From contig SAJS01000030.1 in NCBI GenBank assembly GCA_004017535.1, positions 1-41,303 of the forward strand: 41,303 bases of DNA, written 5' to 3'. A program made the position numbers and the translations under genes. How positions within the stretch are numbered: position 1 is the stretch's first letter; each line of letters starts with the position of its first letter. The notes beneath the pieces were generated by a model, which was given only the letters and a program-made list of their open reading frames with translations, ran no database searches and was not told the origin of the DNA. Positions 1 to 41,303 of the stretch are shown piece after piece. Origin of the DNA: Mesorhizobium sp. (GTDB lineage Bacteria > Pseudomonadota > Alphaproteobacteria > Rhizobiales > Rhizobiaceae).

Positions 1-88
1 CTACTGCCCTACTGCCCTACTGCCCTACTGCCCTACTGCCCTACTGCCCTACTGCCCTACTGCCCTACTGCCCTACTCCCCTGCTCCC
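1..88. repeat. 8-bp tandem repeat (CTACTGCC) array
   Basis: Nine perfect copies of the octamer CTACTGCC run from base 1 to 72. Two degenerate copies follow at 73-88 (CTACTCCC, CTGCTCCC). The array is cut by the window edge, so the true copy number is unknown. It ends about 140 bases before the carB start codon and is intergenic. The unit length is not a multiple of three. Confidence 0.95.
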
Positions 89-170
89 CTTCATTTTCGG
101 GGTTACATCCCGCAAAACTCTTCCCTATAAGGCCCTCCTAGCCTGATACCAGAATCGCAAGCACAACCGG

Positions 171-195
171 CCGGGTCCTCCCCGTCCCGGTTTTT
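171..195 (+). terminator. Intrinsic-terminator-like hairpin in the carB leader
   Basis: CCGGG at 171-175 pairs with CCCGG at 186-190 and is followed directly by five T residues (191-195). An alternative pairing joins AACCGG (165-170) with CCGGTT (187-192). The structure ends 34 bases before the carB ATG. It could end transcription from an upstream gene or attenuate carB. The stem is short, so this is a moderate call. Confidence 0.45.
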
Positions 196-229
196 CGTGC
201 AAGCTGCTCGCCGAACGGATTTTTCGAAT

Positions 230-3733
<3,504 letters not shown>

Positions 3734-3882
3734 CGAGATGTGGTCAAGGCTATAGGCTATGTAGATATGGGCTGGAAGAGCGCCCCAGTTGGCCTTCGCC
3801 TAGCCGTCAATAGAAAGGCAGGAGCGGACCGAGAAATTGCGAACTTACAGGGGCACCCTTATAGTGAGGAGATTCTGGAGAG

Positions 3883-4593
3883 TTGGCGAAAGAGTTGGCG
3901 AGCAGAAATTTGGCAGAGAAAGGAAAAACTTTAGTATCAGTGAGCCTCGCTTTTGCCCCCTCTAACAAGGTGGGCAAAACTATTTCGCTGACCGTCCGTG
4001 GCTCCGAAGGCAAGGCCGGCTGGAATTTTCCGACTATCCGCTATGCTATCCGAAGATTTTACTTAAATTTTGATATTGAAGACTGCGTCCTTCCGGAAGA
4101 AGACTGGAACATAGACGGCATAAATCTCTCAGAAATCGAGATTGAGCACCAGGAATCTGAATCGTCAGGGAAAAATGCTCAACTTGAGAGTGGCTGGTCA
4201 CTTGCAACGTCCGATGCAGGTTCGACAGGTATTTCGTTGAAATCATCGAAGGCAAAGCAGCACGAAGCAAGCCAAGGGCGCCGATACTCCGCGAAATATC
4301 AACCGGTATTGGCTCACGGGGATGCAAAAGCTCCCCAATGGAGCCTTTCGTCAGAAAACCCTCTATCGCCCCTGTTAGGAACGTTGATAAAAGAATCTCA
4401 TTTTTGCCGTGTGGAGCCAACCGGAATTCGACCAAAAGTCTCGGTCTCTTTTACCATCCCCTATGATGCGCTGCTGTTTAAAAAGTCTGATGGGAGATAC
4501 ATTTCCGGAAATAAGTATGGAATCATAAGACTTATCCTTAGGGCGGCTTTGTGTGAAAAGAAGCACAATATTTTTACATCCGAGGTCGATTAA
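3883..4593 (+). CDS. Hypothetical protein, first gene of an AT-rich two-gene island
   Basis: I do not recognise this family. The longest reading, from TTG 3883, gives 236 residues with no signal peptide or membrane segment. It has short hydrophobic beta-like stretches at both ends (TLVSVSLAFAPS near residue 16; VSVSFTIPYDALLF near residue 186) and a polar Ser/Lys-rich middle (about 85-135). This suggests a mostly beta, cytoplasmic protein with a flexible insert. The start is uncertain: GAGGAG at 3866-3871 suits TTG 3883, but GTG 3940 is also in frame. It ends in TAA at 4591-4593, two bases before the likely start of the next gene, so the pair is probably one transcript. Base composition is visibly lower in GC than carB, and host-rare codons such as ATA and AGA appear, consistent with acquisition by transfer. 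Confidence 0.6.
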   Translation: MAKELASRNLAEKGKTLVSVSLAFAPSNKVGKTISLTVRGSEGKAGWNFPTIRYAIRRFYLNFDIEDCVLPEEDWNIDGINLSEIEIEHQESESSGKNAQLESGWSLATSDAGSTGISLKSSKAKQHEASQGRRYSAKYQPVLAHGDAKAPQWSLSSENPLSPLLGTLIKESHFCRVEPTGIRPKVSVSFTIPYDALLFKKSDGRYISGNKYGIIRLILRAALCEKKHNIFTSEVD

Positions 4594-4594
4594 A

Positions 4595-5914
4595 GTGCTA
4601 GAAGAAGTAGACCACTATATTTACATAGTTGAAAGATCTTCAAGCGAGAACTTTGTTGACCTTGTCGTCGCCTCGGGACTCGATCCGGTCTCAGATTTCC
4701 GATACTCAAATTTTGAGGGTATGGATTTCTCGGAATGCAACCTTCAGAGGTTCGACTTCACAGGCAGCGATTTCAGCCAGGCAACTCTAGGGAACGCGGA
4801 CTTCAGAGGCTCCGTCATAACAGACGCGGTGTTTCCGCCGGGCTACAAAGCTGCGATCGGCACCCCTGGAGATCCCCCGCTCAAATCGACCTTAGATAAG
4901 CTGATCGATCTAGCAACTAATCGAAGCCACGCCGCAGAGCGCTCTGAGGCTATCCGCAAAATCCATCGTTTCTTCCCAGGGTCACCTGTTGCTAGACGCT
5001 TTATCAGAGAGAGACGATCAGCAGACAAGTCGAGAACGGTTAGAAACCTTGCTTGGGAGCTGTCCGGGGAAACGGAGCATCCTTCGCTGCCATTATTTGA
5101 GACAATTGTGCGGAGTCGACAGGGTGAGGCGGTTGGTGTTGCTATAAGAGATCTTTTAAAGAAGAAGAATATAGACGATCTAGAGTACGAGTATTTATCA
5201 CTGCATGGATTTACACAGGACATTGAAGTTATTCAGGTACTTGAAAAGAAGGGATTTAAACAGCGAAATTTAACCAGAGCTTTCGCCTTTATAGTACAAA
5301 ATATTTTTAAGAGGAGAATAGACGACCCTTTCAATTATTTCATATCGAGGGCAAATCCGAAAGAGATATCTATGCTATCAGAAATTATTGCTGCGTATCC
5401 GGAAGAAATACTTTCACGAAATGAGGAAATAATAAACGAGTATTTTGATATAGTTTCAAGTGCTGCGGCTCGTTTGTTCGACAACGAAAGCTCATACTTC
5501 TACAATAACTACGACTTGATCAACAAGATAATCCGCGATGGGCTGCCGCTTAGCCTAGAATTCTGCAGAAAATTCTTTGGAAGAGGGCCTGGCCCCGGGA
5601 TAAATCAAGAAATATACAACAAACTTGTCATAACGCCAAATAATTCGAAAACATTTGAAAATATTGTTATAAATTGGGTAGATTTATATCTGGGAAGTTC
5701 GGAAGATGAGGCGGAGTACAGGCACCACAGGACAGCGAGTGAGGTTGTAAGTCTTATCCTAGACTTCCACCCATATGGCGTAATATTGAAAAGCGATAAT
5801 TGGTACTCGCCATCAAGCGATTATTCCGAGAAAGAAATAGAGATCGCCAGGGATTTTTTGGACTTTCACGGCATTCATCGTCGACGTAATAGCAGGGTAG
5901 CTCCCACTGAATAG
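4595..5914 (+). CDS. Pentapeptide-repeat protein with a large helical C-terminal region
   Basis: The 439-residue reading from GTG 4595 carries about ten pentapeptide repeats at residues 33-80, for example SDFRYSNFEGMDFSE and SDFSQATLGNADFRG. Such repeats fold into a right-handed quadrilateral beta helix. The remaining 350 residues are charged and predicted mainly helical, with no signal peptide, membrane segment or catalytic motif I can name. I prefer GTG 4595 because GAGG at 4582-4585 sits nine bases upstream and the stop codon of the preceding gene lies between, a typical coupled arrangement. A reading from GTG 4553 would add 14 residues but has no ribosome-binding site. AT content and AGA/ATA codons are far above those of the flanking genes. 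Function unknown; pentapeptide proteins include gyrase protectors and scaffolds, but nothing here points to either. Confidence 0.7.
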   Translation: MLEEVDHYIYIVERSSSENFVDLVVASGLDPVSDFRYSNFEGMDFSECNLQRFDFTGSDFSQATLGNADFRGSVITDAVFPPGYKAAIGTPGDPPLKSTLDKLIDLATNRSHAAERSEAIRKIHRFFPGSPVARRFIRERRSADKSRTVRNLAWELSGETEHPSLPLFETIVRSRQGEAVGVAIRDLLKKKNIDDLEYEYLSLHGFTQDIEVIQVLEKKGFKQRNLTRAFAFIVQNIFKRRIDDPFNYFISRANPKEISMLSEIIAAYPEEILSRNEEIINEYFDIVSSAAARLFDNESSYFYNNYDLINKIIRDGLPLSLEFCRKFFGRGPGPGINQEIYNKLVITPNNSKTFENIVINWVDLYLGSSEDEAEYRHHRTASEVVSLILDFHPYGVILKSDNWYSPSSDYSEKEIEIARDFLDFHGIHRRRNSRVAPTE

Positions 5915-5938
5915 ATAGCAATCAGTCGCCCAACCGTG

Positions 5939-5978
5939 GTGGCGGTGGCCTCGACAGCCGACTTCAAGCCACCGCCAC
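5939..5978. repeat. 11-bp inverted repeat between convergent genes
   Basis: GTGGCGGTGGC (5939-5949) is the exact reverse complement of GCCACCGCCAC (5968-5978), with an 18-base spacer. It overlaps the 3' end of the RidA-like gene and lies just past the pentapeptide gene. There is no T tract, so it is a 3'-end hairpin rather than a clear intrinsic terminator. Confidence 0.5.
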
Positions 5979-6356
5979 ACACTCGATCTCAATATCGAAC
6001 TCCATCGGCCATGACGCCACCGGCACGAAACTGCGCGCCGGCGGGTTGGTGGCAAAATACTTCGCATAGATCCGGTTGATGGCGTTGTAGAAGCCGGAAT
6101 TGACGGCGTAGATGCGCACCATCACCACCTTCTCCAGCGAAGTGCCGGCCGCCTCCAGGCAGTGCTTCAGCGCCTTCAGCGACGCCTCGGTCTGGGTCTC
6201 GATGTCGCCGCGCACCATCTCGCCGGTCACCATGTCGACCGGCGGCGTCGCCGAGATGAACACGAAGCCGTTGGCCCGCACCGCCGTCGAGCACGGCAGG
6301 CCGAGCGCGCGCACCTTCGCCGACATCACGGGCACTTCGATGACTTCCTTGTCCAT
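5964..6356 (-). CDS. RidA/YjgF/UK114-family protein
   Basis: A 130-residue protein of the RidA superfamily, small trimeric cytoplasmic enzymes. The best known members hydrolyse reactive enamine/imine intermediates from PLP enzymes. Family hallmarks visible here are GFVFISATPPVDMVTGEM near the middle, the TEASLKALKHCLEAAGTSLEKVV helix region, and the C-terminal ARSFVPVASWPMEFDIEIE containing the arginine that in RidA proteins contacts the substrate carboxylate. ATG 6356 is chosen over longer readings because GGGAGG lies just upstream and the upstream residues are unlike the family. The sequence diverges from archetypal RidA, so it may be one of the Rid subgroups with a different substrate. It faces the acquired island tail to tail. 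Confidence 0.85.
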   Translation of the reverse strand: MDKEVIEVPVMSAKVRALGLPCSTAVRANGFVFISATPPVDMVTGEMVRGDIETQTEASLKALKHCLEAAGTSLEKVVMVRIYAVNSGFYNAINRIYAKYFATNPPARSFVPVASWPMEFDIEIECVAVA

Positions 6357-6490
6357 GGTGGTCCTCCCTGATTTGCGAGGGAGCTTAGCGCGGCGGCGAG
6401 GGAACGCCAGCCTTGCCTTCCCCCCCTTGTGCAGGGCTGTTCGGCATTTTGCCAGGGTTGGTGGAAAGCGCGCAACGTCGCGTTCCTTTG

Positions 6491-6647
6491 CCCCCCTCTC
6501 TGTCCTGCCGGACATCTCCCCCTCAAGGGGGGAGATTGGCGGCTTCGGCGCCTCGCCCTTCCTGCAACGCTGGAGATTGGCGAAAGCCGGCGTGACGGCT
6601 GATCTCCCCCCTTGAGGGGGAGATGTCCGGCAGGACAGAGAGGGGGG
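6491..6647. repeat. 46-bp perfect inverted repeat flanking a 65-bp spacer
   Basis: Bases 6491-6536 are the exact reverse complement of 6602-6647 (46 of 46). Each arm is itself partly self-complementary through CTCCCCCTCAAGGGGGGAG. The element lies in the 331-base gap between the RidA-like and DUF4142 genes, both on the minus strand, and explains most of that gap. The arm text (CCTCTCTGTCCTGCCGGACA) is of a kind I recall as a dispersed intergenic repeat in Mesorhizobium. No transposase is present. Confidence 0.9.
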
Positions 6648-6687
6648 CCTCGCACCGTCGCTAGCCGATTGGCTCCGCCCAAAAACC

Positions 6688-7248
6688 TCACTGATGCGCG
6701 ACCGCCAAATCCTTCACGTGCTTCTCGTGCATCTTGAGCACCGGCAGCGTCTTCTTGGCGAATTCCTTCATCGCCGGGTCGTCGCCGGAATTGGCGTAGG
6801 TGGAAAACAGCGCAACCGCTTGCCTATGCGCGTCGGTCTGCATCTTGATGTATTTGGCGTCGAAATCCTTGCCGCTGGCGCCTTTCAACTCATTGAGCAT
6901 CTGCTGCTCCTTCGGCTGCAGCGCCGGGCCGGCGGGCTTGATGGATGCGGTGGTCTGGCCCTGGCTGAGCGCGGCCTTGAAGTCCTCGCCGGCCTTGGTG
7001 TGATCCTTGATCATATCGGCGGCGAAAGCCTTGACGTCGGCCGATGCCGACTTCTCCTCAGCCAGCTTGCTCGACTGGATCTCGAACGCGTTGGCGTTGG
7101 GCACGGTGGTGACGAAGGTCTGGGTATCGACCTTGTTCTGGGTCACCATCGGTCCCACGGCGTCTGTGTTGGTGTCGTTCGATTGGGCGAACGCGGCGGG
7201 CGCGCCGGCAATAAGCGCGACGGCGACCAGGGGCAGCAGCGTTTTCAT
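6688..7248 (-). CDS. DUF4142-family periplasmic protein
   Basis: A 186-residue exported protein. Residues 1-21 form a signal peptide (MKTLLPLVAVALIAGAPAAFA, cleavage after AFA). The mature part matches the DUF4142 pattern, a ferritin-like bundle of long helices with conserved His, Asp and Lys positions. Examples are FAADMIKDHTKAGEDFKAAL and DAHRQAVALFSTYANSGDD, ending in LPVLKMHEKHVKDL. Family members are common in rhizobia; their biochemical role is unknown, and links to envelope or stress functions are inference only. ATG 7248 is preceded by GGAG at a good distance, so an upstream in-frame start adding 16 arginine-rich residues is rejected. Confidence 0.85.
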   Translation of the reverse strand: MKTLLPLVAVALIAGAPAAFAQSNDTNTDAVGPMVTQNKVDTQTFVTTVPNANAFEIQSSKLAEEKSASADVKAFAADMIKDHTKAGEDFKAALSQGQTTASIKPAGPALQPKEQQMLNELKGASGKDFDAKYIKMQTDAHRQAVALFSTYANSGDDPAMKEFAKKTLPVLKMHEKHVKDLAVAHQ

Positions 7249-7406
7249 CTCAAAACTCCGATCCGAACAGCCCCTCCGCCTTCCCCAACGCAGCATTGGC
7301 GCCAGGGTTGCCTGAAAGGCTGCCTCGAAAAGGCACGGCGGAACCAGCGCAGCTTTGCCGCATTGCTTCGCGTCAGCTAAAAACCACTCAGGAACGGGGA
7401 GCCAAA

Positions 7407-7745
7407 ATGACCGACAGCGACGAGATCGACCTGCGCTGCCCGCAGGTCGTTGCCGACAACGCCGCCAAGGGCCTCAGGCTGCGCCAGCAGTTCGGCCGTG
7501 GCGGCACCGAGATCGGCATCGCGCGCGCCACCGAGCTCAAGAACCGCAAGAATCTGTCGCCATCGACCATCCGGCGCATGGTCAGCTATTTCGCCCGGCA
7601 CGAGGTCGACAAGCGCGGCAAGAACTACGGCAACGAGGACAATCCCTCGGCCGGTTATATCGCCTGGCTGCTGTGGGGCGGCGATGAGGGGCGCGCCTGG
7701 GCGCTCGACATGAAGAAGAAGGTCGGCAACGCGCCCGACATCTAG
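7407..7745 (+). CDS. Small stand-alone protein related to a phage-associated domain
   Basis: This 112-residue basic, soluble protein starts at ATG 7407, with GGAACGGGGA as ribosome-binding region. Its second half (LSPSTIRRMVSYFARHEVD, then PSAGYIAWLLWGGDEGRAW) follows a pattern I recall from a short domain in phage-derived proteins, often fused near prohead-protease or head-morphogenesis modules. The N-terminal part (GLRLRQQFGRGGTEIGIARA) also fits that pattern. No other phage gene is nearby, so this is a domesticated or free-standing version. No catalytic residues are evident and the function is unknown. Its stop codon overlaps that of the convergent permease gene in the tetranucleotide CTAG. 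Confidence 0.7.
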   Translation: MTDSDEIDLRCPQVVADNAAKGLRLRQQFGRGGTEIGIARATELKNRKNLSPSTIRRMVSYFARHEVDKRGKNYGNEDNPSAGYIAWLLWGGDEGRAWALDMKKKVGNAPDI

Positions 7746-8566
7746 CCCTTCACGCCGCCGGCGGTGAGGCCGGAAACGATGCGGCGCTGGAAGATCAGCA
7801 CCAGCACCACCAGAGGCACGGTGACGATCACCGAGGCGGCCATGATGTTGCCCCAGGGGATCTCGAACTGCGAGTTGCCCGACAGAAGCGCGATCGCCAC
7901 CGGCACGGTGCGCTGCGTGTTGGTGGAGGTGAAGGTGAGCGCGAAGAGGAACTCGTTCCAGGCGCTGATGAAGGCAAGCAGCCCGGTGGTGGCGAGCGCC
8001 GGCCACATCAGCGGCAGGAAGATGCGCGTGAGGATGGTCCAAGGCCCGGCGCCGTCGAGGATCGCCGCCTCCTCGACCTCGACCGGCAGGTCGCGCACGA
8101 AGGTGGTGAGCACCCAGACCGTGAATGGCAGCGTGAAGATCATGTAGGACAGGATGAGCGCGAAGAGCGAATTGTAGAGATGCAGCGCCCGGACGATCTC
8201 GAACAGCCCGGCAAGTGCTGCGACCTGCGGAAACATCGAGACCGACAGGATGGCGAGCATCAGCGCCGATCGCCCGCGGAAACGGATGCGCGCCAGCGCA
8301 TAGGCAGCGGTCACGCCGAGCAGCAGCGAGACCGCCACGACCGCGCCGGAGACGATGAGCGAGTTGACCAGATTTCGCAGGAAGGGCCCTTCGGTCAGCA
8401 CATTGCGGTAGTTGGCAAGGCTGAACGATCGCGGCCAGAGCCCGGCCTGGAACAGTTCGGTCCCTGACTTCAGGCTGGTGACGATGGCGTAGTAGAACGG
8501 AAACACCGCGATGAGGACGATCGCGAGAAGCAGCAGATAGAAGGCGGCGCGCATCAGCATTTTCAT
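7742..8566 (-). CDS. Carbohydrate ABC transporter permease (MalG type)
   Basis: A 274-residue inner-membrane permease with about six hydrophobic segments, the first at residues 8-28 (FYLLLLAIVLIAVFPFYYAI). The cytoplasmic EAA-type loop is visible as EEAAILDGAGPWTILTRIFLPLMWPAL, which docks to the ATPase subunit. Length and order match the MalG/UgpE branch. It is the last gene of a three-gene minus-strand operon, one base after the stop of the MalF-type permease, with GGGAGG ahead of its ATG. Sugar substrate cannot be read from this subunit. Confident in family, not in substrate. Confidence 0.93.
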   Translation of the reverse strand: MKMLMRAAFYLLLLAIVLIAVFPFYYAIVTSLKSGTELFQAGLWPRSFSLANYRNVLTEGPFLRNLVNSLIVSGAVVAVSLLLGVTAAYALARIRFRGRSALMLAILSVSMFPQVAALAGLFEIVRALHLYNSLFALILSYMIFTLPFTVWVLTTFVRDLPVEVEEAAILDGAGPWTILTRIFLPLMWPALATTGLLAFISAWNEFLFALTFTSTNTQRTVPVAIALLSGNSQFEIPWGNIMAASVIVTVPLVVLVLIFQRRIVSGLTAGGVKG

Positions 8567-8567
8567 C

Positions 8568-9515
8568 TCAGCGCCCTCCCTCGAAGCTCAGCCGTCCAAG
8601 CCGGATATAGGCGATGGTGAGCAGGCCGATGATCAGGAAAAGCAGCGTCGAGGCGGCCGAGCCATAGGCAAACTTGTCGAACTCGAACAGGTTCTCGCGC
8701 GCGAAGATCGACATCGATTTGGTCTGGACGTTGTTGGGCGTCAGCACATAGATCAGATCGAAGATGCGCAGCGCGTCGAGCGCGCGAAAAATCACCGCCA
8801 CCATCACCGCCGGGCGGATCAGCGGCAGGGTCACGCGCCAGAAGATCTGCCAGGGGTTCGCGCCGTCGAGCTTCGCCACTTCGAGGATCTCGCGCGGCAG
8901 CATCTGCAGCGCCGCCAGGATGAGCAGCGCCATGAACGGCGTCGACTTCCAGATATCGACTATCAGAACCGCGACCATCGCGGTGTCGGCGCTCGCGGTC
9001 CAGGCGATCTTGGCATGGATCAGGCCGAGATCGAGCAGCACGACATTGATGATGCCGAACTGGTCGTTGAGCATCCACTGCCACATCTTGGCCGAGACGA
9101 TGGTCGGGATCGCCCAGGGGATGAGGATCGCGGCCCGCACGATGCCGCGTCCCGGGAAGTCGGCGTTGAGCGCAAGTGCCACGATCATGCCCAGCACCGT
9201 CTCGCAGGCCACCGAGATGACGGCGAAGCGCACCGTGTTCCACACCGCGCGCCACCAGACCGGATCGACCAGCAGGCCGTCATAGAGCACCCGGCCGCTC
9301 GGCAGGCGCAACACCGAGAAATAATTGTCGAAGCCCACCCATTGCCGCGCGCCGAGATCGGCGAGCGAGGCATCGGTGAAGCCGTAATAGACCGTGCGCA
9401 GGAACGGCCAGCCGGCGACGACGGCGAGCACGAAGAGCATCGGCGCCAAAAACAGCCAGGCCGTTCGCACGCGCCGGCGCGCCAGCGGCGATGGCCTTAC
9501 GCCGGCCGCGCTCAC
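8568..9515 (-). CDS. Carbohydrate ABC transporter permease (MalF/UgpA type)
   Basis: A 315-residue integral membrane protein with a first helix at about residues 18-38 (TAWLFLAPMLFVLAVVAGWPF) and about six helices overall. The EAA loop reads LEVAKLDGANPWQIFWRVTLPLIRPA. Together with the MalG-type subunit it would form the translocation pore. It starts with GTG 9515 inside the end of the binding-protein gene; start and stop share four bases (GTGA), so translation is probably coupled. The operon has no ATP-binding gene in this window, so the ATPase must be encoded elsewhere or shared. Confidence 0.93.
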   Translation of the reverse strand: MSAAGVRPSPLARRRVRTAWLFLAPMLFVLAVVAGWPFLRTVYYGFTDASLADLGARQWVGFDNYFSVLRLPSGRVLYDGLLVDPVWWRAVWNTVRFAVISVACETVLGMIVALALNADFPGRGIVRAAILIPWAIPTIVSAKMWQWMLNDQFGIINVVLLDLGLIHAKIAWTASADTAMVAVLIVDIWKSTPFMALLILAALQMLPREILEVAKLDGANPWQIFWRVTLPLIRPAVMVAVIFRALDALRIFDLIYVLTPNNVQTKSMSIFARENLFEFDKFAYGSAASTLLFLIIGLLTIAYIRLGRLSFEGGR

Positions 9516-10774
9516 CAGCCCTTGCCTTTCAGCCTGGTCAGCCGCGCCTCGAGATCGGCGAGATTGTCGGCGGCCGTGCCGTTCCCGGAGATCGTGTTGT
9601 GGACCGCGGTCCAGAACTGGCTCGACGCCTCGTTGTATTTGATCCTGGCGATCGCCGAGGGACGCGGCTGCGCGTTGAGGAAGATCTCTTTCCAGCGCGG
9701 CACGATCGGCTGTTGCCGGGCGATGTCGGGGTCGTCATAGAGCGCCGCGATGGTCGGCAGGTTGGATGTCTTCAGCGTCCGGTATTTCTGCATCTCGGGC
9801 GAAGCGATGAACTTGACCAGGTCGATCGCGGCATCCGGATGTTTCGAATATCTGGAGACGGCAAGGTTCCAGCCGCCTAGCGTCGCGACCGGATGCCCGC
9901 CGTCGCCGGCCGGCAGCGGCGCCACATCGAACTTGCCCTTGATCGGCGAATTCTCGCTGTTGCCGAGCGCATAGGCATAGGGCCAGTTGCGCATGAAGAC
10001 GGCATTGCCGGTCTGCCAGACGCCGCGCGCCTCTTCCTCCTGATAGGCGAGAGCGCCCGGCGGCGCGATCGTGCCGATCCAGCCCTTGACCCCGTCGAGC
10101 GCCGCGGCTGCCTTTGGATTGTTGATGGAGATGCGGCCGTCCGGCTCAATGATGCCGCCGCCGCCATTCGACATCACCCATTCGAGCGCGTTGCAGGTCA
10201 GCCCCTCATAGGCATTGCCCTGGAAGACATATCCCCAGAGGTCCTTGTTGCCGGCCGCCCGCTCCCTGTCCATGACGAGCTTCGCGGTGTCCTGCAATTG
10301 CTGCCAGGTGGTGGGTACCTTGGCGCCATACTTGTCGAGCAGGTCCTTGCGGTAGTAGAGCGCCGGCGCGTCGGTGAAGATGGGCAGCGCGACCAGCCTG
10401 CCGTTGACCGTTTGCGATTGGATGATCGACGGGAAATGCTTGCCCACCACATCTTTGGTCGCCTCCGTCAGGTCGACCAGTTGGCTGGCAAGCTGCGGCG
10501 CCCAGATGACATCGGTCTGGTAGACGTCGATATCGCTGCTGCCGGCGGCAAGCCAAAGCCGGTATTGGCCGAACTGGTCGGTGGTCGAAGGCGGGATGAC
10601 GACGATGTCGACCTTGTTGCCGCTCTTCTTCTCGTAGAGGTCCAAGATCTCGCGCAGCACCTTGATGCCGTTGCCGGTGTCGCCCGACACGATCGACAGT
10701 TCCACGGCTCGCGCTTGGACAGCGCCAAGCAGGATGCCGGCGGCGAGCGCCAGGAACGCGGGGACAAATTTCAC
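9512..10774 (-). CDS. ABC transporter substrate-binding protein (sugar, family 1)
   Basis: A 420-residue periplasmic solute-binding protein, first gene of the importer operon. Residues 1-23 form a signal peptide ending QARA. The mature protein shows the family 1 layout: an N-lobe with KVLREILDLYEKKSGNKVDIV, the DAPALYYRKDLLDKYG hinge region, and WPYAYALGNSENSPIKGKFDVAPLP in the ligand-cleft region. The sequence style reminds me of the trehalose/maltose binding protein ThuE, but I cannot assign a substrate from sequence alone. It begins at GTG 10774 with GGGAGG upstream. Regulation is not visible: no LacI- or GntR-type regulator lies beside the operon. Confidence 0.9.
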   Translation of the reverse strand: MKFVPAFLALAAGILLGAVQARAVELSIVSGDTGNGIKVLREILDLYEKKSGNKVDIVVIPPSTTDQFGQYRLWLAAGSSDIDVYQTDVIWAPQLASQLVDLTEATKDVVGKHFPSIIQSQTVNGRLVALPIFTDAPALYYRKDLLDKYGAKVPTTWQQLQDTAKLVMDRERAAGNKDLWGYVFQGNAYEGLTCNALEWVMSNGGGGIIEPDGRISINNPKAAAALDGVKGWIGTIAPPGALAYQEEEARGVWQTGNAVFMRNWPYAYALGNSENSPIKGKFDVAPLPAGDGGHPVATLGGWNLAVSRYSKHPDAAIDLVKFIASPEMQKYRTLKTSNLPTIAALYDDPDIARQQPIVPRWKEIFLNAQPRPSAIARIKYNEASSQFWTAVHNTISGNGTAADNLADLEARLTRLKGKGW

Positions 10775-11145
10775 GAGGTTGCGGGCCTCCCTCAGCGGCC
10801 GGCGGCGCCATCTCGGCGTCGCGGCTCATCAAGGCCCCTGCGATGAATGCACGATGCCGCTTAGGGTTCCATGCGCTGATGCGCGCCGGTTCAGCCGACA
10901 GGTCAGTGAAGTAGCCTCGGTCGGCTCGACAGGGTCGGCGTCCTGCCTTCCTCACCCGCTTCACGAAAGCGGACGGGCTCCGAAACCCCCGCCCCGAAGC
11001 CCGTCTGGGAGTGGCTGACGCATGCCGGCACAGCCCCCTCCACGCCTTGCCAGCGTCGATCCGCCGATCGGCCGCCCGGCACGACGACGAATTAGCATGC
11101 TCTAACGTCAGCCTATGTGAAGGAGTTCACAATGCCGGGACGCCA
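10775..11145. other. Intergenic stretch upstream of the ABC operon
   Basis: This 371-base gap separates the ABC operon start from the 3' end of the acetyltransferase pseudogene. It must contain the operon promoter, but I see no convincing -35/-10 pair. A strong ribosome-binding sequence (AAGGAG) at about 11120 precedes only a five-codon ORF (MPGRH) and is not called as a gene. No repeat or RNA structure stands out. Confidence 0.5.
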
Positions 11146-11642
11146 TTAACCTTCCCAGTCGACCGGGATCATGCCGAGCCGCTCGTAAAGCCTGAAGGCC
11201 GCAGTGTTCTTCACACTGTTGGTCTTGAGATCGACATGCGTCGCCCCGCGCTCGCGAAAAGTAAGGAACACGTGCCGCATCAGCGCCTCGCCGATGCCCT
11301 GCCTTCTGGACTCCGGATGGACGGCGAGGTCCTTGACGAAACCGGACGCCAGCACAGCGCCGCGCCGGCAAGCAGGCCCTCGCCGTCGATGACCAGAAAA
11401 CACAAAGCGGGATCGAACTCGGCGTCGCCGGCAATGCGCGGCCACCAATCGTCGAACGGCCCGTCGGCGCCGTCGTCGAACACCGCTTCCAGCAGCGCGT
11501 GCAAGGCCTGCGCATCACGATGTTCGAAAGCGCGCATGACGAAGCCTTCCGGCCAATGCGGCGCGGTGAGCGTATCGTCGAGCAGCTTGCGCAGGCGGAT
11601 GTCGTTGGGAGCCGGCGGACGAGGCGTCGTGTTCTCATGCAT
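11146..11642 (-). pseudogene. GNAT-family N-acetyltransferase, frameshifted
   Basis: Two minus-strand frames together make one GNAT protein. From ATG 11642 (MHENTTPRPP) the first frame runs through DPALCFLVIDGEGLLAGAALCW. The protein then continues in another frame as SGFVKDLAVHPESRRQGIGEALM and ends RLYERLGMIPVDWEG. The second part holds the acetyl-CoA-binding motif (R-R-Q-G-I-G) and the conserved C-terminal AAFRLYERLGM. The break is at about 11345-11351; one missing base there restores a continuous protein of about 165 residues. The rest is well conserved in pattern, so this is either a very recent pseudogene or a sequencing error. The substrate is unknown. Confidence 0.8.
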
Positions 11643-11676
11643 GGCGCTGTCTCGAAACGCCGCGCGGACCGTCCAC

Positions 11677-12675
11677 TCAGGCGTCGGGCGGCAGGCGATG
11701 CCGCCTGCGGTCGACGCCAAGTCCCGTCGCCTCGAGCAGGCCCTTGCGCTTGGCGTCGTAGTAGTAGCCGGTCTGGTAGAGCGTGTCGGCGCGCTTGGCG
11801 TTGCCGCCCGAGACCAGCCAGGCGCCACGCAGATATTTCACGGCGTATTTGAGATTGGTCTCGGCGTCGAACAGGCCGGTCGCCGGCCCGTCATAGCCCA
11901 TGCCGCGCGCTGTCGCATGCTTGATCTGCATCAGCCCCCAATGGCCGTGATTATAGGCTTTCGGGTTGAAGGTGCTCTCGCGGTTGACGACATGGCGCAC
12001 CAGCTCGACCGGCACCTCGTAGAGCGCCGAATATTTCTCGATCAGCCGCTCGATCTCGCCGCGCGGGCCACTGGCGTGCTGCTCGGGCTGGCCGGGCGCC
12101 GCCAGCAGAGCGGGGTTGTCCGGCGCCACGTAAGCAACCTGCTGGACACCGGGCATCGGGGCGATCTTCGCCGACTGGCCGGTGACCGGCATGGCGACGC
12201 CGGCGGTCGTATAGACCGCCGCCTGCTTGAGGGATCCCGCCTGTTTGATCGATCCGGGACCGGTCGGCGAGCCGCCGGCCGTCAGCACTGGCGGGGGCGG
12301 AAACTTGCCGGCCATCGGCGTCGCCCCCGCGAAAGCCGCGGGCTGCGCCAGCGCCGCGCCGGGCTGGACAGGAGGCGGCAAAAGCGCGCTTTGCGTCGCA
12401 AGCGAGGCGGGCGTCACGGGCGCGCCGGAAGGAGTCGCCATGGCAACGGTATCCCCGGTAAGCGCGGCGGTCTGCACCTGCGCGAGGCCGGATGGCTCCG
12501 GCAGCACGGCCACCGTTTCGGGCAGCGGGACCGTCGGCGCGTCGTCGGCCACGACAGGCGTCGAGGCTTCCGCAAGCGCGGGCGCGGCCTTCATTTGCGA
12601 GGTCGAGGTGCAACCGCTCAGACCAGCAGCGGCAACGAGCACGCCGATCGCGGTGATTATGATTTTAGCTGGCAA
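11677..12675 (-). CDS. Lipoprotein with lytic transglycosylase (SLT) domain
   Basis: The likely product is a 332-residue envelope lipoprotein that cleaves peptidoglycan glycan strands. Starting at TTG 12675, the N-terminus is a lipoprotein signal with the lipobox LSGC (Cys22). A long Pro/Ala-rich linker follows to about residue 220. The C-terminal goose-lysozyme-like SLT domain contains the catalytic glutamate in VVNRESTFNPKAYN, then HGHWGLMQIKHATARGMGY and the AETNLKYAVKYLRG helix. No ATG gives a convincing signal peptide: ATGs further upstream place about 50 residues before the hydrophobic segment. No clear ribosome-binding site precedes the TTG, so the start is uncertain while the domain call is firm. 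Confidence 0.85.
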   Translation of the reverse strand: MPAKIIITAIGVLVAAAGLSGCTSTSQMKAAPALAEASTPVVADDAPTVPLPETVAVLPEPSGLAQVQTAALTGDTVAMATPSGAPVTPASLATQSALLPPPVQPGAALAQPAAFAGATPMAGKFPPPPVLTAGGSPTGPGSIKQAGSLKQAAVYTTAGVAMPVTGQSAKIAPMPGVQQVAYVAPDNPALLAAPGQPEQHASGPRGEIERLIEKYSALYEVPVELVRHVVNRESTFNPKAYNHGHWGLMQIKHATARGMGYDGPATGLFDAETNLKYAVKYLRGAWLVSGGNAKRADTLYQTGYYYDAKRKGLLEATGLGVDRRRHRLPPDA

Positions 12676-12840
12676 GCCGTGAGGGTCCGGTTTGTCTATT
12701 CTTAAGGAGTCCTTACACCAGCGATTCACACCCGGCAATCGGGGCCACCAGGCAGTTTTCGGGTGGCGGGAACAGGGCGGAAATGCCATATTGTTCTGGA
12801 TATGTACTCGTTTTTCGCTGTTTTGCCGAAGGAAAACGCC

Positions 12841-13410
12841 ATGAAACCCACATCTGAGATCACGGCCGGCCACGCAGTGTTAGAAACAGTGATCGGCTTC
12901 ATGGCCATCGCATGGAACGAGAAGGGCCTGATCCGGCTCTGCCTGCCCGAACGCAGTCGCGAGGCGGTCGAGCGCCGGCTGTTCCGCCACCCCGGTGTTT
13001 CGACCTCGACCGACCAGCCGCAATAGGTGGTCGAGCTGATCGCCTCGATCCAGGCCTATGCGGCCGGCGAGGACGTCGATTTCTCCGGCGTGCCGGTCGA
13101 TCTCGACGGCGTCGATGACTTTCGCCTCGCCATCTACGATGCCGCGCGCAAGCTCGGCTTCGGCGAGACCACCACCTATGGCGAACTGGCCAGGCGCGCC
13201 GGCCATGCCGGGCTCGCCCGCGAGACGGGTGCTGCGCTTGGCGCCAACCCGGTGCCGCTGGTCATCCCCTGCCACCGCATCCTGGCGGCCGGCGGCAAGA
13301 TCGGCGGCTTCTCCGCGCCGGGCGGCTCGGCCACCAAGGAAAGGATGCTGGCCATGGAAGGCGTTCGCGTCGGCCCGCCGCCCGCCGCGCAGGCCTCGTT
13401 CGGGTTCTGA
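12841..13410 (+). pseudogene. ogt: Methylated-DNA--protein-cysteine methyltransferase, interrupted by an amber codon
   Basis: From ATG 12841 (AAGGA upstream) the frame encodes a protein that would remove O6-alkyl groups from guanine by transfer to its own cysteine. The frame is intact to 13410 except for TAG at 13024-13026. The N-terminal part (VIGFMAIAWNEKGLIRLCLP) is the usual Ogt/Ada-like lead domain. The C-terminal part has the DNA-binding and active-site segment, FGETTTYGELARRAG then NPVPLVIPCHRILAAGGKIGGFS, with the acceptor Cys in PCHR. A single change (CAG or GAG to TAG) explains the stop. A shorter product from GTG 13027 would keep the catalytic domain but has no ribosome-binding site. 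Base use matches the neighbours. Confidence 0.85.
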
Positions 13411-13438
13411 GGGGCGCTACCCGGCCCTTCACCCGCTG

Positions 13439-13768
13439 TCAGTCGTTGTGCAGGAACCGGCGACGGAAACGCCGATCGAAGTCCGGTCGCTTGCAGACAT
13501 AAACCATGCAGGACCTGGTGTCGGCGCTCGGCACATAGGCGCGCGACCTCACCTCGCCCGCATTGCAGAAGCGCTCGTCGCGCACATAGCGATCATAGAG
13601 CGGCAGACCCGGCACCCGCGTCGACTGATAGCGCAGAATGACGGCGCCTTGTCTGGCGATCGTCGCCTGCACCCGGTCGCAGCTCATGCGCGTCGGATCA
13701 TAGCGCGACACTGCCTGCGCCTCGGCGGCCACCAGCAGCAGGCAGACGGCAAGCAGAATGGTCTTCAT
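13439..13768 (-). CDS. Small exported cysteine-containing protein, unknown function
   Basis: A 109-residue protein with a clear signal peptide (MKTILLAVCLLLVAAEAQA, residues 1-19). The mature part is basic and holds four cysteines (MSCDRV, RFCNAG, SCMVYVC) that could form two disulfides in the periplasm. The segment CDRVQATIARQGAVILRYQS is a pattern I associate with small Rhizobiales secreted proteins of unknown role. ATG 13768 has GAGAGG just upstream, which decides the start against a 45-residue longer reading. It ends close to the 3' end of ogt and is convergent with it. Confidence 0.75.
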   Translation of the reverse strand: MKTILLAVCLLLVAAEAQAVSRYDPTRMSCDRVQATIARQGAVILRYQSTRVPGLPLYDRYVRDERFCNAGEVRSRAYVPSADTRSCMVYVCKRPDFDRRFRRRFLHND

Positions 13769-13888
13769 GGTTCCTCTCCCTGGAACGGCAAGCACTTCAT
13801 CTCTCCACAACGTGTGACCGGTGTCAAAACTTCCGTGCGCCGCTTCCAAACGCTCGGGACTGCACGCCGGCAGCGCGCAAGCGAACGT

Positions 13889-13917
13889 CTTGTTTTCTTG
13901 CAAAAACTATCCTATAT
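13889..13917 (+). promoter_or_regulatory. Housekeeping promoter of the cold-shock gene
   Basis: CTTGTT (13889-13894) and CTATAT (13912-13917) are separated by exactly 17 bases, close to the rhizobial sigma-70 consensus CTTGAC-N17-CTATAT. Transcription would start near 13924, giving a 5' leader of about 125 bases before the cold-shock ATG, a length typical for leaders with temperature-dependent folding. Confidence 0.7.
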
Positions 13918-14048
13918 CCGGGGCATTGAATTTGGCCGATCGATCGGGCCGCGATCTTCGCGTTTGCTGACGTCTATCTCCAAAGTTTCGATACCGCCGG
14001 CCGGACGTTGGTCCGGTCAAACAAAAGCAAATGTGAAGGACTTTCTAT

Positions 14049-14261
14049 ATGGCAACTGGTACGGTCAAGTGGTTCAACGCCACCAAGGGCTACGGCTTCA
14101 TCCAGCCTGACAATGGCGGCGCGGACGTTTTCGTCCACATCTCCGCTGTCGAGCGCGCTGGCATGACGAGCCTGGCTGAAGGCCAGAAAATCAACTTCGA
14201 GATCGAGCAGGACCGCCGCACCGGCAAGTCCGCCGCTGGGTCTCTGAGCAAGGCAGCCTGA
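14049..14261 (+). CDS. Cold-shock protein (CspA family)
   Basis: A 70-residue single-domain OB-fold nucleic-acid chaperone acting in the cytoplasm. Both RNA-binding motifs are intact: RNP1 in KGYGFIQP and RNP2 in DVFVHIS. The protein starts with the family's canonical [16 protein letters not shown] precedes the ATG. The gene has its own promoter and a long leader, and a strong terminator at 14479-14503. Which of the several rhizobial csp paralogues this is cannot be decided from the sequence. Confidence 0.95.
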
Positions 14262-14478
14262 TTTGGCTTAAGCATTTTGCCGCGAGGCTTAACTGCCAAG
14301 CGCCGCGAAATGCGAGTAAGTAAGGCGCGCGCCGGACGAAGGTTCGGGGCGCGCGGCAAGTCACGGATGTACTGACGGTCGCGCGATAAGCGCGCCGGAG
14401 CGGAAGGATCGACAAGCTGGAACAGCAGATAGCTGCCAGCCCGGACCGGACGCTCCCGATCAGGCTACCGGCACAGGA
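14262..14478 (+). other. Long structured 3' region of the cold-shock transcript
   Basis: No ORF of merit lies here. The stretch has GC-rich self-complementary parts, for example GCGCGC blocks around 14327-14360 and a second short hairpin at about 14380-14396, and leads directly into the intrinsic terminator at 14479-14503. It is best read as an unusually long 3' untranslated region, possibly a source of a 3'-derived small RNA; that last point is inference. Confidence 0.4.
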
Positions 14479-14503
14479 AGGCGGGCAATGCCCGCCTTTT
14501 TTG
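14479..14503 (+). terminator. Intrinsic terminator after the cold-shock gene
   Basis: The stem AGGCGGG/CCCGCCT with a five-base loop is followed by a run of six T residues. The stem is near perfect and the T tract sits on the plus strand, matching the cold-shock gene upstream. Confidence 0.9.
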
Positions 14504-14550
14504 TTGTCTGGATTCCGGTGGATTGCCGTCTGGGTTGAATTGGTCCCACT

Positions 14551-14584
14551 GGTAGTACCATTTTAGCCCAATAGTGGTACTATC
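14551..14584. promoter_or_regulatory. Palindromic operator upstream of the toxin-antitoxin pair
   Basis: GGTAGTACCA (14551-14560) faces TGGTACTATC (14575-14584); nine of ten positions are complementary, with centres 24 bases apart. The repeat ends five bases before the antitoxin ATG. Autoregulated type II modules usually carry such operators, so binding by the antitoxin or the complex is likely by analogy. Confidence 0.6.
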
Positions 14585-14589
14585 GACGC

Positions 14590-14790
14590 ATGACTAAGCT
14601 TGAACAGATCGAAAAATCCGTCGCAGAACTCAGCCCCGAAGAGCTGAAGGCCTTTGCCGCTTGGTTCGAGGCGTTGCAGGCTGATTTGTGGGATAAGCAA
14701 ATCGAGGCCGACGCGAAGGCGGGACGGCTGGACAAGCTTGCAGAACAAGCACTGGCCGATCACCGCGCGGGTCGGACGCGGCCCCTGTGA
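14590..14790 (+). CDS. Putative type II antitoxin
   Basis: A 66-residue, acidic, predicted helical protein starting at ATG 14590 (TKLEQIEKSVAELSPEELKAFAAWFEALQ). The motif SPEELKAFAAWFE, followed by WDKQIEADAKAGRLDKLAEQAL, is typical of short antitoxins partnered with RelE/ParE-fold toxins. The second motif is the toxin-wrapping tail. It overlaps the downstream toxin by four bases (GTGA). No Shine-Dalgarno sequence is evident, so the transcript could be nearly leaderless. It has no clear separate DNA-binding domain, so the upstream palindrome may be bound by its N-terminal helices. Family call from order, size and motif. Confidence 0.8.
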   Translation: MTKLEQIEKSVAELSPEELKAFAAWFEALQADLWDKQIEADAKAGRLDKLAEQALADHRAGRTRPL

Positions 14791-15041
14791 ATCACTTTGC
14801 CGCCCCTTCGTTTTGGGACGCCTACGATAAACTACCTAAATCAATCAGAACGAAGGCTGACAGCAGCTTCGCCAAGCTGCGTGCAGATCCGTTCCATCCT
14901 TCGCTCCATTTCAAGCGGGTGGGACGTTATTGGTCAGCTCGAGTAGATCTGGACTACCGTGCTGTTGCAGTCCGGGAGCAAGACGACATGATCTGGTTTT
15001 GGATCGGCACCCACTCCGAATATGAACGCCTTTTGAAATAG
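14787..15041 (+). CDS. Putative RelE/ParE-superfamily toxin
   Basis: An 84-residue basic protein beginning at GTG 14787 inside the antitoxin stop. The pattern FAKLRADPFHPSLHFKRVGRYWSARVDLDYRAVAVREQDDMIWFWIGTHSEYERLL is split between helices and a beta sheet, as in RelE/ParE/HigB-type toxins. The segment VDLDYRAVA with a late IGTHSEYERLL is particularly typical of this subgroup. RelE-type members cleave mRNA at the ribosome and ParE-type poison gyrase; the sequence does not decide between them. The pair is a complete module. Confidence 0.8.
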   Translation: MNHFAAPSFWDAYDKLPKSIRTKADSSFAKLRADPFHPSLHFKRVGRYWSARVDLDYRAVAVREQDDMIWFWIGTHSEYERLLK

Positions 15042-15121
15042 CCGCTTACGGCCGTGGGTATATCAAGCTGCTCGTTGGCGCGCTCGTACAGGTCAGGTGC
15101 AAAGCGGCGACCGCATGAGGA

Positions 15122-15730
15122 TTATCCCACCCACTCGATCGGCACATGCCCGTTGTCCGCCTCGACCCGTTTCAGCCAGGCGGCGACGGCCGGATAGGCC
15201 TCGATCTGGAAACCGCCTTTCTCGGCGGTGTGGGTATAGGCATAGAGCGCGATGTCGGCGACGCTATAGGTATTGCCAGCGAAGAATTCGTTCTGATCCA
15301 GATGCTGGTTCATGACGCCCAGCGCCTTGTTGCCGCGCTCCAGCGTTAGCGCCAGCCGCTCCGGCGTTGCGTCCTTCGCCCGTTCCGGAAAGGTCAAAAG
15401 CGCCTTGCGCACCGCGATATAGGGCTCGTGGCTGTATTGTTCGAAGAACAGCCATTGGTAAGCCAGCGCGCGTTCGTATTTGTCGGCCGGCAGGAAGCGC
15501 GTTCCCTCGCCGAGATAAAGCAGGATGGCGTTGCTCTCGGCGATGCGCCTGCCGCCGTCGAGTTCCAGCATCGGCACCATGGCGTTCGGATTCTTGGCGA
15601 CGTAGTCGGGCTTGCGCGTCTCGCCGGTATGCGAGCTCACCTCGACCCGGGTGAACGGGATGCCGAGCTTCGCCATCAACAGCCGCGGCTTGTAGCAATT
15701 GCCGCTGTCGGCCATGTCGTAAAGGATCAT
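15122..15730 (-). CDS. Glutathione S-transferase family protein
   Basis: A 202-residue cytoplasmic protein. The N-terminal thioredoxin-like domain (residues 1-75) starts MILYDMADSGNCYKPRLLM and contains the glutathione-binding segment MVPMLELDGGRRIAESNAILLYL, with the cis-Pro in VPML and the ESNAI motif. The C-terminal all-helical domain includes NEFFAGNTYSVADIALYAYTH, the N-capping and hydrophobic staple region. ATG 15730 follows AAGAGG; longer readings are unlike the family. Substrate is unknown: the SGNCYK position could give a catalytic Ser or Cys, as in bacterial beta-like or Nu-like classes. Confidence 0.9.
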   Translation of the reverse strand: MILYDMADSGNCYKPRLLMAKLGIPFTRVEVSSHTGETRKPDYVAKNPNAMVPMLELDGGRRIAESNAILLYLGEGTRFLPADKYERALAYQWLFFEQYSHEPYIAVRKALLTFPERAKDATPERLALTLERGNKALGVMNQHLDQNEFFAGNTYSVADIALYAYTHTAEKGGFQIEAYPAVAAWLKRVEADNGHVPIEWVG

Positions 15731-15842
15731 GCCTCTTGCCCTCTCGAATCTCCAAGAACGCTCTAACGCGCGCGGCCAGGTCGCATCCAGTGATTTGTTT
15801 TTGCGAAAAACCATCAGCGCCGCTGATAGGTTGTCTTTGGCA

Positions 15843-16703
15843 TCAGCGTTGCTGGTGCAGCGGTACAACCTTGTTGCCGGCGTCGAGCAGGGCGTCGACG
15901 GAAAGCGGCTCTTCCTTGAAGATCGTGCCTGCGAGGGCCGGGCGGGCGAGATGGAAACCCTGCAGCAGGTCGGCGCCGCCCTCGAGCGCGACACGCAAGT
16001 GCTGGGCGTTCTCGATGCCCTCGACCAGGACTTTGGCGCCGCGCTCCTGCAGCATGCTTACCAATGGACGGAAGAAGCGCTCGGCCGCGGCATGGCGGCA
16101 GAGCGCACCGAACCAGGCGCCGTCGATCTTGACGATGTCGGGCGCCAGCAGATTGATACGCGCCTCGGTGGAATGTCCGGTGCCGAAATCGTCGATGGCG
16201 ATACGGATGCCGTCGCGCCGCATTTCACGAACCAGACTGGCAAGAACGTGCTCGTCGGCAGCTTGTTCGGTGATCTCGCAGACCAGCAGGCCCGGCTCCA
16301 GCTCGAAATCGCCGAGATGCCTGGTCATCAGCCGGATTTCGGCCAGCGCCCGCCCGAGATGATCGTTGATCATCGGATTATAGTTGAAGAACAGCGTGAG
16401 CCCCTCGACGCCGATGTTGCGGTAATTGCCGAGATGCAGCATCCGGCACATCGTTTCGACAAACAGCCGGTCGGATGCGGGAACACCGCCGAAGAAGATC
16501 GACGGGGCCACCGGCTCGGCGATACGGCGCGGCTCGATCAGCCCCTCGACCGCGACCGCCCTGAGCATCCTGTCCTCCGGCGCGAAGATTGGCTGATAGG
16601 CGCTCCACAGCCGGAATTCGCCGTAAATGCCGAACTGAAGGCCGATCTCGTCGGCGAAGATCGCCCTGGCGACGTTGCGCCGCCTCTCCTGGCTTTCGTT
16701 CAT
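15843..16703 (-). CDS. EAL-domain protein, second of a tandem pair
   Basis: A 286-residue soluble single EAL domain, predicted to hydrolyse c-di-GMP to pGpG. The signature is EGL (residues 53-55, VAVEGLIEP) rather than EAL. Other active-site positions seem present: the Asn of FFNYNP, Glu of CEITEQ, the Asp pair in AIDDFGTG, Lys of DIVKIDG, Glu of LVEGIE and Gln of LLQGFHLARP. It could therefore be active. It lacks the usual N-terminal sensory or membrane part. The start ATG overlaps the stop of the upstream EAL gene by four bases, so the two are cotranscribed and probably coupled. Confidence 0.88.
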   Translation of the reverse strand: MNESQERRRNVARAIFADEIGLQFGIYGEFRLWSAYQPIFAPEDRMLRAVAVEGLIEPRRIAEPVAPSIFFGGVPASDRLFVETMCRMLHLGNYRNIGVEGLTLFFNYNPMINDHLGRALAEIRLMTRHLGDFELEPGLLVCEITEQAADEHVLASLVREMRRDGIRIAIDDFGTGHSTEARINLLAPDIVKIDGAWFGALCRHAAAERFFRPLVSMLQERGAKVLVEGIENAQHLRVALEGGADLLQGFHLARPALAGTIFKEEPLSVDALLDAGNKVVPLHQQR

Positions 16704-17629
16704 GGCGCGACCTTGCGCCCGAATACCCTTGCCCGCCGCGACCGCTTTGCCGGAGCCGCAGGGCTTCCGGCAGCCGGCACCGTGCTCTCTTCAGCCGAAG
16801 ACTGCACGAAGACGCGAAAGCTAGTGGGAGCAAGTTCGGGCCGGGCAAGCACATAGCCTTGCACCATGGAAGCGCCGGACTTCTCGGCAAGCTCCAGTTG
16901 CCAGCCTTCCTCGAGACCTTCGAAGACGGTGTGGATGCCCTGGGTTTCGAAGCCCTGCACCATCGCCGTCAGCAATGCGAAGCCGGCGCCGGACTCCATC
17001 AGATGCGTGATCCACTGCGCATCGAACTTGACGATGTCGGGCTTCAGTTCCTGGATCCGGTGGATGTCGGATTCATCGGCGCCATAGTCGTCCACCGCGA
17101 TGCGGAAGCCATTGGCCCTCAGCGCCTCGACAAAATCGTAGAGCGCTTCCTGAGAGGCCGACTTCTGCTCGGTAACCTCGCAGACGATGCGGCGCGGATC
17201 GATACCGGCTTCGTGCAGCACCAGCCGCATATCGCGCAATGCGCTGTCGGCAATGCCGCGATCGGTGAAGACCGACGGGTCGAAATTGATGAAGACGGAC
17301 GCCTCCTGCGGCAGGCAGGCGCCGGCGTTCAGAAGATGCAACGTGCGCGTCAGCGCCTCGATCTGCAGCCGGTCGGCCGCCGGGCAGGTGCCGAAGAACG
17401 CGGCCGGCGACAGCGGCTCGCCGTCGCGGAACGGCCGGATCAGCCCCTCGAAGGCGGCGACCGAAAGCTTGCCCTCCTTGAAGGCGAAGATCGGCTGGAA
17501 CGCGCTTTGCAGCGTATAGATGCCCCAGACACCGGTCGAGGTGCCGTCATCATGACGGATGATGTGAGCAAGCCCGATGCTGCGCGACAAGGTTTCTCGC
17601 TCCGCGAATTGGCGCAATCCGATCTGCAA
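16700..17629 (-). CDS. EAL-domain protein, first of a tandem pair, with altered catalytic loop
   Basis: A 309-residue soluble EAL protein clearly paralogous to the following gene (shared AFQPIFAxxxGxL, EGLI, LHLLN and QGYVLARPEL blocks). It keeps the Glu of FEGLI, Asn of INFDP, Glu of CEVTEQ, Asp pair of AVDDYGADES and Lys of IVKFD. The usual DDFGTG loop 6 region is replaced by DDYGADES, and the C-terminal 45 residues are Ala/Pro/Arg rich. Loop 6 changes often reduce activity or dimer-coupled regulation, so it may be a receptor or a weak enzyme. The start is uncertain: TTG 17629 gives the longest reading, TTG 17617 is an alternative. Confidence 0.85.
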   Translation of the reverse strand: MQIGLRQFAERETLSRSIGLAHIIRHDDGTSTGVWGIYTLQSAFQPIFAFKEGKLSVAAFEGLIRPFRDGEPLSPAAFFGTCPAADRLQIEALTRTLHLLNAGACLPQEASVFINFDPSVFTDRGIADSALRDMRLVLHEAGIDPRRIVCEVTEQKSASQEALYDFVEALRANGFRIAVDDYGADESDIHRIQELKPDIVKFDAQWITHLMESGAGFALLTAMVQGFETQGIHTVFEGLEEGWQLELAEKSGASMVQGYVLARPELAPTSFRVFVQSSAEESTVPAAGSPAAPAKRSRRARVFGRKVAP

Positions 17630-17750
17630 TCCTGCCAGCCAAGGGTTTACCGGCCGTTGATGAATTTAGCGTTGCCGCTCACGCAGCTGACTTTGGTCAC
17701 GCCTCCTTGACCTCTGGCTCATCGCACAATGCTTGCGCTCCGCGCTATGA

Positions 17751-19013
<1,263 letters not shown>

Positions 19014-19040
19014 TCGACGCAAGAAGCGCCGAACGCGAAG

Positions 19041-19066
19041 AACCCGGCGTCACGCCGGGTTTTTTG
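19041..19066. terminator. Intrinsic terminator after aatA
   Basis: AACCCGGCG pairs with CGCCGGGTT around a short loop and is followed by a run of T on the plus strand, 27 bases after the aatA stop. It lies between aatA and the convergent cupin gene. Confidence 0.9.
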
Positions 19067-19079
19067 TCAGAGGCTTGAC

Positions 19080-19475
19080 TCAGCCGCCATATTGCTCCGG
19101 TGTCACCGCTTCCAGCCAATCCGCGTGGACTCCTTCAAGCGCCTCCTGCATGGCGATATGGGTCATGGCGGTTTTCTGTCCGGCGCCATGCCAGTGCTTT
19201 TCGCCCGGCGCGAAGGAGATGACGTCCCCTGCCCTGATCGTCTGGATCGGCTCGCCCCAGGTCTGGGCAAGTCCGGCGCCGGCCGTGACATAAAGCGTCT
19301 GCCCAAGCGGATGCGTGTGCCAGTAAGTGCGCGCGCCGGGCTCGAAACTGACCAGCGTCGCCCTCAGCCGCGCCGGCGCTTCTTTCTCGATGATCGGCGT
19401 CTGCAGCACCCGCCCGGTGAAATAGGCCTCCGGCGCGATGATCGTCGACACGCTGCCGCACGCAATGATCTTCAT
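19080..19475 (-). CDS. Cupin-domain protein, mandelonitrile-lyase-like
   Basis: A 131-residue single cupin. The metal-binding set reads H53, H55 and Q59 in WHTHPLGQTLYV and H94 in GEKHWHG. To my memory this is the same pattern and numbering as the manganese-dependent (R)-hydroxynitrile lyase GtHNL of Granulicella. The end (ADWLEAVTPEQYGG) also resembles that family. Whether it acts on cyanohydrins in vivo is unknown; many homologues are annotated simply as cupins or as carboxymuconolactone-decarboxylase associated. ATG 19475 is the only sensible start. Convergent with aatA. Confidence 0.85.
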   Translation of the reverse strand: MKIIACGSVSTIIAPEAYFTGRVLQTPIIEKEAPARLRATLVSFEPGARTYWHTHPLGQTLYVTAGAGLAQTWGEPIQTIRAGDVISFAPGEKHWHGAGQKTAMTHIAMQEALEGVHADWLEAVTPEQYGG

Positions 19476-19781
19476 CGATCAGATCCTCGAACTCGTTGGT
19501 TGAACAAGCGGCCGCGCTCGGCCTCTCGTGGAGCAGTCTCCTCCTGCGGAGAGGCCATTGCAACGGCTTTGGGATGTTGCGGCGCGGCAGCTCCGGTTGC
19601 GTGCTAAGGCACCAGAAGTTTCTATTTTAGAATGTATGAATATCGTCATAAATCGTTGCTTTTTAACCATAAAATCGCCTCCTCGATCCAGCCGCCAGAG
19701 AACAGGTCGAGACAATCGCCGCGCTCAGCGTTTGTTAACGGCTGAGGTTCTAGCGATGGCGCGTGCTGTGGGGGCGCGGAC
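19476..19781. other. Intergenic region between the cupin and the GGDEF-EAL gene
   Basis: Two things stand out. GGCCTCTC (19520-19527) pairs with GAGAGGCC (19549-19556), enclosing a loop with CTCCTCC, itself partly paired to GGAG inside the loop. Further on, 19610-19680 is AT rich and probably holds the promoter of the downstream gene, though I cannot fix a -35/-10 pair. No ORF here is convincing. Confidence 0.4.
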
Positions 19782-21311
19782 ATGAGTATCTTGGCGACAA
19801 TCAAGGATCATAGCGGCCGTATCTATCGCGGCATCCAGGCTCTGCTCGTGATGAGCATCGCGGCCACCGGGCTCGCGGCTTTCGCGCTGACGGAGAGCGC
19901 TGCCCGCGCCGGCGCGCTGACGATGTCGGCGGCATCGACCCTGATGGCGCTTCTGGTCTTGATGTATATGCGCTCGAGCGTCGTCCAGCGCCTGCAATCG
20001 GCGGAGGATGCCGAAGCCGAGAAGCACCGCTTTCTCACCGTCGATGCCATGACCGGCGCCATGACCCGGCGCTATTTCATCGAAGCCCTGCGCGACCGGC
20101 TGGGCGGTTTGCGCAATCGTCGCCAGGCAAGCCTCCTTCTGATCGACCTCGATCATTTCAAGCAGCTCAACGACACGTTCGGCCATCAGTTCGGCGATCT
20201 GGCGCTGGCGCATCTCGTCGGCGAAACGCAGCGCATCTTCGAGGACGGCGTCGTCGGCCGGCTCGGCGGCGACGAGTTCGGCGTCATGGTTCCGCATGGC
20301 GACGTCGCCGTCATCAATAAGGACGTGCGCCGGCTGCTCGATGCGATGCGGACCGGCAAAAGACATGAAGGCAAGATCATTCCGCTGTCGATCTCAGTGG
20401 GTGTGGCGCTTGCGCCCCTGCATGCTTCGAACGGCGCTGAGTTGATGTTGCTGGCCGACCTTGCGCTCTACGAAAGCAAGGCCGGCGGGCGGGGGCGCGT
20501 CACGGTCTTCGACGAGGAGATGCTGTCGGACAAACGCTATCGCCGGCTGGTGGAACGCGAGCTGCGCGCCGCGATCTATCTCGGCGAGCTGGAACTGCAC
20601 TACCAGCCGATCGTCGATCCCGACGGCTCGGTCGACGCGCTGGAGGGATTGATACGCTGGCGCCATCCCGTGCGCGGCTTGATCTCGCCGGCGGAATTCA
20701 TCCCGATCGCCGAGCGCTCGACCCTGATCGACATGATCGGCGAATGGGTCTTCAAACGCGCCTGCGCCGATATCGGGTATTTTCCCAGACGGCGCATCTC
20801 GATCAACGTCTCCGGCGAGCAGCTGAAGCGCGATGAGATCGTGACGATGTGCGATCGGGTCCTGCGCGAAACCGGCCGGTCCGCCTCGCAATTCATCATC
20901 GAGATCACCGAGACGGTGGCGACGGCCGCGACGCCGGAGGTCCTGAGGCGCCTGGAGGCGCTGCGCGGCCTCGGCTTCCACATCGCGCTCGACGACTTCG
21001 GTACCGGACATTGCGGTTTCAATTATCTGAAGTCGCTGCCCATCGACAGCGTCAAGATCGACCGCTCCTATATCCGCAGCCTCGCCCATGACCAGGTGGC
21101 GCAGATCTTCGTCTCGGCGCTTGCCCAGATCGCTCGCATCCAGGAGATCGCCATCGTCGCGGAAGGCGTCGAGACCGAGCAGGAATTCAGCCTCGCCCGA
21201 ACAGCCGGCTGCAGCCGCTTCCAGGGCTATTTTTTCGGCAAGCCGGCGCCACGCGACAAGGCAAGCGCCTTATGTGTCGCCGGCCGCGAGCCGCTCGCCC
21301 TCACGGCCTGA
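19782..21311 (+). CDS. Membrane-anchored GGDEF-EAL protein
   Basis: A 509-residue c-di-GMP enzyme with two N-terminal membrane helices (about 17-37 and 44-64). A GGDEF domain (about 80-245) has an intact GGDEF at residues 162-166. An EAL domain (about 256-500) has EGL in place of EAL (ALEGLIRW) and the remaining active-site set: SINVSG, FIIEITET, LDDFGTG, VKIDRSY, VAEGVET and QGYFFGKP. Both activities are plausible. The inhibitory RxxD site expected just before GGDEF is not clear; the sequence there is RIFEDGVVGRL. No periplasmic sensor domain is present: the helices are separated by only about seven residues. ATG 19782 lacks a strong ribosome-binding site. Confidence 0.93.
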   Translation: MSILATIKDHSGRIYRGIQALLVMSIAATGLAAFALTESAARAGALTMSAASTLMALLVLMYMRSSVVQRLQSAEDAEAEKHRFLTVDAMTGAMTRRYFIEALRDRLGGLRNRRQASLLLIDLDHFKQLNDTFGHQFGDLALAHLVGETQRIFEDGVVGRLGGDEFGVMVPHGDVAVINKDVRRLLDAMRTGKRHEGKIIPLSISVGVALAPLHASNGAELMLLADLALYESKAGGRGRVTVFDEEMLSDKRYRRLVERELRAAIYLGELELHYQPIVDPDGSVDALEGLIRWRHPVRGLISPAEFIPIAERSTLIDMIGEWVFKRACADIGYFPRRRISINVSGEQLKRDEIVTMCDRVLRETGRSASQFIIEITETVATAATPEVLRRLEALRGLGFHIALDDFGTGHCGFNYLKSLPIDSVKIDRSYIRSLAHDQVAQIFVSALAQIARIQEIAIVAEGVETEQEFSLARTAGCSRFQGYFFGKPAPRDKASALCVAGREPLALTA

Positions 21312-21441
21312 CAAACCCAAGCCGGCGAAAATCCTATTTTCCTTGCCCTCCCGGCGAACCCGTGTGACGATGGCCTTGGGAAGGGGTGAATAAACCCCGC
21401 TCGCGACGGCCGAACAGGCCGGCCGCCGCTCTGCATAGGGT

Positions 21442-21482
21442 GCGATCGGACGCAAAAACCGGTTTCCACTTTTGCTGATCGC
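21442..21482. repeat. Rhizobiales intergenic hairpin element, copy 1
   Basis: GCGATC (21442-21447) and GATCGC (21477-21482) close a hairpin whose interior contains AAAACCGGTTTCCACTTTT. This interior is a dispersed intergenic motif I know from many Rhizobiales genomes. A diverged copy lies at 34052-34087. Confidence 0.7.
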
Positions 21483-21514
21483 TCTCTTGGGAAACGCCTG
21501 AGTGGAGGTCAGCC

Positions 21515-23563
21515 ATGGGTACTCGCGCCGGAGGACGACGCACGGGACCGAAATGCATCGCCATAGTCGGTCCCTTTGCAAGCGGTAAGACGACACTTCT
21601 CGAAGCAATCCTCGCCCGCACGGGCGCCATTCCCCGCCAGTCACCCGTTTCATCGGGCAACACCGTCTCCGATCATTCGCCCGAAGCCCGCGCTCACGCC
21701 ATGAGCGTCGAGGCGACCTTCGCCACCACCGATTTCATGGGCGAGCAGATCACCTTCGTCGATTGCCCCGGCTCCATCGAATTCGCCTTCGAGGCCGAAC
21801 CCGTGCTTGCTGCGTGCGACCTTGCGGTCGTCGTCGCCGAGGCCGACGAGAAGAAGATCCCGGCGCTGCAGCTGATCATGCGCAAGCTCGACGATCTCGC
21901 CATTCCGCGCATCCTGTTCCTGAACAAGATCGACAAGGCGATCGCGGGCGTGCGCGAGACGCTGAAGATGCTGCAGCCGGCAAGCTCGGTTCCGCTGCTC
22001 TTACGCCAGATTCCGGTGCGCAAGGACGGCATCGTCATCGGCTCGATCGATCTGGCGCTGGAACGCGCCTACATCTATCGCGAATACGCCGAAAGCCAGG
22101 TCGCCGAGATCCCGAACGACGACAAGGCGCGCGAGCTGGAAGCGCGTTTCTCCATGCTGGAGACATTAGCCGATCACGACGATCACCTGATGGAACAATT
22201 GCTGGAGGAGATCGAGCCGCCGAAGGACGCGATCTTCGACGATCTCTCGGCTGACCTGCGCGCCGGCGCAGTGACGCCGGTGCTGATCGGCACGGCCGAG
22301 AAAGGCAACGGCGTGCTGCGCCTGTTGAAGGCCATTCGCCACGACGCGCCGGATGTCGAGGCGACGAGGAAGCGCCTTGGCGCGCCGGAAAGCCAGACGG
22401 TGGTGCAGGTGATGAAGACCATCCACACGGCGCATGGCGGCAAGCTTTCGGTATCGCGCGTGCTTTCAGGCCAACTGGCCGACGCGGCCGAGCTTTTCCT
22501 TTCCAACGGCGACACGACAAAGGTCTCCGGCATATACAGGATGCTCGGCAAGGACCAGATCAAGCAGACATCGGCCAAGGCGGGCGACACCGTCGCGCTC
22601 GGCAAGCTCGACAACGTCAAGACCGGCCAGACGCTGAGTTCGGCCAAGGGCGGCATCCGGCCATTGGTCACGTTAGAGCCGCCACAGCCCGTCTTCGCCT
22701 TCGCGCTTCGCCCCAAGGAGCGCAAGGACGAGGTCAAGATGTCGGCCGCTATCCAGCGGCTGGCCGAGGAAGACCCTTCGCTCAGCCTGCGTCACAATCA
22801 GGACTCGGCCGAGACCGTTCTGTCGGGCCATGGCGAGATGCATCTGCGCGTGGTGCGCGAGCGCCTTGAGGGCAAGAACCAGATTCCGATCGAGGGCCAT
22901 GCCCCGGCAGTGCCCTACCGCGAGACGATCCGCAAATCGGCACAGCAGCGCGGCCGCCACAAGAAGCAGTCCGGCGGGCACGGCCAGTTCGGCGACGTGG
23001 TGATCGAGATCAAGCCGCTGCCGCGCGGCTCCGGCTTCCAGTTCACCGACACCATCACCGGCGGCGTGGTGCCGAAGACTTACATCCAGTCGGTCGAGAC
23101 CGGCATCCGCGACTATCTGAAAACCGGCCCGCTCGGCTTCCCGGTCGTCGATGTCGCCGTCAACCTGTCGGACGGCTCCTACCATGCGGTCGACTCTTCG
23201 GACATGGCCTTCCAGATGGCGGCCAAGCTCGCGATGAAGGAAGGCATGGCCGCCTGCTCGCCGGTCCTGCTGGAGCCGGTGATGAAGGTCGAGATCGTCA
23301 CGCCTTCCGACGCGACGTCGAAGATCATCGCCCTTATCCCGCAGCGGCGCGGCCAAATCCTCGGCTATGACGCGCGGCCAGACTGGCCGGGCTGGGACGT
23401 CGTCGAGGCGACCATGCCGCAGGCCGAAATCGGTGACCTGATCATCGAGCTGCGCTCGGCCACCGCCGGCGTTGCCAGCTACAAGGCAACCTTCGACCAC
23501 ATGGCCGAGCTCACCGGCCGGCTCGCTGACGAGGCGATGAACGCCAACGGCAAGGCCGCCTGA
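21515..23563 (+). CDS. Elongation factor G-like GTPase paralogue
   Basis: A 682-residue translational-GTPase-family protein with the EF-G domain order (G, II, III, IV, V). The P-loop is GPFASGKTT (19-27) instead of the canonical AHIDAGKTT, and NKID (137-140) is intact. Switch II reads DCPGS (83-87), so Ser replaces the His that activates water in EF-G (DTPGH). Domain III-IV signatures include SGHGEMHLRVVRERL and QSGGHGQFGDVVIEI. It is not the housekeeping fusA: no ribosomal protein genes adjoin it, and the motif changes are typical of the EF-G-like group that is not essential for translocation. ATG 21515 has GGAGG upstream. Role unknown; a regulatory or stress-related ribosome factor is possible. 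Confidence 0.9.
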   Translation: MGTRAGGRRTGPKCIAIVGPFASGKTTLLEAILARTGAIPRQSPVSSGNTVSDHSPEARAHAMSVEATFATTDFMGEQITFVDCPGSIEFAFEAEPVLAACDLAVVVAEADEKKIPALQLIMRKLDDLAIPRILFLNKIDKAIAGVRETLKMLQPASSVPLLLRQIPVRKDGIVIGSIDLALERAYIYREYAESQVAEIPNDDKARELEARFSMLETLADHDDHLMEQLLEEIEPPKDAIFDDLSADLRAGAVTPVLIGTAEKGNGVLRLLKAIRHDAPDVEATRKRLGAPESQTVVQVMKTIHTAHGGKLSVSRVLSGQLADAAELFLSNGDTTKVSGIYRMLGKDQIKQTSAKAGDTVALGKLDNVKTGQTLSSAKGGIRPLVTLEPPQPVFAFALRPKERKDEVKMSAAIQRLAEEDPSLSLRHNQDSAETVLSGHGEMHLRVVRERLEGKNQIPIEGHAPAVPYRETIRKSAQQRGRHKKQSGGHGQFGDVVIEIKPLPRGSGFQFTDTITGGVVPKTYIQSVETGIRDYLKTGPLGFPVVDVAVNLSDGSYHAVDSSDMAFQMAAKLAMKEGMAACSPVLLEPVMKVEIVTPSDATSKIIALIPQRRGQILGYDARPDWPGWDVVEATMPQAEIGDLIIELRSATAGVASYKATFDHMAELTGRLADEAMNANGKAA

Positions 23564-23602
23564 ACAGGTCGGAGTGCCTGACGGGCTGTCTGCTGAAGAT
23601 AT

Positions 23603-23770
23603 GAAAACGGCGTCCGGTTCGCCCGGACGCCGTTTCAATTGCGGACCGTCTTCCTGGGAGGCAACGGCTGGTCCGCCGCATCCGGACAAATGGTTCGGAC
23701 GCGGTAGCTGCCTGAGCCCGGCCGTTCCGAGTGATGCCCCCATCTCTCGAACCGACCAACCGCGTCCTAT
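23603..23770 (-). ncRNA. Candidate structured small RNA with intrinsic terminator
   Basis: No convincing ORF covers this stretch, but it is dense in pairing. GGACGCGGT (23697-23705) is exactly complementary to ACCGCGTCC (23759-23767) and encloses a second hairpin (GTTCGAG...GATGGGGGCATC...CTCGGAAC on the minus strand). GCGGACC (23641-23647) pairs with GGTCCGC (23670-23676), its minus-strand loop reading TTGCCTCCCAGG. A 13-bp perfect stem (23605-23617 with 23623-23635) ends in TTTT on the minus strand, which gives the direction. The same stem may also serve the EF-G-like gene on the plus strand. The RNA would be about 165 bases; the 5' end is not fixed. Family unknown. Confidence 0.45.
23605..23635. 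terminator. Bidirectional 13-bp terminator hairpin
   Basis: The perfect stem AAACGGCGTCCGG/CCGGACGCCGTTT has a five-base loop. It lies 41 bases after the EF-G-like stop codon. T residues follow on both strands, but the run is better on the minus strand (TTTT against TTT), where it would end the RNA candidate at 23603-23770. Confidence 0.75.
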
Positions 23771-23803
23771 GCTCTAGTTAAACCATAGACTGCGTCTGCG
23801 ACA

Positions 23804-23832
23804 TGTTACCCGATGTTACATGTCACTGTTAC
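23804..23832. promoter_or_regulatory. Three GTAACA direct repeats (activator-box-like)
   Basis: On the minus strand GTAACA occurs at 23832-23827, 23819-23814 and 23809-23804, with repeat spacings of 13 and 10 bases, roughly one helical turn. They lie just upstream of the 5' end of the minus-strand RNA candidate, whose own -35 is poor, as expected for an activated promoter. The binding protein is unknown. Confidence 0.4.
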
Positions 23833-23880
23833 GTGTCGGATTCGGTCGTGTTTTTGCCGGCTCGAAGGCATGCGGGCAAC

Positions 23881-23996
23881 AAAAAAGCCGGATCAATAAA
23901 GATCCGGCTGAGTTTGATTGGAAGTGCCGATTAGGGCTAACCTCCAGAGGGGAACACTCGAGGGCGCTAATGGGAGGAGAACGCGCCCTAGAGATG
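23881..23996 (-). ncRNA. AbcR-like (alpha-r15) small RNA candidate
   Basis: The minus strand carries a compact sRNA of about 116 bases. Its first hairpin has the 7-bp stem AGGGCGC/GCGCCCT (23989-23983 with 23967-23961) and presents CTCCTCCCA in a 15-base loop, an anti-Shine-Dalgarno sequence containing the CUCCCA motif described for AbcR sRNAs. A weaker middle hairpin with CCCCTCTGGAGG follows. The end is a textbook terminator: AGCCGGATC/GATCCGGCT plus six T (23881-23909). A promoter-like sequence lies at 24003-24032. From memory, the AbcR genes of Sinorhizobium and abcR2 of Brucella lie beside lsrB/vtlR; here lsrB begins its 3' end about 775 bases away. AbcR RNAs repress many ABC-transporter mRNAs through Hfq. 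An alpha-r14-type RNA is the main alternative. Confidence 0.65.
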
Positions 23997-24002
23997 TCAC
24001 TA

Positions 24003-24032
24003 TATATGTGCTCATCATGCCCAAGAAACAAG
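24003..24032 (-). promoter_or_regulatory. Promoter of the AbcR-like sRNA
   Basis: On the minus strand CTTGTT (24032-24027) lies 17-18 bases upstream of ACATAT/CATATA (24009-24003). This resembles the rhizobial CTTGAC/CTATAT consensus and would start transcription near 23996. Confidence 0.5.
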
Positions 24033-24254
24033 CATCTATTTTGCAACACACGCATGCAAAAAGACGCAGGCTGTGGTCCAACCCATTCCAGAAAGCCGTA
24101 GGACCAGGAAAATCGCGGATTTCAAGCCGCTTTCCTGATCTAAAGCGACTGCTTAAATGCCAAATCAAGCCGATTTTGCTCCGAAATATAGGCGACTCGG
24201 CAAATGATGCCGTTTTCGGCAAGCCGGGGTTATTTTTGCGGCAGGAGATCGATG

Positions 24255-24755
24255 ATGCGGACTTTTTCAGCAATCGCCGGCAGCGCCCTGTTCCTTGTGG
24301 TCGCGCCGGGCGTTGTCGCCGGACTGATGCCCTGGCTGCTGACCGACCATTATCGCAAACCTCTGGCGACTGTGCCGGGCTTCGTGGCCGCGGGCTCCAT
24401 TCTCGTGATCGGAGCAGTTGCGATCCTGCTGCACGCCTTCGCCCGTTTTGCCCTCGAGGGGCTGGGCACGCCCGCCCCTGTGGCGCCGACGGAGAAACTG
24501 GTAGTGGGCGGCATCTACCGCCATGTCCGCAACCCGATGTACGTGGCCGTGCTGGCGATCATCCTCGGCCAGGTTCTCATCTTTTCGAGCTGGCCGGTGC
24601 TGCTCTATGGCCTGATCGCCGCGGCTGCTATGTTCTCGTTCGTCAAGATCTACGAAGAGCCGACGCTCGCCCAACGCTATGGCGAAGAATATGAAGTCTA
24701 CCGACGCGCCGTGCCCGGCTGGCTGCCACGCCTCACACCCTGGCGCGGGCATTAG
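24255..24755 (+). CDS. Isoprenylcysteine carboxyl methyltransferase-like membrane protein
   Basis: A 166-residue inner-membrane protein with about four hydrophobic segments. It carries the PEMT/ICMT methyltransferase signature: GGIYRHVRNPMYVAVLAIILGQ, then EEPTLAQRYGEEYEVYRRAVPGWLPR. These segments bind S-adenosylmethionine in the family. Bacterial members with no prenylated-protein substrate are common and their substrates are mostly unknown; lipids or isoprenoid compounds are likely. Two ATG codons lie at 24252 and 24255; AGGAG at 24243-24247 is better spaced for the second. The gene sits between the sRNA candidates and lsrB, convergent with lsrB. Confidence 0.85.
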   Translation: MRTFSAIAGSALFLVVAPGVVAGLMPWLLTDHYRKPLATVPGFVAAGSILVIGAVAILLHAFARFALEGLGTPAPVAPTEKLVVGGIYRHVRNPMYVAVLAIILGQVLIFSSWPVLLYGLIAAAAMFSFVKIYEEPTLAQRYGEEYEVYRRAVPGWLPRLTPWRGH

Positions 24756-24770
24756 TCCCGCCCGGCATTC

Positions 24771-25667
24771 TCAGTAAGACCAGCTGCGCGCCTTGGCGAT
24801 AACGAAATCGCGAAAAACGTGCAGCTTCGCCTGGTTCTTCATCGCGTCGGGATAGGCGAAATAGGTGTCGAAGGACGGCACCTCGGTCTCCGGCAGCAGC
24901 TGCACCAGGTTCGAGTCCTTGTTGATCACATAGTCCGGCAGCATGGCGATGCCCGCGCCGCCCTGCACCGCCCGCTTGATCGAAAGGATGTCGTTGATCT
25001 GCAGCGTCGGCACCCGCTGCGCGCCTTCGAAATCGCCGACCGTCTCTAGCCAGTTCAGCTCCGACAGATGCGAAGGCACTGGCACGCCGAAGGTGACGAT
25101 GCGATGGTTCCTGAGCTCCGCGATCGAGGCCGGCCTGCCGAACTTGGCGATGTAGGACGGCGCCGCATAGAGGTGAAAATGCACCGTGAACAGCCGCCGC
25201 TGGATAAGGTCGGGCTGCTGCGGCTGCCGCAGCCGAATCGCGCAATCGGCCTGGCGCATGGTGAGGTCTAGCTCCTCATTGGCCAGAATAAGCTGCAGGC
25301 TGATCTCGGGATAGAGCTCGATGAATTCCTGCACGCGTTCGGTCAGCCAGCCGGCGCCCAGACCCACCGTAGTTGTCACGCGAAGCACGCCCGACGGCCG
25401 GTCCTTGGTCTCGGTCAGCCGCGTCTTGATGGTTTCCAGCTTCATCAGCACGTCATGCGCCGTGCGGAAGAGCATCTCGCCCTGCTCGGTCAGCACCAAG
25501 CCACGCGCATGACGGTGGAAGAGTGCTACGCCGACATCATGCTCCAGCGCGCTGACTTGGCGCGAAATGGCCGATTGCGACAGATGCAGCGTCTCGGCGG
25601 CATGGGTGAACGACCCAGCCTCCGCCGCTGCGTGAAATACGCGTAGCTTGTCCCAGTCCAGCGCCAT
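24771..25667 (-). CDS. lsrB: LysR-type regulator LsrB/VtlR
   Basis: A 298-residue DNA-binding regulator. The winged helix-turn-helix spans residues 1-60 (MALDWDKLRVFHAAAEAGSF, then LHLSQSAISRQVSALE). The effector domain includes RVTTTVGLGAGWLTERVQEF and RQADCAIRLRQPQQPDLIQR, both very close to what I recall of Sinorhizobium LsrB and Brucella VtlR. In those genera it governs redox and LPS genes and nodulation or virulence; VtlR activates abcR2. One cysteine (Cys142) is present in the whole protein. It lies 72 bases after trxB on the same strand, so it is probably cotranscribed with it and tied to thiol redox state. Confidence 0.92.
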   Translation of the reverse strand: MALDWDKLRVFHAAAEAGSFTHAAETLHLSQSAISRQVSALEHDVGVALFHRHARGLVLTEQGEMLFRTAHDVLMKLETIKTRLTETKDRPSGVLRVTTTVGLGAGWLTERVQEFIELYPEISLQLILANEELDLTMRQADCAIRLRQPQQPDLIQRRLFTVHFHLYAAPSYIAKFGRPASIAELRNHRIVTFGVPVPSHLSELNWLETVGDFEGAQRVPTLQINDILSIKRAVQGGAGIAMLPDYVINKDSNLVQLLPETEVPSFDTYFAYPDAMKNQAKLHVFRDFVIAKARSWSY

Positions 25668-25739
25668 GATTCCCCTCGCGTTGCATTTGGCGTCTGAATG
25701 AAAAATCAGGCTTTTAAACGGCTTTTTTCAGCCGATTTG

Positions 25740-26714
25740 TCACTCCGCCGCTTCGCGGTGAACCTCGATGCCAGCCAGGTATTTTTCCGCCTCGAGCGCC
25801 GCCATGCAGCCGAGCCCCGCGGCCGTCACCGCCTGGCGGTAGACATCGTCCGTGACATCGCCGGCGGCGAACACGCCGGGCACGTCGGTGCGGGTCGAAT
25901 CGGGTGCCGTCCACAGGTAGCCGTTCGGCTTCTGCTTGAGCTTGCCGACGAACAGCTCGACCGCCGGCGCATGGCCGATCGCGACGAACACGCCGTCGAC
26001 CGGCAGCTTCGATTCCTGGCCGGTCACGACATTGCGCAGCGTCAGGCCTTCGACGGAAGGCGGCAGCGGCGCCTTGCCCGGACGTCCGGTGATCTCGTCC
26101 ACCACCGTGTCCCAGATGACGCGGACATTTTCCTTCGCAAGCAGCCGCTCGCGCAGGATGCGCTCGGCACGGAAATCGCTGCGCCGATGGATGACTGTAA
26201 CGCTTTTGGCGAGGTTCGACAGGTAGAGCGCTTCCTCGACCGCGGAATTGCCGCCGCCCACCACCGCGACGTCCTTGCCGCGGTAGAAGAAGCCGTCGCA
26301 GGTGGCGCAGGCCGACACGCCAAAGCCCATGAAGGTCTGCTCCGATGGGATGCCCAGCCACTTGGCCTGCGCGCCGGTGGCGATGATCAGCGCGTCCGCC
26401 GTGTAGACGGTGCCGGAATCGCCGGTGGCGCGAAACGGCCGCACATTGAGGTCGACCTCGGTGATGATGTCGTTGATGACATCGGTGCCGACATGCTCGG
26501 CCTGCGCCAGCATCTGGCTCATCAGCCAGGGGCCCTGGATCGGATCGGCGAAGCCCGGATAGTTCTCGACGTCGGTGGTGATCATCAATTGGCCGCCCTG
26601 CTGCAGGCCGGCGACCAGCATCGGCTTCAGCATGGCGCGGGCGGCATAGATCGCCGCCGTGTAGCCGGCCGGACCGGAACCGATGATGAGAACGGGCGCA
26701 TGTTTGGTGTTCAT
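25740..26714 (-). CDS. trxB: Thioredoxin reductase
   Basis: A 324-residue cytoplasmic flavoenzyme passing electrons from NADPH through FAD to thioredoxin. The FAD-binding fold starts VLIIGSGPAGYTAA (residues 8-21). The redox-active pair is CATC at 136-139, and VAVVGGGNSAVEEALYL is the NADPH-binding Rossmann motif. GVFAAGDVTD is the conserved second FAD motif. Length matches the E. coli enzyme. ATG 26714 (MNTKHAPV) with AGGGGA upstream is chosen over a 24-residue extension. Divergent from lrp, head of a trxB-lsrB unit. Confidence 0.97.
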   Translation of the reverse strand: MNTKHAPVLIIGSGPAGYTAAIYAARAMLKPMLVAGLQQGGQLMITTDVENYPGFADPIQGPWLMSQMLAQAEHVGTDVINDIITEVDLNVRPFRATGDSGTVYTADALIIATGAQAKWLGIPSEQTFMGFGVSACATCDGFFYRGKDVAVVGGGNSAVEEALYLSNLAKSVTVIHRRSDFRAERILRERLLAKENVRVIWDTVVDEITGRPGKAPLPPSVEGLTLRNVVTGQESKLPVDGVFVAIGHAPAVELFVGKLKQKPNGYLWTAPDSTRTDVPGVFAAGDVTDDVYRQAVTAAGLGCMAALEAEKYLAGIEVHREAAE

Positions 26715-26947
26715 GAAAAAGTCCCCTGCGGCTCCAGGCCGTGGTTTTGTCGAGGTTAATGTAAGGGTTGCAAACCATGGCAGCAAGACGAACGGACCGT
26801 CGTCCCCGGAAAGCTGCCGTCAGCCGGTTATTCGCAAAGTCGCAGCTTTTGTTACCTCCAAAAATCGCGTCGACGAGGGCTGGCGCGGACACAAAAGTCG
26901 TTTAATTACAAATTCGCGAAAGATTCTTGCGCAAAGCTGAGACCGCC

Positions 26948-27418
26948 ATGCCGCTGAAAGCCGATCTCGACGCCATCGACTGGAAGATCCTGCGCGAATT
27001 GCAAAGCGATGGCCGCATGACCAATGTCGAGTTGTCTAGCCGAGTCGGTATCTCGGCGCCGCCTTGCCTGCGCCGCGTCAGGCGGCTGGAAGAAGCCGGC
27101 ATCATCCGCGGCTACCGCGCGCTTCTCAATGCGCCGGCGCTCGGCATGGATGTCGTCGCCTTCTGCCTGATCGGCCTGCACCATCAGGCCGATGCCGAGC
27201 TGAAGACCTTCGCCGAACGCACGCGCGGCTGGCCGATCGTGCGCGACGCCTGGATGGTCTCGGGCGAATCCGATTTCCTGCTGCACTGCGTGGCGAGCGA
27301 CCTCGGCACCTTCCAGACCTTCGTCATCGAGGAACTGGCTTCGGCCCCGAACGTGGACACGGTGCGGACCGCGCTGACCATCCGCCGGGTCAAGGATGAA
27401 GGGCTTGTGGCTTTCTAA
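26948..27418 (+). CDS. lrp: Lrp/AsnC-family transcriptional regulator
   Basis: A 156-residue regulator. The N-terminal helix-turn-helix (DAIDWKILRELQSDGRMTNVELSSRVGIS, residues 6-34, then LRRVRRLEEAGIIRGYRA) is typical. The C-terminal RAM effector domain contains WMVSGESDFLLHCVASDLGTFQTFVIEEL, where amino acids or other small ligands bind in the octamer. It lies divergent from trxB, the same order I recall for the Sinorhizobium lrp-trxB-lsrB locus. ATG 26948 gives the usual N-terminus; a TTG seven codons upstream is possible. Its stop overlaps the convergent gmhB stop. Confidence 0.92.
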   Translation: MPLKADLDAIDWKILRELQSDGRMTNVELSSRVGISAPPCLRRVRRLEEAGIIRGYRALLNAPALGMDVVAFCLIGLHHQADAELKTFAERTRGWPIVRDAWMVSGESDFLLHCVASDLGTFQTFVIEELASAPNVDTVRTALTIRRVKDEGLVAF

Positions 27419-28062
27419 TCCTTGGACAGCTCGACAATTGCATCACACAGTCTGCGATGGTCATTGCCCGTCGTCAGCTTATGGGTGGTGAAACCGCCAT
27501 CGGGCGTCTTTCGGTTGGACCTGCCGCCGACAAGCCAGCCTTCCGCCAATCCGGCTCTCCGGCCGGCTTCCATGTCGTCGGCCTTGTCGCCAACAATGAT
27601 CGATCCGGAGATGTCGAGGCCCAGCAAATCTCCGGCGCGTAGAAGCATTCCCGCATTGGGCTTACGCATCGGGTGATCGCCGATCGACAGGTCACCTTTG
27701 CCGCTCGAATGATAGGCGCAGGCAAGCACGAGATCGATTTGACATCCGTGCCCATCAAGGAGGGCCAGCAACCGGGCATTCACGGCGGCGAATTCCGACC
27801 AGCCAAAATACCCGCGGGCAATGCCCGATTGGTTCGAGACAATGATTGCGGGCAAGCCGGCAAGGTTAGCCGTCCGGATTACGGGCAGAATTTCAGGCCG
27901 GAGCACGATCTCCGCCGGATCGCTTGGATAGCCGGTATCGACATTGATCGTGCCGTCGCGGTCGAGGAACAGCGCTGGCCGGCCGGTCGGATACGTCCTG
28001 TCGCCGACTCGCTCGACCCAAAGGCCGGGCTCGGCAAGCGGAAAGCCTTCGCTCTCAGCCAT
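27415..28062 (-). CDS. gmhB: D-glycero-D-manno-heptose 1,7-bisphosphate phosphatase
   Basis: A 215-residue HAD-superfamily phosphatase removing the C7 phosphate in the ADP-heptose pathway. The catalytic motif is LFLDRDGTIN (Asp34 nucleophile, Asp36). IIVSNQSGIARGYFG follows the GmhB pattern, MRKPNAGML holds the motif III lysine region, and SIIVGDKADDMEAG gives motif IV. The usual structural zinc site is degenerate: CAYH is present but the later CxC pair before RKP is replaced (DHPMRKP). The gene overlaps gmhA by eight bases, so the two are translated together. ATG 28062 is the first in-frame start fitting the family. Confidence 0.88.
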   Translation of the reverse strand: MAESEGFPLAEPGLWVERVGDRTYPTGRPALFLDRDGTINVDTGYPSDPAEIVLRPEILPVIRTANLAGLPAIIVSNQSGIARGYFGWSEFAAVNARLLALLDGHGCQIDLVLACAYHSSGKGDLSIGDHPMRKPNAGMLLRAGDLLGLDISGSIIVGDKADDMEAGRRAGLAEGWLVGGRSNRKTPDGGFTTHKLTTGNDHRRLCDAIVELSKD

Positions 28063-28627
28063 TGCTGAGACGCGCTTCGACCGCCTCGCACAGATGGTGA
28101 TAGAGGCAGAGATGCCCCTGCTGGATGATCGGCGTCGAGGTCGACGGCACATTGAGCAGGATGTCGGTCAGCGGCGCGAGCTTGCCGCCGGTATCGCCGG
28201 TAAGGCTGATCACTGTCATCCCCATCGCTCGCGCCTGCTCGGCCGCGGCCAGGATGCTCGGCGAGTTGCCGCTGGTAGAAATTGCCAGCAGCACGGCGCC
28301 TTCCGATCCATGCGCCTCGACCTGGCGCGAGAACACCGTGTCGAAGCCGTAATCGTTGCCCCAGGCGGTCAGCACCGCAGCGTTGGCCGGCAGCGCGATG
28401 ACGTTGTAGGCCTTGCGCTCCTTCAGGAAGCGGCCGACCAGCTCGCCGGCGATATGGATGGCATCGCTGGCCGAGCCGCCGTTGCCGCAGATCAGCAGCG
28501 CCTTGCCTTGCGAAAGCGCGGTCACGACCGTGCTCACGGCGCGCTCCATCTCGCCGGTGAGGTCGCGCTCGACCATCGCCGAGATCGCCGCCGCGGAGCG
28601 GACCAGATAGTCGTTCAAATCGGACAT
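28055..28627 (-). CDS. gmhA: Sedoheptulose-7-phosphate isomerase
   Basis: A 190-residue SIS-domain isomerase converting sedoheptulose 7-phosphate to D-glycero-D-manno-heptose 7-phosphate, the first committed step to ADP-heptose. Visible motifs are LLICGNGGSASDAIHIAGELVGRF, with the phosphate-binding GNGGSA. The other site residues lie in ISTSGNSPSILAAAEQARAMG and STPIIQQGHLCLYHHLCEAVE, the latter carrying the conserved Gln and His. Length is as expected for a homotetramer subunit. ATG 28627 has GAGGG upstream. It sits eight bases after hldE and overlaps gmhB, forming hldE-gmhA-gmhB. Confidence 0.95.
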   Translation of the reverse strand: MSDLNDYLVRSAAAISAMVERDLTGEMERAVSTVVTALSQGKALLICGNGGSASDAIHIAGELVGRFLKERKAYNVIALPANAAVLTAWGNDYGFDTVFSRQVEAHGSEGAVLLAISTSGNSPSILAAAEQARAMGMTVISLTGDTGGKLAPLTDILLNVPSTSTPIIQQGHLCLYHHLCEAVEARLSNG

Positions 28628-28634
28628 GAAACCC

Positions 28635-30131
28635 TCAGTTTGCGGCACGCAGCTTGCCGATCGTGTTCGTCGTGCTCTTGCCGGCGACGAGATCGACCAG
28701 CACCACGCGCCCGCCCGCCTTCTGCACCACATCGGCGCCGACCACGGTCTCGATCGTGTAGTCCGCGCCCTTGACCAGGACGTCGGGCAGCAGCGCCTTG
28801 ATCAGCTTGAGCGGCGTATCTTCCTCGAAGATGACGACGGTATCGACCGAGGCAAGTGCTGCCAGCACGCAGGCGCGGTCATGCTGATTGTTGACCGGAC
28901 GCCCAGGCCCTTTCAGCCGGCGCACTGAGTCGTCGCTGTTGAGGCCGAGCACCAGCCGGTCGCACTGGCTGCGCGCGGCATGCAGCAGGCTGACATGGCC
29001 GGCATGCAGGATATCGAAGCAGCCATTGGTGAAGCCGACCGTGAGGCCCTCTTCCTTCCAGGCAGCGACCATCCTGGCCGCGGCATTGGCGTCAAGAATG
29101 GCATCGGTATGGCTCGTCGGCCCATGCGAGCGGAACAGCGCGCCGGACAGTTCCTCGACATTCAATCGTGCGGTGCCGCGTTTTCCCACCACGACGCCGC
29201 CGGCCGCATTGGCGATGATGGCGGCATGCACCCGGTCGGCGCCAGCGGCGAGCGACAGCGCGAAGCTCGCAATGACCGTGTCGCCGGCGCCTGAAACGTC
29301 GAACACTTCGCGGGCTTGGGTGGAGATATGGCGCGCATCCTCGGCGGAGACGACGCTCATGCCTTTCTCGCTGCGCGTGGCGACGATGAACTCGAAATCA
29401 TGCTCGGCGATCAGGTCGCGCGCCGCGGCCACGACCTGGTCATCGCCGAACACCTTGCGCCCGACCGCTTCGCCAAGCTCCTTGCGGTTCGGCGTCACCG
29501 CCGTGGCGCCGGCATAGCGTGCATAGTCGCGCCCCTTCGGATCGACCAGCACCGGCTTGCCAGCATCGCGGCATATCGCGATCAGCTCGCCGGCGACGCC
29601 GTCGAGCAGGATGCCCTTGCCGTAATCGGAAAGGATCACGATGTCGGCGCGGCCAAGCGCGACCTGGAAATGGTCGATGAGCTTCGCCCGCTCGGCGGAA
29701 GTGAGCGGCTTGATCTCTTCCTCGTCGAAACGCAGCACCTGCTGGTTTAGCGCGCTGAAGCGGCTTTTCGACGAGGTCATGCGGTCCGGCCGCTGCAGAA
29801 GCCCGTCCGTGTCGACGCCGATCTCGCTGAGCATGCGCATCAGATTGTTGCCGGCCTGATCGGCGCCGATCACCGACACGGGTATCGCGGCCCCGCCCAG
29901 CGAAACGATGTTGGAGACGACATTGCCGGCGCCGCCCATGTTCAGCGTTTCGCCCCGTCCATGCAGCACGGGGATAGGGGCTTCCGGCGAGATGCGTTCG
30001 ATCACGCCGCTGACGAAACGGTCGAGAATGAAATCGCCGACCACCAGCACAGTGACCTCGCCGAACCGGGCGATGGTGCGATGCAAAGGTTCCGGAGAGG
30101 GAGGATTGTGCTTGATCATCTCACTCGACAT
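28635..30131 (-). CDS. hldE: Bifunctional heptose 7-phosphate kinase / heptose 1-phosphate adenylyltransferase
   Basis: A 498-residue two-domain cytoplasmic enzyme supplying ADP-D-glycero-D-manno-heptose. Residues 1 to about 330 form a ribokinase-type kinase (GDFILDRFVSGVIERISPEAP; LNMGGAGNVVSNI; FDVSGAGDTVIASFAL with the catalytic Asp). Residues about 355-498 form a nucleotidyltransferase (VGFTNGCFDILHAGHVSLL with the HxGH motif). The fused form matches E. coli HldE. ATG 30131 is the longest start; ATG 30119 four codons later is an alternative. First gene of the minus-strand half of the heptose cluster. Confidence 0.95.
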   Translation of the reverse strand: MSSEMIKHNPPSPEPLHRTIARFGEVTVLVVGDFILDRFVSGVIERISPEAPIPVLHGRGETLNMGGAGNVVSNIVSLGGAAIPVSVIGADQAGNNLMRMLSEIGVDTDGLLQRPDRMTSSKSRFSALNQQVLRFDEEEIKPLTSAERAKLIDHFQVALGRADIVILSDYGKGILLDGVAGELIAICRDAGKPVLVDPKGRDYARYAGATAVTPNRKELGEAVGRKVFGDDQVVAAARDLIAEHDFEFIVATRSEKGMSVVSAEDARHISTQAREVFDVSGAGDTVIASFALSLAAGADRVHAAIIANAAGGVVVGKRGTARLNVEELSGALFRSHGPTSHTDAILDANAAARMVAAWKEEGLTVGFTNGCFDILHAGHVSLLHAARSQCDRLVLGLNSDDSVRRLKGPGRPVNNQHDRACVLAALASVDTVVIFEEDTPLKLIKALLPDVLVKGADYTIETVVGADVVQKAGGRVVLVDLVAGKSTTNTIGKLRAAN

Positions 30132-30272
30132 ATGCCTGAAAAAGGCAGGACTTTGATTAGGTTTCAGCGCCGGAATTGTGGCGCACCTCGCTCAACGCGA
30201 TGCGGATATACCGCAATTGGGGCGAGCGCAACGGCAGGCCCCGATTGGCTGCGGCCGGAACCAGCTGTGCAA

Positions 30273-30904
30273 TCAGCTTCTCTGCAGGGCCACGTGGACG
30301 CCAAGGCCGACCAGCACGGCGCCGCCTGCGCGCTGCATCAGCCGCTGCGCGCGGCCCGAGCGCCGCAGCCGGGCGATCATCGCGCCGGCGAGGAACACGC
30401 AAACAATATCGGCGGAGGAAAACATCAGATTGACGATGGTTCCAAGCACGACGAACTGCAGCCAGACCGGGAACACCGCCGAGGCATCGATGAATTGCGG
30501 CAGGAACGCCATGAAGAAGATCGCCGTCTTCGGATTGAGCACCTCGACTGTGACGCTTTCGAAAAGGCGCGCCGGGCCGATTTCCGCTCGATGGCCGGCA
30601 AATCCGTATCGCCGTCCGTCCGTTTGCGGAACATTGAGACGCCGAGCCAGATCAGGTAGAGCGCGCCGCCGAGCTTGACCGCCAGATAGAGCGGCGGCAC
30701 GGCGTGGAACAGGACGGACAGTCCCGCGGCGGCCGCGAAGACATGCGCATAGCCGCCAAGATGGATGCCGAGAGCCGCCGTCAGCCCCGACCAGCGGCCG
30801 CGCGCCATCGTCTGCGCGGCGGCGTAAAGCATGGCGGGACCAGGGATATAGGCGAAGATCGCAGTGGTGGCGAAGAAGGCGATCAGCAGTTCGGTCGACG
30901 GCAT
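30273..30904 (-). pseudogene. LysE/RhtB-family amino-acid exporter, frameshifted
   Basis: From ATG 30904 (GAGGA upstream) the frame encodes the N-terminal half of a LysE-type exporter: [21 protein letters not shown] with the family's PGP motif, then [21 protein letters not shown]. After SARRAF the reading is lost and continues in another frame as LNPKTAIFFMAFLPQFIDASA, the second family signature, to the end near 30273. The break sits in a four-base A run (30562-30565, T run on the coding strand); one more base restores the protein to about 210 residues. Either a decayed gene or a homopolymer error. It separates the two arms of the heptose cluster. Confidence 0.82.
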
Positions 30905-31059
30905 TCTTATCCTCGCTATCCGCTGGGTGGCGAAAGCCGACTGAAGCGGGAGCTTTGCGGCCTCACTGTGGCGCATTAGGGCGCGCCTGCTTTATCGACA
31001 CTACGGCTTGCCTCCCTTATAAGGGCCGAAATCGGCAACGGAGCAAGGCTGAGAAAAGA

Positions 31060-32007
31060 ATGATCATCGTCACGGGCGGCGCCGGCATGATCGGCTCCAA
31101 CATCGTCGCCGCTCTCAATGCCGAGGGGCATGACGACATCGTCGTGGTCGACGATCTCACCGACGGCCACAAGATCGCCAACCTCGCCGACCTTCGCATC
31201 GCCGACTATCTCGACAAGGACGATTTTCTCGCCCAGCTCGAGAACGGCGCGCTCGGCCGCATCGAGGCCGTCTTCCACCAGGGCGCGTGCTCAACCACCA
31301 CCGAGTGGAACGGCAAGTTCATGATGGAGGTGAACTACACCTATTCGAAGCGGCTCCTGCATGCCTGCCTCGACCTGCGCGTGCCCTTCCTCTATGCCTC
31401 CTCCGCATCCGTCTATGGCGGCGGCAGCGAGTTCCGCGAGGAGCCCGAGTTCGAGCGCCCGCTCAACGTCTATGCCTATTCGAAGAAGCTGTTCGACGAC
31501 TATGTCCGCCGCAATGTCGACGCCGACCATTCTCAGGTGACGGGCCTGCGCTACTTCAATGTCTACGGACCGCGCGAGGCGCACAAGGGCGCCATGGCGT
31601 CCGTCGCCTTCCATCTCTTCAACCAGGTCGAGCGCGGCGAAAATCCGAAACTGTTCGGCGCCTATGGCGACTTCGGCCCGGGCGAGCAGAGCCGCGACTT
31701 CATCCATGTCGGCGATGTCGCCGACGTCAACCTCTGGCTTTGGAAAAAGGGCCAGAGCGGCATCTTCAACTGCGGCACCGGCCGCGCCCAGCCGTTCCGC
31801 GCCATCGCCGAAACGGTGATCGACACGCTGGGCAAGGGCGAGATTGAATTCATCCCCTTCCCCGACCATCTCAAAGGCAGCTACCAGAGTTTCACGCAGG
31901 CTGATATGTCCCGCTTGCGCGCGGCCGGCTACAATGGCCAATTCCGCACAGTCGAAACCGGCGTCAGGGACTATGTCGAATGGCTGAAGGCCCAACGATC
32001 CTCGTGA
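31060..32007 (+). CDS. hldD: ADP-L-glycero-D-manno-heptose 6-epimerase
   Basis: A 315-residue extended SDR enzyme that inverts C6 of ADP-D,D-heptose to give the donor used by heptosyltransferases. It has the Rossmann GxxGxxG as [15 protein letters not shown] near the start, [14 protein letters not shown] typical of Hld[13 protein letters not shown], and the catalytic YxxxK in [15 protein letters not shown] 31060 (MIIVTGGAG) fits the family; a 35-residue upstream extension does not. It starts the plus-strand unit hldD-waaF-waaC; waaF overlaps its end by 28 bases. Confidence 0.96.
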
Positions 32008-32987
32008 TCGGCCCACGATGGGTGGGCGACATGGTCATGGCCCAGTGCCTGTTCGCGGCGCTGAAGGAAAAACATCCGAACGCGGCGATCGACGTGCTGG
32101 CGCCGGCCTGGGCTGCAACCTTGGTCAGGCGCATGCCTGAGATACGCAGCCAGATCGACTTCCCGCTGATGCCGGGCGCGCTCGAATTCCGCAGCCGCAG
32201 GCGCTTCGGCCGCCTGCTGCGCGGCCGCTACGACATGGCCTATGTGCTGCCGGGAAGCTGGAAATCGGCGCTGATCCCGTTCTTTGCCCGCATCCCGCGT
32301 CGTGTCGGCAATCTGCGCGAAATGCGCTATGGCCTCCTCACCGACATCGTGCCGCTGCCGGAAGCGCTGAAGCGGCGCACGGCGCGCGCCTATTTCGGCC
32401 TCGCGCGCGGCGGCACGTTTCGCGCGCCGCGGCTCACCGTCGACAAGGCCAACCAGGCTGATCTGCTGGCACGGTTCGGGCTGACGGGAAGGAAATTCGT
32501 GGCGCTCATGCCCGGCGCCGAGTTCGGCCCGGCAAAACGCTGGCCGAGCGATCACTATGCCGGGCTTGCCCGGGACATGATGGCAAAGGGTCTGGGCGTC
32601 GTGCTGCTCGGCTCGAAGAACGATGCCGGCGTGACCGGGGAGATCGCGACGCTCGCGCCCGGCGCTATCGACCTTGCCGGCAAGACGCGGCTCGAGGACG
32701 CCATCGACCTGATCGCCGCGGCGAAGCTTGCGGTCTCGAACGACAGCGGCCTGATGCATGTCGCGGCAGCCGTCGGCACGCCGATCGTCGCCGTCTATGG
32801 TTCGACTTCGCCGGAGAACACGCCGCCGCTCAGCGAACGCTCCGAGCTGATCTGGCTGCATCTGTCCTGCTCGCCCTGTCACAAGAAGGTCTGCCCGCTC
32901 GGGCATCTCAACTGCCTGAAAACCCTCGATGTCGCTCGTGTCACTGCCGCAGCCGACCGCCTGCTCAAGGTTCCGGCGGCCGCATGA
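31980..32987 (+). CDS. waaF: ADP-heptose:LPS heptosyltransferase II
   Basis: A 335-residue GT9-family glycosyltransferase acting at the inner face of the inner membrane, adding the second L,D-heptose of the LPS inner core. It opens [19 protein letters not shown]. The C-terminal donor domain includes [16 protein letters not shown], typical of WaaF, and [25 protein letters not shown], with late cysteines [17 protein letters not shown] 31980 lies inside the end of hldD. The stop shares four bases with the start of waaC (ATGA), so the genes are coupled. Confidence 0.94.
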
Positions 32988-33958
32988 AAGTGCTGATCGT
33001 CAAGACATCGTCGATGGGCGATGTCATCCACACGTTTCCGGCCGTCGAGGACGCGGCGCGCAATCGCCCCGATATCAGCTTCGACTGGTGCGTGGAGGAG
33101 CCGTTTGCCGGCATCGTGGCGCTGCATCCGGCGATTGGAGTGATCCACAAGGTGGCGGTCCGGCGCTGGCGCAAGAGGCTTTTCGACGGCGGCACATGGC
33201 GCGAGATAGCCGGGCTGCGCGGAGCGCTCCGTGCCTCCCGCTACGATCTTGTCATCGACGCGCAGGGCTTGCTCAAGTCGGCCCTGGTCGCCGTCCAGAC
33301 AGGCGCGCCGATTGCCGGCTTCGATCGCGCCAGCGCCCGCGAGCCCTCGGCGACGCTGTTCTATCAGCGCAAATACGCCGTGCCGCGCGATCTGCACGCC
33401 ATCGAGCGCACCAGACGGCTGTTCGGCCTGACGCTGGGCTACCAGCCTGACCTGTCGGCGCTCGAGTCGGGCATCGTGCCGCCGGTAGGCGCGCTGCCCG
33501 GCGTTGAAGGCAAAACCGCTTTCCTGTTGCACGGCACCAGCCGCGAGGACAAGAAATGGCCGGCAGAGGACTGGATCGGAACCGCGCGCGAGCTGGCCGA
33601 CCGGCACTTCACGCCAGTGGTCACATGGTCGAATGAGGCGGAAAAGAAGGTGGCAGAGGCCATCGCCGGTGCCGTGCCAAGCGCGATACTCGTTGCGAAA
33701 TCGCCGCTCGCGGATGTCGCTGCGATCCTCGGCCGCTCGACGCTGGTCATCGGGGCCGACACCGGCCTCACCCACCTCGCCGCTGCTTTCGGCCTGCCGA
33801 CGGTCGCCATCTTCCTGGCGACTGAACCCGGCCTGACCGGCCCGCGCGGGAAGTTTGCATCGACCTTGCTTGCGCCGCCCGGCGGCAAGGTCACGCCGGC
33901 CGAGGTCGTGGCGGAGGCTGACCGCCTGCTGGCGCTCAGTTCGAAGGCGCCAGCTTAG
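32984..33958 (+). CDS. waaC: ADP-heptose:LPS heptosyltransferase I
   Basis: A 324-residue GT9 enzyme transferring the first heptose to Kdo of the LPS inner core. The N-terminus [20 protein letters not shown] is the WaaC signature. ASRYDLVIDAQGLLKSALVA and the ADTGLTHLAAAFGLPTVAIF donor-site block follow. The conserved Asp of MGDV is in the catalytic pocket. Last gene of the hldD-waaF-waaC unit. Together with hldE, gmhA and gmhB this supplies the whole heptose branch, implying a heptose-containing LPS core. Confidence 0.95.
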   Translation: MKVLIVKTSSMGDVIHTFPAVEDAARNRPDISFDWCVEEPFAGIVALHPAIGVIHKVAVRRWRKRLFDGGTWREIAGLRGALRASRYDLVIDAQGLLKSALVAVQTGAPIAGFDRASAREPSATLFYQRKYAVPRDLHAIERTRRLFGLTLGYQPDLSALESGIVPPVGALPGVEGKTAFLLHGTSREDKKWPAEDWIGTARELADRHFTPVVTWSNEAEKKVAEAIAGAVPSAILVAKSPLADVAAILGRSTLVIGADTGLTHLAAAFGLPTVAIFLATEPGLTGPRGKFASTLLAPPGGKVTPAEVVAEADRLLALSSKAPA

Positions 33959-34051
33959 ACCACGGCTGCTTCGTCACGGAGGCTTCAGCCAATTCCGAAC
34001 GATTGCAATGGATCCGCAGCGAGCCGTGGTAGCGCAGAAATCGATGCCAGG

Positions 34052-34087
34052 ACATGATCTCGAAAAGTGAGAACCGAAAGATCATGT
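34052..34087. repeat. Rhizobiales intergenic hairpin element, copy 2
   Basis: ACATGATCT (34052-34060) is perfectly complementary to AGATCATGT (34079-34087) with an 18-base loop. On the minus strand the inside reads TCGGTTCTCACTTTTCGA, recognisably the same family as the element at 21442-21482. It lies downstream of waaC and of greA, which converge here. Confidence 0.7.
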
Positions 34088-34151
34088 TCTAACAAAGAGT
34101 TAGATCAGGATGACAATTCAATGAAACGTCATCCCAATCTGGCGAAGCGCA

Positions 34152-34625
34152 CTAAATGAATTGCACCTGGACGATCTCATACCCCCGGGCGCCGCCGGGA
34201 GCGTTGACCTCGATGGCGTCGCCGACTTCCTTGCCGATGAGCGCTCGCGCGATCGGCGAGGAGATCGAGATGCGGCCGGACTTCACGTCCGCTTCCTGGT
34301 CGCCGACGATCTGATAGGTCTTCTTTTCCTCGGTGTCCTCGTCGACGAGCACGACGGTTGCGCCGAACTTCACCTTGTCGCCGGAAAGCTTGGAGACGTC
34401 GATGACCTCGGCGCGCGCGATCAGATCCTCGAGCTCGTTGATGCGGCCTTCATTGTGGCTCTGCGACTCCTTGGCCGCGTGATATTCGGCATTTTCGGAC
34501 AGGTCGCCATGCGAGCGCGCTTCGGAGATCGCCTCGATGATACGCGGACGCTCCTCTTGCTGGCGCCAACGCAGTTCTTCCTTCAATGACGCGAACCCCT
34601 CGCCTGTCATCGGGACCTTGATCAT
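34152..34625 (-). CDS. greA: Transcription elongation factor GreA
   Basis: A 157-residue factor that enters the RNA polymerase secondary channel and stimulates cleavage of backtracked RNA. The N-terminal coiled coil (residues 1-75) carries the tip acidic motif in [18 protein letters not shown], with the key Asp and Glu. The C-terminal globular domain has [22 protein letters not shown] and the end [12 protein letters not shown] 34625 ([11 protein letters not shown]) is chosen over an upstream start. A leader of about 115 bases contains a terminator hairpin. Confidence 0.97.
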
Positions 34626-34684
34626 ATGCCTGACCTTTCCTGCCGCCACCCCCGCTTTTCGGGAGCAGCCTTGTCAAATGGGTA

Positions 34685-34739
34685 CAAAAAGAAAACGGTC
34701 CGGCAGCCTCGGGCTAACGGAACCGTTTCACCACAATTT
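34685..34739 (-). ncRNA. greA leader with internal intrinsic terminator (possible leader sRNA)
   Basis: On the minus strand a CTATAT box (34751-34746) would start transcription near 34739. A stem AAACGG(T)TCCG / CGGACCGTTT then forms (34728-34718 with 34702-34693), with an inner GCC/GGC pair, followed by the T-rich TTTTCTTTTT (34694-34685), 60 bases before the greA ATG. Transcripts ending there would be about 55 bases long. The -35 element is weak. The layout resembles the E. coli greA leader that yields GraL RNAs; homology is not claimed. Confidence 0.45.
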
Positions 34740-34836
34740 CCCTGAATATAGCGATCTTGGCGCGATTTTCACGTGCAAAAATGAAGTTCGGCAAAATGAT
34801 CACCGCTTTCGCCGATGCCGCCCGACGGCGAACGAC

Positions 34837-34867
34837 AAAAAGCCGGCTACGATTGCTCGCAGCCGGC
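34837..34867 (-). terminator. Intrinsic terminator of the TPR gene
   Basis: On the minus strand GCCGGCT and AGCCGGC form a 7-bp stem with a 12-base loop, followed by TTTTT. It begins 21 bases after the TPR stop codon, so it separates that gene from greA. Confidence 0.85.
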
Positions 34868-34888
34868 CCGAAGAGCTTGAAGCCCTGT

Positions 34889-35419
34889 TCAGCTCCGCAG
34901 GAAATGATCGATCTGTTCGGACAACATGCCGTATTCGCGCGAGCCCGTGCCGGTCCGCTTTTCGATTTCCTTGAGCTGTTCCTGAGCGCCGGCGAGATCG
35001 CCGATCTGCAGATGCGCTTCGCCGAGATATTCGCGCACAAGCGTGTAGTTCGGGTCGATGCGCAGCGCTTCCTCGTAATAGCCAAGGCCGACCGTGACGC
35101 GGCCCGAATGGCGATGCGAATAGCCGAGATAGTTGAGGATGCGCGGATCCTGCTTGTTGGCGGCGAGCGTCAGCACCGAGATCGCCTCGTCATAGCGCCC
35201 GGCCATCGCCAGATCGTGGCCGGCCTCGTAGATGCTGTCGTCATCCAGCATGCCATATTGCGGCTTCACGCATTTGTTCTTCTTCTTGTCCCAGACCTCG
35301 TCCTTCTTGCACTGGGTGGTGGTTTGACCGCTTCCGCCTTCACCGGCCGCAAAAGCCGGGGCAACGAACAGCGGCAGCGCCGCAATGGTCAGGACTTGAA
35401 CAAGCAATCGTCTGCGCAT
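34889..35419 (-). CDS. Exported tetratricopeptide-repeat protein
   Basis: A 176-residue periplasmic protein. The N-terminus (MRRRLLVQVLTIAALPLFVAPAFA, residues 1-24) is a signal peptide. A short linker holds two cysteines (TQCKKDEVWDKKKNKCVKP). Three TPR-like helical pairs follow from about residue 60 (YEAGHDLAMAGRYDEAISVL, RVTVGLGYYEEALRIDPNYT, REYLGEAHLQIGDLAGAQEQL). TPR proteins mediate protein contacts; the partner is unknown. ATG 35419 has GGAGG at ideal distance. It has its own terminator at 34837-34867. Confidence 0.85.
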   Translation of the reverse strand: MRRRLLVQVLTIAALPLFVAPAFAAGEGGSGQTTTQCKKDEVWDKKKNKCVKPQYGMLDDDSIYEAGHDLAMAGRYDEAISVLTLAANKQDPRILNYLGYSHRHSGRVTVGLGYYEEALRIDPNYTLVREYLGEAHLQIGDLAGAQEQLKEIEKRTGTGSREYGMLSEQIDHFLRS

Positions 35420-35595
35420 CGATGCCTCCGTGAGCGTGACAATGGCAGACTAACGCCGGCCCGATCGGGTTTCATCCCGAAAAGCCGTCATCGGCCGAAC
35501 TATTTTGGACGGCCCGAAAAAGAGCCTTGCCTCCGGGCGTGACGCGCGCTGCAAATCCGCTATCATCGGCCAAGCGCATCACGTGGAGAAGGACC

Positions 35596-36021
35596 GTGCA
35601 GCAGCGCCGCGAGAAGGAGTGGGAACTTTCGATCGACCCGGACACGGTGCGCCTGTTCATTCTCAAGGCCAAGGCGCTGAGCGCCGCCGTCAACGAGGAT
35701 TATGACGACGGCGCCGAGCACGAGGTCGAGTTCGACGGCGACGCGCATGCCGGCCATCACCATGACGGGCTTGTCGAGGAAGCCTCGGAAGACCTCACCG
35801 AGGAAGAATTCCGCGAGCTGATCAACGATCTCAACATCGACGAGGCGGCCGAGCTGATCGCGCTCGCCTGGGTCGGGCGCGGCGACTATGACGCATCCGA
35901 ATGGGCTGACGCGGTGGCAGCCGCCAGGGAGCGCCCAAGGAAGCGCACGGCCAAATACCTGCTCGGCCTGCCGATGCTGGCCGACTGGCTGGAGGAAGGC
36001 CTTGAAGCCATAGGCGCGTAA
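35596..36021 (+). CDS. DUF3775 domain-containing protein
   Basis: A 141-residue acidic cytoplasmic protein. It starts at GTG 35596, preceded by GGAGAAGG. The central and C-terminal segments LSIDPDTVRLFILKAKALSA, DEAAELIALAWVGRGDYDA and TAKYLLGLPMLADWLEEGLEAIG fit the alphaproteobacterial DUF3775 family. A His/Asp-rich stretch (residues 47-60, with HAGHHHDG) could bind metal. Function is unknown for the family. A longer in-frame reading from 35527 lacks a ribosome-binding site and has unrelated sequence. Confidence 0.8.
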   Translation: MQQRREKEWELSIDPDTVRLFILKAKALSAAVNEDYDDGAEHEVEFDGDAHAGHHHDGLVEEASEDLTEEEFRELINDLNIDEAAELIALAWVGRGDYDASEWADAVAAARERPRKRTAKYLLGLPMLADWLEEGLEAIGA

Positions 36022-36096
36022 CGCGCCGGTAACCGATTGTGATCGGCAAGGCCGGCGGTGCAGGCAACTTCGCGACGCGATTGCCGTTTCGGGGCG

Positions 36097-37146
36097 ATGG
36101 CAACGCTGAGCATTTCCGGATTGTGCAGATTGGTGTTGCCTTTGGCGGCGGCAGCCTTGCTGGTAACGCCGGCCACGGCCGCCAAGCATCATCACCGGCA
36201 CAAGAGACACTTGCCGCCAGTCAGCGAGAGCGCCGCTCCGGTACCGGAGACGCCGCAAACGACACCGGCGCCAGGCTCTCGTCCTCAGGATATGGAAAAC
36301 CGCGCCGACAAGTTCGGGCAAGGCAAAAGCCGCCTCGACAGCAACGACGACTTCCTCAACCAGGAGAAGTCGCATCCGAAATGGGACGCCCATCCGCCGC
36401 GTTCGAAGGGCGCTCAGTCCGCGCCGCGGACGGAATCCGAGCCTGAGACGCCGGAGATTGTCCCCACGCCAACCGAAAAACCCGCCGAACTGGAGCCGGA
36501 GCCGCCGGAAACCGCGCCGCAACCGCCGGAAAAGCCGGCCGGTGCCGGCGAGGAAAAGATGCTTCCCGATCCCCGTTCGGCCGATGTGCCGGCCGACAAG
36601 ATGCCGGCCGAGGAAACCGCGTGCCGGGAGCGGCTAAGGGCGCTTGGCGTCGAGTTCGAGGAGCACAAGGCCGAGCGCGACGCGCAAATCGGCTGCTCTG
36701 TCCCCTATCCGATAATTTTGAAGACGCTCGGCAAGTCCATCGGCGTCAGTCCCGGCACAGAGCTCAACTGCCCGATGGCCGAGGCAGCGGCTCGCTTCAT
36801 GGCCGATGTCGTCCAGCCCACGGCAAAGGCTGAACTCGGTGCCGATTTGAAGGCGGTCAACCAAGCCTCGGCCTTCATCTGCCGCCCGCGCAACGGTACC
36901 CGCAAACTGTCGGAACACGCCTTCGGCAATGCGCTCGATATCGCGAGCTTCACCTTGTCGGACGGGAGCAAAATCGACGTCGGTCCGGCGCCGCCTGAAA
37001 AAGATGCGAAGTTCCTCGACGCGGTGCGCAAGGCTGCCTGCGGACCGTTCAAGACGGTGCTTGGGCCGGGCGCCGACGCCGACCACGCGCTGCATTTCCA
37101 TCTCGACCTGGAGCCGCGACGTCACGGCGGCACCTTCTGCCAATAG
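36097..37146 (+). CDS. Extensin-like (LAS-type peptidase fold) exported protein, long form
   Basis: A 349-residue protein with an N-terminal signal segment (about 1-30), a His-rich patch (KHHHRHKRH) and a long Pro/Glu-rich linker to about residue 175. The C-terminal extensin-like domain runs from ACRERLRALGVEFEEH to the end. It carries the LAS metallopeptidase pattern SEHAFGNALD (S-x-H-x2-G-x-A-x-D) and a later HFHLD, the usual zinc ligands. Cleavage of peptidoglycan peptides in the periplasm is a reasonable prediction, not proven for this family. Start ATG 36097 is preferred to an upstream ATG. Followed by a shorter paralogue. Confidence 0.82.
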   Translation: MATLSISGLCRLVLPLAAAALLVTPATAAKHHHRHKRHLPPVSESAAPVPETPQTTPAPGSRPQDMENRADKFGQGKSRLDSNDDFLNQEKSHPKWDAHPPRSKGAQSAPRTESEPETPEIVPTPTEKPAELEPEPPETAPQPPEKPAGAGEEKMLPDPRSADVPADKMPAEETACRERLRALGVEFEEHKAERDAQIGCSVPYPIILKTLGKSIGVSPGTELNCPMAEAAARFMADVVQPTAKAELGADLKAVNQASAFICRPRNGTRKLSEHAFGNALDIASFTLSDGSKIDVGPAPPEKDAKFLDAVRKAACGPFKTVLGPGADADHALHFHLDLEPRRHGGTFCQ

Positions 37147-37283
37147 GCACAATTCCGGAAGTTTCGGTCACGTCCCGGCAAGAACAGCGCCGCAATTCCG
37201 CCCCAGGCATGAATGCCGGCGCTGATCTTTCCTTTACTGTTGAGAGCTAACCTTGTGCCATTCGGGGACAAGGACGCCTTTCA

Positions 37284-38111
37284 ATGGCTCGAAGACTTGG
37301 CGCTGCGCTGGTGGCGGCGCAACGGAACAAGTGTGCGCGGATTGCGATTGTCGGGCTGGCCGCCGGAGCCATCGCGACGATATCGGCCTGTACCACGGGT
37401 GACGTCTTTGCGCTGCAGCCGGCCGTCGATGTCGGCAGCCAGACGGCGGCTGTGCCGCAGCCCGACGCGCCGCAATATTCCGGCATGCAGCGCCTTGTTC
37501 CGTCCAACCCCTACATGACCCAGGCCGCCTATCCGCGCATGGACGAGCCGATATCGCCTCTCGAGCAGATGCCGGCCAGCGAGATCGACTGCCGCAACGA
37601 GCTGAAGCGGATGGGCGTCGTCTATCAGGACGTCCAGCCGATCCATGAAGGCCAGTGCGGTATCGATTTCCCGGTAAGAGTCTCGGCGATCGGCAGCGTC
37701 GCCATGAAGCCGGCGGCGACGCTGACCTGCAACATGGCCGCCACCTTCGCCGCCTGGACCAGGAATGAGCTGCAGCCCGCCGCCCGCTGGCGCTATTTCT
37801 CCGGCGTCAAGGCGATCCACCAGGGCTCCAGCTATTCCTGCCGCAACATCGCCGGCGAAGGCGTGTTGTCCGAGCACGGCAAGGGCAACGCGCTCGACGT
37901 GATGAGCATCGAGCTCAACAATGGCGACGACATCGATGTCCGCAAGCCCGGCCTGTTCGCGTTCCGCACCCGCGGCTTCCTCAACAACGTGCGCGCCGAC
38001 GGCTGCGAATATTTCACCACGGTGCTCGGCCCGGGCTACAATTACGACCACCGCAACCATTTTCATTTCGACATCAAGAACCGCAAAAGCGGTTACCGCG
38101 CCTGCCGCTGA
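37284..38111 (+). CDS. Extensin-like (LAS-type peptidase fold) protein, probable lipoprotein
   Basis: A 275-residue paralogue of the preceding gene. The N-terminus has a hydrophobic segment ending in a possible lipobox (TISAC, Cys36), so it may be lipid anchored. The same domain follows: IDCRNELKRMGVVYQD, the signature SEHGKGNALD with the zinc-ligand spacing, and HRNHFHFD near the end. Two conserved cysteine pairs (CNMAA, SYSCRN, DGCEY, RACR) suggest disulfides. ATG 37284 has AAGGA upstream. Tandem arrangement suggests duplication with different localisation: a soluble or linker-bearing copy and an anchored copy. Confidence 0.82.
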   Translation: MARRLGAALVAAQRNKCARIAIVGLAAGAIATISACTTGDVFALQPAVDVGSQTAAVPQPDAPQYSGMQRLVPSNPYMTQAAYPRMDEPISPLEQMPASEIDCRNELKRMGVVYQDVQPIHEGQCGIDFPVRVSAIGSVAMKPAATLTCNMAATFAAWTRNELQPAARWRYFSGVKAIHQGSSYSCRNIAGEGVLSEHGKGNALDVMSIELNNGDDIDVRKPGLFAFRTRGFLNNVRADGCEYFTTVLGPGYNYDHRNHFHFDIKNRKSGYRACR

Positions 38112-38161
38112 GGCGGCTCTGCCCCAAAACGGCCAACACCGCATAAAATGGTCGCGCAAGG

Positions 38162-38884
38162 ATGGGAGCGGGTTTGGTGGGTAAACGAAGCCTGAGGCGG
38201 CGGGCGGCGATCTGGCTTGCGGCTATTTGCGCCTTCTATCTGGCGCTCGCCTATGTCGCCGCGCCGGAATTCTGGACCTGGCGGGAGCGCGGTTTTCGTA
38301 CCCGGCCCTTCGAGATGGTGACGCATACGCCGCAGGGCATTCCCGGCGACCCGATCAATGTCGGCCTTGTCGGCACCGAGAAGGAGGTGGTCCACGCCTT
38401 CGCGGTCGCGGGCTGGGATACGGCCGATGCCGTGACGCTCAGGACCGCGATCGATATCGGTGAAAGTGTGCTGTTTTCCCGCCCCTACCCCGATGCGCCG
38501 ATGAGCCGCCTGTTGTTCGAGGGCCGCGCCCAGGACCTGGCCTTCGAGAAACCGGTCGGCGACAGCGCCGACCGGCGTCACCACGTCCGCTTCTGGCAGA
38601 CGGACACGGTCGGCGACGACGGCCGCCCGCTTTGGCTGGGCGCCGCGAGCTTCGATCGCGGCGTCGGCCTCAGCCACGACACCGGCGCCATCACCCACCA
38701 TATCGGTCCGGACATCGACGCCGAGCGCGACTTCCTGACCGGCGACCTGAAGGCCGCCGGTCTGCTTACCTCAACCAGCCAGATACCGGGAATCGGTGCC
38801 ACCAGGACGGGACGCAACGGCGGCGGCGATCCCTATTTCACCGACGGCATGGCCGTGATCGGCGTCTTGAGCACACGGGAGTGA
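38162..38884 (+). CDS. LssY C-terminal domain protein
   Basis: A 240-residue protein with one N-terminal membrane helix (about 14-34, AAIWLAAICAFYLALAYVAAP) and the rest likely periplasmic. The body matches the LssY_C family: DPINVGLVGTEKEVVHAFAVAGWDTADAVTLRT, RHHVRFWQTD and LWLGAASFDRGVGLSHDTGAITHHIGPDIDAERDFL. In other proteins this domain is fused to a DedA or PAP2 membrane unit; here it stands alone with an anchor. The biochemical role is unknown. ATG 38162 follows GCAAGGATG. It is probably transcribed with or soon after the extensin-like pair. Confidence 0.85.
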   Translation: MGAGLVGKRSLRRRAAIWLAAICAFYLALAYVAAPEFWTWRERGFRTRPFEMVTHTPQGIPGDPINVGLVGTEKEVVHAFAVAGWDTADAVTLRTAIDIGESVLFSRPYPDAPMSRLLFEGRAQDLAFEKPVGDSADRRHHVRFWQTDTVGDDGRPLWLGAASFDRGVGLSHDTGAITHHIGPDIDAERDFLTGDLKAAGLLTSTSQIPGIGATRTGRNGGGDPYFTDGMAVIGVLSTRE

Positions 38885-38918
38885 CGGCACGGCAAGGGCC
38901 GAGCCGCAGCACAGATTG

Positions 38919-39095
38919 TCATGCGGATGGGGGCCCGGTCGGCGGCTTCAGGCTGTCTCTTATGACTTTGGCCTCCCTGATCAGTGACGACCAGTTCGAT
39001 CCGAGCAGCGAGATCAGTTGCAGCGCCTGCGCCTCGGTAATACCGGTCTCCTCCAGAAGCTTCTGGACAAGGCTGCGTTTCGGTTCGAGCGCCAA
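38919..39095 (-). CDS. 58-residue small protein, twin A
   Basis: A short minus-strand ORF from TTG 39095, with GGGGGA seven bases upstream. The product is MALEPKRSLVQKLLEETGIT, then EAQALQLISLLGSNWSSLIR, then EAKVIRDSLKPPTGPPSA. It is helical, soluble, and has no known domain that I recognise. It matches the protein at 40707-40883: both have ETGITEAQA at the same position, a following L-I/V-x-x-[LI]-G block, and SSL[IL]REA. Same length (58 residues) and same spacing argue against chance. It is divergent from the CNNM-type gene, with a palindrome in the shared upstream region. Confidence 0.65.
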   Translation of the reverse strand: MALEPKRSLVQKLLEETGITEAQALQLISLLGSNWSSLIREAKVIRDSLKPPTGPPSA

Positions 39096-39124
39096 TGGGC
39101 AATCCCCCGCGAGCTATCCTAACT

Positions 39125-39138
39125 ATATCATTTGATAT
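39125..39138. promoter_or_regulatory. Palindrome in the divergent promoter region
   Basis: ATATCA-TT-TGATAT is a perfect 14-base palindrome 30 bases upstream of the small-protein start on the minus strand and about 210 bases upstream of the CNNM gene. It overlaps AT-rich promoter-like sequence (CTATAT on plus, TATAGT on minus). An operator role is possible. Confidence 0.35.
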
Positions 39139-39347
39139 TGGTTCCGCCCCATCCCATTGATTTCCATGATCCGCTTTTGAGATTTCGTGGTGGTGTCCTG
39201 CTCGAGTGTCAAACTCGCCACGGCCTGCCGATCACGTCCTGCCGAACGGCGGTCCGGAAGCCGGGAGGTCGCGCGCCGAAGCTGTCATCTTTCAAAAATA
39301 CCGGCAGGCTATTTTCGAATGCGCTGCAGCAATGCTATTGACCGCCC

Positions 39348-40658
39348 ATGCTTTACGTTGAAATCGCCGTCGTTGCCGTCCTCATCCTGGTGAACGGCCT
39401 TTTGTCGATGTCGGAGCTTGCCATCGTCTCGTCGCGGCCCGCCCGCCTCAAGGCGATGATCGACCGCAACGTCAAGGGCGCCGGCCGCGCGCTGGCGCTG
39501 GGTTCCAATCCCGGCAAGTTCCTGTCCTCGGTGCAGATCGGCATCACCCTCGTCGGCGTTCTCTCAGGCGCATTCTCGGGCGCGACGCTTGGCGAAAGGC
39601 TGGCGCAATATCTGGCGTCGACCGGCATCCGCGAAAACATCGCCGACCCCGTCGGCGTCGGGATCGTCGTCGCTTTGATCACCTACGCCTCGCTGATCGT
39701 CGGCGAGTTGGTGCCGAAGCAGATCGCGCTCAAGGACCCGGAACGCGTCGCGGTCAGGGCCGCGCCGGCAATGACGATCCTCGCCACCGTCTCTGCGCCG
39801 CTCGTCCTCCTGCTCGACCTCTCCGGCCGCGCCGTGCTGTGGCTGCTCGGCCAGGCCGGCGAGGCGGAAGAGAAGGTCACCGACGAGGAGATCAAGATGC
39901 TGGTCGCCGAGGCCGAGCACCACGGCACCATCGAATCCGACGAGCGCCGCATGATCGCCGGCGTCATGCGGCTCGGCGACCGCGCCGTGCGCGCCGTGAT
40001 GACGCCGCGCACGGAGGTCGACTGGCTCAACCTGCAATCCGACGATACGGTGATCCGAAAGCTTCTGATGGAAACGCAGCACTCGCGATTGCCGGTCGGC
40101 GACGGCAATGTCGATGCCATGGTCGGTGTCATCCAGACGCGCGACGTGCTGGCCGCCCTTCTGGCCGGCAGGGTTCTGGATCCGCGCCAGCATGTGCGCG
40201 ACGCACCCATCGTGCACGACCAGGCCGACGCGCTCGACGTGCTGCAGAAGCTCAGGGAGTCGGATGTGCCGATGGCGCTGGTCCATGACGAATACGGCCA
40301 TTTCGAAGGCATCGTCACGCCGGCCGACATCCTGGAAGCGATCACCGGCGTGTTCCGCTCCGACCTCGAGGCCGGCGAGGAGGAAAACGCCGTCAAGCGC
40401 GACGACGGCTCGTGGCTGCTCGCGGGCTACATGCAGGCCGACGAGATGGCCGAGGTGCTGGGCATCGACCTGCCGGAGAACCGCGATTACGAGACCGTCG
40501 CCGGCTATGTGCTCTCGCATCTCCACCATCTGCCGACGACCGGGGAGTGCGTCGACGCGCAAGGCTGGCGTTTCGAGGTGGTCGACCTCGACGGCCGCCG
40601 CATCGACAAGCTGATCGCCACCCGCCTGCCTGACGGGCATCGGCCCGTGGCGCGCTGA
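39348..40658 (+). CDS. CNNM/CorC-family membrane protein with CBS domains (HlyC type)
   Basis: A 436-residue protein. The N-terminal CNNM transmembrane domain (about 1-175) has three to four helices, including NGLLSMSELAIVSSRPARLKA and SLIVGELVPKQIALKDPE, both family signatures. A CBS pair (about 200-325) contains RAVMTPRTEVDWL and LVHDEYGHFEGIVTPADILEAI. The C-terminal CorC_HlyC FAD-like domain (about 345-430) has LPENRDYETVAGYVLSHL. Some members export magnesium; others are called hemolysins only historically. ATG 39348 is the natural start. Flanked by two related small proteins. Confidence 0.93.
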   Translation: MLYVEIAVVAVLILVNGLLSMSELAIVSSRPARLKAMIDRNVKGAGRALALGSNPGKFLSSVQIGITLVGVLSGAFSGATLGERLAQYLASTGIRENIADPVGVGIVVALITYASLIVGELVPKQIALKDPERVAVRAAPAMTILATVSAPLVLLLDLSGRAVLWLLGQAGEAEEKVTDEEIKMLVAEAEHHGTIESDERRMIAGVMRLGDRAVRAVMTPRTEVDWLNLQSDDTVIRKLLMETQHSRLPVGDGNVDAMVGVIQTRDVLAALLAGRVLDPRQHVRDAPIVHDQADALDVLQKLRESDVPMALVHDEYGHFEGIVTPADILEAITGVFRSDLEAGEEENAVKRDDGSWLLAGYMQADEMAEVLGIDLPENRDYETVAGYVLSHLHHLPTTGECVDAQGWRFEVVDLDGRRIDKLIATRLPDGHRPVAR

Positions 40659-40706
40659 GCGGAACCTTAGCGTCAACTTGCGGTTTCAGGTCATGGGGAA
40701 AAATCC

Positions 40707-40883
40707 ATGGCCGAAGACAAGCGCGAACGCGCCGAGCGACTGAAGGCGGAGAAGGAATTCCGGGTCCGCTTTCTCATGCAGGAAACCGGAATCACCGAGG
40801 CCCAGGCCCGCGACCTTGTCGACATGATCGGCATCGACGCCAGTTCGCTTCTTCGGGAGGCGCGGCTTTTAAAGAAGACGTAG
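40707..40883 (+). CDS. 58-residue small protein, twin B
   Basis: ATG 40707 with GGGGA upstream opens a 58-residue ORF: MAEDKRERAERLKAEKEFRV, then RFLMQETGITEAQARDLVDM, then IGIDASSLLREARLLKKT. The first 18 residues are a charged helix; the remainder shares ETGITEAQA and SSLLREA with the product at 38919-39095. It lies 48 bases after the CNNM gene on the same strand and is likely cotranscribed. Function unknown. It may bind nucleic acid or a partner via the common helix-turn-helix-like core, which is speculation. Confidence 0.7.
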   Translation: MAEDKRERAERLKAEKEFRVRFLMQETGITEAQARDLVDMIGIDASSLLREARLLKKT

Positions 40884-40987
40884 GTGGAGTTCACCCTACG
40901 CGAGTTCACTCGTAACGGTGACCTTCCCGAGCGTGCCGTTCATTCGTCCGTACTGAACAGAGGCAAGCGGACGCTTGGAGCGGCTCT

Positions 40988-41021
40988 CATGCTTTCGTCC
41001 CTGTCAAGGGAGGCAAGCATG
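40988..41021 (+). promoter_or_regulatory. Hairpin sequestering a ribosome-binding site and start codon
   Basis: Bases 40988-41002 pair with 41007-41021 around the loop GTCA; 13 of 15 positions match. The 3' arm contains the strong Shine-Dalgarno sequence AGGGAGG (41007-41013) and the ATG (41019-41021) of the following 29-codon ORF. A second short palindrome, CAAGCG-GA-CGCTTG, lies just upstream at 40964-40977. The arrangement resembles translational switches such as thermosensors. Confidence 0.6.
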
Positions 41022-41108
41022 TCAGCATACGGCGGGCGTATTCCGCCGAGCTCGACGTCAAAAAAAGCCTTCAACGACTACTGCGCGAGGCATCAGATCG
41101 CAAGATAG
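41019..41108 (+). CDS. Possible 29-residue peptide
   Basis: ATG 41019 follows a very good ribosome-binding sequence (AAGGGAGG) and opens a 29-codon ORF, MSAYGGRIPPSSTSKK then AFNDYCARHQIAR. It is basic, with one cysteine and no signal peptide. The start is locked inside the hairpin at 40988-41021, and a plus-strand terminator follows at 41171-41198. The same frame is open back to GTG 40884, so a 74-residue reading exists, but it has no ribosome-binding site. Short and unsupported by homology, hence low confidence. Confidence 0.35.
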   Translation: MSAYGGRIPPSSTSKKAFNDYCARHQIAR

Positions 41109-41127
41109 GCAGCTCGGGTACTAGCCT

Positions 41128-41159
41128 AAAAAAAGGGGGCGGCGCCCGGCGCCGCCCCC
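41128..41159 (-). terminator. Intrinsic terminator, minus strand
   Basis: A 10-bp perfect stem, GGGGGCGGCG/CGCCGCCCCC with a five-base loop (41135-41159), is followed on the minus strand by seven T residues (41134-41128). It would end a minus-strand transcript coming from beyond the right edge of the window. Confidence 0.8.
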
Positions 41160-41170
41160 AGACTGCTGAC

Positions 41171-41198
41171 AAACCCCTGGCGTTAGCCGGGGGTTTTT
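41171..41198 (+). terminator. Intrinsic terminator, plus strand
   Basis: AAACCCCTGGC (41171-41181) pairs with GCCGGGGGTTT (41186-41196), with one G-T wobble and the loop GTTA, and ends in TTTTT. It closes the plus-strand unit that includes the CNNM gene, small protein twin B and the 29-codon ORF. Confidence 0.85.
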
Positions 41199-41226
41199 GA
41201 TTCACTGGGTCATGTTGAAGCGACCC

Positions 41227-41238
41227 GACCAGTTGGTC
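41227..41238. promoter_or_regulatory. Short palindrome near the right edge
   Basis: GACCA-GT-TGGTC is a perfect 5+5 inverted repeat. The last 100 bases of the window hold no convincing gene; this may be the control region of a gene outside the window. Weak evidence. Confidence 0.25.
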
Positions 41239-41303
41239 CCGGCTGATCACTTGTTGCGCAAGATCGATTGTGCGATCGATTTTTCGTTCATCCACGATCT
41301 GAC

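Follow-up and report, generated by a model that had tools for sequence, protein, structure and literature searches.

Two closely spaced, AT-rich genes of Mesorhizobium sp., here called A and B, lie between carB and a RidA-family gene, at a site where the first gene and the N-terminus of the second stay constant among relatives and the C-terminus of the second is exchanged. The reading that we favour, with somewhat better than even confidence, is that of an accessory two-gene conflict (immune) module at a chromosomal hotspot, with B as the sensor or adaptor and A as its partner. An earlier note on this DNA had already suggested an accessory or defence-like module; the exchange of the C-terminus of B, the wide reuse of its N-terminal domain and the hotspot go beyond it.

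An AT-rich gene pair between carB and a RidA-family gene

The features of the window (the whole stretch of 41,303 nucleotides that was analysed) are collected in Table 1. The left-hand gene we take to be carB, and the convergent gene on the right is presumably of the RidA family. The gap between them (3734–5963) is 2230 bases long and holds A and B as its sole genes, both on the + strand, in agreement with the earlier description of a pair standing alone.

The same description had the two genes visibly richer in AT than everything around them. The GC content of 3883–5914 is 0.449, against an average of 0.627 (sd 0.038) for segments of equal length, the lowest non-overlapping one reaching 0.585. 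GC3 is 0.47 in A and 0.46 in B as compared with 0.89 in carB. The use of AGA and ATA codons is likewise borne out: AGA and AGG together make up 5 of 237 codons in A and 19 of 440 in B but 2 of 1179 in carB, and ATA occurs four times in A, 19 times in B and never in carB.

Gene A ends with the TAA at 4591–4593 and may start at TTG 3883, 3895 or 3910. For B, a start at GTG 4595 is most likely, because the B proteins of relatives start there and a GAGG lies nine bases upstream; GTG 4553, which comes first in the frame, is a less probable start, since the relatives' B cannot start before the equivalent of about 4595. The tight coupling claimed in the earlier note thus stands, with the correction that the GTG lies one base past the TAA of A and not two. 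The genes may share a common transcript. A consensus scan of the region gave eight promoter-like sites, against 2.9 expected in shuffled sequence, and one of them is a candidate promoter of the pair (Table 1).

Pfam, NCBIfam and PADLOC gave no family for the 66-codon open frame that follows carB. The frame probably does not belong to the module, because the DNA after the carB stop differs, by eye, in the three other loci that carry the pair. No tRNA or convincing flanking repeat was found in the window, which leaves a mobile-element route without support there.

Table 1. Features of the window and of the loci compared with it
Feature	Position	Strand	Basis or remark
carB (carbamoyl-phosphate synthase large subunit)	230..3733	+	ORF; left flank of insertion hotspot
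66-codon open frame	3734–3934	+	upstream of and overlapping gene A
Possible promoter of A/B pair, TTGCGA-17-TATAGT	3837..3865	+	consensus scan; weak
Gene A, 236 aa, no named family	3883..4593	+	ORF, homologues, chained profile links
Gene B, 439-aa pentapeptide-adaptor protein	4595..5914	+	start from relatives and GAGG
B adaptor domain, ~aa 1–84	4595..4846	+	PF00805; recurs as unit in other fusions
B variable C-terminal region, ~350 aa	4868..5911	+	all-helical prediction; no relative found
RidA-family gene, convergent	5964..6356	−	ORF; right flank of hotspot
Alternative ~150-aa C-terminal domain of B	L007 9469–9918; L010 7737–8192 (−); L011 7964–8410 (−)		alignment
Palindromic element	L007, L155, L157, L160, L163, L168		just after carB stop
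Sites without PADLOC match for the scored ORF	L135, L136, L139, L143, L147, L150, L157, L163, L168, L170, L172		

Related pairs keep A and the N-terminus of B and exchange the C-terminus

Homologues of A were found in four of 146 genus genomes (the window's own, G217, G398 and G306), and all four proteins are clearly homologous to each other. The pair is therefore not a locus inherited vertically by all relatives. Nor do its members lie apart: they co-occur, with B directly behind A in all four genomes, after carB and before a RidA-like gene (a partial match in G217 and G306). In G306 (L011), three convergent RidA-like matches lie downstream of the pair, as if RidA had been repeated or broken. 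A profile of A matched three of 199 order genomes, all of them already in the A alignment. A search of genome contigs found one locus with A and no match with B.

The CarB protein of the window is 96–98% identical in amino acids to those of the three other pair-bearing genomes. In the same comparisons identity is 42–55% for A, 55–60% for the first 80 residues of B and 23–29%, with no meaningful alignment, for the rest of B. The other three B proteins share among themselves a compact C-terminal domain of ~150 aa (46–70% identity) in which many residues, including C, H, W and D, are invariant. From this contrast in identity across the four loci we conclude that A and the N-terminus of B are constant and that the C-terminus of B has been replaced as a block. 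The alternative domain had no relative in Pfam, PADLOC, viral contigs or plasmids, and its best match among solved structures had an E-value of 0.59. PADLOC matched neither A nor B of G217, nor B of G306.

The first protein is as unrecognised as the earlier note had found it. Gene A matched nothing in Pfam, NCBIfam or PADLOC (PADLOC-DB 2.0.0 being checked up to E 10), its profile matched no chain among the solved structures and viral contigs gave no match. An AlphaFold model from a two-sequence alignment (the window and the M. comanense locus L042) had a pLDDT of 31. A pore-forming reading of A had been entertained for its Ser/Gly-rich middle segment, which bears some resemblance to beta pore-formers, and was dropped for want of a usable model.

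The pentapeptide stretch seen earlier in B is confirmed by PF00805 (E 5.9e-9; 35.8 bits against a gathering cut-off of 20.2). It belongs to an adaptor of two helices followed by nine or ten pentapeptides, which AlphaFold models as a helix pair and strands (pLDDT 46–76 by blocks of ten). The further ~350 residues, described in the note as helical, are indeed predicted to be all-helical, at low confidence (mean pLDDT 46 for the whole of B, from the window and L042). This region received no name from PADLOC, NCBIfam or Pfam, matched no viral contig and gave weak matches to solved structures (best E 0.032). The whole of B matched no PADLOC-DB 2.0.0 family up to E 10 and only pentapeptide families in Pfam, where no P-loop STAND NTPase domain was found. 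A search of phages returned one weak partial match (E 1e-3).

The adaptor is reused in front of other domains

Profiles of the first ~85 residues of B matched the same helix-pentapeptide unit in other Alphaproteobacteria, plasmids included. According to Pfam, the adaptor is fused there to FGE-sulfatase (E 1.3e-57), TPR (E 7e-64), PPR (E 2.5e-14) or LRR (E 8.5e-28) domains, and in G988 to an AAA_16-type NTPase (just above the cut-off, with nSTAND_NTPase5 below it) and TPR. Elsewhere it stands before a weak HEAT region (E 7e-4, below the cut-off), and some copies precede unnamed regions. G988 was the only Pfam-scanned relative in which an NTPase was seen. The hallmark of the adaptor-based (EAD) systems discussed below, a small terminal adaptor fused to variable domains, is thus present.

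In two adaptor-profile searches, the majority of matches covered the repeat alone, in generic pentapeptide proteins. Among 200 phylum genomes (E ≤ 1e-10), four had matches extending into the first ten positions of the adaptor: the window's own and one each from the same genus, order and class. The own genome gave a single adaptor match, both with the whole of B and with the adaptor profiles.

The adaptor profile also matches MfpA and Qnr chains, and there is a weak alignment of Qnr models to the pentapeptide stretch (E 0.04), as might be expected if B were a DNA-mimic pentapeptide protein acting on gyrase. We regard such a role as very improbable. The Qnr model scores 13.6 bits against a cut-off of 240 and QnrE 13.9 against 480, the repeat amounts to merely nine or ten pentapeptides at the N-terminus, the adaptor is joined to unrelated domains, and B is coupled to A.

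Adaptor genes commonly follow an upstream partner

In 17 of 25 full adaptor matches, an ORF of 200 aa or more on the same strand ends within 60 nt upstream, as compared with 12 of 52 other pentapeptide ORFs (Fisher one-sided p 2e-4, for rows that are not independent and a set that includes the profile-building sequences). Full matches ran from profile position 12 or less to 62 or more, and the 25 were distinct and came from fetched loci; G996 was left out, though its upstream partner is present, as its match ends at 61. The control ORFs had at least 150 aa and at least 700 bases upstream, the distance being taken from the first start codon. The remaining eight adaptor matches have no close upstream gene, and some look like ordinary pentapeptide proteins.

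When the upstream partners were all compared directly with one another, profile against profile, the test failed for almost every pair, and chained links alone held. With window-type A the direct profile probability was 30% for the G575 partner, 4% for an Agrobacterium plasmid protein and at most 1% for almost all the rest. The G575 partner reaches 96% once the Agrobacterium protein joins the A profile, and the partner on a Beijerinckiaceae plasmid reaches 87% once both of these have joined, in chains where the addition of a weakly linked sequence already assumes part of the link and E-values refer to tiny databases. The Beijerinckiaceae partner is in turn linked by blastp to partners in G648 (3.7e-15) and G718 (1e-8). 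A second group (G445, G475, G701 and G685; best links 4.7e-15 and 1.7e-20) comprises the partners of FGE-type adaptors, with a larger gap between partner and B in G445 and G685. The partners in G120, G768, G988, G1101 and the G636/G996 group had no demonstrated relation to A, and that of G028 is a TIR protein (TIR_2, 2.2e-11). One subclass of upstream proteins has a helical N-terminal stretch that looks HTH-like by eye.

The TIR-type partner suggests that the upstream position is that of an effector, and our guess, a slight preference, is that A rather than B has this role. With the polarity reversed, A would be a sensor or regulator and the C-terminus of B an effector, released or activated through the adaptor. 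We keep this possibility in view of the three nearest relatives, where that end is a compact domain, strongly conserved, whose invariant C, H, W and D bring it closer in appearance to an enzyme or a binding domain than to a sensor made of repeats; the HTH-like stretch upstream points the same way. It is nevertheless doubtful, with odds that overlap those of the main reading, as the C-termini named by Pfam are mostly repeat or lectin-type binding modules and the TIR protein is found upstream.

Genomic settings of the relatives

Plasmid searches gave no match with the window's own or G217's own sequences; two other adaptors matched 8 and 1 records. Five of these nine records were opened, of which two carry a pair and three, from Azospirillum, do not. 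On the latter plasmids (L101–L103), a short pentapeptide gene follows a methanol/ethanol PQQ dehydrogenase, an arrangement of a different kind that was not counted as a pair. A CBASS locus is found two genes away from the pair of the Beijerinckiaceae plasmid, with PADLOC matches to the cyclase (5.9e-128), HORMA (1.6e-76), TRIP13 (3.5e-120) and a TIR effector (1.4e-200), a set that is presumably of type III. The pair of the Agrobacterium plasmid is near repC.

Other settings were read by eye. In L051 (G636), a pair with a TPR-like B sits among pheS/pheT- and infC-like genes, another insertion beside housekeeping genes. The neighbours in L052 (G575), a collagen-like protein and small replication-type genes, look phage-like, which suggests a prophage-borne copy. 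In L054, a neighbouring gene of 1450 aa matched no solved structure.

Small size, close spacing, sporadic occurrence (4/146) and AT-richness would also suit an addiction pair of the toxin–antitoxin type, kept through linkage and with no anti-phage role, as would the two plasmids on which relatives are found fairly near replication genes. This we judge improbable: it would be unusual for an antitoxin to be as large as the second gene and to exchange its whole C-terminus as the first gene stays related; no family match names a toxin or an antitoxin.

An insertion hotspot between carB and RidA

Of 61 genus genomes sampled, 59 gave a match to the 3′ end of carB. We compared 44 loci, namely the four that carry the pair and 40 fetched carB regions. 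In 33 of them the gap ends at a convergent RidA-like match (partial or under 75% identical in eight); the other 11 have no RidA-like gene within about 10 kb or reach the contig end. The bounded gaps are 292 to 5682 bases long, and 30 of the 33, the four pair loci included, have a GC content of 0.55 or less. Their cargo is mostly genome-specific, with few shared families, and the A/B pair is confined to its four loci among the 44. The site thus has fixed core flanks and cargo that changes between genomes. No clean empty site was found among the loci compared, and no paper naming a carB/RidA hotspot was found in the literature among the matches listed.

By eye, similarity between genomes ends near the carB and RidA stop codons, a boundary pattern that would fit exchange of cargo by recombination in the conserved flanks. 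The shortest gap, the 292 bases of L159 (G403), holds a 74-aa fragment related to a 575-aa cargo protein of L139 (G311) and gives the impression that an earlier insert was lost by deletion. In at least six loci (Table 1) the carB stop is followed directly by a palindrome, about CTTCTCCCCGT..ACGGGGAGAAG, which may be a small repeat native to this site.

For the search with PADLOC, one ORF was scored per site, at 20 of the 29 bounded sites without the pair and at the contig-truncated L146; the bounded sites outside this count are L137, L152, L153, L154, L159, L160, L166, L169 and L171. At E ≤ 1e-7, ten of the 21 sites matched, a raw count without a base rate for comparison. The matched cargo comprises AbiU, an OLD/AriA/GajA-type ATPase, a dGTPase-like protein, two DRT (UG13b and Drt6-like), Hydrolase/Hydrolase-TM, bSEFIR, an NsnA-like protein and two SIR2-type proteins. 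Together with the plasmid relative near CBASS, this location supports the accessory or defence-like reading of the earlier note. The scored ORFs of the other 11 sites had no match at this threshold, and their cargo is therefore a source of candidates for unknown defence genes.

The same 11 sites could be taken to mean that A and B are non-defence accessory genes, with symbiosis or surface functions for example, that merely use the hotspot. Pooled scans of 46 of the 50 cargo ORFs of at least 95 aa (best 25 of 44 and of 256 families) gave at least three periplasmic-binding and at least two FAD-binding proteins among the matches listed, which also leans that way. Relatives with CBASS nearby or with a TIR partner argue for defence, as do the sensor-type C-termini, and we think the non-defence alternative unlikely.

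A possible two-gene sensor and effector

In the conflict module that we favour, the helix-pentapeptide N-terminus of B would serve as a constant docking piece. The C-terminal region of B would meet the invader, or a change that the invader causes in the cell, and so decide what is sensed. A, encoded just before B, would be the constant partner, held or released by the adaptor through contact between the two proteins, and most likely the effector. The module may act against phages.

More broadly, we see about an even chance that such pairs are an undescribed immune family, an NLR-like sensor and effector split over two genes and mostly without an NTPase. The partner would be of the A type or a TIR protein, the adaptor would be shuffled onto LRR, TPR, PPR, HEAT, FGE-type or NTPase–TPR sensors, and whole sensors would be replaced at a fixed site. 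If this is right, an adaptor-shuffling class would be added to bacterial immunity through two proteins unnamed in PADLOC, Pfam and NCBIfam. The pair loci would then be a natural experiment, in which related strains with near-identical CarB flanks have exchanged the sensor end of one protein. Further unknown defence genes of the genus can be sought in the carB/RidA gap, a compact hotspot.

Comparison with known systems

With pentapeptide proteins of PF00805 (Qnr, MfpA, HetL, Alr5209), B shares the repeat and presumably the beta-helix fold. The adaptor differs in its very short coil, in the two helices before it and in the other domains fused to it; against solved structures, no best stretch listed spans the helices and the coil together. 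STAND/NLR-like anti-phage sensors (nSTAND, Avs, bNACHT) resemble the family in their variable C-terminal TPR, LRR or HEAT sensors, and G988 joins an AAA_16-type NTPase to TPR, whereas B of the window has no NTPase. Chromosomal defence hotspots between core genes are known to hold varied, small, AT-rich cargo, as here with AbiU, DRT, SIR2, bSEFIR, OLD/AriA-like and NsnA-like proteins; what differs is the site, carB/RidA of Mesorhizobium.

The open literature on pentapeptide repeats (titles and starts of abstracts, subscription papers and preprints aside) held no description of the A/B pair among the matches listed. The pentapeptide passages found in PMC12419801 and PMC10853773 concern other systems, and the word pentapeptide is absent from PMC10907252.

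The nearest likeness is to the adaptor-based (EAD) conflict systems, as set out in the relevant sections of Kaur et al. 2020 (PMC7159879) and 2021 (PMC8195603), the former of which describes the shuffling of FGS, TPR, HEAT, pentapeptide and TIR parts in ternary conflict systems. According to these sections, a small terminal adaptor is joined there to varied sensor or effector domains, including FGS, TPR, HEAT, pentapeptide and TIR, and the variable parts differ between close relatives, as they do here. Unlike the systems in those sections, the adaptor here is itself a helix-pentapeptide domain within a two-gene unit, the gap holds A and B only, with no MoxR/vWA/NTPase core in the window, and the genome has a single adaptor copy instead of homotypic sets.
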